A DNA stretch of 47,785 bases from a virus: positions 1 to 47,785 of the IMG/VR virus record IMGVR_UViG_3300025671_000104; one strand, given 5' to 3'. The position numbers and the translations under genes were made by a program. Positions 1-47,785 of this stretch are shown in pieces (position 1 is the stretch's first letter; every line of letters begins with the position of its first letter). The notes beneath the pieces were generated by a model. The model saw only the letters and a program-made list of their open reading frames with translations, was not told the origin of the DNA and did not search any database.

Positions 1-1143
1 ACCTTCTCTGGCGCACGTCCGGCTGGCGGCAACACAGACGCCAACAACATAGGTGACTTTGCCTATCCTGTACCGTCAGGGGGCTACCTTGCGCTTTGTA
101 CCGCAAACCTTCCAAAGCCTTCAATAATTGATGGGTCGGAACATTTCAATACTATCATTTGGACTGGTGTCGATACAGCTTCAGGTAGAGATTTTACTGG
201 GGTCGGATTTCAACCGGATTTAGTGTGGTCTGCTGTGAGGAGTGTTGCTTACGGACACCGTATATATGATTCTGTGCGTGGATTTGGAGTAAATAAAGTT
301 CTATCTTCCGCATCAACTTCAGCGGAATCTTCTTCTTCGACATATGGTTATATGGACTCTTCACTTCCAGATGGATTTAGCACAACAGCAGGTTCAATTG
401 ATAATGACTTATTTAACGGCATAGGTAAAACATACGTTGCTTGGAACTGGAAAGCTGGCGGCTCTGCGGTCAGCAATACTGACGGTTCAATCACCTCGCA
501 AGTTTCCGCGAATGTTGACGCAGGGTTTAGTGTTCTGACTTACAGCCCATCAGGTTCTAGCGGTTCAGTCGGACACGGTCTTGGGGTAACGCCGTCTGTT
601 GTAATTGTAAAACGCAGAGACACAACTGGGCAGTGGGTTTCTCATTGGACAGCAATTAGTGGGGCAAATAAACAGCTTTACTTAAACGGTACAAATGCTG
701 TTGACACCAACAATATTTCCTCACTGACAAGCACAACCTTTACTGTAAGCGGGTGGAGTGAGGTTGCAACGGCGGGTGGTAGTTATGTAGCCTACTGTTT
801 CGCAGATGTTGATGGATTCAGCAAGGCGGGCAGCTACACCGGCAATGGCAGCGCAGATGGGCCGTTTATCTACACAGGGTTTAGGCCAGCTTGGATTATG
901 ATTAAAAATATTGCATCAGGTGAGAATTGGCAAATTCACGATAGCGGGCGGGACCCTGACAACGTGGTAACACAAAGGTTGTATGCCAATACAAATGGTG
1001 CAGATGTAACAAGTACATTTATGGATTTTGTATCTAATGGTGTAAAATGTAGGAATTTTTCTGGTGGCTTTAACTCATCAGGCGCAACCTTCATATACCT
1101 AGCCTTTGCCGAAACACCATTCAAATACGCTAACGCCAGATAG
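1..1143 (+). CDS. Tail fibre / virion surface protein, 5' end outside window
   Basis: The frame is open from the first base, so this gene is cut by the window edge; the visible part is 380 codons. It starts in the segment YLALCTANLPKPSI..DGSEHFNT, followed by FQPDLVW, a pattern I know from tail-fibre or virion-surface proteins of marine phages, where it belongs to a beta-rich lectin-like domain. The same theme recurs later (GFRPAWIMIKN near residue 300), suggesting two tandem copies of the domain. The likely role is receptor contact at the tail. The next gene follows after 10 bases with a GGAG site. A GTG at 223 lies inside the frame and is not the true start. Confidence 0.7.
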   Translation, partial: TFSGARPAGGNTDANNIGDFAYPVPSGGYLALCTANLPKPSIIDGSEHFNTIIWTGVDTASGRDFTGVGFQPDLVWSAVRSVAYGHRIYDSVRGFGVNKVLSSASTSAESSSSTYGYMDSSLPDGFSTTAGSIDNDLFNGIGKTYVAWNWKAGGSAVSNTDGSITSQVSANVDAGFSVLTYSPSGSSGSVGHGLGVTPSVVIVKRRDTTGQWVSHWTAISGANKQLYLNGTNAVDTNNISSLTSTTFTVSGWSEVATAGGSYVAYCFADVDGFSKAGSYTGNGSADGPFIYTGFRPAWIMIKNIASGENWQIHDSGRDPDNVVTQRLYANTNGADVTSTFMDFVSNGVKCRNFSGGFNSSGATFIYLAFAETPFKYANAR

Positions 1144-1153
1144 GAGATAACCG

Positions 1154-1645
1154 ATGGCATATAAATACTCAGGTCGTATTATCCGCGCTGGCAAGGCGTG
1201 GACTGACAATGACGGAATACAGCACCCATCCAACTGGATGTTGTGGGATGCCGCAACCAAAGCAGCCAAGGGGCTTGTCTGGGAAGATGACCCAGCCAGC
1301 TTCGATGGACGGTTCTACTGGTCAGCCGGTGTGGCTAAGTCGTTGGATGATGTAACGGAAGAAGACGGCACGATCACCAAGGGTCTCAAGTCAAACGCCA
1401 TTGCGACTGTAAAGGCGCAGGCGGCTGGTCTACTAGCGCCGACTGACTGGTATGTTGTCCGTAAAGCGGAAACCAATGAGGGCGCCCCAGAAAATGTACT
1501 ACAGTACAGATCTGACGTTAGAGCCGCTTCAGGCACGATTGAGGCGGCCATTACTGCCGCCACTACCCTAGAGGACTTTATGGCGCTCTACGAGGCTCCA
1601 GAGGACGGCAACGCCCCTATCAACGATTGGCCTGAAGAGGTATAG
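1154..1645 (+). CDS. Putative tail-fibre assembly / accessory protein
   Basis: This 163-residue protein has a small aromatic N-terminal part (YKYSGRIIRAG...WMLWD) and a C-terminal segment LLAPTDWYVVRKAET..VLQYRSDVRAA. The combination 'DWYVVRKAE' plus 'YR..VRAAS' is typical of tail-fibre assembly chaperone-like proteins and their relatives, which sit beside the fibre they help to fold. A GGAG site lies about 8 bases before the ATG. It lies between two fibre-like genes, which supports the call. Homology is recognised by pattern only; it could instead be a minor tail component. Confidence 0.5.
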   Translation: MAYKYSGRIIRAGKAWTDNDGIQHPSNWMLWDAATKAAKGLVWEDDPASFDGRFYWSAGVAKSLDDVTEEDGTITKGLKSNAIATVKAQAAGLLAPTDWYVVRKAETNEGAPENVLQYRSDVRAASGTIEAAITAATTLEDFMALYEAPEDGNAPINDWPEEV

Positions 1646-1647
1646 GT

Positions 1648-2691
1648 ATGACTAAAGCAAGAGACATCGCAAGCGCAACCACGCCCAATGCGAATGCGGC
1701 GTTGCTTGCCACATTCCCACACAAAAACCTCATCATCAATGGTGCGATGCAGGTGGCGCAACGGGGAACGTCAGCCACAGGTGTGGGTGGGAATGCTTCT
1801 TACCCAACGCTAGATAGGTTTAGACAAAATACAAGTAATACAGCAGGGCGTTTTACTATGTCACAGGTCGCTGTTACTGACCTGCCCGGATTTGCAAACG
1901 CATTAAAACTAGAATGCACAACAGCAGACACATCAATAGCGGCGAATGAACTTGGCATCATAATGCAAAGAATTGAAGGGCAGGATTTACAACAGCTTAA
2001 AAAGGGTACTTCTAGTGCAGAACCTGTAACTGTATCTTTTTATGTTAAAGGAAATGCCTCTGCAACTTATACACTAGAACTTAGTGACAATGATAACAAC
2101 CGTCAGATTAGCCAAACATTTTCTGTTACAACTTCGTGGAATAGAGTGTCTTTGACTTTTGCTGGTGATACATCCGGTGTATTAGATGACGATAATGGGA
2201 ATAGTTTAGAATTAAACATCTGGATTCACGCTGGTAGCGACTTCAATGGTGGTACTTTAAGCACAACTTGGACAAGCACTACTAATGCAAATCGTGCCTC
2301 CTCTAGTGCCACTTCTTTCTTTGATAGCACAAGCCGTACACTAGAAATTACAGGACTTCAGGTGGAACTCGGCTCTCAGGCCACGTCGTTTGAACACCGC
2401 AGTTATGGTGAAGAACTGGCGTTGTGTCAGAGGTATTTTCAGAAAATTAGTGGGGCGGCTTCTAGAGCCTATACAAGTGACGGATATTGGGGCTATGGAA
2501 TAACCAGCCCTGTTACTATGCGGTCAACGCCTACAACAACTAACCCAAGCTACACAGGTGATTATAGTTTGCCCGGAACAGGCCCTAGCTTTAAGGCAAA
2601 TACCGTAGACCACGTTAGTATGCAGTATAATGGTAGCGCAGGAACGTATTGGGCTTACAGTGCTGAAGTAACCAGAGATTCGGAGTTATAA
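1648..2691 (+). CDS. Tail fibre / receptor-binding protein with carbohydrate-binding-like fold
   Basis: The 347-residue protein carries the motif NLIINGAMQVAQRGTS near residues 27-42, then PTLDRFR, followed by a beta-rich middle (VTVSFYVKG, NRVSLTFAG) and the segment LEITGLQVELGSQATSFEHR..GEELALCQRYF. This order is the signature of a common phage tail-fibre or receptor-binding family with a jelly-roll-like module. It starts 2 bases after the previous gene. The last 60 residues look like a separate tip domain and may be the variable, host-specific part. The exact receptor cannot be read from the sequence. Confidence 0.7.
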   Translation: MTKARDIASATTPNANAALLATFPHKNLIINGAMQVAQRGTSATGVGGNASYPTLDRFRQNTSNTAGRFTMSQVAVTDLPGFANALKLECTTADTSIAANELGIIMQRIEGQDLQQLKKGTSSAEPVTVSFYVKGNASATYTLELSDNDNNRQISQTFSVTTSWNRVSLTFAGDTSGVLDDDNGNSLELNIWIHAGSDFNGGTLSTTWTSTTNANRASSSATSFFDSTSRTLEITGLQVELGSQATSFEHRSYGEELALCQRYFQKISGAASRAYTSDGYWGYGITSPVTMRSTPTTTNPSYTGDYSLPGTGPSFKANTVDHVSMQYNGSAGTYWAYSAEVTRDSEL

Positions 2692-2692
2692 A

Positions 2693-2869
2693 ATGATTTT
2701 TATAAACGCTAGATACTCTGTAGATGAACAGACAAATAAAACTCTTGGTATAACGGCAACAATAGATGAAGTTGATTGTATTATACCCCTTGACCCAGCC
2801 AACCGTCACTACGCAGAAATCATGCGTCAGGTAGAAGCTGGCGAGTTGACCATAGCGGATGCTGACTGA
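2693..2869 (+). CDS. Small conserved tail-region protein (58 aa)
   Basis: An ATG one base after the preceding stop opens a 58-codon frame that ends in TGATG, overlapping the next start by one base. The product begins MIFINARYSVDEQ and ends in DPANRHYAEIMRQVEAGEL. The tail resembles small proteins found beside fibre genes in other marine phages. Acidic, with no membrane segment or cysteine pair. The tight coupling to both neighbours is the main evidence that it is real. Function unknown. Confidence 0.6.
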   Translation: MIFINARYSVDEQTNKTLGITATIDEVDCIIPLDPANRHYAEIMRQVEAGELTIADAD

Positions 2870-3588
2870 TGCTGGGTGAATTCGCACTATCAGAGAGGGC
2901 TTTAGCGGATAGCAGCATCTTGCTGCTGGGTTCGCAAACCGTTAGTGCTGAGTTCACCGATACATCCGCAGCCAACCTGACGCTCAACGGCGAAGCAGAG
3001 ATGAGCGCTATTGCAATCAAGGTGTCTATTGGCAGCGGCGTTCTTCTGGGCTTGATGCAGGCTACTGCCGAATTCACCCAAAGTTCAGACGGTGTTCGCT
3101 TTGCCACAGGTGTGTCGGCGCAGGTCTTTAGCACAGTGCAAGGCACAGACGCTATCTACATTGCTTCTGGCATATCAGATCAGGATGCGGCGTTTATTGT
3201 AGAATCCTCTGCCCAAGCCATTGTGGATCTATCTGCTGACATGTCGGCAGAGTTTACACAAACATCATCGCCAAACATGTTGTATTCTGGTATATCTAAT
3301 CAGAGCGCGGAGTTCACACAAACAACCGCGCCAAACGCAATTTACTCTGGTCTGTCAGAGATAGAGGCGGTATTTATAAATACTGGCACCGGCAGTATTC
3401 TTAAAGATCCGGGGCCGATAGATATTAGCGCTGTCTTTGTTCAGACCACAGACGGCAGATTATTCTGGGAGCGTATTGACGCTGACGTACCAAGGGAAAA
3501 CTGGGTTCAAATCGTGCCGACAGGCGGGATATGGACGCCGGTTAACGCAAGTGGTACAATAAACATATGGACAAATAAGGTGGTGTAA
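2869..3588 (+). CDS. Repeat-containing tail-region protein (AEFTQ repeats)
   Basis: This 239-residue protein is built from about eight degenerate repeats of roughly 20 residues around a core such as SAEFTQT, spaced by segments like YSGISNQ. Clear copies lie near residues 24-30, 64-69, 126-131, 145-150 and, weaker, 166-170 and 185-190. The C-terminus differs (RIDADVPRENWVQIVP...GTINIWT) and may be the anchoring or tip part. Regular short beta-prone repeats suggest an elongated, fibrous virion part. Start is translationally coupled through TGATG. I do not recognise a named family. Confidence 0.55.
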   Translation: MLGEFALSERALADSSILLLGSQTVSAEFTDTSAANLTLNGEAEMSAIAIKVSIGSGVLLGLMQATAEFTQSSDGVRFATGVSAQVFSTVQGTDAIYIASGISDQDAAFIVESSAQAIVDLSADMSAEFTQTSSPNMLYSGISNQSAEFTQTTAPNAIYSGLSEIEAVFINTGTGSILKDPGPIDISAVFVQTTDGRLFWERIDADVPRENWVQIVPTGGIWTPVNASGTINIWTNKVV

Positions 3589-4398
3589 ATGCCAAGTACC
3601 TATACTTCAAACACTGGTATCGAAAAACCCGGCTCCGGCGAACAGTCGGGTACTTGGGGAACTACGACCAATACAAACTTTGACATCATTGATCAGGCGC
3701 TGCACGGGCAAGCCCAGATTACTGTTGTGGGCGATCAAGACCTTACAACCAACGATGGTTCGATTAGCGACGGTGCAAATACAGTGCTTGTGCTTACCGG
3801 TTCTCCGGGTGCTACCTTTGAGTTGCGTGTAACCCCAACAGATCAGGAAAAATTCTACACCATCCGCAACGAGACAAACGCTGCTTGCCGCGTTATCTAC
3901 AAGGGCGTGACATATTCAACATCTAACGGTGTTGAGATTGCAGCAGGTGCGTCAACGGCTGTAACAGGTGACGGTGGCGGCGCTTCAGGTGTGTTTAAAA
4001 GCCTGACACCAAATGCCGATGTTGTTAACGATACGACTCCGCAGCTTGGTGGCAACCTAGATGTTAATGGGCAGTCTATTGTTAGTGTGTCGAATGGCAA
4101 CATTCCAATCACACCAAACGGCACAGGGCGTGTGATTCTTGACGGTCTGTCATACCCTGACGCTGACGGCACAGCCGACCAGTTTATCAAAACAGACGGC
4201 GCAGGAAACCTAACCTTTGCCAGCGCCTCATCTAGCCTTGGTAATTCACTAAGCCTTTCTGGTGGTAGTGGCTGGACTATTTCTGTAGATGGTAGCAACA
4301 ATCTGGTGTTTTCTTACGGCGGTAGCACAGTAGCCAAAATAGCTACTAACGGTGCGTTTACCTCTGAGGATGACATCACAGCCTTCGGTACAGTCTAA
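3589..4398 (+). CDS. Tail fibre-like structural protein
   Basis: The N-terminus PSTYTSNTGIEKP..GEQSGTWG..TNTNFDIID is a widely shared beginning of tail-fibre or appendage proteins in marine phages. It is followed by a domain with TFELRVTPTDQEKFYTIRNET near residues 85-105, then a Gly/Ser/Asn-rich C-terminal part (PNGTGRVILDG) like those near trimerising fibre tips. The gene begins directly after the previous stop and ends in TAATG, sharing its last base with the next start. The role in virion attachment is inferred from family and position. Confidence 0.6.
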   Translation: MPSTYTSNTGIEKPGSGEQSGTWGTTTNTNFDIIDQALHGQAQITVVGDQDLTTNDGSISDGANTVLVLTGSPGATFELRVTPTDQEKFYTIRNETNAACRVIYKGVTYSTSNGVEIAAGASTAVTGDGGGASGVFKSLTPNADVVNDTTPQLGGNLDVNGQSIVSVSNGNIPITPNGTGRVILDGLSYPDADGTADQFIKTDGAGNLTFASASSSLGNSLSLSGGSGWTISVDGSNNLVFSYGGSTVAKIATNGAFTSEDDITAFGTV

Positions 4399-5117
4399 TG
4401 GCGCTGCCAGCCTCTGGACAAATTAGCCTATCTCAGTTCAGAACTACCTTTGGCGGTTCTGTTCCTGATAGTGTGTCTGAGTATTACAGAGGCGGTGCAA
4501 ACGTATCCAACAACGCCATAAATGTAAACATTCCCCAGAGCGGCACTGCTAGTTTCAGCGACTATTATTCTGGCGCTGGTACGCAGACTAGGAATGTTTC
4601 AATAAGACTTGGTTATATATCTCCTTCAGGGGGTGTTGGTTTAACCACCATCAGCAGCACGGCAACCCCTTTTTCTATTGGTGGTGGCGCAAATCAAATT
4701 GCATATCAGCCGGTGTTCCACGCTGGGACAGGATTTATTACCAGCGCTTCAATTACAATTCAGCAAAACGAGGATGTTGCCTCTAACTCAGAGCATGTGC
4801 TTCTTTACGGAGGCACATCTGATTCCACAACAACAAACATTGTGGCGCGTTGGGATGCTGGGTCAAGTGGAAGCACGGGCGGAAACAGAAGCTATTCTAT
4901 TGTTTGGGATGCAGATGGGTTGATTAATTCAATTACATATACTGGCGGTAACTATAACACAGGGATTATATCTTTTGTTACAGATAACACCGCCGCTGCA
5001 AGAACAGCAGGATATAAATGGTTCGGCTTTAGATTAAAGAACCCATCTAGTTTTGCGAAAGCTTCTGATATCATGCTGGGAACTTTTTACAGCACCAGCT
5101 TAACGCAGCCATCGTAG
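4398..5117 (+). CDS. Putative minor tail / appendage protein
   Basis: The product starts MALPASGQISLSQFRTTFGG and continues with VSEYYRGG...IPQSGTASFSDYYSG, a recurrent phage module in which a short Gly/Ser segment precedes a beta-sandwich. The remaining 180 residues are beta-prone (SIRLGYISPSG, KWFGFRLKNPSSF). Start overlaps the upstream stop by one base. It most likely forms part of the tail appendages, but a specific role is not visible. Confidence 0.55.
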   Translation: MALPASGQISLSQFRTTFGGSVPDSVSEYYRGGANVSNNAINVNIPQSGTASFSDYYSGAGTQTRNVSIRLGYISPSGGVGLTTISSTATPFSIGGGANQIAYQPVFHAGTGFITSASITIQQNEDVASNSEHVLLYGGTSDSTTTNIVARWDAGSSGSTGGNRSYSIVWDADGLINSITYTGGNYNTGIISFVTDNTAAARTAGYKWFGFRLKNPSSFAKASDIMLGTFYSTSLTQPS

Positions 5118-5124
5118 GTGATAC

Positions 5125-7005
5125 ATGCCACTAACAAAGCTACAATTTAGACCCGGCATTGTCAGAGACCTTACCTCATATTCAAATGAGGGCGGTTGGC
5201 GTGACGGTGACAAGGTGCGCTTTCGTCTTGGCTACCCAGAAAAAATGGGCGGTTGGGCTAAATATTCTAGCTCCACGTTCCTCGGAACTTGTCGCGCCCT
5301 CCACAACTGGATTGCTCTAGATGGCTCTAACTTCCTCGGCCTTGGCACACATGTAAAATATTACATTGAAGAGGGTGGAACCTATAACGACATCACCCCG
5401 ATCCGAGAAACAACGGCAGCGGGTGACGTAACTTTTGCCGCGACCAATGGCTCGTCAATTATCACTGTTTCTGACACGAACCACGGTGCGGTGTTGGGTG
5501 ACTTCGTAACCTTCTCCGGCGCTGTAGATCTTGGTGGTAACGTGCTTGCTGCTATTCTGAACGTCGAGCATGAGGTAACAGCAGTCGCAAACAACAATGT
5601 CTATGAGATTACATTGTCTGTGACAGCCAATGCGTCAGACACAGGCAACGGTGGTTCTTCAGTCGTTGGGGCGTATCAGATTAACATTGGCCTGAACTCG
5701 CAGATTGGTGGTACAGGTTGGGGTGCAGGAACGTGGAGCCGTGGCACTTGGGGCAGTGCTGCTCCGGGGGGTCTGACAACCACTACGCAGATTCGCCTAT
5801 GGTCACACGATAACTTTGGTGAAGACCTGCTCATTAATCCTCGTGACTCTGGTATTTATTATTGGGACAAGGGTTCTGGTGCTGGTACACGAGCAGTTGA
5901 GCTATCTACAATCGGCAGCAGCCAGACAAGTGTGCCAACAATCTGTAAGCAGGTTATGGTCTCTGATCGTGATCGCCACGTTCTGGCTTTTGGTTGTGAC
6001 GCCATCGGTGCGAACTCTGCGGCAACCCAAGGTGACGGTGTACAAGATCCGCTTCTCATTCGTTTCTCCAGTCAGGAAAACTCTGTTGATTGGTGGCCTA
6101 CAGCGACCAACACAGCGGGTGACTTGCGCCTAGGTTCGGGGTCCACGTTTGTACGAGCCTTGGAAACAAAGCGTGAGATCCTGATCTGGACTGACACTGC
6201 TCTTACATCAATGCGCTTTATTGGTCCGCCATTTACTTTTGGCTTGCAGCAGCTTGCATCGAACATCACTATTGCCGGGCCAAACTCCGCCGTAGCCACA
6301 GAGGACTATGTCTTTTGGATGGGCATTGATAACTTCTATGTCTATGCTGGTCAGACAACTCAGCTACCTTGCACCGTTAAAGAGAAGGTGTTTAACGACA
6401 TCAACCTTGATCAGATTGACAAGATCTTTGCTGGTGTAAACGCTGAGTTTAGCGAGGTCTTTTGGTTCTACCCAGCCGAAGGATCGTTTGATAATGACCG
6501 GTACGTTGTATATAACTACTTAGATAAGGTTTGGTATTTCGGTACGCTCGATAGAACTGCGTGGCTGGATCGCGGAACTCGGACCTTCCCTCTTGCTACG
6601 GACGACAACGGTTATGTATACAACCACGAATTTGGCTATGACGCGGATGGCGTGGCTATGGATTCTTTTATTGAATCTTCTGTTATGGACGTCGGTGATG
6701 GCGACAGCTTTGCCTACATCCGGCGCGTGATACCTGATCTTAGTTTCTCGGGATCAACATCTATATCCACGCCGCAGGCTACGTTTACGATCAAGGCGCG
6801 CGATTTTCCGGGTGAAGACTTTGGTAACACGGCTGCTGGGACAACAACCAGAACACAAGTTAGTCCTGTCGAAGAGTACACGAAACAGTTGTATATTCGG
6901 GCAAGGGGTAGATCTTTTGCAATGCGTGTAGAGTCAACTGCGCTTGGCGCAAAATGGCGGCTTGGTAGCCCTCGGGTAGATATTCGCCCGGATGGGAGGC
7001 GCTAG
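5125..7005 (+). CDS. Putative tail nozzle / head-tail stabilisation protein
   Basis: A 626-residue protein starting PLTKLQFRPGIVRDLTSYSNEGGW.DGDKVRFR, followed by PEKMGGW. This N-terminus is typical of a large podovirus structural family whose best-known relative is probably P22 gp10, which plugs and extends the tail under the portal. Residues about 95-190 look like an inserted beta domain (SSIITVSDTNHGAVLGD). The rest is rich in aromatic beta strands (EVFWFYPAEGSFDNDRYVVYN). It precedes the ejection proteins, the usual place for tail hub genes. Equivalence to gp10 is an inference from length, motif and order. Confidence 0.55.
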   Translation: MPLTKLQFRPGIVRDLTSYSNEGGWRDGDKVRFRLGYPEKMGGWAKYSSSTFLGTCRALHNWIALDGSNFLGLGTHVKYYIEEGGTYNDITPIRETTAAGDVTFAATNGSSIITVSDTNHGAVLGDFVTFSGAVDLGGNVLAAILNVEHEVTAVANNNVYEITLSVTANASDTGNGGSSVVGAYQINIGLNSQIGGTGWGAGTWSRGTWGSAAPGGLTTTTQIRLWSHDNFGEDLLINPRDSGIYYWDKGSGAGTRAVELSTIGSSQTSVPTICKQVMVSDRDRHVLAFGCDAIGANSAATQGDGVQDPLLIRFSSQENSVDWWPTATNTAGDLRLGSGSTFVRALETKREILIWTDTALTSMRFIGPPFTFGLQQLASNITIAGPNSAVATEDYVFWMGIDNFYVYAGQTTQLPCTVKEKVFNDINLDQIDKIFAGVNAEFSEVFWFYPAEGSFDNDRYVVYNYLDKVWYFGTLDRTAWLDRGTRTFPLATDDNGYVYNHEFGYDADGVAMDSFIESSVMDVGDGDSFAYIRRVIPDLSFSGSTSISTPQATFTIKARDFPGEDFGNTAAGTTTRTQVSPVEEYTKQLYIRARGRSFAMRVESTALGAKWRLGSPRVDIRPDGRR

Positions 7006-7232
7006 TGTCTGGTAATCAGGTCGCACCACCAAGGCTCCCGGAAGCTCCTGAAGAGTACACACGCTCTTATATGCAGGACTTAATCCGGACGTTGGAGATA
7101 TTTATTGAACAGGAGCGCAATCCGGGAGAGATCCGCGCTACTAGGTTGACCATAACGGATCTGCCTACAAGCGCCACTGGACTTGAGGCGGGGACACTGT
7201 ATAATGATGCAGGTACAGTAAAGGTAGCATAA
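7005..7232 (+). CDS. Small conserved virion-associated protein (75 aa)
   Basis: A GTG start overlaps the upstream TAG by one base. The product has a helical middle (SYMQDLIRTLEIFIEQERNP) and ends in LPTSATGLEAGTLYNDAGTVKVA-like sequence, an ending I recognise from small proteins lying between nozzle and ejection genes in marine phages. It ends in TAATG, sharing its last base with the next start. Function is unknown, but the tail-like ending and position suggest a structural or assembly role. Confidence 0.6.
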   Translation: MSGNQVAPPRLPEAPEEYTRSYMQDLIRTLEIFIEQERNPGEIRATRLTITDLPTSATGLEAGTLYNDAGTVKVA

Positions 7233-8101
7233 TGGCTTTATTTGGTGATTTAGGAAAAGCGTTAGGACTGGGCAGCGGCGAGGATCTGCTGCCACTTATT
7301 GGTACTGCGGCTGGGTTCTACTTTGGTGGGCCTCTGGGCGCGTCCATCGGATCTGGGATTGGTAGCCTAGCTGGCGGTAAGTCGGTCAATGACGCGCTGA
7401 CCAATGCTGCACTGGCCTATGGTGTGACATCCTTTGTGTCGCCGAATATGATGCGTAACCCACAGGCTACAGGGGCGTTTGGGTCTAACTCACTGCAACA
7501 GTCTTTGTATAAACCTGCTGCAACATCTATAGCGCAGGCAGGTGGGGTTGCGCCCGCCGAGTTGGCGGATATCACAGGAGCACAGGTAGAGTCTGGCGGC
7601 GGCATGTTTGACACAGTTACAGACTTCATTAGCGATAATCCGATGACATCTCTTGGCATTGGCTCCACGGCTCTTGCTTTATTGGGTGACACTCCAGAAG
7701 AAGAAGCCGCTAAAGAACGCGCTTATGCTGGTGGAGAGGCGCATAAAGTAGCGTATCAGGGTGTAGAATATGATTTACGAAATCCTGATGATGTCCGTGC
7801 ATACAAAGAAGCTAAGATGGAAACACAAAGACCAGACTTTAAGTATGATGTAGACTCGGTGTATGCTAAACACGGTGGTGCTATGTACGAACACGGCATA
7901 GAGCATCCCGCAGAACGAGGTGATTACACTGGTGAGGTAGCAGGTGCAGGAACTGGGACATCTGATTCTGTTCCGGCGTGGCTTTCTGACGGAGAGTTCG
8001 TGCTAACAGCCAAGGCTGTTAAAGGTGCGGGAGGCGGAGATAGGGATATCGGAGCAGCCCGAATGTATGATATGATGGCAGAATTGGAGGCCACAGCGTA
8101 A
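7232..8101 (+). CDS. Putative internal virion / ejection protein, Gly-rich
   Basis: Residues 17-55 form a Gly/Ala-rich hydrophobic segment (LPLIGTAAGFYFGGPLGAS and IGSGIGSLAGG) able to insert into or cross a membrane. The C-terminus holds DSVPAWLSDGEFVLTAKAVKGAGGG, followed by GAARMYDMMAELE, a block shared by many marine phage proteins of this position. This combination is consistent with proteins ejected with the DNA to build a channel across the envelope. No enzymatic motif is seen. Overlaps both neighbours by one base, so translation is coupled. Confidence 0.55.
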   Translation: MALFGDLGKALGLGSGEDLLPLIGTAAGFYFGGPLGASIGSGIGSLAGGKSVNDALTNAALAYGVTSFVSPNMMRNPQATGAFGSNSLQQSLYKPAATSIAQAGGVAPAELADITGAQVESGGGMFDTVTDFISDNPMTSLGIGSTALALLGDTPEEEAAKERAYAGGEAHKVAYQGVEYDLRNPDDVRAYKEAKMETQRPDFKYDVDSVYAKHGGAMYEHGIEHPAERGDYTGEVAGAGTGTSDSVPAWLSDGEFVLTAKAVKGAGGGDRDIGAARMYDMMAELEATA

Positions 8102-8910
8102 TGGCAACACAAACACAAGAAGTTACCCAACGGCTAGCGCCGTTTCAGGAAAAGTTCCTTGAGGATATCTTTGCACAAGCATCGGCCCTCAAAGGTACAG
8201 GCATGCCTTATGCGCCGCAGCAGCTTGCTGGACTGTCGGCAGAACAGCAGCAGGCCATTGGTCAAGCCACCGCAGGTGTGGGCGCATATCAGCCATACCT
8301 TCAGGCAGCGCAACAATATGCAGCGCCGGGCGGTGTCTCACAGTTCTTTAATCCTTATGAGAACCAAGTTGTTCAACAGACTATGCAAGACATTGGTCGC
8401 GCTGGTCAGATGCAGCAACAGCAGCTTGGGGCACAGGCCGTAGGTCAGGGTGCCTTTGGTGGATCTCGCGCAGCAGTAGCTGGTGCAGAGCTAGGCCGTG
8501 CTACAATGGAGCAGCAGGCTCGGTCAGCAGGGCAGCTTCGTCAGCAGGGTTACTCACAGGCGCAGCAGGCAGCACAACAAGCAGCACAGCTACAGGCTGG
8601 TCTTGGTGCACAAGCACAGCAGATGGGTGTGCAGGACATTAACACACTGCTTGGTATTGGTGGTCTTACACAGCAGACATCACAGCAGGGTCTGGATGTC
8701 GCACGTCAGAACTTGTTGCAGCAGCAGTCCTTGCCGTACCAAGAGATTGGCTTCTTGTCAGATATTTTCCGTGGTGTACCTGCATTGCAGCAGACAACAT
8801 CGTCTACCACCACACCGCCACCAAGCACCACATCGCAGCTTCTTGGTCTTGGTATCGCGGGTCTAGGAGCTTATGGTCAGGCGCAACAAGGGTTGGGGTT
8901 TGGTAGGTAA
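8101..8910 (+). CDS. Putative internal virion / DNA-transfer protein, Gln/Ala-rich
   Basis: This 269-residue product is extremely rich in Gln and Ala (AQQAAQQAAQLQAGLGAQAQQ region, residues about 150-180) and is predicted to be mostly helical. The first 60 residues (LAPFQEKFLEDIFAQAS) and GQGAFGGSRAAVAGAELG resemble a family of small ejection proteins, functionally like P22 gp7. A Thr/Pro linker (TTSSTTTPPPSTTSQ) precedes a short hydrophobic end. The next gene starts at the stop codon (TAATGATG). Role inferred from composition and gene order. Confidence 0.5.
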   Translation: MATQTQEVTQRLAPFQEKFLEDIFAQASALKGTGMPYAPQQLAGLSAEQQQAIGQATAGVGAYQPYLQAAQQYAAPGGVSQFFNPYENQVVQQTMQDIGRAGQMQQQQLGAQAVGQGAFGGSRAAVAGAELGRATMEQQARSAGQLRQQGYSQAQQAAQQAAQLQAGLGAQAQQMGVQDINTLLGIGGLTQQTSQQGLDVARQNLLQQQSLPYQEIGFLSDIFRGVPALQQTTSSTTTPPPSTTSQLLGLGIAGLGAYGQAQQGLGFGR

Positions 8911-10865
8911 TGATGAATCCACTATATCGCAGAATGTTTCAGCAGCCCGGTGCTTCAAGACAGCCGATGGGCATCCTTGCTTCGTCTCCTGAGTTAGCAA
9001 ATGTAGCAGCGCAGCGGCCTGTGCGGATGTCACAGGGTGGCATGAACACCACCTCGTTTACCGCCGCTGTTCAACGAGCGATACAAGCAAACGACAGATA
9101 CGCCCTTAAAGAACTTGCTGATCCTAATAACTATGGAGAAGCTGCAAAAACACAGGATGGACAGAATGCCATTCGTATGGCTGCACAAGCCATTAACAGG
9201 GCAGCAGTCAATAATCCTCCTACACAGGTTTCTACAGCGCCTACTGTTGCAGTTCCTGATCTGATCGATAAAGGTATTGCTTCAGTAAACGAATTCTTTT
9301 ACGGGACGGACACGAAACAAAACCCGATTCAAACAGGTCTAAGAGCGATAGATTCAGGGGTTAGAGCCGTAACAGGTTCAGCAGCCGAACTTATGAGCGG
9401 TGACTTTATGCGTCCAGTCACCGATTACCTGACAACACCTCAGTTAAAAGGCGTTGCTGCGGAACAATCTGGCAACTTAACAGATCCATCTATGCTGCTT
9501 CCACAAACTGGTGAGACACCACCCCCGGTTTCTCCCCTTGTTTCGGATGCGTTGAACTATGAAAATATGTATGGTACTGGAGACCTAAACTTAGGTGAAA
9601 CTCTAGCTGCTACGACCACATCAACCCAAGACAAAGCAGCAACAGACGCTGGAGCAAGCACCGACAATCTGTTTGACGTAAACAAAAAACCTGCTGTTAA
9701 CGAAGGCGATAAAAAATCAAACGTAAGCCAGCAGAAACTAGGCAAGCTTTTGCAAAAAGCTGAAGCTGGTACACTTGTTACCGGCGGCGACGCAGCTAAA
9801 AAACCAGCCGTTAAGCTTAACGCTGCCGAAGCTGCTACTCCAGAGGCTGCCGCAGCATTGAGTATGGTTTTGCCTGCAAAGACTTCTTTGTCTGATATGG
9901 AAAAACAGGCAAAAGAAATTATGGGCTTTGACCCATCGAGAGCAAGTGAAAGTAAGAGCGCTTCTTTCTGGAGGAACTTGACAATGGCTGGTCTTGCTAT
10001 CGCCGCTGGCGAAAGTGAGAACGCGCTTACCAACGTGGCTAAAGGCTTAATGGTGGGCATGGATTCCTACAGCAAAGACATTAAAGACCTGAACGAGATG
10101 GAAGCTGAAGAGAGAAAAGAGTACAGAGCTACTCTTCGCGATCTTGTTAAAACAGACAAAGATGAAAAGATTGCATTGGCTACAATGCAAAATAACTTCA
10201 ACTATCGTCTAGCAGATCTTAATCAAAAAAGAGATCAGTTTGAGTCTGATTCAGCTTACAAGCAGCAAGAGCTTGGGCTAAGAATGTCTCTTGCAAATCG
10301 TCAACTTGAAGTAGGGCTTCTAAGAGATATTGCCGGGCTTGAGTTGCAAGGAAAAACCCTTGACGAGACTATAAAACAAAATGTTATTACGAACAGACAG
10401 AATGCGCTAAAGGCTCTTCCCGATTTTGTTCAAAATGCTGCTGAAATAGGCTACGGTACAATTGATGATAAGGGTAAGTTTAGCTGGAACGAAAAAGGTA
10501 AAGCATGGCTAGAAGACAACTCATCTCGTATTATGTCGTCAGCGCTTACCGTTAAGTCTACAACAGGTCAGGCAATGGCTCCTGAAAGATTCGCGCAAGA
10601 AATGTTAAAATCGGAAGATGGAAGGGCGGACATAACAGCTAGAATGATTCGGGAATTCCCAAATCGGTATTCTAAGAATACCCCTCCTAGCCTACAGGAA
10701 ATGATGACTTACGCTGCGGGAACAAGTACGACATCTGACTCCGCTGCTACCGCCGTCAACCCGGCTAGCGCTCCCGTTGGCACTCGTTTTAGAGACCCGG
10801 ACACAGGTACAATTGTCGTAAAACAAGCAGACGGAACATTCTTACCAGAAGCTACTGGGAAATAA
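8910..10865 (+). CDS. Putative internal virion protein with coiled coil
   Basis: 651 residues. The N-terminal 150 residues are polar; a Lys/Glu-rich stretch follows near 270-330; residues about 395-500 form a long coiled-coil region (EMEAEERKEYRATLRDLVK, QKRDQFESDSAYKQQELG). A single FDPSR motif at residues 340-344 repeats a motif of the next gene. A hydrophobic helix (NLTMAGLAIAAGESEN) lies near residue 355. The pattern fits a core or ejection protein. It sits in a row of four such genes ending in lysozyme. No catalytic site seen. Confidence 0.5.
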   Translation: MMNPLYRRMFQQPGASRQPMGILASSPELANVAAQRPVRMSQGGMNTTSFTAAVQRAIQANDRYALKELADPNNYGEAAKTQDGQNAIRMAAQAINRAAVNNPPTQVSTAPTVAVPDLIDKGIASVNEFFYGTDTKQNPIQTGLRAIDSGVRAVTGSAAELMSGDFMRPVTDYLTTPQLKGVAAEQSGNLTDPSMLLPQTGETPPPVSPLVSDALNYENMYGTGDLNLGETLAATTTSTQDKAATDAGASTDNLFDVNKKPAVNEGDKKSNVSQQKLGKLLQKAEAGTLVTGGDAAKKPAVKLNAAEAATPEAAAALSMVLPAKTSLSDMEKQAKEIMGFDPSRASESKSASFWRNLTMAGLAIAAGESENALTNVAKGLMVGMDSYSKDIKDLNEMEAEERKEYRATLRDLVKTDKDEKIALATMQNNFNYRLADLNQKRDQFESDSAYKQQELGLRMSLANRQLEVGLLRDIAGLELQGKTLDETIKQNVITNRQNALKALPDFVQNAAEIGYGTIDDKGKFSWNEKGKAWLEDNSSRIMSSALTVKSTTGQAMAPERFAQEMLKSEDGRADITARMIREFPNRYSKNTPPSLQEMMTYAAGTSTTSDSAATAVNPASAPVGTRFRDPDTGTIVVKQADGTFLPEATGK

Positions 10866-10868
10866 GTC

Positions 10869-13800
10869 ATGGTTGATTTTGATCCAAGCCGTCTGGTTCC
10901 GATTACTGACGAACCAGCGGAAGAGCCTGCATTCGACCCCTCTCGTTTGGTCGCCATTCAAGATGATGTGTCACCGACGCAGGAATCTACAACGCAGGAA
11001 ATAGCCGAGGGCATTGCTTCTGGCTTACTTGCCATACCTCAGGGCATAGCTGAACTTGCCACTGCTGGCGTTGACGTAGTCTATGACACAGACTACTCCA
11101 CAGATGTAACCAACTTCTTTGAAGGAATCCGTGAGGCCGCTGGCATTGATCCAGAGGGCACAGCAGGAACCATTGCCGAAGTTGCAGCACAGTTTGTCGT
11201 TCCCGGTCTCGGGGCAGCCGGTGTTGCAAGCAAGCTTGGTCGTCTTGCCAATCTCGGAACGGTGACTAATCGTGCAGCGCAAGTTGGCGCAGCAGCCGTG
11301 ACCGATGCTGTGGTAGCTACAGACGGCGTAACAACGCTTGGCGACTTTTTTCAAACAGGACCGACAACAACCGAAGATACAATTGGTCTTCGTGGAAAAG
11401 AAAAAGCAGCCGCTCGTATTGGCAACAGAGTAAGCTTTGCTTTGGAGGCTGGTGGTCTAACCGCTGTTGCTCCAGAAGCTCTGAAGGCGATTGGTCTTCT
11501 GGGTACAGGAGTGTCTAAAGTAGCTACTCCCGTAGTGGCACCAGTAGTTCAAAAAGGAATTCTTCCCGCTGCAAAAGCTATCAGTGCACCAATTAAAAAG
11601 CTGGCTGAACGAGATGATATGGTTGGCGACAGCCTGAATAAAATCGCTTCTGTGTTCCGCGCCCGTGGTAACCTGCCGCAAGATGTGTTCGAGGTTAAGT
11701 CTAAAATCAACGGTGAGGTAGAGGCAGAGCTTGGTGAGGCGGCTCGGTACTTAAAAGAAGTACAGGACGGGTTGGACAAGGTCTTTAAAAAGTCTGAGAC
11801 TGTGATGGTTGAAGGCACACCCTTGGCTCGTTCTGAAGTAATGAACCGGCTGTATGGCTACCTAACAAAAGATCCTGACTTTGTTCGTAATGCAAAGGAC
11901 ACAGGTTCGACGTTAGAGAGCATGCTCCCTGACTTTATGCGCCAGCCAGCAAAGCAAATGCGGGCACAGGTAGATAAGCTTTCCAACTCGATTAAGAATT
12001 CTGACTACCTAGCTACTCGGGAAGCTGACGATATCGTTAATGCAATTAACGATAACATCGGTTCTTATTTGCGTCGTAAGTACAAAATCTTTGAGGACAA
12101 GAACTTCCTGAAGAGCGCTGAGTTTGCAGACGCTAGAAAAGAAGCTGTAGATTTTTTCAAAGCACACCCCAAGGCGGCGGAAAATCTATACAAAGATTTA
12201 AACCCAGATGTTCCGTTGCCTAGTGATTTCTTGACTGGCGTTGGTAAGTCACAGAAACTGAGTGATACTGCCGCAGAAAATCTTGTCGAGAACTTTGTTG
12301 CTCGGTACTCGAACCGTGGTCGCAGGCCAATAAAAGCAGGGAGCGAAGCACAGGCTCGTGTTGCCGATAAGAAGCTGAAAGAAAGTTTGTTCTCTTCTCG
12401 TCAGGTAAACAACGAAGCCCTTCGTAAGCTACTCGGTGAAGTAAAAGATCCGCAGGAAGCGTACATATCTACCATTGCAGATATGGCAGAGTTTCGTGCT
12501 GTTGACGATTACTTTAAGTACATCCGTACAAACCTTGTAGATCAGGGTGATAACTTCGTAAGCGCGGATAGGTTTGCTCAAAACCCAGTTAAGTTTGAGG
12601 GATACCAAAAACTTGAAAAAGGTTTTGGCTCTCTCGAGGGTGTCTATGTACCGAATCGTATATACAACGACATGACTCGCCTGACCATCGGTGACGCTGG
12701 CACAATGGGCAACACGATGAAAGCCGTTTACTCTGGGTTCTTAAAAACCAAGGGTGTATCGCAATATGCAAAAACAGTGCTGTCTCCTGTAACGCAGATT
12801 AGAAACGTAACATCAGCCGCTTTGTTTGCTTTGTCGCAGGGCAACGTCGGCGGTGGTGCAAACCTGTGGGAATCTTTCTCCACTGTCATGGGCAACATAA
12901 CCAAACGTGGTGATATAGATAAAGCCAAATACTATCAGGAGCTACAGCGTCTTGGTGTGGTTGGAACACAGACTCAAGTTCGAGAAATGGACCGCTTGAT
13001 TAAAGAAGGTCTTGGACTGACTCGTCAGGCCGACGCGGACATTATGGGCATTCCTGTTGGTCAAAAAGTTGGAAACGTGTTTAGCCGCTCTAAACCCGCA
13101 AGTATGCTAACCAGCCTCAACACAAGATTAAAAGATGCGTATCAGGGTGGTGACGATGTATGGAAGATCTATAATTTTGAGTTTGAAAGAAACAAAATCA
13201 TTCAGGCATATGGCAGTGAGGCTGCTGCTTCACAGGCACTTGGTAAGTCTGTAAATGAGTACGCCGCAGATATTGTAAGAAACACTGTACCGAACTATGA
13301 GCGTGTGCCTGAGTTTATCAAGGGTATTCGTAAGCTGCCTGTAGGTAACTTCATCGCTTTCCCTGCTGAGATTCTCCGCACTAGCGCAAACACTCTTGGT
13401 GTTGCCCTTAAAGAGCTAGCCAGTGATAACAGAGCAGTTCAGGAAATCGGTATGCGTCGGTTAATTGGTTTTACCTCCACCGCCGTTGTTGCACCCGCTG
13501 CCCTACAAAAGATGGCTATGGACTTAACAGGTGTATCGCAAGAACAACTTGACGCTGCCCGAGAGAGTGGCCCTTCTTGGCAGAAGAACAGTCGCCTGAT
13601 TCCTACCACGGTGGATAAGGACGGAAACCTCAAAGGCTACATAGACTATAGTTACACAAACCCGTACGACTACTTGCAGCGTCCAGCACTAGCTATTCTT
13701 AATGCCATTAACAAGGGTGAAGATCTTGGCAAAGATGCGGACGCGATTGCAACAGAAGCTGTACTTGGCGCTGTAGCAGAAATATTCGAGCCATTCTTTG

Positions 13801-14759
13801 GTGAGTCTATTATCACCGAAAAAATGCTCGATACAACTACTCGTGGCGGCGTAACGGGGACAGGTGCCAAGGTTTACCGGCAAGAAGATACACCGGGAGA
13901 CAAAGCTTATAAGTCGTTTATGCATATTGCTGACTCAGTCGTGCCCGGTGGCGCTCCGTTCCAGCTTAAAGGAATGACCAAAGAAACACAGGAGCCCGGC
14001 ATCGAAGTTGGCAGGTTCGCTCGTTCTATGTTTATGGGTGACACAGTTGACCCTGCTGGTAACGAAAGACGCGCAGCAGAAGAATTGTTTCGAGCTTTCA
14101 CGGGTTTGTCAGAGATTGAGGTTAAGCCAGAGAACATTCTGATGTACAAGGGCTTCGAGTATGGACGCGGGATCAGAAGCGCAAGTCAGATCTTTAACAG
14201 TGCCGTTTCTACGAGAAGTGCCCTCGATCCTGAAAATGCTATAAGCACTTACCGCGAAGCTAACGAAACTAGATTTCGGGTTATGCAAGAGATGTACAGA
14301 AACGTCGAAAACATGAGACGGCTAGGTATGTCTGATGGTGAGATCCGTCGTGCCATGAAGAAAAACAAAGTAGCCAACGTATCAGAGTTGATGCGAGGCG
14401 AATTTGTTCCTATGAAGGTTAGCTCAGAGATTCGCAGGCGCGTTCGTGAAAACGATAATGACTTGCCAATGGGTGACTTAAATAGTATTCGTTATGAGTT
14501 AATGGGGCGCAGGCTTGACGAGCCGATGATAGAAGAAGAGGCACCATCTCCAGACTTTGACCCATCTCGTTTGGTTCCTATCTCTGAGGCACCAACAACT
14601 GAACCAGTTGCTGCAACCACACCTCCTCCTGTGGTAGCGCAAGCGGGTCCTGCTACAGCCCCTTCGGCGGGACCCGCACAAACTTCAATGGCTAATGCTA
14701 TAACACTGCCTAACCCACAAGACCAGCTATTGGCAGCAAGGTTACGAGGACAGCAATGA
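10869..14759 (+). CDS. Giant internal virion (ejection) protein, 1296 aa
   Basis: The largest gene in the window. The motif FDPSRLV occurs three times, at residues 4-10, 22-28 and 1230-1236, bracketing the protein. Residues 45-150 contain hydrophobic helices (GIASGLLAIPQGIAEL, VAAQFVVPGLGAAGVA). Residues about 827-880 (FIAFPAEILRTSANTLG... RRLIGFTSTAVVAPAAL) resemble the large polyvalent-protein domain LPD38, a pattern match only. The last 60 residues are Pro/Ala-rich. I see no transglycosylase or peptidase motif, so the cell-wall function is left to the adjacent lysozyme. Its stop overlaps the lysozyme start (ATGA). Most likely stored in the capsid and ejected with DNA. Confidence 0.6.
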   Translation: MVDFDPSRLVPITDEPAEEPAFDPSRLVAIQDDVSPTQESTTQEIAEGIASGLLAIPQGIAELATAGVDVVYDTDYSTDVTNFFEGIREAAGIDPEGTAGTIAEVAAQFVVPGLGAAGVASKLGRLANLGTVTNRAAQVGAAAVTDAVVATDGVTTLGDFFQTGPTTTEDTIGLRGKEKAAARIGNRVSFALEAGGLTAVAPEALKAIGLLGTGVSKVATPVVAPVVQKGILPAAKAISAPIKKLAERDDMVGDSLNKIASVFRARGNLPQDVFEVKSKINGEVEAELGEAARYLKEVQDGLDKVFKKSETVMVEGTPLARSEVMNRLYGYLTKDPDFVRNAKDTGSTLESMLPDFMRQPAKQMRAQVDKLSNSIKNSDYLATREADDIVNAINDNIGSYLRRKYKIFEDKNFLKSAEFADARKEAVDFFKAHPKAAENLYKDLNPDVPLPSDFLTGVGKSQKLSDTAAENLVENFVARYSNRGRRPIKAGSEAQARVADKKLKESLFSSRQVNNEALRKLLGEVKDPQEAYISTIADMAEFRAVDDYFKYIRTNLVDQGDNFVSADRFAQNPVKFEGYQKLEKGFGSLEGVYVPNRIYNDMTRLTIGDAGTMGNTMKAVYSGFLKTKGVSQYAKTVLSPVTQIRNVTSAALFALSQGNVGGGANLWESFSTVMGNITKRGDIDKAKYYQELQRLGVVGTQTQVREMDRLIKEGLGLTRQADADIMGIPVGQKVGNVFSRSKPASMLTSLNTRLKDAYQGGDDVWKIYNFEFERNKIIQAYGSEAAASQALGKSVNEYAADIVRNTVPNYERVPEFIKGIRKLPVGNFIAFPAEILRTSANTLGVALKELASDNRAVQEIGMRRLIGFTSTAVVAPAALQKMAMDLTGVSQEQLDAARESGPSWQKNSRLIPTTVDKDGNLKGYIDYSYTNPYDYLQRPALAILNAINKGEDLGKDADAIATEAVLGAVAEIFEPFFGESIITEKMLDTTTRGGVTGTGAKVYRQEDTPGDKAYKSFMHIADSVVPGGAPFQLKGMTKETQEPGIEVGRFARSMFMGDTVDPAGNERRAAEELFRAFTGLSEIEVKPENILMYKGFEYGRGIRSASQIFNSAVSTRSALDPENAISTYREANETRFRVMQEMYRNVENMRRLGMSDGEIRRAMKKNKVANVSELMRGEFVPMKVSSEIRRRVRENDNDLPMGDLNSIRYELMGRRLDEPMIEEEAPSPDFDPSRLVPISEAPTTEPVAATTPPPVVAQAGPATAPSAGPAQTSMANAITLPNPQDQLLAARLRGQQ

Positions 14760-15205
14760 ACAAAGATCAGCTAAGAGAAGAGCTTGCAGAAGACGAAGGC
14801 TGCAAGTACGAAATATATCTAGATCATTTAGGCCTACCAACTTTCGGAATCGGAGCGCTCATCAAAGAGCACGATCCAGAATACGGTCAGCCTGTTGGCA
14901 CACCCGTATCAGAAGAGCGTGTCCGGCAGCGGTTCAACCTTGACATCGCTGTGACGATTGAGGATTGCGGTCGACTGTACTCTGACTTCGACGAGCTACC
15001 CGAAGAAGCTCAGTTGGTCATCGCCAACATGTGCTTTAACCTCGGCTACCCCCGACTGTCCAAGTTCAAGGGCATGAAGGCTGGGGTCGATGCCAGAGAT
15101 TGGGAACGCGCAGCCGACGAAATGGTCGATTCGAGGTGGCATGATCAGGTCCCGAACCGCGCAAAGCGTTTGGTTAAGCGAATTCGCGATCTCGCAAAAG
15201 CCTGA
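14756..15205 (+). CDS. Endolysin, T4-type lysozyme (GH24 family)
   Basis: 149 residues, the usual length of a globular T4-type lysozyme, which cleaves the MurNAc-GlcNAc bond of peptidoglycan. The catalytic triad aligns with T4 E11-D20-T26 as E14, D23 and T29 in the pattern DEG..YEIYLD..G.PTFGIG. The His after GIG in T4 (H31) is replaced by Ala (A34). The C-terminal signature SRWHDQVPNRAKRLVKRI matches the family. No signal peptide or SAR anchor is visible, so export would need a holin, of which a candidate lies at 40335. Start overlaps the previous gene by four bases. Confidence 0.93.
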   Translation: MNKDQLREELAEDEGCKYEIYLDHLGLPTFGIGALIKEHDPEYGQPVGTPVSEERVRQRFNLDIAVTIEDCGRLYSDFDELPEEAQLVIANMCFNLGYPRLSKFKGMKAGVDARDWERAADEMVDSRWHDQVPNRAKRLVKRIRDLAKA

Positions 15206-15212
15206 AATCATT

Positions 15213-15251
15213 AAATAAAAACATCGATTCTCGTCGACCTCAGTATCGATG
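15213..15251 (-). terminator. Probable terminator of leftward replication operon
   Basis: On the minus strand, CATCGAT (15251-15245) pairs with ATCGATG (15228-15222) around a 16-base loop, and is followed at once by TTTTTATTTAA. It lies in the 55-base gap between the converging lysozyme and 15261-15500 genes, exactly where the leftward operon should end. The 7-bp stem and long loop make it weaker than the terminator at 31163. Confidence 0.5.
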
Positions 15252-15260
15252 ACCGTAGCA

Positions 15261-15500
15261 TTACACCTCGAAGTCGCTGAGATTTGACGTTTTAGTCTTG
15301 ATCCCGGGGACTTTGTCGCATCGCGCGCCGTTTACTGTATAAAGGTTCTTGACCCTAGGATCTTCTTCTATACTTTGCGCCATTTCAGACGACCGTACAT
15401 TGCACTGGCCCATCGTTTCGTATGGCCCTCGTAAATCTTTTAGTGCCGTACACTCGCCGGGTAATGAAACCAAACAAATTAGTATCATAGCTTCAAACAT
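15261..15500 (-). CDS. Small protein with hydrophobic N-terminus, possibly exported
   Basis: 79 residues starting MFEAMILICLVSLPGEC. I chose the ATG at 15500 because GGAG sits 7 bases upstream; a longer frame reaching 15548 has no such site. The first 15 residues are hydrophobic and followed by Cys, so this could be a short signal or lipoprotein-like peptide, although no basic N-terminus precedes it. Three further features are Cys at about 14, 31 and 57 and the block GPYETMGQC. It overlaps the zinc-ribbon gene upstream by 8 bases and is the last gene of the leftward operon. Function unknown; an inner-membrane or periplasmic role is a guess. Confidence 0.55.
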   Translation of the reverse strand: MFEAMILICLVSLPGECTALKDLRGPYETMGQCNVRSSEMAQSIEEDPRVKNLYTVNGARCDKVPGIKTKTSNLSDFEV

Positions 15501-15648
15501 CTTTGTTCTCCATTTCAGGATCACATGTTTCACCCTGACAGCAGTCATCTATAACTTGATTACATTCAAAGCACTGCTCATGCCCGTGGACATAAATAGT
15601 GCGTAACTTATTTCCGCAGCGCGGACAGTGGACTGGCTTGTTGTTCAT
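15493..15648 (-). CDS. Zinc-ribbon microprotein (51 aa)
   Basis: The product is MNNKPVHCPRCGNKLRTIYV followed by CFECNQ, then DCC and a final Cys. Two CxxC knuckles (C8-C11 and C27-C30) separated by 15 residues form a typical zinc ribbon. The ATG overlaps the TGA of the DNA polymerase gene, and its own end overlaps the next start by 8 bases, so it is translated as part of the operon. Such proteins bind nucleic acid or a partner protein; which one cannot be read here. Confidence 0.7.
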   Translation of the reverse strand: MNNKPVHCPRCGNKLRTIYVHGHEQCFECNQVIDDCCQGETCDPEMENKDV

Positions 15649-17561
15649 CCTACTTCCCCCCAATTGTCGCCTAGTTCGGCGTCTACTTCAAATGGCACGT
15701 TAAGATCCGGAACGCATGTTGTCATGATTTCGACGATACGGTCAGCCTGTTCCTTTGATTCTACACTGAAGCACAGTTCATCGTGAACCGTTAACATCGG
15801 AACTAGGCCCTCGGCAAAACAATCAACCATCGCTTTCTTTGTTTGGTCGGCACTCGAACCTTGGATCAATTTATTTAGAGCCTTATATGTAAAGGCGCGT
15901 CTAATCATCCCCCTGCCGCCATATTCTTTTATGGCTTCTTCAAGACGCATAGCTTTGTTGAAGCCAAAAGACCTAGGTTCCCACATATCAAAGCGGCACT
16001 TACGCCCCAGCCACGTTCTAATACTCCCGACGCTTGAAGCACGGTTCGAGGTCATGTCAGCTATGCCCTTAACAAACGGTACGTTCTCGTGGTACTTCGC
16101 CAGAAGATCTTTTGCTTCTTCCTCGCTGATGTCCATTACCCCTGCTAGCTTCTTGCGCCCCATGCCGTACATGATACCAAGGTTAACAGTCTTCGCATCC
16201 TTGCGGCTAATGCCTGCCATGTCAGCAACCATCTGGTGGAAGTCAGCATTGCCTTCTTTGTATGCGTTCACAACATCGTCAATCTGTGGATGCCTGTGAA
16301 CTCCTGTGACTTGAGCGCAGTAATGTGCAAGCCAGCGTGGTTCTTGTGAAGCATAGTCAAAACTTCCCCACTTGGTGCCTTCTTCTGGTATAAATAACCC
16401 ACGGATCATGCCTTTGATTTCTGGATCTCTGGCAGGGATTTGCTGTAGGTTGGGGTTGCTCGAGGAAAATCTACCCGTTACAGTACCACCATCATCAGAA
16501 CGAAGAGCATTGAAGTCGCAATGAATACGTCCATTATGAGAATGCTGAAGAATCGTCTCAACAAAGGTTGTGTTGGCTTTGTTAAACTCGCGAAGCTTTA
16601 CAATCTTCTGCGCTATTGGGTGAGTGTGATTCGACAGAAACTGTTTTGTAAAGGACGGAACCTTCGAGTTTTCTGTCCGGGAATACGACACGCCAATCGC
16701 GTCGAACGCCTTTGCTATCGATGTCGCAACCCAAGGCTCAACGAAGATGCCAGTCTCTTCCTTTATTTCTTTAAGTAAAATATCTTCACGCTGCTTCAGA
16801 TCTTTCTTAACCTGCTCTGCCTTGTCTATGTCCACCCGAACACCGCGTGTCTTCATCTCAAACAGGACTGGTAGTAGATCAGTCTCTAGCTGAAAGATCG
16901 AGGATACTTCTTCCTTAATGATCTCCGGACGTAGCCGATCCCACAGGCGAAGGGTAACAGCCGCATCTTGCTCGGCGTACTTACCAACGAACCTAGCTGG
17001 TAGTCTCCACATACCTGACTTTGGATCGACACCATACATTGCTGCCGCTGCCCGCAACATCTTCTCATTCTTGTTCTCGGCCAGATATTCTTTAGCCAAG
17101 GAGTTCAAGTTGTAGAACCGACGGTTCTCGTTAATCAGAGGCGCGGCTATCATTGTGTCGACAATCGGACCTTGGACCTCGATCCCTGCCCAACGCATCC
17201 AGCCCAGATCATACAACGCATTGTGCATGACCTTCTCAATGTTAGGTGTAGCCATCTGTTTCTTTAGCCAGTTGACCACTGTCTTTTCTGGCAGGTTGCC
17301 ACCACCTTCGTGGCGTACAGGAAAGTACCCTACAAAATCCCCAGCAGCCACAGCATACCCGATGACATATCCGTCATTGCGGCACCAGCCCGGCCCCAAC
17401 GTCATGAGGTTCGGGTCGCATGTTTCCAAGTCAATTGAAATACGCTCACAGTTTGTAAGATCTGGGAAAGAAGACGGCGGCGCCCAGTCATCTTCGTCAG
17501 TAAAACCGAGAGCGGCTTCCTTGACATCGATGTCCAGTAGATTCATCTGATACTCACGCAT
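15645..17561 (-). CDS. polA: Family A DNA polymerase with 3'-5' exonuclease, Leu-type O-helix
   Basis: 638 residues after choosing the ATG at 17561, which has GGAGG six bases upstream; upstream codons to 17633 lack a site. The exonuclease domain shows D44-x-E46 (SIDLET), N114/D118 (HNALYDLG) and YAEQDAAVT. Polymerase motif A is FDYASQEPR (D402); motif B is RKDAKTVNLGIMYG; motif C is VHDEL (H593-D594-E595). At the position equivalent to E. coli F762 there is leucine, L461 (codon at 16181-16179). It lacks a 5'-3' exonuclease domain, as is usual for phage enzymes. It is the replicative polymerase, with SF1 helicase and primase upstream in the same operon. Confidence 0.95.
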   Translation of the reverse strand: MREYQMNLLDIDVKEAALGFTDEDDWAPPSSFPDLTNCERISIDLETCDPNLMTLGPGWCRNDGYVIGYAVAAGDFVGYFPVRHEGGGNLPEKTVVNWLKKQMATPNIEKVMHNALYDLGWMRWAGIEVQGPIVDTMIAAPLINENRRFYNLNSLAKEYLAENKNEKMLRAAAAMYGVDPKSGMWRLPARFVGKYAEQDAAVTLRLWDRLRPEIIKEEVSSIFQLETDLLPVLFEMKTRGVRVDIDKAEQVKKDLKQREDILLKEIKEETGIFVEPWVATSIAKAFDAIGVSYSRTENSKVPSFTKQFLSNHTHPIAQKIVKLREFNKANTTFVETILQHSHNGRIHCDFNALRSDDGGTVTGRFSSSNPNLQQIPARDPEIKGMIRGLFIPEEGTKWGSFDYASQEPRWLAHYCAQVTGVHRHPQIDDVVNAYKEGNADFHQMVADMAGISRKDAKTVNLGIMYGMGRKKLAGVMDISEEEAKDLLAKYHENVPFVKGIADMTSNRASSVGSIRTWLGRKCRFDMWEPRSFGFNKAMRLEEAIKEYGGRGMIRRAFTYKALNKLIQGSSADQTKKAMVDCFAEGLVPMLTVHDELCFSVESKEQADRIVEIMTTCVPDLNVPFEVDAELGDNWGEVG

Positions 17562-17793
17562 TGTCTTCCTCCAGCAACGATTCCCAATTATTGAACATAA
17601 ACAAAGGTGTGTCTGGCCCCACATATGCCCCAAAAGTATTGTACTCTAAAAACTCCATAGCCTCGGATCTGGTCATGTCCTTGGCAAGAATGTCTATGCA
17701 CATATCAACATCATAGACCAAGCGAAAATGTCCTGTCGCAATGTCATGAGTTGCCCCAATAATGGCTTTATCCAGCCCGTCAGCTTTCATCAT
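17554..17793 (-). CDS. Conserved small phage protein (79 aa)
   Basis: The sequence GLDKAIIGATHD, LVYDVDMCIDIL and AMEFLEYNTFGAYVGPDTPLF matches a small protein family that I recall being common in phages, with no known function. GGAG lies 7 bases before the ATGATG start. It overlaps the polymerase start by 8 bases and the upstream gene by 14, so it is translationally coupled to replication genes. No catalytic or metal-binding motif is evident. Confidence 0.7.
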   Translation of the reverse strand: MMKADGLDKAIIGATHDIATGHFRLVYDVDMCIDILAKDMTRSEAMEFLEYNTFGAYVGPDTPLFMFNNWESLLEEDNA

Positions 17794-18064
17794 TTGCTAT
17801 CTCCCCACCAAGCGCAGCATAGCCAATGATATCCACCCAAGAGTCGTCCTTGCTTGTGTCCTCTGCAAGTCTAGCCAGCTTGAGGCCAATCATACAAGCC
17901 ACTACATCTTCCGGCGTAATTGCATGAACCAGCTTCTTCTCCAAGAACACATTCCAGATGGCAGCGATCCGCTCGTGGTTCATCTTAGCAGGACCATACT
18001 CCTTGGCCCTCGGACCGTTAATTAACTCTTCGGCCTTGTTGAGGAAGTCTTCTCTAGTTTTCAT
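17780..18064 (-). CDS. DUF6378-like protein
   Basis: The pattern FLNKAEELINGPRAKEYGP, IAAIWNVFLEKK, ITPEDVVACMIGLKLARL and DSWVDIIGYAAL is the signature I associate with the DUF6378 domain of phages and prophages. The conserved Asp-rich helix (SWVDIIGY) recalls the metal-binding helices of all-alpha NTP pyrophosphatases, so a nucleotide-related role is possible but not shown. Its start overlaps the helicase stop as ATGA, and its position between helicase and polymerase suggests a replication-associated job. Confidence 0.75.
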   Translation of the reverse strand: MKTREDFLNKAEELINGPRAKEYGPAKMNHERIAAIWNVFLEKKLVHAITPEDVVACMIGLKLARLAEDTSKDDSWVDIIGYAALGGEIANDES

Positions 18065-19575
18065 AATGCAAATCCATACTGTGTTTGAGGTTCAATAATA
18101 TGCAACGATTTCTTGGCGCGAGTAAGCCCAACGTAGAACGTCCGAACCTCGGCGTCCTGATCCTCGCTATTCGCGCATGCTCGTGATGAATCTAAAAGAA
18201 GGGCGACGTTATCCGCCTCGCCACCTTTTGCTTTGTGGATCGTCGATATCTTGATCCTCGGCGTCCCCGTCAAAATAGACTCGCCCATACGCCGTACTGA
18301 CGAAATGTATATTCTCTCGTTCTCCGACACTTTCAACACTTCGTGCCACGGTGTCTCCGCAGTCGCGGATAGGGAGCACTGGTCTTGAATATCGGTTAGC
18401 GTGTAGGTTAGTTCGGGATCTAAGTTTGCGAGGGCTCGTCTGCCAGACTTCGTAATGACGGAAGCCGTTAATAGGGGCGATAGTTTTTTCAATTCTTGTG
18501 CCGACAGATGCTGTTGCTTGCATAGCTTTAACCATACCTCGATTCCGGTGAGAACATTTGGGGAAATGGACCAACCGGAGCCTTCACGCCAAAACAGGAA
18601 TCCTTGCTCTTTAAGTGTGGTTGCGATTCTGTTGGCAATGAAATTGGTGCGGGCTAGGATTAGCCACTCTCCGGTTGTTATGTCCACATCAAGGATATCA
18701 CGATGCCACACTACGGAGCCAGTTTCATCTGTAGGTTTCCAAAACTTTTTTTGTCTAGTTGCTAGCTGTTTTACCAGAGAATCCGCCATATTATGCACTG
18801 ATATAGGCAAACGATATGACTTATCCAATATGATTTTATTGTCCGATGCGTTCAGAAAATCCTTCACATCCACCCCCATCCAAGAGTAAATGCACTGGTC
18901 ATCATCGCCCGCATAATAGATGCGCTTTGATCTAGGCTTTATAACCTCGTGAATCATGCGCCACTGCAAAGGAACCAGATCTTGTGCCTCATCCACAATC
19001 AGAACATCAAACTCGGGACAGTGACCCTGAGTGATAAAGTCCTCGATCATGTCCACAAACTCGACCTTGTTTGTTTCTTTCTTGTAATCCCTAAACACCT
19101 GATCCACTAGCTTTAGCTGCTGGAAATGAAGCCTCTGGTCTGCTGTTTTTGAGAACTGCTCCTCAAGAGTACAACCAGTAACTCTAGCCATCTGAATCAT
19201 AGACAAGTACGCATCGCCGCTTCTTCCCGGGCTAAACAAAACACCGTCCTGCATTGACACTGAAGAGTTCGCGGTAAACTCAAGACCCAACAACTCACCT
19301 ATACGCGAATAATCAGGTCCCCGAAGGACCCTGTCTTTACTTAATCCAAGACATTGATAAGCAAACGAATGAAGAGTGCGAAACCAAACCATCTGATCCG
19401 CATTCATGTTTAGCTTAACCGAAGCCCTAGTACGCGCTTCCTCTGCTGCTTTACGAGAGAAAGATACGAACGCAATATCATGCGGCTTGGTGCCACTGGT
19501 TAGCTCGTCCTGAACAATCTGAATAAGACGGGTTGTCTTACCTGTACCCGGGGGTCCGAAGATAGTTGTTTCCAT
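18061..19575 (-). CDS. Superfamily 1 (UvrD/Rep-like) DNA helicase
   Basis: 504 residues with the SF1 motifs in order: Walker A GPPGTGKTT (7-15), Ia SFSRKAAEEAR, Walker B VDEAQD (194-199), motif III GDDDQCIY (223-230), a motif IV-like SYRLP, motif V ISTIHKAKGGEAD, and motif VI VGLTRAKKSL. It is shorter than host UvrD (about 720 residues) and has reduced subdomain insertions. It would unwind duplex DNA ahead of or behind the replication fork. It lies downstream of the primase and a zinc-ribbon gene and upstream of DUF6378 and polA. Confidence 0.93.
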   Translation of the reverse strand: METTIFGPPGTGKTTRLIQIVQDELTSGTKPHDIAFVSFSRKAAEEARTRASVKLNMNADQMVWFRTLHSFAYQCLGLSKDRVLRGPDYSRIGELLGLEFTANSSVSMQDGVLFSPGRSGDAYLSMIQMARVTGCTLEEQFSKTADQRLHFQQLKLVDQVFRDYKKETNKVEFVDMIEDFITQGHCPEFDVLIVDEAQDLVPLQWRMIHEVIKPRSKRIYYAGDDDQCIYSWMGVDVKDFLNASDNKIILDKSYRLPISVHNMADSLVKQLATRQKKFWKPTDETGSVVWHRDILDVDITTGEWLILARTNFIANRIATTLKEQGFLFWREGSGWSISPNVLTGIEVWLKLCKQQHLSAQELKKLSPLLTASVITKSGRRALANLDPELTYTLTDIQDQCSLSATAETPWHEVLKVSENERIYISSVRRMGESILTGTPRIKISTIHKAKGGEADNVALLLDSSRACANSEDQDAEVRTFYVGLTRAKKSLHIIEPQTQYGFAL

Positions 19576-19576
19576 T

Positions 19577-19753
19577 TTAATCTACCTTCTCAAAAAAGTG
19601 TGGCTCAGAAACATACCCCCGAAAATCCTCTTTATAGGGAAGCTGGTCGATACAGTTGTCACAAGTATCGCCAAGCTCTAATAGCTTTATCTTGCGATAA
19701 TAAGTTTTCCAACGGTGACCACAGGTGTCACATAAAAAATAAGCTACATACAT
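19577..19753 (-). CDS. Zinc-ribbon microprotein (58 aa)
   Basis: The frame gives MYVAYFLCDTCGHRWKTYY followed by LLELGDTCDNCIDQLPY. C8-C11 and C31-C34 form two CxxC knuckles. The ATG overlaps the primase stop (TAATG), and the stop lies one base before the helicase start, so the gene sits exactly between two replication enzymes in the same transcript. It could modulate either partner. No specific family is recognised. Confidence 0.7.
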   Translation of the reverse strand: MYVAYFLCDTCGHRWKTYYRKIKLLELGDTCDNCIDQLPYKEDFRGYVSEPHFFEKVD

Positions 19754-21282
19754 TAGAACGGCACCCCATCACCTTGAACCTCGATCCTCGGAACTTGGAC
19801 CTCTCTGTTAAAGGCAGGCACCCACCACACACGCAACTGTTTGGTTTCATTTTTTGTGGTTTGAAAATATTTCTTACCGTTAGCCGCGTTGCCATTGTTT
19901 AGTTCCTTCAGACGTTCCTGAATCTGACCACGGCTGTAGTTATCAAATCTCTGGTTTCGTAAATACTTCATTAGGGATTCGATCTTGAAGTAGGTCAAGC
20001 CTTCTTCTGTGAAAGGCTTGCCAAGGCTTATCTCTTCAGCGGATTGCGCTTGCACCCGCCCATCACAGAACGCCTCGAGCAGATCCATGAACTGTCCTTT
20101 GTATGTCAGTTCTTCTGGAACCTCGATCTCACTCATATCTTCCATTAGTGCGCCGACAATGTTCTGCCAATCAGCCATCTTCATCATTGGTGGCATCTTG
20201 TGTATCTGTTCCATACACGCCTTCTGGAAACGCTGCGGTGTCTGAAGATCATCTGTGTCCAACTCAACGCGCTGTCCACCCACATCACAAAACCATACCG
20301 GAGGCTCAGACTTCACAACGCAAAGACCTGTCACATCAATATTGGAAACGTGACTGCCGATACCAAACTTCTTTGTCTTGCAAAGAGACTTGTTACAATA
20401 AGACTTGAGCGGCTCCTGATCACAGGGGAAGCCATACTCTTTCTTCTCATGCTGCTGTTGGATCGTTACAATCTCAGACGCTGGCAATGACGGGTTGGCA
20501 AACTTGTTGTTAATCTCTTCGAGCCTAGCCTTCCAGTTTTCTGGCTGCTCTTTCTTACAACCAACGGCTGCGGCAAACATAACTGTGTTGCGTGTACCTT
20601 CGGGTATCCCCTGTCCGAACATACAGTTCAGACAGGGGGCCCAATCCTTAAACTCGTCGACCTGCTCACCGAATGTTAAACCAACAAAAGCATCCGGATC
20701 CACACTCCTCCTGTCAACAAGCTCAAGAAATTCCTCTAGGGACGCTGGCTCTCCGTCTTCTTTAATCGCGTAGCGGAGAGTTTGTTCCTCATCAAAGTAC
20801 GGCAGGTTAATAAAGTTACCCACATCGCCACGCTCGACAAGAATCTGTTCTTGCTTTGGGAAAATCTCACAGCCGCCATAACCAAGTACGGCAGAAATCT
20901 CTGAAGCTTTATCACGGAACTCTCCTGCACTGATCCACTTTGTAAAGAAAAAGAATATGTGTGCGCCGCCAGACTTCGAGCGGCAGGTAACACAAGGCAC
21001 CTCCATCTTACGCAGCTTTTTATCAAGCGCCTCAAGATCTAGTGGGTACTTATCAATGTCGAGGGCGCCAAACTTACACTGGTTGTCCTCGTTAATTGGT
21101 ATAGAGCCTACGCCATTCTTGCCCTCAAGATGATGCTTGATAAGGTCTAAGGTTAGCGGCTGCCTAACGATTCTCGACTTAGCTTTTTGCTTACCGGCTC
21201 GTCGTTCATCTGATATCTGTGTCTGTCCATGCGCTGCACTAAATCCGGTAAATGCAGCCATGAACTTTTCTGCTTGGTTCAT
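19753..21282 (-). CDS. Archaeo-eukaryotic-type primase (AEP)
   Basis: 509 residues. The N-terminal AEP core shows GALDIDKY with catalytic D75 and D77, then RSKSGGAHIFFFF (S104, H108), then EIFPKQEQ (139-146) and GNFINLPYF, an order typical of the primase domain of TOTE conflict systems and related phage primases. A Cys-rich middle (CNKSLCKTKKFG) and a helical C-terminal part follow. I see no fused helicase domain, so unwinding must come from the SF1 or Snf2 proteins nearby. AGGGG lies 8 bases before the ATG. It synthesises primers, possibly with polymerase activity as well. Confidence 0.88.
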   Translation of the reverse strand: MNQAEKFMAAFTGFSAAHGQTQISDERRAGKQKAKSRIVRQPLTLDLIKHHLEGKNGVGSIPINEDNQCKFGALDIDKYPLDLEALDKKLRKMEVPCVTCRSKSGGAHIFFFFTKWISAGEFRDKASEISAVLGYGGCEIFPKQEQILVERGDVGNFINLPYFDEEQTLRYAIKEDGEPASLEEFLELVDRRSVDPDAFVGLTFGEQVDEFKDWAPCLNCMFGQGIPEGTRNTVMFAAAVGCKKEQPENWKARLEEINNKFANPSLPASEIVTIQQQHEKKEYGFPCDQEPLKSYCNKSLCKTKKFGIGSHVSNIDVTGLCVVKSEPPVWFCDVGGQRVELDTDDLQTPQRFQKACMEQIHKMPPMMKMADWQNIVGALMEDMSEIEVPEELTYKGQFMDLLEAFCDGRVQAQSAEEISLGKPFTEEGLTYFKIESLMKYLRNQRFDNYSRGQIQERLKELNNGNAANGKKYFQTTKNETKQLRVWWVPAFNREVQVPRIEVQGDGVPF

Positions 21283-21315
21283 AACTGTGCCCCTTATTGG
21301 TTTAAGGCAGGGGGT

Positions 21316-21400
21316 GGTTGTTGGGGTATGAGCCCCCCGAACAACCTTTCTGCTGCCCCCATTCAGCAGCTAGGGTGGAGTCGTATGCACCCCCACCCTA
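21316..21400 (-). other. Three tandem hairpins between SSB-like and primase genes
   Basis: The 127-base gap has no gene. It contains three inverted repeats: GGTTGTT 21316-21322 with AACAACC 21340-21346 (extended by G4/C4), CTGCTG 21350-21355 with CAGCAG 21364-21369, and TAGGGTGG 21371-21378 with CCACCCTA 21393-21400. The last is followed on the plus strand by ATTTTTAG. In the transcript of the operon they separate the SSB-like gene from the primase and could tune primase expression or stabilise the upstream message. Confidence 0.5.
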
Positions 21401-21409
21401 ATTTTTAGA

Positions 21410-22210
21410 CTAGAACGGGATATCGTCCTTTGGTTCAGAAGAAGCAGTGTTCATTTCTTCTGCTGTTCCACCAGAGGTCTTGATCTCACCTTTCTGGAAT
21501 TTCTCATACTGTTTCTTTGCATGAAGCACAGCCGACTCAGGAACTTCTGAGATATCGACCGAAGACACAGCGTAGTTGTACCACGAACCTTTGTCGTTGC
21601 TCTCTTGAACAGACTTCAAGCGCCAAGCGGTCATCCAGATTGGTGGATTGAACAAGCCCTTGGTTGGGTGCATGATCTGCATCCCGGCGCGGCGCGTGTT
21701 CCACTGCTTTGCGATCTTCATCTGAGTCTTCTTCATGTCACAGATCAGTTCAGATGTGCGACCATCCTTATCAACTGTCAGCAACAAGAACTGAGCGGAG
21801 CGAACCAACTCATTACCTGATGGAAGAATCTCGTTAGAGCCAACCCGCTCTGTGCGACGAAGGTCTGGGCTCATCGGATCGATCTCACCCATGTAACCGC
21901 CACCGCTCTCACGCAGTTGGAATTCAAGATACTTCATTTGGTAGGCGCACGGGATAACCACAACCCCTTCATCTGCTTCCCAGAATTCTCCGGTTACAGT
22001 GTTGAAGATATCTCCTGCTGAAATGCCTTTGATGAACTTTGCATCGTTCTTCATTAGCTGTGGTGACAGTGGCTGCACAATCCGCATAAACGGAATCTGC
22101 ATATCCTCCGCACCAATATTCTCAAGACCTTGACCAGCATTCTCGAATGCTTCGTCCATAAAACTGACCACCGAGGTGGACTTCTTCTCAACTACTGCTG
22201 TATCAGCCAT
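21410..22210 (-). CDS. Putative single-stranded DNA-binding protein (DDIPF tail)
   Basis: 266 residues. The protein ends in an acidic linker and the tip DDIPF, the same peptide with which bacterial SSB recruits partners. The body (IPFMRIVQPLSPQL, DIFNTVTGEFWEADEGVVVIP, FNPPIWMTAWRLKSV) belongs to a phage family common beside primases and helicases; I know no solved function. Not an obvious OB-fold by eye, so the SSB role rests on tail and neighbourhood. GAGG precedes the ATG. It starts 4 bases after the upstream gene. Confidence 0.6.
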   Translation of the reverse strand: MADTAVVEKKSTSVVSFMDEAFENAGQGLENIGAEDMQIPFMRIVQPLSPQLMKNDAKFIKGISAGDIFNTVTGEFWEADEGVVVIPCAYQMKYLEFQLRESGGGYMGEIDPMSPDLRRTERVGSNEILPSGNELVRSAQFLLLTVDKDGRTSELICDMKKTQMKIAKQWNTRRAGMQIMHPTKGLFNPPIWMTAWRLKSVQESNDKGSWYNYAVSSVDISEVPESAVLHAKKQYEKFQKGEIKTSGGTAEEMNTASSEPKDDIPF

Positions 22211-22214
22211 CGTT

Positions 22215-22778
22215 CTAGTTCCTCTTTATCGTTGCTTCGGTTCCGACAAAGACACCAAAGGTATCAAAGTCGATCTCTTTACCAGATTCAATACGTCCCT
22301 TTACCCAAGCCTTCAAGGTCTGGGGGTGAACGTGGGTTTTCTGCGCTGGGTCTAGCCCCTGATTACGCAGGTCATCAACAACAGCGCCAGCAAGATTATC
22401 CTGACCGCTGCTGAAAGATACTGTTACATCATTCTTGATAATGTCACCCTCGCCAACCGAGCGGATCCAAGCGAACGCTTCATCGCGCTTGTCTTCCGTG
22501 ATACGAGCGTGAACAAATTGACGAAGGGCTACCTTATTACCATCAACGGTAATGCTGTCCATTCCCATCTCTTGCATAAGAGCCGGGATGTCCTCTTCGT
22601 TAACTTTTCTTTTCTTGTACTTGAGGTCTTTTAGATACTGCTCTGCATCAGCAATCTTGCTGTCCAGATCCAGAGATTCTCTAATGAGGTTTGATAGGCG
22701 AGACGCCCCCTCAGTGCTTACAGTGTCGAACTTGTTGGCTTCGACTGCCTCATCCATTAGCGAGAAAATATCGCTCAT
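22215..22778 (-). CDS. Conserved phage replication-region protein with coiled coil
   Basis: 187 residues. Residues about 25-58 form a coiled coil (LDLDSKIADAEQYLKDLKYKKR), followed by EEDIPALMQEMGMDSITVDGN, AFAWIRSVGEGDIIKNDVTVSF, and a basic C-terminal end with HPQTLKAWVKGRI and FGVFVGTEATIK. This domain order occurs in many podoviruses next to SSB-like genes; I do not know an assigned function. AGGAG precedes the start. It lies just downstream of the RHH gene and a 9-bp hairpin. Confidence 0.6.
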   Translation of the reverse strand: MSDIFSLMDEAVEANKFDTVSTEGASRLSNLIRESLDLDSKIADAEQYLKDLKYKKRKVNEEDIPALMQEMGMDSITVDGNKVALRQFVHARITEDKRDEAFAWIRSVGEGDIIKNDVTVSFSSGQDNLAGAVVDDLRNQGLDPAQKTHVHPQTLKAWVKGRIESGKEIDFDTFGVFVGTEATIKRN

Positions 22779-22829
22779 CCTACTTCTCCTTGGTTACACA
22801 TTAAAGTTTTACCCCTTCGGGTTTAGAGA

Positions 22830-22855
22830 CCCGTACCTACACTAGCAGGTACGGG
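22830..22855. promoter_or_regulatory. Perfect 9-bp palindrome, candidate operator or attenuator
   Basis: CCCGTACCT (22830-22838) pairs exactly with AGGTACGGG (22847-22855) around 8 bases. It lies in the 91-base gap between the RHH gene and the 22778-start gene. No U-run follows on the minus strand, so simple termination is unlikely. A smaller hairpin (ACCC-CTTC-GGGT) lies beside it at 22812-22822. Candidates are an operator of the RHH protein or an RNA stability element. Confidence 0.4.
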
Positions 22856-22869
22856 GTAGTCAATAGGCT

Positions 22870-23043
22870 TTATGCTACGGCGTGTCTTTTTCTAGACTCT
22901 GAATGCTCCGCATCGATCGCTGCCATACGAACCAGATGCGCTACTTGTTTACTTAAACTGCGGTCATTCTTTTCTGCCATGTTCCGCAACTCTTCATAAA
23001 CTGTGACAGAAACTGCCACTGATTTCCACTTTGTGGTATCCAC
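22870..23043 (-). CDS. Ribbon-helix-helix DNA-binding protein (57 aa, GTG start)
   Basis: A GTG at 23043 with GGAGG 7 bases upstream opens a 57-codon frame. The segment WKSVAVSVTVYEELRNMAEK followed by NDRSLSKQVAHLVRMA is a standard MetJ/Arc ribbon-helix-helix: a basic beta strand, then two helices. Such proteins act as dimers binding palindromic operators. It is the first leftward gene of the core replication operon and lies beside a divergent promoter region and the 22830 palindrome. It probably regulates its own operon or the divergent nuclease gene. Confidence 0.75.
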   Translation of the reverse strand: MDTTKWKSVAVSVTVYEELRNMAEKNDRSLSKQVAHLVRMAAIDAEHSESRKRHAVA

Positions 23044-23078
23044 CTATTTACCTCCATATATTCTGTGTGCTACGTTAA

Positions 23079-23106
23079 CTTATCTTATATTCACTTAGGG
23101 GGTCAA
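23079..23106 (-). promoter_or_regulatory. Candidate sigma70-like promoter for RHH/replication operon
   Basis: On the minus strand, TTGACC (23106-23101) is followed after 16 bases by GATAAG (23084-23079). It lies 36 bases upstream of the GTG start of the RHH gene, in the 70-base gap between divergent genes. The -10 match is partial, so this is a candidate only. Confidence 0.35.
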
Positions 23107-23113
23107 GTACCAA

Positions 23114-23569
23114 ATGAGACGATCTAAAAAAATAAGTGACGGCCCAGATAATAATATTGCGTCTGGCAAAAGATCGGAGCTTCTCGCTGCTGAGTACCTG
23201 ATCGGTCAAGGTTGTTATGTTTACACACCCTTTATCGAGCAGGGGCCAGTTGATATTATAGCCCTCGATAAAAACGGAGTCTTTCATTACTTCGATGTTA
23301 AGACTCTGTCCCGCCGCAGTGACGATAGTATTATATCTCGTACCCTTACTGACCTCCAACGAAAGCTTGGTGTTCAACTCCTTTATGTTTGCCTCGAAAC
23401 TCATGACGTTCACAAGTACCCTCACCATTTTAACCGTCACACTGCACCAAAAAATTCTGCACAAAACGCGGCTAACCGCCGATTCAACGGGGAGAAACCT
23501 GCAACCATTTCCGAGCTTCTTCACCCAGAGTCTTCGCAGACAGATCAATCTTTGCCCGAAGCGTCCTGA
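23114..23569 (+). CDS. PD-(D/E)XK family endonuclease, antisense within replication block
   Basis: 151 residues. The motif set is GKRSE (E22), PVDIIAL (D47) and FDVK (D61-x-K63), which matches the nuclease core of Holliday-junction-resolvase-like and related PD-(D/E)XK proteins: a helix with Glu, then Asp on a strand, then DxK. It is the only rightward gene between 15.2 and 30.1 kb. Its last 86 bases overlap the 3' end of the Snf2 gene, tail to tail. The C-terminal 50 residues are polar and probably disordered. A role in recombination or host DNA breakdown is possible. Confidence 0.75.
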   Translation: MRRSKKISDGPDNNIASGKRSELLAAEYLIGQGCYVYTPFIEQGPVDIIALDKNGVFHYFDVKTLSRRSDDSIISRTLTDLQRKLGVQLLYVCLETHDVHKYPHHFNRHTAPKNSAQNAANRRFNGEKPATISELLHPESSQTDQSLPEAS

Positions 23570-24929
23570 CAATATGCTCGTCAATAGAGTTTCGGGTAAC
23601 CAAATCAACGTAGGTTACTGATTTCTTCTGACCGATTCGATGACATCGATCCTCGGACTGTATTCTTGTCTCAAGATTAAAGTCGTTGGCGTAGTAAATC
23701 ACGTTAGTCGCAGCCGTCAGAGTCAAGCCATAACCTGCGGTCTGTGGGTTGGCAACAAAGAACCTCGCATCTCCAAACTGGAATGACGCTATAGCGTTTT
23801 GACGTTGTTCATCTGTTGTGTCCCCGAAGTACGACACGACAGAGTCAGCCCCATAAGTTTTAGCTAAAGTAGCTACAATAGCTTTTATGTCGTACCGGAA
23901 TCTAGACCAGATGATAACCTTACCATCCATCTCCTCAACCGTCGCTAGTAGGGCAGACAGGCGGTTCGTAGGTATCTCAACTAGCTCACCATCGTCTGAC
24001 ATCAAGTGGCCGCACAGCACCTGCTGAAGGCGCAGCAACTGGGTCATCACGGCTGGAGCCGATACCAGTTCTCCGTCCTCAAGCACTGCGATAGCCGCTT
24101 CCTTTAGTGACATATAGTGCCGATGTTGGTCGTCAGTTAAAGATACTTCTCTAGTAGTGTATATTTTGTCCGGAAGATCGAGTGCTTCTTCCTTCGTAAC
24201 ACGATACGAAAAAGTCTCAAGACGGCTCGAAAGCTCGTCAAGATTTCTATATCCCACGATTTGCTGAAAGCTGTGGCTGCCCATCCGTTGAGTTCTTGTG
24301 ATGGCATACCGCCCTTGAAAAGAAAAATATGAGTCGAATCCAAGCAGTCGCTTGTCCATAAATTCACATTGCGAGTAAAGATCCATTGGCGACTTAGTGA
24401 CTGGCGACCCTGTGAGTATCCGGCGAAACGATGCCGACTTACCAAGCGCCACCAGAGCCTTAGTCCTCTTGGCTTTTGGGTTCTTAATAGTTGTTGACTC
24501 ATCAATCGCAAGTAGGAACGGCGTTCCGCGAACGAATAGATCCACAAATTTCTTGACCTTCTGAGTTGCGAATCCTTCCACGTTGACCAGTAGGATGCGG
24601 AGCTTACCACGCTCCTCGATGCCAGCTTTGAGGCGTTGAGCTTCGGCTTTGTTTGGATTCGGATTCCAAACATAAACCTCGTGTTCAATGTCCTCTGGTA
24701 AATGAGCAGGTATTTCTGATATCTGCCAGTTTCTATAGACACCCTTCGGAGCGATGATGATTGCCGTATCAAGCCCCTTGTTAACGTGAAGCCACGCCAA
24801 GTTGTCGATAAGTACCTTTGATTTCCCGCACCCCATCTCCATGAAGTAGCCGTAATTGGTCTTATCATACGACCTTTGAAGAGCAACGAGTTGATGCTCA
24901 TACGGTTTGGTTTTAAAGTCGAATTGCAT
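23484..24929 (-). CDS. Snf2-type SF2 DNA helicase/translocase
   Basis: 481 residues from the ATG at 24929, which has AGGGG close upstream; a GTG at 24947 is less likely. Motifs are Q-like PYEHQ, Walker A MGCGKSK (32-38), DEST (D143-E144), TGSPVTKSP (motif III), a C-terminal RecA lobe with QTAGYGLTLTAAT (V), and QSEDRCHRIGQ (VI), the last a hallmark of Snf2 proteins. Phage members of this family are thought to move along or unwind DNA in replication. It heads the group of enzymes read leftward, though the antisense nuclease separates it from them. Confidence 0.9.
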   Translation of the reverse strand: MQFDFKTKPYEHQLVALQRSYDKTNYGYFMEMGCGKSKVLIDNLAWLHVNKGLDTAIIIAPKGVYRNWQISEIPAHLPEDIEHEVYVWNPNPNKAEAQRLKAGIEERGKLRILLVNVEGFATQKVKKFVDLFVRGTPFLLAIDESTTIKNPKAKRTKALVALGKSASFRRILTGSPVTKSPMDLYSQCEFMDKRLLGFDSYFSFQGRYAITRTQRMGSHSFQQIVGYRNLDELSSRLETFSYRVTKEEALDLPDKIYTTREVSLTDDQHRHYMSLKEAAIAVLEDGELVSAPAVMTQLLRLQQVLCGHLMSDDGELVEIPTNRLSALLATVEEMDGKVIIWSRFRYDIKAIVATLAKTYGADSVVSYFGDTTDEQRQNAIASFQFGDARFFVANPQTAGYGLTLTAATNVIYYANDFNLETRIQSEDRCHRIGQKKSVTYVDLVTRNSIDEHIVRTLRAKIDLSAKTLGEEARKWLQVSPR

Positions 24930-24947
24930 ATGCCCCTCACAATACAC

Positions 24948-25196
24948 CTATTCTTCGTCTGGGTAGTCTAACCCCTCAGACATAAGCGCGTGTTTTGCTG
25001 TTTCAAGATAGTATAAAATATCTGATACATCTTCCTGAGATGTGATCATCTTGATGCTGCCGTCTTGAGCAGTGCCAAGAATTACGACATCCTCCAGTGT
25101 TTTGCCCGCTATTTCACAGAGCAGAGGGACAGCGTCCATCTTAATCTCTATTCTCTTGGGCAGATAAACCACGTTATCGTTATCTTCGGTTGTCAT
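24948..25196 (-). CDS. Conserved small phage protein (82 aa)
   Basis: The segment AGKTLEDVVILGTAQDGSIKM followed by DILYYLETAKHALMSEGLD belongs to a small family that I recall from many phages, usually beside replication genes. The pattern is a short beta meander and a C-terminal helix; no function is known to me. An AAGGAA site precedes the ATG, and the gene overlaps its upstream neighbour by 17 bases. Confidence 0.65.
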   Translation of the reverse strand: MTTEDNDNVVYLPKRIEIKMDAVPLLCEIAGKTLEDVVILGTAQDGSIKMITSQEDVSDILYYLETAKHALMSEGLDYPDEE

Positions 25197-25365
25197 CAGG
25201 AAGTTCCTTTATCAGACGTTGAGCAGTGGATCGCATATTGACATACGCTTCTAATCTTTTGCGTGTCTTTTCTGCTTCTTTGTACAAGCCAGCAGTCTGC
25301 AACTCCACAAGCTCCTCGTCAAGGATTCTTATTATCCTGTTCAACCCCTGAGTATTCTGTTCCAT
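25180..25365 (-). CDS. Small helical protein (61 aa)
   Basis: Nearly the whole protein is one or two amphipathic helices (LNRIIRILDEELVELQTAG, YKEAEKTRKRLEAYVNM), consistent with a coiled-coil dimer. It has GAGG upstream of ATG and overlaps genes on both sides, by 17 and 25 bases. No family recognised. The tight packing supports a real gene. Confidence 0.55.
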   Translation of the reverse strand: MEQNTQGLNRIIRILDEELVELQTAGLYKEAEKTRKRLEAYVNMRSTAQRLIKELPDDNRR

Positions 25366-25745
25366 GCCAACCTCAAATTTGGTAAATCTTCCTCAAGCAC
25401 TACATCCGGGGTAGCCGGATCTTTCCGCATATCTACAATAAATTTGTGGATTGCAGCTTCGACATAGTGGACAGCGACAGACCACTCCATCTGGCCTTCC
25501 TTATCTGCTATGTCCTCTTCTGTAGGCATCAACTTAGTCTCGTTCATGTCTGGCTCCCACTCAGATGGCATTGTATTATCTGTTATATTATCAGACTGCG
25601 GCTTACTGTCAATGATCTGTAGCCCACAGGAGCTACAGATCTTCTTAATTTTTGGCACAAGCTGCGTTTCAACAGATGCCCCGCACTTAGGGCATCGTCC
25701 TGCGCCCAGCTTTTTCTGCCAAGACCCATCACCTTTTATGATCAT
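25341..25745 (-). CDS. Zinc-ribbon protein (134 aa)
   Basis: The N-terminal CPKCGAS and CSSCGLQ knuckles (about 15 residues apart) form a zinc ribbon, followed by an acidic linker and a helical C-terminal domain (MEWSVAVHYVEAAIHKFIVDM). The ATG at 25745 is chosen; a TTG at 25751 in the same frame would add two residues and has better spacing to a GGGGGG run. It may bind nucleic acid through the ribbon. No named family. Confidence 0.6.
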   Translation of the reverse strand: MIIKGDGSWQKKLGAGRCPKCGASVETQLVPKIKKICSSCGLQIIDSKPQSDNITDNTMPSEWEPDMNETKLMPTEEDIADKEGQMEWSVAVHYVEAAIHKFIVDMRKDPATPDVVLEEDLPNLRLAWNRILRG

Positions 25746-25747
25746 AC

Positions 25748-26014
25748 TCAATGTTTTGTCCCCCCATTTTCTTCGGCTTTCATTAATTCGTTTGATGCGT
25801 GTGCAGAAGCATTCATGATCGCGGTGGAAAGCAAGTAGCTTACATAATGCGGGTCGTCCTTGTTGCTGTTCAGCATCAGCATCATGCCTGCGGTGATGAG
25901 AAGAAACGAAGCCGTGTCAGGGTCAATGTTCAACTCTTTAAAATCATCGAGCAAAGCCTCTAGTTTGTTTCCGGCCTCTGCCTCTTCTTTTGACGCTTCT
26001 TCTTTCATATACAT
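25748..26014 (-). CDS. Small protein with hydrophobic helix (88 aa)
   Basis: Start set at ATG 26014, with AAGGGG about 8 bases upstream. The N-terminus is highly charged (KEEASKEEAEAGNKLEALLD), followed by a hydrophobic stretch SFLLITAGMMLMLN (about 40-53) that could be a membrane segment or buried helix, then a helical C-terminus. Function unknown. It lies in the run of small leftward genes. Confidence 0.55.
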   Translation of the reverse strand: MYMKEEASKEEAEAGNKLEALLDDFKELNIDPDTASFLLITAGMMLMLNSNKDDPHYVSYLLSTAIMNASAHASNELMKAEENGGTKH

Positions 26015-26018
26015 TTTC

Positions 26019-26216
26019 TTACCCCTTTCGACTGAACGTACCGAACCGTACATTCTCAGCGATGCGCTTTGCATCTTTTTGTGACTTGGTTAGCGGTGCA
26101 TCCCCTTGATTCAGGGATGAAACCCCACCCATACGCGACATGACTTCGGTTGCCGGTCGGAAAACCCGACCAATGTCTGGCTCGTTGACCGCCGCTGGAT
26201 CATCTTCAAAACCCAT
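26019..26216 (-). CDS. Small protein of unknown function (65 aa)
   Basis: Polar product with PDIGRVFRPATEVMSRMGG and a basic C-terminus (TKSQKDAKRIAENVRFGTF). It starts 2 bases after the upstream stop and ends 4 bases before the next gene, with AGGGG about 10 bases before the ATG. No recognisable domain; the compact Arg/Lys-rich end may contact nucleic acid, which is a guess. Confidence 0.5.
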   Translation of the reverse strand: MGFEDDPAAVNEPDIGRVFRPATEVMSRMGGVSSLNQGDAPLTKSQKDAKRIAENVRFGTFSRKG

Positions 26217-26218
26217 TG

Positions 26219-26491
26219 TTATATACCCCTCGTAACCATGTGTTTCACTGTTTCAACAACCATTTTATGTCTGGTGTTCACACTCAAATTTGTTTTTCTT
26301 AGCCGGTTTTTTGCAAGCTCTGTCGCTCTGTGCTTAGTCTTAGCCCTTACCTTGTAGGTTTTTGTAAACCGCACAGTAAAAGCCACCTCGAACCTTCCTG
26401 TATTTCTCAAGAAATATTTTTCCTCGTCATAGTCAGCGGTCTTTACACCCACCAAGAATTCCGAAATGTTTGGTACATAATTACTCTGCAT
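26219..26491 (-). CDS. Small basic protein of unknown function (90 aa)
   Basis: The ATG at 26491 was chosen over one at 26545 because it fits the overlap pattern of this region, although GAGG is a little far (10 bases). The product has a beta-prone centre (FEVAFTVRFTKTYKVRAKTK) and a strongly basic helix (HRATELAKNRLRKTN). The FTVRFTKTYKVRAKTKHRATELA segment resembles small sensor-like or DNA-contacting proteins in which a strand is followed by 'A...A' helices. No family named. Confidence 0.5.
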   Translation of the reverse strand: MQSNYVPNISEFLVGVKTADYDEEKYFLRNTGRFEVAFTVRFTKTYKVRAKTKHRATELAKNRLRKTNLSVNTRHKMVVETVKHMVTRGI

Positions 26492-26627
26492 CGTTCTCGA
26501 GCCTCTGCATCTGCGCCTCTTCCCAAATCGGCAAGTAATATTCACCGTGGATCTCGATCCACGAATCTTTGTCCATATGGAGCGCGTCTTCTTCCATCTC
26601 CATCATCCAACCTTTGACCTTACCCAT
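26481..26627 (-). CDS. Small acidic protein (48 aa)
   Basis: The ATG at 26627 lies one base after the upstream TAG and has GGAGG 10 bases before it. The product MGKVKGWMMEMEEDALHMDK, then SWIEIHGEYYLPIWEEAQ, is rich in Glu, Met and aromatic residues. It overlaps the next gene by 11 bases. Unknown function; small acidic proteins of early phage regions sometimes mimic DNA, but nothing specific is seen. Confidence 0.45.
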   Translation of the reverse strand: MGKVKGWMMEMEEDALHMDKDSWIEIHGEYYLPIWEEAQMQRLENDAE

Positions 26628-26628
26628 T

Positions 26629-26832
26629 CTATTTATCCTCCCAGCTTGTCCCGCCGTTGTACTTATACCCATGCTTTTGAAACCCCATTGCGATATGGTT
26701 CATGTGTTTCAGCCGCTCTCTGACCTCCCTCTGCGCTGGGGTTTGAATATCCCCTCGAACCTGCACCCTGCGTTTCGGTGGTACGATCTCCGGAATTTCC
26801 AGAGCCGCTTTCAACTGTTCTTTGCTAACCAT
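26629..26832 (-). CDS. Small protein of unknown function (67 aa)
   Basis: GGAAGG lies just before the ATG, which directly follows the upstream TAA. The sequence is polar with PPKRRVQVRGDIQTPAQREV and a helix RERLKHMNHIAMGFQKHG. No domain recognised. Direct abutment with both neighbours supports expression as part of the early operon. Confidence 0.5.
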   Translation of the reverse strand: MVSKEQLKAALEIPEIVPPKRRVQVRGDIQTPAQREVRERLKHMNHIAMGFQKHGYKYNGGTSWEDK

Positions 26833-27045
26833 TTATCCTTCCCCCCAATCCTTTCTGTCTTCTTCCTCATTAAAGCCCTTGGTGTAGGCAACAATTTCAT
26901 CGGCTGACATATCTCGCAACTCGATCCTCGAACCTTTGCCTGTCCCCTCTGGATACCAGTGCGGGTCGAAGCTGCGACCATAATACCTGTCCGCCGAACC
27001 TCGATCACGCGGGCTGCCATGCGCCCTGCTAAAACTTTGGGACAT
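26833..27045 (-). CDS. Conserved small phage protein, RGSADxYYGR type (70 aa)
   Basis: Contains RGSADRYYGRSFDPHWYPEG followed by RDMSADEIVAYTKGFNEEED. This arrangement (R-G-S-A-D-x-Y-Y, a HWYPEG turn, then an acidic helix) recurs in small proteins of many unrelated phages; its role is unknown to me. AGAGGGG precedes the ATG. The first residues overlap the upstream gene by 17 bases. Confidence 0.65.
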   Translation of the reverse strand: MSQSFSRAHGSPRDRGSADRYYGRSFDPHWYPEGTGKGSRIELRDMSADEIVAYTKGFNEEEDRKDWGEG

Positions 27046-27202
27046 AACTCAACCCCTCTTTCTGAAAGGCTTTCACCTTCTGATACTCGCGCCACTTCGC
27101 ATCGATCTCCGCTTGTGTTACCTCCTCGAATATCGCATCTCCGAACTCGCGCATCGTCCGCCGAACCTCTTCATCGACATGAATTAAACGATCATCAGTC
27201 AT
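27029..27202 (-). CDS. Small acidic helical protein (57 aa)
   Basis: The ATG at 27202 has GGAGG seven bases upstream and overlaps the previous stop by eight bases; a longer frame to 27292 is not supported. The product is helical and charged (LIHVDEEVRRTMREFGDAI, EIDAKWREYQKVKAFQKEG). No family recognised. It is one of the small early-type genes. Confidence 0.5.
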   Translation of the reverse strand: MTDDRLIHVDEEVRRTMREFGDAIFEEVTQAEIDAKWREYQKVKAFQKEGLSYVPKF

Positions 27203-27473
27203 CTTTAACCTCCAGATTAAACAGGCGGCGCAGTTGCCACATGCTGTCGTCCAGTTTCTTGACATCAGACATCCACAAATCCTGACACTCATGCAGACTC
27301 ATCATCGCACTGCTGATTGCATCATAAGCTTCCTTCACTGCATCGCGTTGCTCTTGCGACAGCTTGTCGATGCCCTTCTGGCGACACGCACGATCCTTCT
27401 CGCGCTGCTTATCCCAATACGCTGACTTCTCGTCCAACGACCAATCCTGAAAACCCTCTGGTACATTACTCAT
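27195..27473 (-). CDS. Small helical protein (92 aa)
   Basis: The product starts MSNVPEGFQDWSLDEKSAYW and is helical throughout, with charged stretches (DKQREKDRACRQKGIDKLS) and a C-terminal helix KKLDDSMWQLRRLFNLE. It overlaps the genes on both sides by eight bases each. No conserved catalytic residues seen. Function unknown. Confidence 0.5.
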   Translation of the reverse strand: MSNVPEGFQDWSLDEKSAYWDKQREKDRACRQKGIDKLSQEQRDAVKEAYDAISSAMMSLHECQDLWMSDVKKLDDSMWQLRRLFNLEVKDD

Positions 27474-27639
27474 TTCCTACCTCCATTGCCCATAAAACTT
27501 CTGCATCAGTGCCACCAGTCAGTGCCACCACTTCGACCATTGCTTTGATCTCTGCCTCATCAAGGCCGTCAGCTTGGACGACCACCTCACGTTCGGTTGT
27601 GACCCGAACCTTTACACGATATGATCCACGATTAGTCAT
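27466..27639 (-). CDS. Small protein of unknown function (57 aa)
   Basis: The frame gives MTNRGSYRVKVRVTTEREVV followed by VQADGLDEAEIKAMVEVVAL and ends VGNE. A beta hairpin followed by a helix (strand YRVKVRVTTEREVVVQA, helix LDEAEIKAMVEVV) suggests a compact alpha/beta fold. GGAG lies upstream of the ATG, which overlaps the preceding stop, and its end overlaps the next start by eight bases. Confidence 0.55.
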   Translation of the reverse strand: MTNRGSYRVKVRVTTEREVVVQADGLDEAEIKAMVEVVALTGGTDAEVLWAMEVGNE

Positions 27640-27760
27640 CGTCCATCTCCTCTTGCGTGTAATAGCAATAGAACTGACACTTGGGGCATTGCTCCGGAAG
27701 CGGCGCGATATGCTCTTCTGTGTGCTTGCAGTTCAAACACTCCATTAAAGTTTTAGTCAT
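27632..27760 (-). CDS. Zinc-finger microprotein (42 aa)
   Basis: The frame gives MTKTLMECLNCKHTEEHIAP followed by EQCPKCQFYCYYTQEEMDDD. C8-C11 and C25-C28 form two CxxC knuckles separated by 13 residues. The ATG overlaps the upstream TGA and the stop overlaps the next start, both typical of this operon. A zinc-bound adaptor is the simplest reading; its target is unknown. Confidence 0.65.
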   Translation of the reverse strand: MTKTLMECLNCKHTEEHIAPLPEQCPKCQFYCYYTQEEMDDD

Positions 27761-27987
27761 CACTCGTACTCCTCTACGCTCACATCCTCTGGACGTTTGA
27801 AATCAAAATTATCTGAGGCAGGGTAGTCGGGATAGATCGTCTCGAACGATCCCCCCTCTTCCCACTGCACCTCGAGCCGATCCCACTTCACATACCAATA
27901 ATGTGCGTCATCGAGATCACGATCCAAGACCCACTCGCTGGCCTCTTGATATGTAGCCTTAACAAGCCACTGCTGTTTCTTAGGCAT
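27760..27987 (-). CDS. Small aromatic-rich protein (75 aa)
   Basis: The product MPKKQQWLVKATYQEASEWV followed by DDAHYWYVKWDRLEVQWEEG is unusually rich in Trp and Tyr and has a very acidic C-terminus (RPEDVSVEEYE). It looks like a small beta-rich fold. GGGAG precedes the ATG. No family recognised. Confidence 0.5.
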   Translation of the reverse strand: MPKKQQWLVKATYQEASEWVLDRDLDDAHYWYVKWDRLEVQWEEGGSFETIYPDYPASDNFDFKRPEDVSVEEYE

Positions 27988-28405
27988 CTTCAGTCTCCCT
28001 GCTTTTCACGCGCTTTGCATGACCATAATCGGTTTCGATGTTCACGGCATCCATAGCCTTGACCATGAACTCCCCAGACACAGACCATCGATCCACGCCG
28101 CCGTCCAGATTAAGACCGCCACCCTGCGACCAATCGGTTCTGTTTAAAGTGTCGAGATAGTAGCGGCTGACAAACTGCCCCCGCTCCGCGATGATATCAT
28201 TCTCATCTGCCATGATCTTGGCGGCAGTCGAGTCCATATCGTAAAACTCGATCAGGGGATTGTCGTCACGATTGAAGCCGTGACGATCATCCTTGTCGTT
28301 GTATGTCAGGCAATCACCCAGACCGTAGCTGTCACCCAGAAACACTGCCCGAACGCACCACATGATCCCTGACTCCGGATCAATTGATTTATATGTGTAA
28401 GCCAT
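27980..28405 (-). CDS. Protein of unknown function (141 aa)
   Basis: The ATG at 28405 overlaps the upstream TAA; a TTG two codons earlier is possible. The product contains MWCVRAVFLGDSYGLGDCLT, HGFNRDDNPLIEFYDMDSTA and GQFVSRYYLDTLNRTDWSQ, an alpha/beta pattern with many acidic residues. The last part is basic (GHAKRVKSRETED). I do not recognise the family. It is one of the two largest of the small-gene cluster. Confidence 0.5.
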   Translation of the reverse strand: MAYTYKSIDPESGIMWCVRAVFLGDSYGLGDCLTYNDKDDRHGFNRDDNPLIEFYDMDSTAAKIMADENDIIAERGQFVSRYYLDTLNRTDWSQGGGLNLDGGVDRWSVSGEFMVKAMDAVNIETDYGHAKRVKSRETEDA

Positions 28406-28812
28406 TAGCAAAATACCTCCTTACCAAATGTACCTAGTTGAATAATCAGGTCATAGTCATAGGCATCCAGTTGACCAAGGTCACTGAACACCAAGCCCCT
28501 GCGATGATCGTCAAGCAGTGCAATGCCCTCGACAATTACATCAAAAGAATTCCTGTACCAGCGTGTAGGCTGCGGCTCACCGTCATCCACATGCATGATG
28601 ATTTCAAAATTCTTCTCGACAATTTCCTTGCCAGACTTCAGATCGTTGCCGCCAGTGTGGATGTACTCGATCCAGTGGTTGCTGCCACCCTCGAGCGCAC
28701 CAATCCAAATGCCTTCGGCAATCTCTTCCCACTCCGCCCTGTTTGGCGAATACACCAAATGAATTGTCGGCATACCAGCGCAACCCATTTGAACTTCTGC
28801 ATCAATAGTCAT
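28405..28812 (-). CDS. Protein of unknown function (135 aa)
   Basis: GAGGAGA precedes the ATG. The product has aromatic strands (HWIEYIHTGGND, FEIIMHVDDGEPQPTRWYRN) and the helix-like DVIVEGIALLDDHRRGL, a pattern of a small alpha/beta domain. It ends in a Cys. No family recognised. It overlaps both neighbours by one to four bases. Confidence 0.5.
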   Translation of the reverse strand: MTIDAEVQMGCAGMPTIHLVYSPNRAEWEEIAEGIWIGALEGGSNHWIEYIHTGGNDLKSGKEIVEKNFEIIMHVDDGEPQPTRWYRNSFDVIVEGIALLDDHRRGLVFSDLGQLDAYDYDLIIQLGTFGKEVFC

Positions 28813-29069
28813 TTTATGTCTCCTCGCTTCAAAGCATTTGTGATTAACTGGTTCGACAACGCATGTCGGTCATGCGGCTTCCTCTTGTTAGAATAAACGT
28901 CAATGCGTCTGAACACTTCTTCGATTACTGAAACCGTAGCGTCAATGCTGTCATCATCAGGACAGTGACCTTCAACGTGCTGAACCCATCCGCCATCGCG
29001 TAAACTTTCCATATCATCCAACAAACAGGCTTTTAGCTGTTCGTTGGTCATGTCTTTTAAATAGTTCAT
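28809..29069 (-). CDS. Small protein of unknown function (86 aa)
   Basis: The ATG at 29069 overlaps the previous TGA (ATGA). The product MNYLKDMTNEQLKACLLDDM is followed by ATVSVIEEVFRRIDVYSNKR and a basic tail; largely helical. Two Cys are widely spaced. No family recognised. Confidence 0.5.
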   Translation of the reverse strand: MNYLKDMTNEQLKACLLDDMESLRDGGWVQHVEGHCPDDDSIDATVSVIEEVFRRIDVYSNKRKPHDRHALSNQLITNALKRGDIK

Positions 29070-29272
29070 TCTATTACCCACCCTTCCTCGATTAACTGCT
29101 GGGCAATGTCGTTAGCAAACCGATGGTCAATGACCAAGGCATCGCCCCAACGAATATGAAAATCATCAGTGCCTTCACACGCCTGATCCAAATTGTCCTT
29201 GGCTGCACCATTCAATGGCTGGCACAAGAATATAGAACCGTGGTTCTCGAACCTGTAATCAACTTGCTGCAT
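29066..29272 (-). CDS. Small protein, likely paralogue of 29622-29870 product (68 aa)
   Basis: The N-terminus VDYRFENHGSIFLCQPLNGAAKDNLDQ parallels IDYKVIRHADVFLLMPQNDEARDHLET of the gene at 29622-29870, with a similar ending (EEGWVIE against DEWIVSYE). Conserved features are a strand, a short loop with a Gln/Asn, and a helix starting D-N/H-L. This looks like a small alpha/beta domain duplicated in the early region. Role unknown. Confidence 0.55.
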   Translation of the reverse strand: MQQVDYRFENHGSIFLCQPLNGAAKDNLDQACEGTDDFHIRWGDALVIDHRFANDIAQQLIEEGWVIE

Positions 29273-29487
29273 TACTTCGCCCCCTTTGCTTTGCGGATCA
29301 TCTCGACCACCTCTTCATAAGAATGCTTCACGGCATAGCCATTGACCGATGCATAATGCTCAATGTAACTCTCGACAGCATTGACCTGCCTTCTGATCCT
29401 GCCAGACATCACCGAAAACTTTGAGTCGCAAAGATAGTAAGAACCACCATCACGAAGCTTAAACTCCAATTCAATCATCTTATCCAT
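29272..29487 (-). CDS. Small protein of unknown function (71 aa)
   Basis: The ATG at 29487 has GGAGG about nine bases upstream, better than upstream codons to 29508. The product starts MDKMIELEFKLRDGGSYYLC and continues with a basic helix RIRRQVNAVESYIEHYA and VVEMIRKAKG. No family recognised. Beta strands then helices; may belong to the same small fold as its neighbours. Confidence 0.5.
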   Translation of the reverse strand: MDKMIELEFKLRDGGSYYLCDSKFSVMSGRIRRQVNAVESYIEHYASVNGYAVKHSYEEVVEMIRKAKGAK

Positions 29488-29632
29488 TCTTCTTACCTCC
29501 ATAAGCAATTCGCTTGGACATAGCCGCCTTCAACCACGCCCGATTGTTTATAGCCAGATGCAAGACCCGCGCGCCTAGTGTCGGCTTGCGTAGTCCTACG
29601 GTGATATGGGCTGTTCGCGGATTAGACTTCAT
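29480..29632 (-). CDS. Small basic protein (50 aa), weak start
   Basis: The ATG at 29632 lies inside the end of the upstream gene and has no good ribosome-binding site, so expression would depend on coupling. The product KSNPRTAHITVGLRKPTLGA, with NNRAWLKAAMSKRIAYGGKK, is strongly basic. A nucleic-acid contact is plausible. Less certain than its neighbours. Confidence 0.4.
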   Translation of the reverse strand: MKSNPRTAHITVGLRKPTLGARVLHLAINNRAWLKAAMSKRIAYGGKKNG

Positions 29633-29870
29633 AGGACACAATCCATTCATCCTCAAAACAATCAACCCAGCCCTGTAGATATTCTGGGAGCATGATCAGG
29701 CCACCATTCTGGTTGAACGGCGTCTCAACACGGTCGCCCTCACCATAGATATCATAAGAAAAGCGGTAGGTTTCGAGGTGATCTCTGGCCTCATCATTCT
29801 GCGGCATAAGCAGAAATACATCCGCGTGGCGAATAACTTTATAATCTATTTGATTAGTCTTTGTTTCCAT
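29622..29870 (-). CDS. First gene of the leftward early cluster (82 aa), likely paralogue of 29066-29272 product
   Basis: AGGGG lies upstream of the ATG, and a promoter-like element (29958-29930) lies 60 bases further upstream, so this is the first gene of the early leftward cluster. IDYKVIRHADVFLLMPQNDE, then FSYDIYGEGDRVETPFNQNG and a short C-terminal end. The N-terminal 30 residues are similar to the product of 29066-29272. First genes of such units often act in host takeover; no evidence here beyond position. Confidence 0.55.
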   Translation of the reverse strand: METKTNQIDYKVIRHADVFLLMPQNDEARDHLETYRFSYDIYGEGDRVETPFNQNGGLIMLPEYLQGWVDCFEDEWIVSYEV

Positions 29871-29929
29871 GTCGTTGCCCCTTGAACCTCGAACCTTGCA
29901 CCTATATAGTTAGGTGACTGTATAAGAGA

Positions 29930-29958
29930 ACCGTATCAGATAAATCCCATATAGTCAA
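29930..29958 (-). promoter_or_regulatory. Candidate early leftward promoter P1
   Basis: On the minus strand TTGACT (29958-29953), a 17-base spacer and TACGGT (29935-29930) form a sigma70-like pair 60 bases before the first gene of the small-gene cluster. The block TATGGGATTTATCTGATACG (29951-29932) recurs exactly in the element at 33317-33290 and, degenerate, at 31990-31962. The shared spacer suggests common regulation. Confidence 0.6.
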
Positions 29959-30028
29959 AGCACAAAATGCAGGGGCATATAATGTTTTCTACGGGTTGTT
30001 AAAAATAAAAATATTTTTTTTAAAAATG

Positions 30029-30106
30029 GTGTCTTATGTGTCTTATGTGTCTTGTTTGGCTTCCACAAACAGTTACAGGCGAGACACTTACAAGACAGTA
30101 AGACAC
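30029..30106. repeat. GTGTCT direct/inverted repeat array next to AT-rich tract
   Basis: Three tandem 9-base copies of GTGTCTTAT (30029, 30038, and GTGTCTTGT at 30047) are followed by three AGACAC-type elements in the opposite orientation (30082, 30093 as AGACAG, 30101). An A/T-only stretch, with one exception, lies just before (about 30000-30026). The rest of the 29871-30177 gap holds the leftward promoter P1 and no gene. The array sits upstream of the small terminase gene, so it may be a terminase recognition (pac/cos) site or an iteron-type replication origin. Confidence 0.55.
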
Positions 30107-30177
30107 TTTCAACCTCTGTTGATGGTCGCGAGATTGGATTTTTGATTTTAAAAAAATAGAAAGGCAGAAAAAACACT

Positions 30178-30780
30178 ATGGACACTGACGATAGTTTGCC
30201 CAAGAACAAGGGCGGCAGACCCGCTGGACTGACCCAAAGGCAGCGAGAGTTTGCAAAGTTTTATGTTGATGGTCGATGGTCTAATGCTGAATGCGCTCGA
30301 AAGGCTGGCTATGCTGACGGCAGCGCAGCCCAACACGCAGCCAAGCTGCTCGATGGCAGATCATTCCCTGACGTACCCGAACTGATAAAAGAACTACGCG
30401 AGGCACGAGAGCGCAAATATGGCGTGACCTTGATGAATCAGTTGAAGCGGTTCGATGAGTTGTCTCGATCGGCGGAAGAGGCTGGTCAGTTTTCTGCTGC
30501 CATCAACGCTGAGAAGATACGTTCGAGCCTTGGCGGGTTGACCATCGATCGGCGGGAGTCAACGCACGTTCACCAGCTAGATAATATGTCGCGTGAAGAT
30601 ATCGTGGCGCGACTGTCTGCCATCCGCAAAGAATATCCGAACGCTTTCCCAGATCCAGAAATGAAAAGGGTTGAAGATGCCAAAGACAGAGCAGTCACTG
30701 TGGACATCGTTGAAGCAGAATTTACCGAAAAAGAGCCACTTCCAGCGGGTGGAAAATCGGACAGGGGAGGGGATGCCTGA
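30178..30780 (+). CDS. terS: Terminase small subunit
   Basis: 200 residues. GLTQRQREFAKFYVDG..SNAECARKAGY is the helix-turn-helix signature of the small terminase (Terminase_2 type) that binds the packaging site and recruits the large subunit. A helical oligomerisation part (LIKELREARERKYGVTLM) and a polar C-terminus follow, where large-subunit contact is expected. The GTGTCT array lies just upstream. The gene is 2.7 kb from the large subunit, with leftward genes between. Last 104 bases overlap the following nuclease gene. Confidence 0.88.
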   Translation: MDTDDSLPKNKGGRPAGLTQRQREFAKFYVDGRWSNAECARKAGYADGSAAQHAAKLLDGRSFPDVPELIKELREARERKYGVTLMNQLKRFDELSRSAEEAGQFSAAINAEKIRSSLGGLTIDRRESTHVHQLDNMSREDIVARLSAIRKEYPNAFPDPEMKRVEDAKDRAVTVDIVEAEFTEKEPLPAGGKSDRGGDA

Positions 30781-31090
30781 CGTTTATCTGTGCATAGATG
30801 GTGTGCCGATTTGGTGTGAGTTAAAAATAATTAAAAATCGAAAGGTTTCCATCTCAAAGTCACAGATTGCATGGCATCTCTCGCATACTAGGTGTAATGG
30901 CGTAAGTTTTTTCCTGTTACACTGCCCCTCTGAGGGCGATGTATTATTATTTGACGGCGGTTTTGCGGTCGAGTTGCAAGGATCGAGGATCGATGACCTG
31001 CGTTCTGCGGCTCGATGGTGTGGTGATATACGATCTGCGCCCTTGGCGCTGCGCGCCTGCGCCCTAGAGTCGTGGTTCGGGGGTCGATGA
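30677..31090 (+). CDS. VRR-NUC/PD-(D/E)XK-like endonuclease
   Basis: 137 residues from ATG 30677 (AGGG upstream); a TTG at 30671 is an alternative. Visible motifs are E5 (KTEQSLW), FQRVENR, MPDV (D35), WCELK (E48-x-K50) and SISKSQIAWH, the standard pattern of small VRR-type nucleases related to Holliday junction resolvases. It overlaps terS by 104 bases in another frame. The last 35 residues are encoded by a GC-rich repeat and may be a late addition. Candidate for processing branched DNA before packaging. Confidence 0.75.
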   Translation: MPKTEQSLWTSLKQNLPKKSHFQRVENRTGEGMPDVYLCIDGVPIWCELKIIKNRKVSISKSQIAWHLSHTRCNGVSFFLLHCPSEGDVLLFDGGFAVELQGSRIDDLRSAARWCGDIRSAPLALRACALESWFGGR

Positions 31091-31140
31091 CCTGCGGCCT
31101 GCGCCCTCGATCCTGCGGCCTGCGGCCTGCGCCCTCGATC
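30984..31140. repeat. GC-rich repeat tract (CTGCGGCCTGCG / CTGCGCCCT)
   Basis: The 12-mer CTGCGGCCTGCG occurs at 31092, 31113 and 31120, mixed with CTGCGCCCT (31036, 31058, 31099, 31127) and CTCGAT units. The tract encodes the C-terminus of the nuclease up to 31090 and is then non-coding. The same 12-mer occurs twice at 32001 and 32018 beyond the 31206-31931 gene. Composition is unlike the neighbouring DNA. Confidence 0.65.
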
Positions 31141-31162
31141 ATATGATATAGGTATAAAGAAA

Positions 31163-31194
31163 ATACCCTGCCATCCGATAGGATGGCAGGGTAT
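31163..31194 (-). terminator. Strong rho-independent terminator (14-bp perfect stem)
   Basis: A perfect 14-bp stem (31163-31176 with 31181-31194) closes a 4-base loop. On the minus strand the stem is followed at once by TTTTCTTTA, as expected for a terminator. It begins 12 bases after the stop codon of the leftward gene 31206-31931, so that gene is a separate unit. Confidence 0.88.
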
Positions 31195-31205
31195 CAGGGG
31201 AAACC

Positions 31206-31931
31206 CTAGTGAAGAACGATAGCAATTGATTTAGCTTTGATCGAAGCACCCGCGCAAAGCTTGCATGTGTCGCACGTTGCCCGCCGACCTGCTTCCTTGC
31301 TGGCAGGGCATAGCACCTCTGACCCTTTCACGACCTCTTCAACGTCATTTATGACGCGGAATGTGCGCTTGCTGTCTTTCCAAGCTTGGACGGCCTGCGT
31401 TAATGTGTCCGCGCTGATCATATAACGGCCTGCGTCAACGTCAACGCCTGCAAGGTCGTCTTGATGGCTATAGGCTGTATGGCCGTCGGCCTCGCTCAAT
31501 AGGCTGTCCCAAATATAATTTGGAACCGCTGCGCCGTCGCCGTATGTACCAACCCGAACCATGCGACCCGCGCCAAGCTTTGCTATAGCTTCATGACCCT
31601 GCGCCGTTGGATAGGCGTTTTTCTGAACCTGTTTCCAGACATTTAAAACACCTTGGAATAACGCAACGTAGCATGTGCGGCCTTTGGCATGCTTGCCCGG
31701 GGCGTCTATGTCTTGCGCTTCGCCCCTATGCTTGCAATTGCCGCAGATTGAATAGTCATTGCCAAGCTTGTTATTCAGCATTGGATCAAGGCCGTTATCG
31801 CACAAGATATATGTTTGCAACATGTTACCTGTTTTAGAATTGCTGCTTTTGGTTATAGCGACAACGACAATATTCTCTTCGGGGTCAATTTGTGACGGCC
31901 CGCGATATATGATTGAGTTTTGTGTTTTCAT
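31206..31931 (-). CDS. Cys-rich protein, DUF7227-like
   Basis: 241 residues. Visible blocks are NDYSICGNCKHRGEA, GRTCYVALFQGVLNVWK, MVRVGTYGDGAAVPNYIW, and the end CPASKEAGRRATCDTCKLCAGA..KSIAIVLH. Six or more Cys in C..C pairs suggest metal or Fe-S binding. The pattern matches a family (DUF7227 as I recall) found in phages and plasmids, of unknown function. It has its own promoter-like element and a strong terminator, a stand-alone cassette between two copies of a GC repeat. AAGGGG precedes the ATG. Confidence 0.7.
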   Translation of the reverse strand: MKTQNSIIYRGPSQIDPEENIVVVAITKSSNSKTGNMLQTYILCDNGLDPMLNNKLGNDYSICGNCKHRGEAQDIDAPGKHAKGRTCYVALFQGVLNVWKQVQKNAYPTAQGHEAIAKLGAGRMVRVGTYGDGAAVPNYIWDSLLSEADGHTAYSHQDDLAGVDVDAGRYMISADTLTQAVQAWKDSKRTFRVINDVEEVVKGSEVLCPASKEAGRRATCDTCKLCAGASIKAKSIAIVLH

Positions 31932-31961
31932 GATTTTTCCCCTTCATGAGTTAATAGAGAA

Positions 31962-31990
31962 AGCTTATCGGATTTTATGGGATATCGCAA
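31962..31990 (-). promoter_or_regulatory. Candidate early leftward promoter P3
   Basis: On the minus strand TTGCGA (31990-31985), a 17-base spacer and TAAGCT (31967-31962) lie 31 bases before the ATG of the 31206-31931 gene. Upstream it shares TTTTAGGGCTTG with the element at 33290 and, less exactly, resembles P1. The spacer differs more than that of P1 and P2. Confidence 0.5.
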
Positions 31991-32000
31991 GCCCTAAAAT

Positions 32001-32039
32001 CTGCGGCCTGCGTCCCGCTGCGGCCTGCGCCCTGTCATA
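32001..32039. repeat. Second copy of the GC repeat (CTGCGGCCTGCG x2)
   Basis: The 12-mer CTGCGGCCTGCG occurs at 32001 and 32018, followed by CTGCGCCCT at 32025. The orientation is the same as in the tract at 30984-31140, making direct repeats that flank the 31206-31931 gene. It lies between promoter P3 and the terminator at 32062. Confidence 0.55.
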
Positions 32040-32061
32040 TAAAAGAACGCCCGCAAGCGAA

Positions 32062-32089
32062 AGGATCGAGCACCTTGGCACTCGATCCT
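32062..32089 (-). terminator. Probable terminator of the 32097-33253 leftward unit
   Basis: AGGATCGAG (32062-32070) pairs with CTCGATCCT (32081-32089) around ten bases. On the minus strand the stem begins 8 bases after the stop of the 32097-32378 gene and is followed by TTTCG, then a T-rich stretch further on. The U-run is short, so this is less certain than the terminator at 31163. Confidence 0.5.
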
Positions 32090-32096
32090 AGGTTGA

Positions 32097-32378
32097 TTAG
32101 AAGTTAAACGAGAACGTGCCGTCATCCATAAACGCCACCAGCTTCGTTTCTGGTACCAGCTTGTCACCATTCAAGCGATACTCAGCGGTCGGTATTATGC
32201 TCGAGCATCCTCGTTTCTTTTTGCCGATGGTGATTAACTTGCCATCGCTCGATGAGTCAGGCCAGATCTTGTTGTGCTTGGCTAGTGTCTTGCCCGCCTC
32301 AGTCAAAGACTTTGCAGTCGACCAGATAACAAATCTGCCGGTGGCCGCTGCCTGAGTGTGGTAGTAAATTTTAGCCAT
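32097..32378 (-). CDS. Small protein of unknown function (93 aa)
   Basis: The ATG has AGGGGG upstream and lies two bases after the stop of the membrane gene. The product KIYYHTQAAATGRFVIWSTA, LTEAGKTLAKHNK and KLITIGKKKRGC is beta-rich and basic, ending in DDGTFSFNF. No family recognised. It is the last gene of the leftward unit read from promoter P2. Confidence 0.5.
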   Translation of the reverse strand: MAKIYYHTQAAATGRFVIWSTAKSLTEAGKTLAKHNKIWPDSSSDGKLITIGKKKRGCSSIIPTAEYRLNGDKLVPETKLVAFMDDGTFSFNF

Positions 32379-32380
32379 AA

Positions 32381-32614
32381 TTACCCCCTATTCATATCTT
32401 GAATTGAAAACAAACAGCCAAGGATTGACCAAGGCAGGCCAACGCTGGCGATCGATATCATACCGATGCCGGTGACGATGGCGAACATGTCATCGATAAA
32501 CAGACAGTGATAGCCAGCCAGTCCAACGGTACTGGTGGCGATGATCATCATACCCCAAACGTATGTCATACGCTTGGCGACTGTTCTTCTATGTGCAACG
32601 AATGCGTGTCTCAT
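32381..32614 (-). CDS. Small membrane protein, two helices (77 aa)
   Basis: Two hydrophobic segments at about residues 18-38 (YVWGMMIIATSTVGLAGY) and 42-66 (DMFAIVTGIGMISIASVG) flank a short loop, with a basic N-terminus (RHAFVAHRRTVAKR) that should stay inside. Early-type inner-membrane proteins often act against superinfection or host envelope functions; none can be assigned. AAGGGG precedes the ATG. Confidence 0.55.
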   Translation of the reverse strand: MRHAFVAHRRTVAKRMTYVWGMMIIATSTVGLAGYHCLFIDDMFAIVTGIGMISIASVGLPWSILGCLFSIQDMNRG

Positions 32615-32647
32615 AGTATAGTCCCCTTCTATTTGGTTTACCGTTTC

Positions 32648-32707
32648 GTCCTTTTGGACTCTTCAGCGCCAGCGCTCACTGGCGGACGGTAGGGGCCGAA
32701 GCCCCTA
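32648..32707 (-). other. Three tandem hairpins in the 32615-32710 gap
   Basis: The gap holds GTCC-TTTT-GGAC (32648-32659), CGCCAG/CTGGCG (32667-32684) and TAGGGGC-CGAA-GCCCCTA (32690-32707). On the minus strand the last becomes a TTCG tetraloop hairpin four bases past the stop of the 32711-32968 gene, with no U-run after it. This is more like an mRNA-stabilising or processing element than a terminator. Confidence 0.45.
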
Positions 32708-32710
32708 TGT

Positions 32711-32968
32711 CTAGAGATCTTTGAACGCCACCGCGTTCTTGGCAACGATGCCGTGTTCATCGAGTACCTCGATCCAGACCTTGGCACCGCATGACAACGG
32801 CTTGTCGGGGCTGTATACGAGGCGGCAGCGGCCTTCGATCTCGATCTCGTTCGAGTATGTGTTGGTGCTGCCCTTCTTGATAGTGAACACCGGCTTGCGA
32901 TCGCCAGTCTTGGCGTTCTCGCGAATGTGGTGCTGGTTAACGTGAATGCGAGTGATAGCTTTGCTCAT
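32711..32968 (-). CDS. Conserved small phage protein (85 aa)
   Basis: The blocks ITRIHVNQHHIRENAKTGDR, KPVFTIKKGSTNTYSNEIEI and LVYSPDKPLSCGAKVWIEV match a small protein I recall from many phages of Proteobacteria, of unknown function. The order suggests a beta-barrel-like fold. The leader AAGGGGAATTC-TTATG is nearly identical to that of the gene upstream. Confidence 0.65.
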   Translation of the reverse strand: MSKAITRIHVNQHHIRENAKTGDRKPVFTIKKGSTNTYSNEIEIEGRCRLVYSPDKPLSCGAKVWIEVLDEHGIVAKNAVAFKDL

Positions 32969-32980
32969 AATGAATTCCCC

Positions 32981-33253
32981 TTATGATGCGTTAGAGATGA
33001 TAGTTTTACCGGACTTGATCGTATAGGTTCCGGCCTCGAGCTTCATGCGGCGCACATTGCCCTTGCCCGCGTCGTGCATTTCCTTGGCGATCGAGTAGTC
33101 AATGAACGTGATCACGTTTGGTTGATCGTCGGTCAAGCGATCGTCGCGAACGATCTGGCCATAGGCTTGACGGATTGTTCCGTCAAGCTTGGTGAATGAT
33201 ACAGTGAACAGGCGACCGCCTAGCTGCTCGATGATTTGGTTTCTTAAAGTCAT
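32981..33253 (-). CDS. Small conserved protein, DUF2693/WYL-like beta barrel? (90 aa)
   Basis: Contains GGRLFTVSFTKLDGTIRQAYG, then VITFIDYSIAKEMHDAG and a strand end GTYTIKSGKTI. The pattern F-V-x-F-x-K-x-D-G-x-x-R is reminiscent of the DUF2693 family of small SH3-like phage proteins. It is the first gene after promoter P2. Function unknown. Confidence 0.6.
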   Translation of the reverse strand: MTLRNQIIEQLGGRLFTVSFTKLDGTIRQAYGQIVRDDRLTDDQPNVITFIDYSIAKEMHDAGKGNVRRMKLEAGTYTIKSGKTIISNAS

Positions 33254-33289
33254 AACGAATTCCCCTTCGTTTGTGTTTCAATACCTAAG

Positions 33290-33317
33290 ATCGTATCAGA
33301 TAAATCCCATAACACAA
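33290..33317 (-). promoter_or_regulatory. Candidate early leftward promoter P2
   Basis: On the minus strand TTGTGT (33317-33312), a 16-base spacer and TACGAT (33295-33290) lie 37 bases upstream of the ATG at 33253. Its 20-base block TATGGGATTTATCTGATACG is identical to that of P1, 3.4 kb away. The rest of the 33254-33450 gap holds a T-rich tract, the hairpin at 33420 and no gene. Confidence 0.65.
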
Positions 33318-33419
33318 GCCCTAAAACCGATATAATCACTGGATTTGCGCTTTTTTTTCTCGCGTTTTGGGGTTACTGGCATCGATCGGCAATCAGATTT
33401 GAGATTGATCGACCCCCCG

Positions 33420-33443
33420 CCCCCTATATTTGGCGGTAGGGGG
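33420..33443 (+). promoter_or_regulatory. Hairpin covering the terL ribosome-binding site
   Basis: CCCCCTA (33420-33426) pairs with TAGGGGG (33437-33443), with an alternative pairing CCGCC/GGCGG inside. The GGGGG arm is the only good ribosome-binding site for the GTG start of the large terminase at 33451. Folding of the RNA would hide it, so translation may be controlled. Confidence 0.4.
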
Positions 33444-33450
33444 TTGACAT

Positions 33451-34995
33451 GTGGCGTGGCGTAGCTGGGTTGATAAATTCATTGGAAGGTATTATCATTC
33501 GGAAATGAATCAGATATCCAATCTAGACCTGCTGCCAGAGGAAGTCCTAAAGGAAATCCTGTTACTGGAAGAGCACCAGAAGCGCCTGTCAACTCGTGAC
33601 GAGGCCCAAGATAAATTTATGACGTATGCAAAACATGTATACGAGGGTTTTATAGAGGGGACCCATCACCGAATTATCGCAGAAAAGCTCGAGAAGATTG
33701 CTCGGGGGGAGTTAAAAAGACTGATTGTCAACATGCCGCCCCGACATTCTAAATCAGAATTTGCGTCCTATCTCATGCCATCTTGGTTTTTAGGTAGAAA
33801 CCCAAAATTAAAAATTATTCAAGCTACAATGAACACGGAACTTGCTGTAAGATTCGGTAGAAAGGTCCGTGACCTAATTGCTGATCCCATTTACAAAGAG
33901 ATCTTCCCTAATACGGATCTAAAACCGGACAGCCAAGCGGCAGGTCGTTGGGAGACTAGCGCTGGCGGGGAATATTTTGCAGCCGGGGTGGGTGCTGCAA
34001 TGACTGGCCGTGGCGCTGACTTGTTAATTATTGACGATCCGCACTCGGAACAAGATGCTTTATCCTCGACAGCGTACGATAATGCGTACGAGTGGTACAC
34101 TTCTGGTCCTCGACAGCGTTTGCAGCCGGGGGGAACCATCATTATTGTCCAGACCCGGTGGTCCAAGAAGGATATTACCGGGAGGTTACTGCAAGCACAG
34201 CAGAAAGACATTATGGCTGACCAGTGGGAGGTGGTAGAATTTCCTGCAATTATGCCTTCGGGGGAACCATTATGGCCTGAATTCTGGCAAAAAGAAGAAT
34301 TACTAAAAGTAAAAGCCTCGCTGTCTATTGGTAAGTGGAATGCCCAGTGGCAACAGAATCCTACCTCAGAAGCAACCGCTATGGTCAAGCGGGATTGGTG
34401 GAAGGTGTGGGAGCACGATGATATTCCTGATTTGGACTACGTCATCCAGTCTTATGATACTGCCTATAGTAAAAAGGAAACCGCTGACTACTCTGCAATT
34501 ACAACTTGGGGAGTATTCCAGCCATTTGGTAATGGTGACCAGCACCTTATATTGATGGATGCCAAGAAGGGGAGGTGGAACTTTCCTGAACTAAAGGCCA
34601 TTGCACAGGAAGAGTATGAATATTGGGAGCCCGAGTTGATGCTGATTGAGGCGAAGGCTTCGGGTCAACCACTAGCTGACGAGATGAGGTTACTGAACCT
34701 CCCTGTAGCTACATTTAGCCCGGGCCGAAAACGTGGGGGCGGGGGTATGGATAAAACAACCCGTATGCATATTGTGTCTCCTATATTCGAGTCGGGAAAA
34801 GTATGGTATCCTGAAGGCGAGAAGTTTGCAGAAGAAGTTATCGAGGAAGTAGCGTCATTCCCCAATGGCGAACACGATGACTTTTGTGATAGTATGACGA
34901 TGGCCTTGATGCGTTTCCGTCAGGGTGGCTTTATCAGTCTGAATGGCGAAGAGTTTGAAGATGACCCACCCCGCAAAGCTAGAGAATACTACTAA
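33451..34995 (+). CDS. terL: Terminase large subunit
   Basis: 514 residues. The ATPase shows an adapted Walker A (MPPRHSKSEF, 95-104) and Walker B LLIIDDPH with acidic D195-D196. The nuclease domain shows QSYDTAYSKKETADYSA, LIEAKASG and HDDFCDSMT, the three acidic positions of the RNase-H-like fold. It packages DNA into the prohead using ATP and cuts concatemers. GTG start with GGGGG upstream; an internal ATG at 33505 is an alternative start. Its stop shares a base with the next start (TAATG). Confidence 0.95.
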   Translation: MAWRSWVDKFIGRYYHSEMNQISNLDLLPEEVLKEILLLEEHQKRLSTRDEAQDKFMTYAKHVYEGFIEGTHHRIIAEKLEKIARGELKRLIVNMPPRHSKSEFASYLMPSWFLGRNPKLKIIQATMNTELAVRFGRKVRDLIADPIYKEIFPNTDLKPDSQAAGRWETSAGGEYFAAGVGAAMTGRGADLLIIDDPHSEQDALSSTAYDNAYEWYTSGPRQRLQPGGTIIIVQTRWSKKDITGRLLQAQQKDIMADQWEVVEFPAIMPSGEPLWPEFWQKEELLKVKASLSIGKWNAQWQQNPTSEATAMVKRDWWKVWEHDDIPDLDYVIQSYDTAYSKKETADYSAITTWGVFQPFGNGDQHLILMDAKKGRWNFPELKAIAQEEYEYWEPELMLIEAKASGQPLADEMRLLNLPVATFSPGRKRGGGGMDKTTRMHIVSPIFESGKVWYPEGEKFAEEVIEEVASFPNGEHDDFCDSMTMALMRFRQGGFISLNGEEFEDDPPRKAREYY

Positions 34996-37691
34996 TGGCT
35001 AAAGCCCCGACAAGTTACGCAGGCAATCTCGCTCGTGCCATTGGTCAGGGGGTAACCTTCGGCTTTGGCGATGAGCTCGAAGCTGGTGTTCGGTCCCTGA
35101 TTGGTGACAGATCCTACGACGAAGAAGTCGCGGACATCCGTAAATCTATATCTGAATTTCGTGACACTAACCCTATCGCTGCTTATGGCTCCGAGATCGT
35201 AGGTTCGATACCCACGGGTGTAGGACTTGCTGGCCTAGCTCTTCGTGGTGGCTTGAAGGGTGCAGCAAAGATCGGTGCTTTAGAAGGTAGCATCTACGGC
35301 GCTGGTGAAGGTGAGGGGTTAACTGGAACCGCGACCAGTGCAGCTTTGGGCACAGGACTTGGCGCTGCTGGTGGTAAGGTTGCTGAAAAGGCGTTCGAGG
35401 GCATAGCTCCTTTACTGGGAAAAATCATGAAGAAAACCCGAGGTTCGGGAGCCGAGGTTAAAGGTTCTGGGGCCGCTGAACTTGAAGCTTCGCCCTCGGA
35501 CCTCGGTCCTTTGGTTCGCGAAGCTGGGTCAGATGAGTTCGTGCCGCTTGAGAAGACGGTTGGCGCGCCGGGGACCCCGGGCGTTGATCGCAGTGTCATG
35601 AACAACCCGTTACATAGCGAAGAGATGGCAGTGTTTGGCGATGATTATTCGCCTCTTGAGAGTGTGTTGTTGAACGCTGAAGAGACTCTTGGGATGGGTA
35701 AGAAGGGCTTTACTGGCGAACAGATGGCTTCGAGGTTGAAGAACGCTGGTATTAAAAATGAAGAGCTTGAGGCTTCTGGGATTGCTTCTTTTATAAACGA
35801 GAACAAGACTGTTAGAAGATCTGCGGATGATTATTTAGAGTATTACAATCAAAACGCTCCGAAGATTGGTATGGAAATAAACGCCAATGATGTAGCTGGT
35901 GGGAGTCAGCAGATAGTAAATCTGCCGCCGGGCATGACAAAGTACGAAGAGCTTGTATTTTTTGATCAGGGGGTGCGGAACAACCCGGATTTCTCTCCTG
36001 CGGCCACGCCCTATAATTTAGATCACTTCCGTTTTGATACGCAGGCTCCTATAGGTATGGCTCGTGTGAATCAGCTTGACGATCCTATTACTGGTGGCAA
36101 GGCTACGGTTGGTGGTGAATATCAGTCAGATTTGACTGCGGATTTAACGAGGCAAGCACGAGGTGAAGAGACTGGTGTAGGGGAAAATTTAGTGGAGTTG
36201 ACCCCGGAACTTGTTCGCAAGTTTAAAGGCTTTGACGAAAAGATTCAGGACCATCCTAAATTCAAAACGCTGCCTGATATAAATAATCAAATTCTTACCA
36301 TTGATTCGGAAATGCGTTCCAGTGGAACACTCGTAAATGAAGCACAGCGCCGTGCCTCAGATCTTGAGTATAGGTTTGGTGTTGGTTCGGAAGATCCGAC
36401 GGATGTAGTGCGTGATGCCAATTCGCTTATAGGTATTTCTATTGGCCCTGACAATCAATTAGCTTCTCCGTCAGAAAAGTTAATGGCTGGTTTTAACATG
36501 ATCGACAGGGCAACAAACGCATCGAAGGCGGGTGTGTACGAAAGCATGCCTCTTATTAAGGAATATGATTTCAGTGACGATGTGGTTTCTGCTGCAACAG
36601 ACTTGGGCTTGCGTAAGGTAAGCACTGAAAGTTTAAGCACAGGTGACAGGGTAGCGTTTATACAAGAGAACGAGGCAGTCTTAAAAGAAATACTGGGTAT
36701 ACCGGCTGACGCAAAAGTTGTGGGGGATATGCCTCGTGGATTAAATACAGTACAAGCCGTTGCTTTTGGTGATAATCAAAGAAAAATAGATGCTCTCGCA
36801 GAACTTGTGGAAAATGTTGCTACACAGTTTAGAACTGCCACATTTCCTACGGCATCGATGATATCTAGAAGTTCTGAAGTGATGGATAACATAGTCCCCA
36901 AAGCAACTAAAACTGTAAAAGATAGTATGAAGCAGGTTAGATCTACGCACGAAGACTATTTGAAGGCAAGAGATGATATGTTTAAAGTTTATGCTGATTT
37001 TGACAGCAAAAAATTTGCTAGAGACAAAGCTTCCAAAGAGCGTAGAGATATCATAAACGACGCAGTTGATGACACAACTGAGAGCGCCACAGATTCAGCT
37101 TTATACAAACAGTATAAGTATGAGACAGAAGGCGACATAGCCGGGATGACTGACCTAACTTCAGGTATAGATACGGATCTAGAGGCTCGATTTGTCCCCA
37201 AGAATCCGTTTAAAACGAACAGTCAGGCTATAAAGTATCAGGTCAACAGAGCTATTAAGCATGCGGTAGACACTGGTTCAGACCGTTATTACTTCCCCGA
37301 CTACCGAGATATTGCGGAAGTGCCAGATAGACTGGGTAATGCGATCAAGAAAGCCCAAAAAGACGGGGACATAGAGCGGCTAGAAAAGCTAATGAAGAAA
37401 AGAGATGCGTACAAAGCCACCTATCAGGATGTTCCAGACACAATTATTAAGGAGCTACAGAGGCAATACCCTGATCTTAAAACGGGAACTGTTGATCCGA
37501 AAGATCTTGGGTATATAGGTGAAAGTGATATCCCTGCTGTTCAGGCAACCAGACCTATGCGGTATATTGATCTTGCGCCTATGAAGGGAGAACCCGGATC
37601 TAACTCTACTTTTGCGGTCCGCAGGTACAAGGACGGTGGCAAGGTTGACTTACGTTCTGGTATCGGTGATATATTTAAGGTATATTCATAG
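34995..37691 (+). CDS. Large virion-region protein with polyvalent-protein-like domain (898 aa)
   Basis: The N-terminus (NLARAIGQGVTFGFGDELEA and IAAYGSEIVGSIPTGVG) contains Gly-rich hydrophobic helices. The middle resembles polyvalent-protein domains of phage and conjugative elements: HFRFDTQAPIGMARVNQL, then GGEYQSD (E375), and later PFKTNSQAIKYQVNRAIKHA..GSDRYYF (738-767). In related proteins these read roughly E-I-Q-S-D and G-Y-D-R-I-A-W. The end is RRYKDGGKVDLRSGIGDIFK-like. Position between terL and portal suggests a protein packaged in the head and injected. Function is not established. Confidence 0.55.
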   Translation: MAKAPTSYAGNLARAIGQGVTFGFGDELEAGVRSLIGDRSYDEEVADIRKSISEFRDTNPIAAYGSEIVGSIPTGVGLAGLALRGGLKGAAKIGALEGSIYGAGEGEGLTGTATSAALGTGLGAAGGKVAEKAFEGIAPLLGKIMKKTRGSGAEVKGSGAAELEASPSDLGPLVREAGSDEFVPLEKTVGAPGTPGVDRSVMNNPLHSEEMAVFGDDYSPLESVLLNAEETLGMGKKGFTGEQMASRLKNAGIKNEELEASGIASFINENKTVRRSADDYLEYYNQNAPKIGMEINANDVAGGSQQIVNLPPGMTKYEELVFFDQGVRNNPDFSPAATPYNLDHFRFDTQAPIGMARVNQLDDPITGGKATVGGEYQSDLTADLTRQARGEETGVGENLVELTPELVRKFKGFDEKIQDHPKFKTLPDINNQILTIDSEMRSSGTLVNEAQRRASDLEYRFGVGSEDPTDVVRDANSLIGISIGPDNQLASPSEKLMAGFNMIDRATNASKAGVYESMPLIKEYDFSDDVVSAATDLGLRKVSTESLSTGDRVAFIQENEAVLKEILGIPADAKVVGDMPRGLNTVQAVAFGDNQRKIDALAELVENVATQFRTATFPTASMISRSSEVMDNIVPKATKTVKDSMKQVRSTHEDYLKARDDMFKVYADFDSKKFARDKASKERRDIINDAVDDTTESATDSALYKQYKYETEGDIAGMTDLTSGIDTDLEARFVPKNPFKTNSQAIKYQVNRAIKHAVDTGSDRYYFPDYRDIAEVPDRLGNAIKKAQKDGDIERLEKLMKKRDAYKATYQDVPDTIIKELQRQYPDLKTGTVDPKDLGYIGESDIPAVQATRPMRYIDLAPMKGEPGSNSTFAVRRYKDGGKVDLRSGIGDIFKVYS

Positions 37692-37692
37692 G

Positions 37693-37875
37693 ATGCGAAC
37701 AGACAAACAGATTATGGCGACGGCGTTGAAGAATATTCAGTCTCTTACGGATGCTGAGTATGATCGTTATATCGAGATCAAAAAAGAGCGCTCGACACAA
37801 ACCAGACGCAATGGCGGTATGATCAAGGGCTTCAGCCCTATTGCCCGTCCACAGAGATTTAAAGGAATATTCTAG
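37693..37875 (+). CDS. Small conserved protein (60 aa) before portal
   Basis: The ATG at 37693 follows the previous stop by one base. The frame gives a helix (MATALKNIQSLTDAEYDRYI) and ends GGMIKGFSPIARPQRFKGIF, an ending that I know from short genes at this place in marine phages. It lies one base before the portal gene and shares its GG-to-aromatic C-terminus with the 34995 and 41021 products. Role unknown, probably virion-associated. Confidence 0.65.
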   Translation: MRTDKQIMATALKNIQSLTDAEYDRYIEIKKERSTQTRRNGGMIKGFSPIARPQRFKGIF

Positions 37876-37876
37876 T

Positions 37877-40276
37877 ATGGCATTACCTCCACAGATGGTT
37901 GAGTCTGCAATGGGTGCTGGTGGCCCCGGCATGACTATGGAAGAACAGATGACCGAGGTCCAAGTACCTATGGAAGAGTTACCGGCTGGTATTGAGATGG
38001 TTGGTGATGAGGAGTCTGTTGAGGTTGTAGCTGAAGAGTACGATCACAACGCAAACTTGGCAGAGGTTCTTGACGATTCTGTTCTTGGCTCTTTGTCCTC
38101 GGACCTTGGTAATAGTGTTGATGAGGACAAGTCGTCCAGAGAAGATTGGGAAGAGTCTATTTCAAAGGGCTTGGTGCTGCTTGGTATTAATTATCAGGAG
38201 CGCAACGAGCCGTTTCTGGGTGCTTCTGGTGTAACACATCCGCTTTTGTCGGAGGCTGTAACGCAGTTTCAGGCGCAGGCTTATAAAGAGATGTTGCCGC
38301 CGGGTGGTCCTGTAAAGACGCAGATTATAGGGCAGCAGAGCAAAGAGGTTGAGGATCAGGCCCAGCGTGTCAAGGACTTCATGAACTATCAGATCACTGA
38401 GGTGATGGAGGAGTTTGATCAGGACACTGATCAGATGTTGTTCTATTTGCCGATCACTGGTTCCACCTTTAAGAAAGTTTATTTTGATCCGACACGGCAG
38501 CGGGCTGTGTCTAAGTTTGTTCCGGCTGAAGATTTGATTGTGCCGTATGCTGCATCAGATTTGCGTACAGCGGAGCGTTACACACATGTTGTTCGTATGA
38601 GCGAAAATGAAATCCGTAAGTTACAGGTAGGAGGTGTATATCGTGATGTTGACCTATCTCCATCAGAAGATGACGAGTCTGACACAACAATTAGAAGCAA
38701 GACTGACGAAATTCAGGGACTCCGTCCGGGATACAGTGACGAGCTTTATACTATATATGAAGTCCACGTTGATCTTGACCTTGAGGGATTTGAGGATGTG
38801 GACGAGATGGGTGAGCCTACGGGTATCCGCTTGCCGTATATCGTCACTATGGACGCTGATTCGGGACAGATTCTCTCGTTAGTACGGAACTATCGTGAGC
38901 AGGATCCGCTTCGTCGCAAGCGTGATTTCTTTGTTCACTACAAGTTTTTGCCGGGCTTTGGGTTCTATGGGTTCGGTTTGTTGCACATGATTGGAGGGTT
39001 GAGCCGTGCTGCGACATCTATTCTCCGCCAGCTTATCGACGCTGGCACGTTATCGAATCTACCGGGCGGGTTTAAGGCACGGGGCGTTCGTATTAGAAAT
39101 GACGATGAGCCTGTTAACCCGGGTGAGTTCCGCGATCTTGATGTTCCCGGCGGTGATATTCGCAATGCTCTTATGCCGCTCCCGTACAAGGAGCCTTCTG
39201 CAACGCTGGGTCAGCTACTCGGGGTGGTCGTTGATTCGGGCAGACGATTTGCACAGGTTGCGGACACAAAGGTCGCAGATGTCAACTCACAAGCTCCCGT
39301 GGGAACTACAGTGGCACTTATCGAGCAGGGATCTAAAGTAATCTCAAGCATTCATAAGCGCCTGCATTACGCTCAGAAAGCTGAGTTCCGTATGTTGGCG
39401 GAGATCTTTGCTAATAACCCAGTGCCGTATCCATATCAGATCGGGCCTAATATCGACCCGCAGATTATGGCGCAGGACTTTGACGGGCGTGTAGATATTC
39501 TCCCAGTCTCTGACCCGTCAATCTTCTCTATGGCGCAGCGCCTGTCACTTGCACAGACACAGTTGCAGCTTGCACAGGCCGCGCCGCAGATGCACAACCT
39601 GTACGAAGCCTATCGTCGGATGTATGATGCGCTGGATGTTAAAAACATCGATGCAATTCTACCGGCACCGCAGCCACCACAGGCTTTGGATCCGGCAATG
39701 GAGAACTCGAATGCCTTGAAGGGTATGCCGAGTCAGGCGTTCAAGGAGCAAGATCATCGCGCCCACATTCGTGTGCATGCGTCATTAATTCAGTCTCCTG
39801 CCATTCAGGCGAACCCGCAAGCCTTTGGTATTTTGCAAGCGCACGTTCAGGAGCATGTGGCCTTGTTTGCGCGCGACATTGTAGAGGCTGTGCTGAAGAA
39901 GGGTGTAGACGAGGCGCAGATGGCTGGTGAGCCAATTCCTCAGATCGATCCGACTGTGATTGACGCGATGATTGCCCAGCAGATTGCTGAAACACTTGAG
40001 CAGTTGGCGCCACTATTGATGCCGCCACAGCAACCAGATCCGCTTGTTCAGATCCGTCAGCAGGAGTTGCAGAACGACACTGCCGAGATTCAACGCAAGA
40101 TGCAGAACGATCAGATGGATTATCAGATCGATCAGGCCAAGATGCAGCAGCAAATGGATTTGGCTATGCAGCGCCTGAATGCACAGATGGATGTAGCAAA
40201 TCAGCGTAACGATGTGAATGTGTATCGTATTAATACGCAGGCTGAGTTAGCTCGTGACAGGAACCGTGGACAGTGA
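37877..40276 (+). CDS. Portal protein
   Basis: 799 residues from ATG 37877 (AAGGA upstream). NEPFLGASGVTHPLLSEAVTQFQAQA, split over two helices, PITGSTFKKVYFDP, and PVGTTVALIEQGSKVISSIH are the core motifs of a P22-gp1-like podovirus portal, the dodecamer through which DNA enters and leaves. The last 150 residues form a long Gln-rich coiled coil (QIRQQELQNDTAEIQRKMQN), as in the P22 barrel. This length and tail support a short-tailed phage. Confidence 0.92.
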   Translation: MALPPQMVESAMGAGGPGMTMEEQMTEVQVPMEELPAGIEMVGDEESVEVVAEEYDHNANLAEVLDDSVLGSLSSDLGNSVDEDKSSREDWEESISKGLVLLGINYQERNEPFLGASGVTHPLLSEAVTQFQAQAYKEMLPPGGPVKTQIIGQQSKEVEDQAQRVKDFMNYQITEVMEEFDQDTDQMLFYLPITGSTFKKVYFDPTRQRAVSKFVPAEDLIVPYAASDLRTAERYTHVVRMSENEIRKLQVGGVYRDVDLSPSEDDESDTTIRSKTDEIQGLRPGYSDELYTIYEVHVDLDLEGFEDVDEMGEPTGIRLPYIVTMDADSGQILSLVRNYREQDPLRRKRDFFVHYKFLPGFGFYGFGLLHMIGGLSRAATSILRQLIDAGTLSNLPGGFKARGVRIRNDDEPVNPGEFRDLDVPGGDIRNALMPLPYKEPSATLGQLLGVVVDSGRRFAQVADTKVADVNSQAPVGTTVALIEQGSKVISSIHKRLHYAQKAEFRMLAEIFANNPVPYPYQIGPNIDPQIMAQDFDGRVDILPVSDPSIFSMAQRLSLAQTQLQLAQAAPQMHNLYEAYRRMYDALDVKNIDAILPAPQPPQALDPAMENSNALKGMPSQAFKEQDHRAHIRVHASLIQSPAIQANPQAFGILQAHVQEHVALFARDIVEAVLKKGVDEAQMAGEPIPQIDPTVIDAMIAQQIAETLEQLAPLLMPPQQPDPLVQIRQQELQNDTAEIQRKMQNDQMDYQIDQAKMQQQMDLAMQRLNAQMDVANQRNDVNVYRINTQAELARDRNRGQ

Positions 40277-40278
40277 TT

Positions 40279-40338
40279 ATGTGGGACATGCACAACCGCA
40301 CGACTAAAGAGCAGGCCAAGGAGAATCGTAAGAAATGA
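40279..40338 (+). CDS. Possible tiny peptide (19 aa) between portal and holin
   Basis: An ATG three bases after the portal stop opens a 19-codon frame (MWDMHNRTTKEQAKENRKK) that ends in TGA overlapping the next start (ATGA). Starting at the GTG at 40273 would be in the portal end. Coupling to the holin gene is its only support; it could be a leader without function. Confidence 0.3.
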   Translation: MWDMHNRTTKEQAKENRKK

Positions 40339-40730
40339 TCCAAGCACTGATAGGTCCGGCGACCGAATTGATTGGTAAGTTCGTCGAGGACAAAGACCAG
40401 AAGAACAAGTTGGCGCATGAGATTGCCACTATGGCGGAGCGGCATGCACAGGACTTAGCTAAAGGTCAGCTTGAAATCAATAAGATGGAGGCGCAGCACC
40501 GTTCCATTTTTGTGGCGGGTTGGCGCCCATTTCTTGGCTGGGGCCTGAGCTTTGCGATGATATGGCACTTCGTTTTGGTGCCTATGGTTACGTTTGGTTT
40601 TGCGTATGCAGGTATAGAAGCGCCTGATCTACCAGCGTTTGATATGGACTCACTGATGACTGTGCTGATGGGTATGCTCGGTTTGGGAGGACTCCGTACT
40701 TTTGAAAAGGCTAAGGGCCTAACAAAGTGA
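40335..40730 (+). CDS. Holin, 3-TM phage holin family-like
   Basis: 131 residues. A helical N-terminal part (PATELIGKFVEDKDQKNKLA) precedes HRSIFVAGWRPFLGWGLSFA, then hydrophobic segments WHFVLVPMVTFGFAYAG and LMTVLMGMLGLGGLRTFEKA. The motif GWRPFxGW and the ending GMLGLGGLRTxEK are the signature of the three-TM holin family (GTA/Pfam Phage_holin_3TM). It would form lesions letting the lysozyme at 14756 reach the wall. Overlaps the next gene (GTGA). Confidence 0.8.
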   Translation: MIQALIGPATELIGKFVEDKDQKNKLAHEIATMAERHAQDLAKGQLEINKMEAQHRSIFVAGWRPFLGWGLSFAMIWHFVLVPMVTFGFAYAGIEAPDLPAFDMDSLMTVLMGMLGLGGLRTFEKAKGLTK

Positions 40731-40924
40731 GCAAGACGCTACTGGAATACAAGATCATACCACGGGGTATGATGATTGCGTTTACGTTTATGGCTTGGAA
40801 TGTGTGTGACTGGTTTATGGGTTTAGGCGCTGCTGCCACTACGCAGCAGACAGCTTTTGTATCAACGATTGTGGGCGCTGCTACTGGTGCCTTTGCTGTA
40901 TGGATGTCACATGAAGGAAAATAA
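40727..40924 (+). CDS. Small membrane protein beside holin (65 aa)
   Basis: GTG start inside the end of the holin gene. Two hydrophobic helices (GMMIAFTFMAWNVCDWFMGL and TAFVSTIVGAATGAFAVW) suggest an inner-membrane protein. Its place suggests a holin partner, antiholin or lysis regulator. The end overlaps the next gene. Specific role is inferred only. Confidence 0.6.
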   Translation: MSKTLLEYKIIPRGMMIAFTFMAWNVCDWFMGLGAAATTQQTAFVSTIVGAATGAFAVWMSHEGK

Positions 40925-41039
40925 AAGTCCGTGTGTTGGCATTTGTGTATTAGATAAAGAACGTGTAAGATGTATTGGCTGTGGTCGTACCATAGACGAG
41001 ATCATTAACTGGGGAAAGAAATGGCCGGACCAAGAATAA
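40911..41039 (+). CDS. DUF1289 protein (42 aa)
   Basis: The ATG at 40911 opens SPCVGICVLDKERVRCIGCG, then RTIDEIINWGKKW. The Cys pattern C-x3-C-x8-C-x2-C and the W motif match the DUF1289 family, widespread in Proteobacteria. The four Cys probably bind a metal or Fe-S cluster. Start overlaps the previous gene by 14 bases and the end overlaps the next gene by 19, so it is expressed with the lysis and head genes. Cellular function is unknown to me. Confidence 0.8.
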   Translation: MKENKSPCVGICVLDKERVRCIGCGRTIDEIINWGKKWPDQE

Positions 41040-41362
41040 ATCAGTTTGCAGGTGATCTTGGTATCAACCGTTCTTCCGCAAAGAAACTTTTAAAGAAAGC
41101 CCGTGGTCGTAAAGACGGCGGGTCAGAGACATTGGAGAAATATATGTCTGGTGATTGGAAAAGCATTGTAAAGCCGCAGACCGAGGAAGAAGATGCGAAA
41201 ACTAAAGAGCGGATGAAAAAGAAATCCGACCGTTATAAAAAGCTTCGTGAACAGCAAGCGAAAGAAATGGAAGAAGGCGTTAAAGCCAAGGACGGCAAGT
41301 ATATGTCTTGCGGTGGAATGCGTAAGGCCGTTGGTGGCGGGAAGTTCACTGGAGTTTACTAA
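41021..41362 (+). CDS. Small basic conserved protein (113 aa)
   Basis: The N-terminus LGINRSSAKKLLKKARGRKDGGS looks like a short basic helix, followed by a charged coiled-coil region (EEDAKTKERMKKKSDRYKKL) and an end GKYMSCGGMRKAVGGGKF-GVY. The ending is similar to those of two neighbouring proteins. Overlap with the next gene is one base (TAATG). Likely virion-associated or assembly protein; function unknown. Confidence 0.55.
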   Translation: MAGPRINQFAGDLGINRSSAKKLLKKARGRKDGGSETLEKYMSGDWKSIVKPQTEEEDAKTKERMKKKSDRYKKLREQQAKEMEEGVKAKDGKYMSCGGMRKAVGGGKFTGVY

Positions 41363-42858
41363 TGGGCAACTGGAACCAAGATAATTCCAGCTTCACTGAT
41401 GAGGATATGGATCAATCCTTGGAGCAGGACAAGGCTGCGGCTGCGTTCGAGGCTTCTGGAGGAAATATCGGCGGGTACACCTTTGGTGACAATTATCTTG
41501 GTGACGGAAACTACAGCCCCCAAGTAACCGATATTGCTACAGCTAGAGCAAACATTTCAGGACTTCAAGATTTTTATTCTGGTGCTCTTCCTCAAAGCAC
41601 CTACAACGGTATTATGGGAATCACTCCTAAAAACCCGTATGGGCATCAGGGTTTTTTCTCACGGGTTCTCGGTATCGATCCCAGAAACATTGACTACGCG
41701 ACTGGTCCGGGAGGATTGGGCTACAAGGGCGCTGCCAAAGTAGCTCAGAAAAAGTATGAAAGATACACCAACTGGTCGGGACAGAACCCTCAAGCACAAA
41801 AGCAGGCTTTTGGTTCTTTGTTCGGAAACCCTGTGGATGAGATAACTGTTCAAGGTCCTGTAGCACAACAAGTAGATATTGAAAACATCCCTCTTAATGA
41901 TGCTCTGGTTTCTCAAGGCGCTTCCCTCGCTCTTGGTCCTTTGGGCCTTGGCCTAATGAGTATGGCTGATCCGTTCTCGACTTATGTTCCAACGGGTTCA
42001 AAAGCATATAATGAGCAATTTGATCCAGCTATTAATAAGGATCTTCCCACTTCTTTTATGGGGCAAGCATCCAAAAGAACCGGCCTTGGTATTTCAGCAC
42101 TGGCTGATTCTATAAAGGATTATTTTTCACCAAGCACACCAGCACCAACCCCAACGCAGATTGGTTCGGTGACACCGTCACAGTATGAAACCCGCGCCGA
42201 CATTATTGCAAGAACAAGTCAGCACCCACTGACGGGGGAGACAAGCGCTGCCCCTGTGCCACGGTCGTCAATTTCTCGTAGCCCAATTCAACAGAGTACA
42301 ACGCAAGAGTTTGTACGAGATCCGGCTATATTAGACGCCCTAATGGGTGGTGCTAATCTTCCCGCACAAAGCCCCGTTACCGCCGGGGAAGAACTAATGG
42401 CCGGAAACCAACAAGGGTTTTTCGGATTTGGGCTGGGGCCACTTGGTGACGCTTTTGGTAGATCTGCTGCGGAAAAAAATCTAAGCCCCGAGGTTCGAGA
42501 TTTTCTAAACGAGCACGACATGTCCGTAAAAGATTTGTTGGATAAAGATTTTTCAAAAGTTCCAGATGGTGCTCGTCTTCCTTCAGGGCAAATAATGGGG
42601 CCGGAGTTTAGAACTGAGCAAAGATCTTCTCTCGGTGGCCCGGCAACGGCGAATCAGTATGCTCAAGTAGATTACTCTAATCTAAGTAATGTGGGGGGCA
42701 ACATGTATCAGGCGGGCCAGCAAAAAAGTGCTTTCGACAGCTTCCTTGAGACATTTGGAATGAAAGAAGCAGGTAGACGGCCAAGCGCACAGATTTACTC
42801 CCCCGCCGGACAGAATAAATCTTTTTTTAATTTTGATAACTTTGGATTTAGACAATGA
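41362..42858 (+). CDS. Putative structural protein, low complexity (498 aa)
   Basis: Begins MGNWNQDNSSFTDEDMDQSL, is rich in Asn, Gln, Gly and Pro, and contains a Pro/Thr linker (STPAPTPTQIGSVTPSQ) near residue 250. A hydrophobic helix (QGASLALGPLGLGLMSMAD) lies near residue 190. The C-terminus is Phe-rich (NKSFFNFDNFGFRQ). No catalytic motif. It lies between the portal/lysis and the head genes, so virion association is likely. Confidence 0.45.
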   Translation: MGNWNQDNSSFTDEDMDQSLEQDKAAAAFEASGGNIGGYTFGDNYLGDGNYSPQVTDIATARANISGLQDFYSGALPQSTYNGIMGITPKNPYGHQGFFSRVLGIDPRNIDYATGPGGLGYKGAAKVAQKKYERYTNWSGQNPQAQKQAFGSLFGNPVDEITVQGPVAQQVDIENIPLNDALVSQGASLALGPLGLGLMSMADPFSTYVPTGSKAYNEQFDPAINKDLPTSFMGQASKRTGLGISALADSIKDYFSPSTPAPTPTQIGSVTPSQYETRADIIARTSQHPLTGETSAAPVPRSSISRSPIQQSTTQEFVRDPAILDALMGGANLPAQSPVTAGEELMAGNQQGFFGFGLGPLGDAFGRSAAEKNLSPEVRDFLNEHDMSVKDLLDKDFSKVPDGARLPSGQIMGPEFRTEQRSSLGGPATANQYAQVDYSNLSNVGGNMYQAGQQKSAFDSFLETFGMKEAGRRPSAQIYSPAGQNKSFFNFDNFGFRQ

Positions 42859-43250
42859 AGATAGAAATCAAACTAATTCCTGATGGACTTGATCTAGCAA
42901 AAGAGATTCAAGATGGTATACCTGTTGATAAGATGCAGGATGCGTGTCCTATCGCTACGCAGGATGTAGAGACAAACGAGGAGAACCAGCGGTACGCGAT
43001 CAAAGATCATCAGTACGGGCCAGCGGTTAATCCAGAAGAAAGCTGTGGAACGTGCTCCGTGTTCAACATCACCGAGCATATGCAGCAGTGCATGAAGGAC
43101 GAGAGTGGCGAAGTTGGCTATTGCCAGTTGCTAAAGTTTATGTGCAGTGCTAAGAATAGTTGTGCAGCTTGGGAGGAAGGCGGACCACTTAGTGACCTGC
43201 CTTGTGAATGCGGCAAGCCAGACTGCGATTGCGGGATGGACGAAGACTAA
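42855..43250 (+). CDS. Cys-rich protein, HiPIP-like Fe-S candidate (131 aa)
   Basis: Core segment CGTCSVF (C64, C67), then C79, GYC (C90), C97 and C103, followed by AAWEEGGP. The order C-x2-C...C...G-Y/W-C is that of high-potential iron-sulfur proteins, and marine phages often carry this Cys-rich protein next to head genes. Four more Cys (117, 119, 124, 126) form a second cluster at the C-terminus. Overlaps the previous gene by four bases. Cluster binding is inferred from spacing only. Confidence 0.6.
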   Translation: MKIEIKLIPDGLDLAKEIQDGIPVDKMQDACPIATQDVETNEENQRYAIKDHQYGPAVNPEESCGTCSVFNITEHMQQCMKDESGEVGYCQLLKFMCSAKNSCAAWEEGGPLSDLPCECGKPDCDCGMDED

Positions 43251-43267
43251 AATCATTTGAGGGGCAA

Positions 43268-43477
43268 ATGGACGTTTTAGACTTTATCAATCGGTATCAA
43301 AAGATGCTGAACACAAGAATTGATTCTCTCAGTGAAGGCATTACCTACGGCAATGTCAAGAACTGGGAAGAATACAAAGCAAGAGTCGGCGAAATACAGG
43401 GTGTCGCCTACGCTCTTGATGAACTCAAGGCCCTGCTGAAAAAGGTTAACTATGTCGAAGACACTGATCGTACCTGA
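43268..43477 (+). CDS. Small conserved head-region protein (69 aa)
   Basis: ATG at 43268 with GAGGGG close upstream. The helical product MDVLDFINRYQKMLNTRIDS, GNVKNWEEYKARVGEIQGV and ALDELKALLKK matches a small coiled-coil protein I recall from this place in many phages (before head assembly genes). No function known. It overlaps the GroES-like gene by 26 bases. Confidence 0.65.
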   Translation: MDVLDFINRYQKMLNTRIDSLSEGITYGNVKNWEEYKARVGEIQGVAYALDELKALLKKVNYVEDTDRT

Positions 43478-43883
43478 CTATATCCTCGCGCAACGCGAGG
43501 CGAAGAAGAAGGCCGAAGAGGCCGCAAAGAAGAAGCCCCTATCAGAGCGAGTACCACAACCCACTGGATGGCGATTACTTGTCATGCCGTATATGGGTCG
43601 TGATAAGACTGAAGGTGGTATTTACGTTCCCGATCAAGTTAGAGAAAGAGAGTCACGCGCTACCGTGGTAGCGTATGTGGTGAAGCTCGGCCCTCTTGCA
43701 TACAAGGACCCCGACAAGTTTGGTGGTAGTGATCCTTGGTGTAAAGAAGGTGATTGGGTGTGTATCGGACGCTATGCTGGGTCTCGGTTTACAATCGAGG
43801 GCGGTGAAGTCCGCATCATCAACGATGACGAAGTCATCGCAACGATCGTCGATCCAGACGATATCAAGTCATACGGAGGGTAG
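43452..43883 (+). CDS. GroES-like co-chaperonin
   Basis: 143 residues. The GroES core is visible from residue 36: PTGWRLLVMPYMGRDKTEGG, then YVPDQVRERESRATVVAYV, LGPLAYKD, GDWVCIGRYAGSRFTIEGGE and NDDEVIATI. The conserved order (GGI-Y-P, x-V-x-V-G, GD-V, D-D-I-x) fits a GroES or T4 gp31-like cap. A basic, Lys/Ala-rich helix (30 residues) precedes it. Next to scaffold and capsid genes, it probably helps host GroEL fold the capsid protein. The mobile loop residues are not identical to GroES. Confidence 0.85.
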   Translation: MSKTLIVPDYILAQREAKKKAEEAAKKKPLSERVPQPTGWRLLVMPYMGRDKTEGGIYVPDQVRERESRATVVAYVVKLGPLAYKDPDKFGGSDPWCKEGDWVCIGRYAGSRFTIEGGEVRIINDDEVIATIVDPDDIKSYGG

Positions 43884-43885
43884 TT

Positions 43886-44776
43886 GTGCCAACTAACGCC
43901 GCAGAAATGGAAGAAAAAGAAATTGATATTGTTGAACTAGAAGAGACAGAAGCTCCAGAAGCAGAAGTCTCTGAAGATCAACAGGAGGAAAATCAGGCTC
44001 AGAGTAAAGAGGACGAATTATCTGATTACTCTAAATCTGTTCAACAGCGTATTAGCAAGATTACGCACAAGTATCGAGAGGAAGAGCAGCGCACAAAGAA
44101 AGCGGTTGCCTATGCCGAAGACGTAAAGAAGCAAAACGAGGAGCTTCGTAAACGTCTGGAGCAACTTGATCAGTCCTATGTGGGTGAGTTTGGAACTCGG
44201 ATTGAGTCTCAGATTGACGCTGCAAAACGGGCGTATCAAGCAGCTTATGATGAAGGTGATGCCGAGCAAATGTTCGAGGCTCAGAAAAACCTGAGTAAGT
44301 TAGCGCTTGATCAGGCACAACTTGAGCAAGCTCGTCGTCGTCGTGAAGTTGAACAAGAAGCTCGTGAGCAAGTTGTTCAGGCACCTGTTCAACAACCGCA
44401 AGCGGCGCAGCCAGCCCCACCGGATCCAAAGGCAGAAGCTTGGGCTTCTAAAAATGAATGGTTTGGAAGTGATCAGACCATGACATATGCCGCTTTTGGT
44501 ATTCATAGGCAATTAATTGAGGATGAAGGATTTGACCCGGCGTCCGATGAGTATTATACTGAGCTTGACAGCAGAGTCCGTAAAGAGTTCCCCCACAAGT
44601 TTAAGGGAGCCACACGAGGCGATGCAGGACCCCGAGTCGCTTCTGCGGAGTCCAGTGCTTCTAAGGCACCGTCACAAAAGGGGCGCAGAACAGTCAAGTT
44701 AACTCCTTCGCAAATTGCAATTGCGAAACGGTTAAATGTTCCGCTCGAAGAATACGCAAAGTATGTAAAGGATTAA
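43886..44776 (+). CDS. Scaffolding protein
   Basis: GTG start, two bases after the previous stop. 296 residues, very acidic N-terminus (EEKEIDIVELEETEAPEAEV), long coiled-coil (ISKITHKYREEEQRTKKAVA; QNEELRKRLEQLDQS), a Pro/Gln linker and a basic C-terminal helix-rich end (RRTVKLTPSQIAIAKRLNVP). This composition and position just before the capsid gene is typical of phage head scaffolds, in which the basic C-terminus binds the capsid protein. Confidence 0.8.
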   Translation: MPTNAAEMEEKEIDIVELEETEAPEAEVSEDQQEENQAQSKEDELSDYSKSVQQRISKITHKYREEEQRTKKAVAYAEDVKKQNEELRKRLEQLDQSYVGEFGTRIESQIDAAKRAYQAAYDEGDAEQMFEAQKNLSKLALDQAQLEQARRRREVEQEAREQVVQAPVQQPQAAQPAPPDPKAEAWASKNEWFGSDQTMTYAAFGIHRQLIEDEGFDPASDEYYTELDSRVRKEFPHKFKGATRGDAGPRVASAESSASKAPSQKGRRTVKLTPSQIAIAKRLNVPLEEYAKYVKD

Positions 44777-44779
44777 AAA

Positions 44780-45238
44780 ATGACTGATTCTACAAGAACG
44801 CCACGCGAAGCGACAACTCGCGCAAAGACCCAACGCCGCAAGCCTTGGGCACCGCCTTCAAAATTGGAGGCACCAGAAGCACCGGCAGGTTACAAGCATC
44901 GCTGGATTCGTTCCGCCCTTCGTGGTGAGGATGACAAGATGAATGTGAACGCCAAGCTTCGTGAAGGATGGGAGCCTGTACGGGCTGACGAATATCCTGA
45001 GATGGCTGGGAAGTACCCAACCATTGATGATGGTCAGCATGCAGGTGTAATCGGTGTAGGCGGATTAATGCTTGCCCGTATCCCCGAGGAGACGGTCCAA
45101 GAAAGAACTGAATATTTCCGGGAGCAGACCCGTAATCAAATGGAATCCGTTGACCAAAACCTGATGAGGGAGCAACACCCCTCAATGCCTATCCACAACG
45201 ATAGGAAAAGTCGTGTAACATTTGGAGGTAAGGACTAG
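44780..45238 (+). CDS. Head-region structural protein (152 aa)
   Basis: Basic N-terminus with REATTRAKTQRRKPWAPPSK, then GYKHRWIRSALRGEDDKMNV, WEPVRADEYPEMAGKYPTID and GVIGVGGLMLARIPEETV. This is a widely shared protein between scaffold and capsid in marine phages and gene-transfer-agent-like clusters. Probably a minor head component; exact role unknown. Confidence 0.65.
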   Translation: MTDSTRTPREATTRAKTQRRKPWAPPSKLEAPEAPAGYKHRWIRSALRGEDDKMNVNAKLREGWEPVRADEYPEMAGKYPTIDDGQHAGVIGVGGLMLARIPEETVQERTEYFREQTRNQMESVDQNLMREQHPSMPIHNDRKSRVTFGGKD

Positions 45239-45267
45239 ATCCTTACCATAACCTTTAGGAGTGTGTA

Positions 45268-45888
45268 ATGGCGAATTCAAACATCGCTTTCGGCCTCAAG
45301 CCGATCAACACCTTTGGTAGCACACCAGCTACTCAAGGCACTACAGCATACTTCATCGCTGGCACGGCAGCAGCAATCTATCAGGGTTCCCCGGTCAAAG
45401 TAGAAACTACTGGCGGGACAATTCTGGTTGCAAGCGCTGCTGCTGACGGAGAGCAACTTTTAGGTGCTTTCGCTGGCTGTGAGTATATTGACGCAACAAC
45501 CAAGGAAAAGCGTTTTTCTAACTACTGGCCCGGTTCAGGTTCAGCAGACACGAACTACGACATCATTGGTTATGTGTACGACAACCCAGCACAACGCTTT
45601 ATTTGTGTTGCCGATGCAGGCATGACAAACAAAGCTACTGCTCGTGCAAACATCTTCAAGACAGTAGACTTCGCAAGCGGTAATGCCGGTAGCACAACTA
45701 CAGGCAACTCAACAGCAGTCGTGGATATCTCAACAGCAGCAGCAACAGATCCTTCTTTGCCGCTGATGATTGTTGGTATTCAGGAAGACGTTGATAACGC
45801 CGATTACGCAGTTGCTGGCATTTCGATGATTGTGAAGATCAACAACCACGTTTTGCTCGGTAACGATGCCGACGCAACAATAGCGTAA
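45268..45888 (+). CDS. Putative head decoration protein
   Basis: 206 residues, starting MANSNIAFGLKPINTFGSTP, then TTAYFIAGTAAAIYQGSPVK, followed by beta-rich repeats (NYDIIGYVYDNPAQRFICVA). This N-terminal pattern is typical of the gene immediately before major capsid genes in marine phages, thought to be decoration or minor capsid proteins. AGGAG lies upstream of the ATG. Confidence 0.6.
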   Translation: MANSNIAFGLKPINTFGSTPATQGTTAYFIAGTAAAIYQGSPVKVETTGGTILVASAAADGEQLLGAFAGCEYIDATTKEKRFSNYWPGSGSADTNYDIIGYVYDNPAQRFICVADAGMTNKATARANIFKTVDFASGNAGSTTTGNSTAVVDISTAAATDPSLPLMIVGIQEDVDNADYAVAGISMIVKINNHVLLGNDADATIA

Positions 45889-45901
45889 GGGAGTTTAGAT
45901 A

Positions 45902-46810
45902 ATGGCTATTTCTCGCGCAAATCTCGCCAAAGAACTAGAGCCGGGCCTAAACGCTCTCTTTGGTATGGAATACAATCGCTATGAAGGTCAGCATGCTGAA
46001 ATCTTCGATTCCGAGTCATCAGACCGGGCATTCGAGGAAGAAGTAATGTTGTCTGGATTCGGTGCGGCTCCAGTGAAAGCTGAAGGTTCTGGTGTGTCAT
46101 TCGACGATGCACAAGAAGCATACACTGCTCGTTACAACCACGAGACAGTTGCTATGGCCTTTTCAATCACTGAAGAAGCTATCGAAGACAATCTTTACGA
46201 TCGTCTGGCATCACGCTATACACGCGCACTCGCACGTTCTATGGCACACACAAAGCAGGTTAAAGCTGCCTCTGTTCTTAACAACGCCTTCAACGCAGCA
46301 TTTGCTGGTGGCGATACCAAAGAACTCTGTGCAACTGACCACCCGCTGACAAACGGTGGCACATTCGCCAACGAGCCAGCAGTAGCTGCTGACCTGAATG
46401 AGACCTCACTTGAGGACGCACTCATCAGCATTGCTGGTTTCACTGACGAGCGTGGCTTGATCATTGCCCTAAAAGGCATGAAGCTGATCATTCCTCGCCA
46501 GTTGCAGTTTGTTGCCGAGCGTCTGCTTGTTTCAAACCTCCGGGTTGGAACTGCCGACAACGACATCAACGCAATCAAGTCTTCTGGTCTGCTGCCTGAA
46601 GGTTATGTAGTCAACGACTACCTGACTGACTCAGATGCATTCTTCATCAAGACTGATGCACCAAACGGCTTCAAGCACTTTGAGCGTATGGCTTTGTCAA
46701 CTGGAATGGATCCAGACTTCGACACAGGCAACATGCGGTTCAAGGCTCGTGAGCGTTACAGCTTCGGCTTCAGCGATCCACGCGCAGTGTTCGGTTCACC
46801 GGGCGCATAA
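45902..46810 (+). CDS. Major capsid protein (HK97-fold, Mu gpT-like)
   Basis: 302 residues. The N-terminus ISRANLAKELEPGLNALFGM, then AFEEEVMLSGFGAAPVKAEG, AYTARYNHETVAMAFSITEE and KQVKAASVLNNAFNAAF match the Mu gpT-like capsid family. The C-terminal FKHFERMALSTGMDPDFDTG and RFKARERYSFGFSDPRA complete it. GGGAG upstream. It is followed by a strong terminator, as expected for the most abundant virion protein. Confidence 0.92.
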   Translation: MAISRANLAKELEPGLNALFGMEYNRYEGQHAEIFDSESSDRAFEEEVMLSGFGAAPVKAEGSGVSFDDAQEAYTARYNHETVAMAFSITEEAIEDNLYDRLASRYTRALARSMAHTKQVKAASVLNNAFNAAFAGGDTKELCATDHPLTNGGTFANEPAVAADLNETSLEDALISIAGFTDERGLIIALKGMKLIIPRQLQFVAERLLVSNLRVGTADNDINAIKSSGLLPEGYVVNDYLTDSDAFFIKTDAPNGFKHFERMALSTGMDPDFDTGNMRFKARERYSFGFSDPRAVFGSPGA

Positions 46811-46830
46811 GTGTAGGTACAAAGATATTA

Positions 46831-46858
46831 AAGGGCGGCTATTCAGTCGCCCTTTTTT
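46831..46858 (+). terminator. Rho-independent terminator after capsid gene
   Basis: A ten-base-pair stem (46831-46840 with 46845-46854, one G-U pair) with loop ATTC is followed by TTTT. It starts 20 bases after the capsid stop, in plus orientation, and so probably marks the end of high-level head transcription. Confidence 0.85.
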
Positions 46859-46881
46859 ATTGTATAATAAGTCATCCCTGA

Positions 46882-46900
46882 CAACCGCACGGTGCGGTTG
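46882..46900 (+). other. Short palindrome in the capsid-downstream gap
   Basis: CAACCGCA (46882-46889) pairs with TGCGGTTG (46893-46900) around three bases. It lies between the capsid terminator and the next gene; the TATAAT at 46863 beside it has no good -35. It may be a leader hairpin or operator; evidence for function is weak. Confidence 0.35.
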
Positions 46901-46925
46901 ACACTAGCCACGACAGGAGAACTAA

Positions 46926-47198
46926 ATGGCTAATACTACCTTTACAGGACCCGTAATTTCACAGCGGGGCTTTCAGATTGATAATCCAGCAGGAGACGTT
47001 TCCTACAGCCTTATTACTTTAGGTGCATTGGATGTTGGTGCGCTTCCCGCAGCTTCTGCCGCAAATCGCGGAGCAATTGTGTTTTCACCAGACTGCCGTA
47101 AGGCTGCGGAAGGTGTTGGCGCGGGAACCGGAAACCTTGTGTTTTCTGACGGTTCAAACTGGATTCGTGTGGACACTGGCGCAGTAGCTGCGGCTTAA
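46926..47198 (+). CDS. Small structural-region protein (90 aa)
   Basis: Starts MANTTFTGPVISQRGFQIDN, then LPAASAANRGAIVFSPDCRK and ends NLVFSDGSNWIRVDTGAVAA. The pattern AANRGAIVF..D and DGSNW-RVDTG is typical of beta-rich phage proteins near the capsid and neck. AGGAGA precedes the ATG. Role unknown. Confidence 0.6.
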   Translation: MANTTFTGPVISQRGFQIDNPAGDVSYSLITLGALDVGALPAASAANRGAIVFSPDCRKAAEGVGAGTGNLVFSDGSNWIRVDTGAVAAA

Positions 47199-47210
47199 TA
47201 GGAGGCTTAA

Positions 47211-47480
47211 ATGGCTGGTCCAGTAAAAGCCTATAGTGCTACAGCGACAGGGGCAGTAGGTCCGGGTCGCTCACGCATTAAACAGATTGTTATGTACGCT
47301 ACCGCCGCTGGTGCGTTTACACTAACCGACGGCAACGGCGGTGCGACATTGCTTACACAAAAATTTCCTGCCGGTCAGAATGCTCTTAACATTCCGGGTG
47401 ACGGTATAATTGCTGAAAGCGGTGTTTATGTAAGCGCAATCTCGGGTACAGGTGCCGAACTAACAATCTTTTTGGCGTAA
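47211..47480 (+). CDS. Small structural-region protein (89 aa)
   Basis: Starts MAGPVKAYSATATGAVGPGR, with IKQIVMYATAAGAFTLTDGN and LLTQKFPAGQNALNIPGDGI. All-beta, Gly/Ala-rich, no Cys. AGGAGG is located 7 bases before the ATG. It probably belongs to the head or neck; I cannot name a family. Confidence 0.55.
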   Translation: MAGPVKAYSATATGAVGPGRSRIKQIVMYATAAGAFTLTDGNGGATLLTQKFPAGQNALNIPGDGIIAESGVYVSAISGTGAELTIFLA

Positions 47481-47484
47481 AACA

Positions 47485-47785
47485 ATGTCTGTCCACGAGA
47501 TAAGATCTATATCTCAAGTCGGCACAAGCGAACCGTTTGAGCTACAGGTCGCTCGTGGGCAGATTTCGGGTCATAAAACTGTCTTTAAGTTTGGCTACAA
47601 CACCTCTGTTGGAGACACAAAAGAAACCATCTGGGAACAGGGCGGTTTATACGCTTATCCCGCATCAGCCACAGTAATGACTATATCAAGCAGTTCAGCT
47701 AATGACACTGCCGCAGGAACTGGTGCAAGAACCGTAGAAGTTTTTGGCCTAGACGCCGATTACAACGAAATAAACGAAGTTGTTA
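47485..47785 (+). CDS. Tail/neck-region protein, 3' end outside window
   Basis: ATG five bases after the previous stop; 100 codons are visible before the window end. MSVHEIRSISQVGTSEPFEL, then SVGDTKETIWEQGGLYAYPA and VEVFGLDADYNEINEVV. The order 'ETIWEQGG-Y', 'TARTVEV-GLDADYNE' is a recurrent pattern of phage neck or tail proteins. The missing part cannot be judged. It shows the window ends inside the tail module. Confidence 0.6.
   Translation, partial: MSVHEIRSISQVGTSEPFELQVARGQISGHKTVFKFGYNTSVGDTKETIWEQGGLYAYPASATVMTISSSSANDTAAGTGARTVEVFGLDADYNEINEVV

Follow-up and report, generated by a model that had tools for sequence, protein, structure and literature searches.

An iteron array upstream of terS in a marine phage contig as a probable replication origin, with the primase C-terminal domain as its proposed binder

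The locus and its iteron array

The window, that is, the whole 47,785-nt contig analysed here (WIN), whose positions serve as coordinates throughout, belongs to a phage: it encodes a terminase, a portal, head and tail proteins, a family-A polymerase and an AEP primase, together with UvrD-type and SNF2-type helicases and an SSB-like protein. In the phage collection, its TerL comes closest to those of Phage DSL-LC04 and of the Pelagibacter phages HTVC027P and HTVC023P, with a DNA identity of about 65%.

The array is located between divergent operons, directly upstream of terS (Table 1). The three tandem 9-base repeats beside an A/T-only stretch described in the original prediction were recovered both by direct reading and by repeat finders. 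That prediction also listed three inverted AGACAC elements; the three inverted copies are present, but the second (30091-30098) is imperfect and does not read exactly AGACAC. It had also stated that no gene explains the array, and we found only spurious ORFs between an 82-aa minus-strand ORF, which ends at 29870, and the ATG of terS at 30178. The motif GTGTCTT occurs 12 times in the 47.8 kb against 6.2 expected, and a third of these occurrences (4/12) fall within the array. A conserved promoter-like element, TATAATGTTTTCTACGGG, is inverted at the two ends (29976-29995 and 30168-30181), so that the 200-bp stretch is roughly symmetric; the reverse complement of its right-hand copy is CCATAGTGTTTTTT in WIN and CCTATAGTGTTTTCTGTGGG in some relatives.

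Table 1. Coordinates of the array, its flanks and the genes discussed in the text
Feature	Position	Strand	Remarks
Promoter-like element CATATAATGTTTTCTACGGG, conserved	29976-29995	+	points at the array; putative function
A/T-only tract, 28 nt	30000-30027		adjoins the iterons; candidate DNA-unwinding element
Three direct iterons, GTGTCTTAT GTGTCTTAT GTGTCTTGT	30029-30055	+	9-bp spacing; core type TCTTA
Direct unit 1, GTGTCTTAT	30029-30037	+	
Direct unit 2, GTGTCTTAT	30038-30046	+	
Direct unit 3, GTGTCTTGT	30047-30055	+	
Central spacer	30056-30079		between direct and inverted units
Three inverted iterons	30080-30106	-	offsets 51/62/70 from first direct unit
Inverted copy 1, CGAGACAC	30080-30087	-	
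Inverted copy 2, CAAGACAG	30091-30098	-	imperfect
Inverted copy 3, TAAGACAC	30099-30106	-	
Second A/T-rich tract, terS side	30138-30158		direct reading and inverted repeats I4, I9
Inverted counterpart of the left promoter-like element	30168-30181	-	overlaps terS start; putative function
terS	30178-30780	+	neighbour of the array; rejected as its specificity partner
AEP-TOTE family primase (phrog_21866), 509 aa	19753-21282	-	PF22548, 8.9e-18; proposed initiator
Primase specificity segment, residues 462-497	19792-19899	-	end of recognition-helix region and wing hairpin
Codon of primase residue 470 (K in WIN)	19873-19875	-	residue best associated with array type

Diversity of array types among relatives

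A search with TerS gave 80 viral loci, all of them on metagenomic contigs, and further scans brought the number of non-redundant arrays tabulated to 83. Nearly all the loci of the TerS search with enough upstream sequence present the same architecture before terS, with different repeat sequences. In the great majority of the 83 loci the 3+3 layout occupies the corresponding position, with direct units at offsets 0/9/18 and inverted units at about 51/62/70, and we regard this conservation as decisive evidence that the array did not arise by chance. The relatives that were read also have an AT-rich tract at the equivalent place, and in many of them the spacer is itself an inverted repeat, for example AACCCTTA-TCCAG-TAAGGGTT, with the loop in either orientation. 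Several short repeats at fixed spacing next to an AT-rich region characterise iteron-type origins, and here we find 3+3 units whose offsets are kept in relatives, next to two A/T tracts.

Within each unit, the third base is a nearly invariant G, while the next five bases, which we call the core, vary between phages. The core is nearly uniform among the three direct copies within a phage and falls into about 17 types over the 83 loci, named by eye from tables and several of them resting on one lineage. All four bases occur at core position 2, where the direct copies show a systematic difference from the inverted ones. Array types are interchangeable without linked neighbour genes. Several phage pairs have different arrays and most of their replication and packaging proteins are 97-100% identical. 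The first gene to the left of the array was considered as a linked specificity cassette and fitted the pairs WIN/G001 and G008/G009, but it was ruled out by L273, where a TTACA array accompanies the WIN gene, and by L140, where TAACA accompanies the G008 gene.

Covariation between the primase C-terminal segment and array type

The primase gene is unlinked to the array, from which it is separated by 8-10 kb. In a column-by-column scan of 14 core proteins, with array types shuffled among the close relatives of each cluster, a single unlinked protein gave a strong column: column 471 of the primase alignment, which corresponds to residue 470 of the WIN protein. This residue was the best of 145 variable primase columns (p = 2e-4 by within-cluster permutation; here as in our other permutation tests, relatedness is controlled approximately). 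When 341 windows of the 14 proteins were correlated with array distance after removal of the whole-protein distance, the two best were primase windows 457-481 (r = 0.62) and 469-493 (r = 0.60), the next reaching 0.44; DNA polymerase windows went up to 0.44, from 18 sequences. A scan restricted to the primase placed window 458-482 first (r = 0.66, p = 0.001), followed by a window at 0.28; only the C-terminal segment, about residues 458-497, tracks the array.

In the alignment, position x of the motif ANGxK[RKYN]F, which is residue 470, follows the array type. Glutamine accompanies ATACA arrays in 4 clusters and also GGACA, leucine accompanies TTACA in 3 clusters (with isoleucine in L157, also TTACA), and histidine accompanies TAACA in 3 clusters (with valine in the distant L405 group of the same type). 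Lysine is associated with TCTTA when residue 472 is tyrosine, as in WIN and the distant L182, and with TCTCA when it is arginine. Arginine at 470 goes with GAACA, phenylalanine together with K472 goes with TGACA, and valine with N, R or K at 472 goes with TAACG and TAACC.

Comparisons of close pairs localise the signal. Pairs with the same array present on average 12.8 differences in the N-terminal part of the primase and 2.1 in the segment, versus 14.0 and 7.0 for pairs with different arrays. WIN and G001, whose arrays differ, have identical primase residues 8-381 and 11 differences in the C-terminal segment, and the G030 and G006 primases show 0 N-terminal and 3 segment differences. Five positions (470, 472, 474, 480 and 482) predicted array type across clusters for 14/23 lineages, with 9/23 failures, versus 0/23 from the N-terminus (p = 5e-4). 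Taken together, these alignments show that the C-terminal segment of the primase covaries specifically with array type at the sequence level.

Because the association was discovered on the same data, independent support comes from pairs fetched later. Most of these pairs fit, with three array/residue combinations: ATACA with Q in L373/L374, TAACG with V in the group L385/L391/L457/L465/L468, and GGACA with Q in L449. One new type was encountered, TGTTG with T-K-S. The L405 group of this later set departs from the pattern by its V in place of H, and two contigs do not fit: L451 has a TAACG array and a C-terminal segment identical to that of L442 (TGTTG), and L447 has a TAACG array with A-K-S. 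A further exception is L259, where Q accompanies a mixed TTACG/TTAGA array. A simple search of three distant phages, whose primases are 28-40% identical, found no comparable array. Judged by their sequences, L451 (1-12198) and L447 (1-18205) are probable natural recombinants that combine the array/terS side of one lineage with the primase side of another; the breakpoints would lie about 2-3.5 kb from their left ends.

Other candidate partners were set aside. The SSB-like gene (21410-22210), a member of the Pam3 gp34 family with an acidic DDIPF-type tail, is 81% identical between WIN and G001 against 96-100% for most neighbours, a sign of recent local replacement; as a partner of the array it fails, since G019/G020 and others do not follow. 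The VRR-NUC-like gene (30671-31090, phrog_2165), which overlaps the end of terS, presents several type-associated columns with weak windows, and its association is likely due to linkage because 0.5 kb separates the gene from the array. The gene is followed by a degenerate 7/14-bp tandem repeat (31091-31140). An association analysis of ORF families by automatic assignment was uninformative, overlap filtering having lost family members.

Predicted structure of the primase

In the model of the full primase (pLDDT 79), the N-terminal part forms a Prim-Pol domain that resembles the Prim-Pols associated with CRISPR (CAPP Prim-Pol, E 6.8e-11; 7p9j/7nqd, E about 1e-10), which together with the Pfam AEP-TOTE match places an AEP catalytic domain in this protein. 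The C-terminal 132 residues modelled alone by AlphaFold2 reached a pLDDT of about 95 and present two helices (H57-66, H74-84) followed by a two-stranded hairpin (E91-97, E103-112), the order of a winged helix. As this domain alone gave no significant Foldseek PDB or profile match, its assignment as a predicted winged helix follows from topology. In the predicted wing, residues 470, 472 and 474 alternate on the first strand, and residues 480 and 482 lie on the second.

GC skew around the array

The cumulative GC skew of WIN has its minimum at 29902. Since gene direction alone could shift the cumulative skew, we compared third-codon skew for minus-strand genes on each side of the array, and it was higher on the right than on the left in 19/19 contigs, which are related to each other and have few right-hand genes. 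A skew switch thus occurs near the array independently of gene orientation and is consistent with an origin. A skew switch at this point had been proposed as a check in the original prediction. In most long relatives the cumulative minimum lies 2.7-3.5 kb to the right of terS, after a cluster of minus-strand genes, and because of this offset the skew evidence is supportive, not precise. In the window, the minus-strand accessory genes between terS and terL (31206-33253) are swapped among relatives, and their third-codon skew follows the right-hand side, not gene direction.

Alternative explanations

The primase could bind the array mainly as an operator of divergent early and late promoters, for autoregulation or an early/late switch, with the origin elsewhere. 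The position between divergent operons and the inward-facing promoter-like elements agree with this explanation, which accounts for the covariation equally well, but the binder would be a primase, the array has A/T tracts, the skew switches at the array, and a role at origins has been predicted or proposed for AEP primases that end in a winged helix (PMC5862659, PMC4234260). We consider it unlikely as a replacement for the origin, although both roles may coexist in the array.

The original prediction also proposed a binding site of the small terminase, that is, a pac/cos site, as suggested by the position directly upstream of terS and by the product of this gene, a predicted DNA-binding Terminase_2 protein. 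In such a site the specificity of TerS should follow the site sequence. Here, the N-terminal DNA-binding regions of TerS are identical beside unrelated arrays, both in L072-L076, whose arrays read GTGTAACGA, GTGTAACCA, GTGGAACGA and GTGGGATGA, and in L031, L033 and L034, so that TerS is not the specificity factor. Its best window reached r = 0.16 versus 0.62 for the primase, which is unlinked and does correlate with array type. This part of the prediction is not supported, and a packaging site is very unlikely.

Still less credible is recognition of the array by shape, as a hairpin of RNA or DNA, with types drifting through slippage and template switching and no sequence-specific partner. As single-stranded DNA, the stretch does fold into a stem-loop (z = -4.8 versus dinucleotide shuffles) and the centre loop occurs in both orientations, but it has no Rfam match, nested partners are matched no better than other copy pairs, so that nested RNA-hairpin covariation was not supported, the systematic difference at core position 2 is unfavourable, and drift leaves unexplained the covariation with primase residues 8-10 kb away. 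Finally, a host factor that binds the array, with array type and primase both following the host, has an almost negligible probability: two close pairs with different arrays do show their other large differences in tail-fibre-like or accessory regions, but in such pairs the change among replication proteins is confined to the primase wing, the others being for the most part 97-100% identical, a focus that a host partner does not predict.

Proposed mechanism and comparison with known systems

The array is most probably the replication origin of the phage and would be bound by the C-terminal domain of its own primase, with a rapidly changing specificity. This reading agrees with the initiator site or origin of the original prediction, supported here by the covariation of the primase C-terminal segment, the skew switch and the anatomy of iterons and A/T tracts. 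In the mechanism that we propose, the six iterons (three direct and three inverted, which could form one stem-loop) would be bound by the predicted winged-helix domain, whose wing hairpin (the five positions named above) would read the iteron core. The A/T tracts beside the iterons would melt, the primase would lay primers, and the family-A DNA polymerase of the phage would extend them both ways. As the iteron core changes in step with the wing residues, close relatives would differ in origin specificity.

Origin recognition has been proposed as the task of the C-terminal winged helices found on AEP primases of mobile elements (PMC5862659). The array and the primase may work like P4 alpha, pRN1, ColE2 Rep and geminivirus Rep. 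In P4 alpha, a winged-helix domain of the primase protein binds repeats at the origin (PMC4234260), as proposed here, but there the primase is a Toprim enzyme of bacterial type and belongs to a multifunctional protein that both primes and unwinds. The phage primase, in which AEP-TOTE alone was found, with neither Toprim nor a detected helicase domain, falls outside the P4 alpha definition and is associated with a symmetric 3+3 array of about 17 types. ORF904 of the archaeal plasmid pRN1 is an AEP primase-polymerase with a C-terminal winged helix, as predicted here, and a stem-loop origin of about 100 bp with GTG/CAC motifs (PMC4234260); it differs by its SF3 helicase domain, the absence of iterons and a dispensable GTG motif, whereas our arrays almost always keep the G at the third position of the unit. 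ColE2 Rep, an AEP-family primase, binds its own origin and does the priming for DNA polymerase I (PMC4538821). The window phage likewise has a family-A polymerase. Type-specific pairs such as ColE2/ColE3 are known. ColE2 Rep differs in being a plasmid protein with PriCT/HTH (PMC5862659), without a symmetric six-iteron array. In begomovirus Rep, one variable base of the iteron core corresponds to one initiator residue and mismatched pairs do not co-replicate (PMC2974675); this rolling-circle initiator is unrelated in protein and replication mode and is only a conceptual precedent. Lambda O is a phage initiator whose four to six iterons adjoin an AT-rich region of unwinding (PMC7466680). The lambda iterons lie inside the O gene. 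Lambda O is not known to be a primase.

These results provide a candidate origin and initiator for a widespread, mostly uncultured group of marine phages, and tie the proposed recognition of the origin to a short stretch of protein, one residue of which covaries with one base region. Tentatively, and with more doubt than confidence, we suggest that the marine phages of this group carry rapidly diversifying, mutually exclusive origin types, wing and cores being swapped and co-evolving among phages that are otherwise near-identical, probably as a private origin protects replication from co-infecting relatives or satellites; if so, the set could be read as an amino-acid-to-base code for a wing-based DNA-binding domain. 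Near-identical phages whose main differences are the wing and the array offer natural experiments on origin specificity, on replication incompatibility during co-infection and on protein-DNA recognition. Elsewhere in the window, a gene of the structural operon encoding 498 aa (41362-42858) is 28-68% identical among relatives and has no PHROG match.
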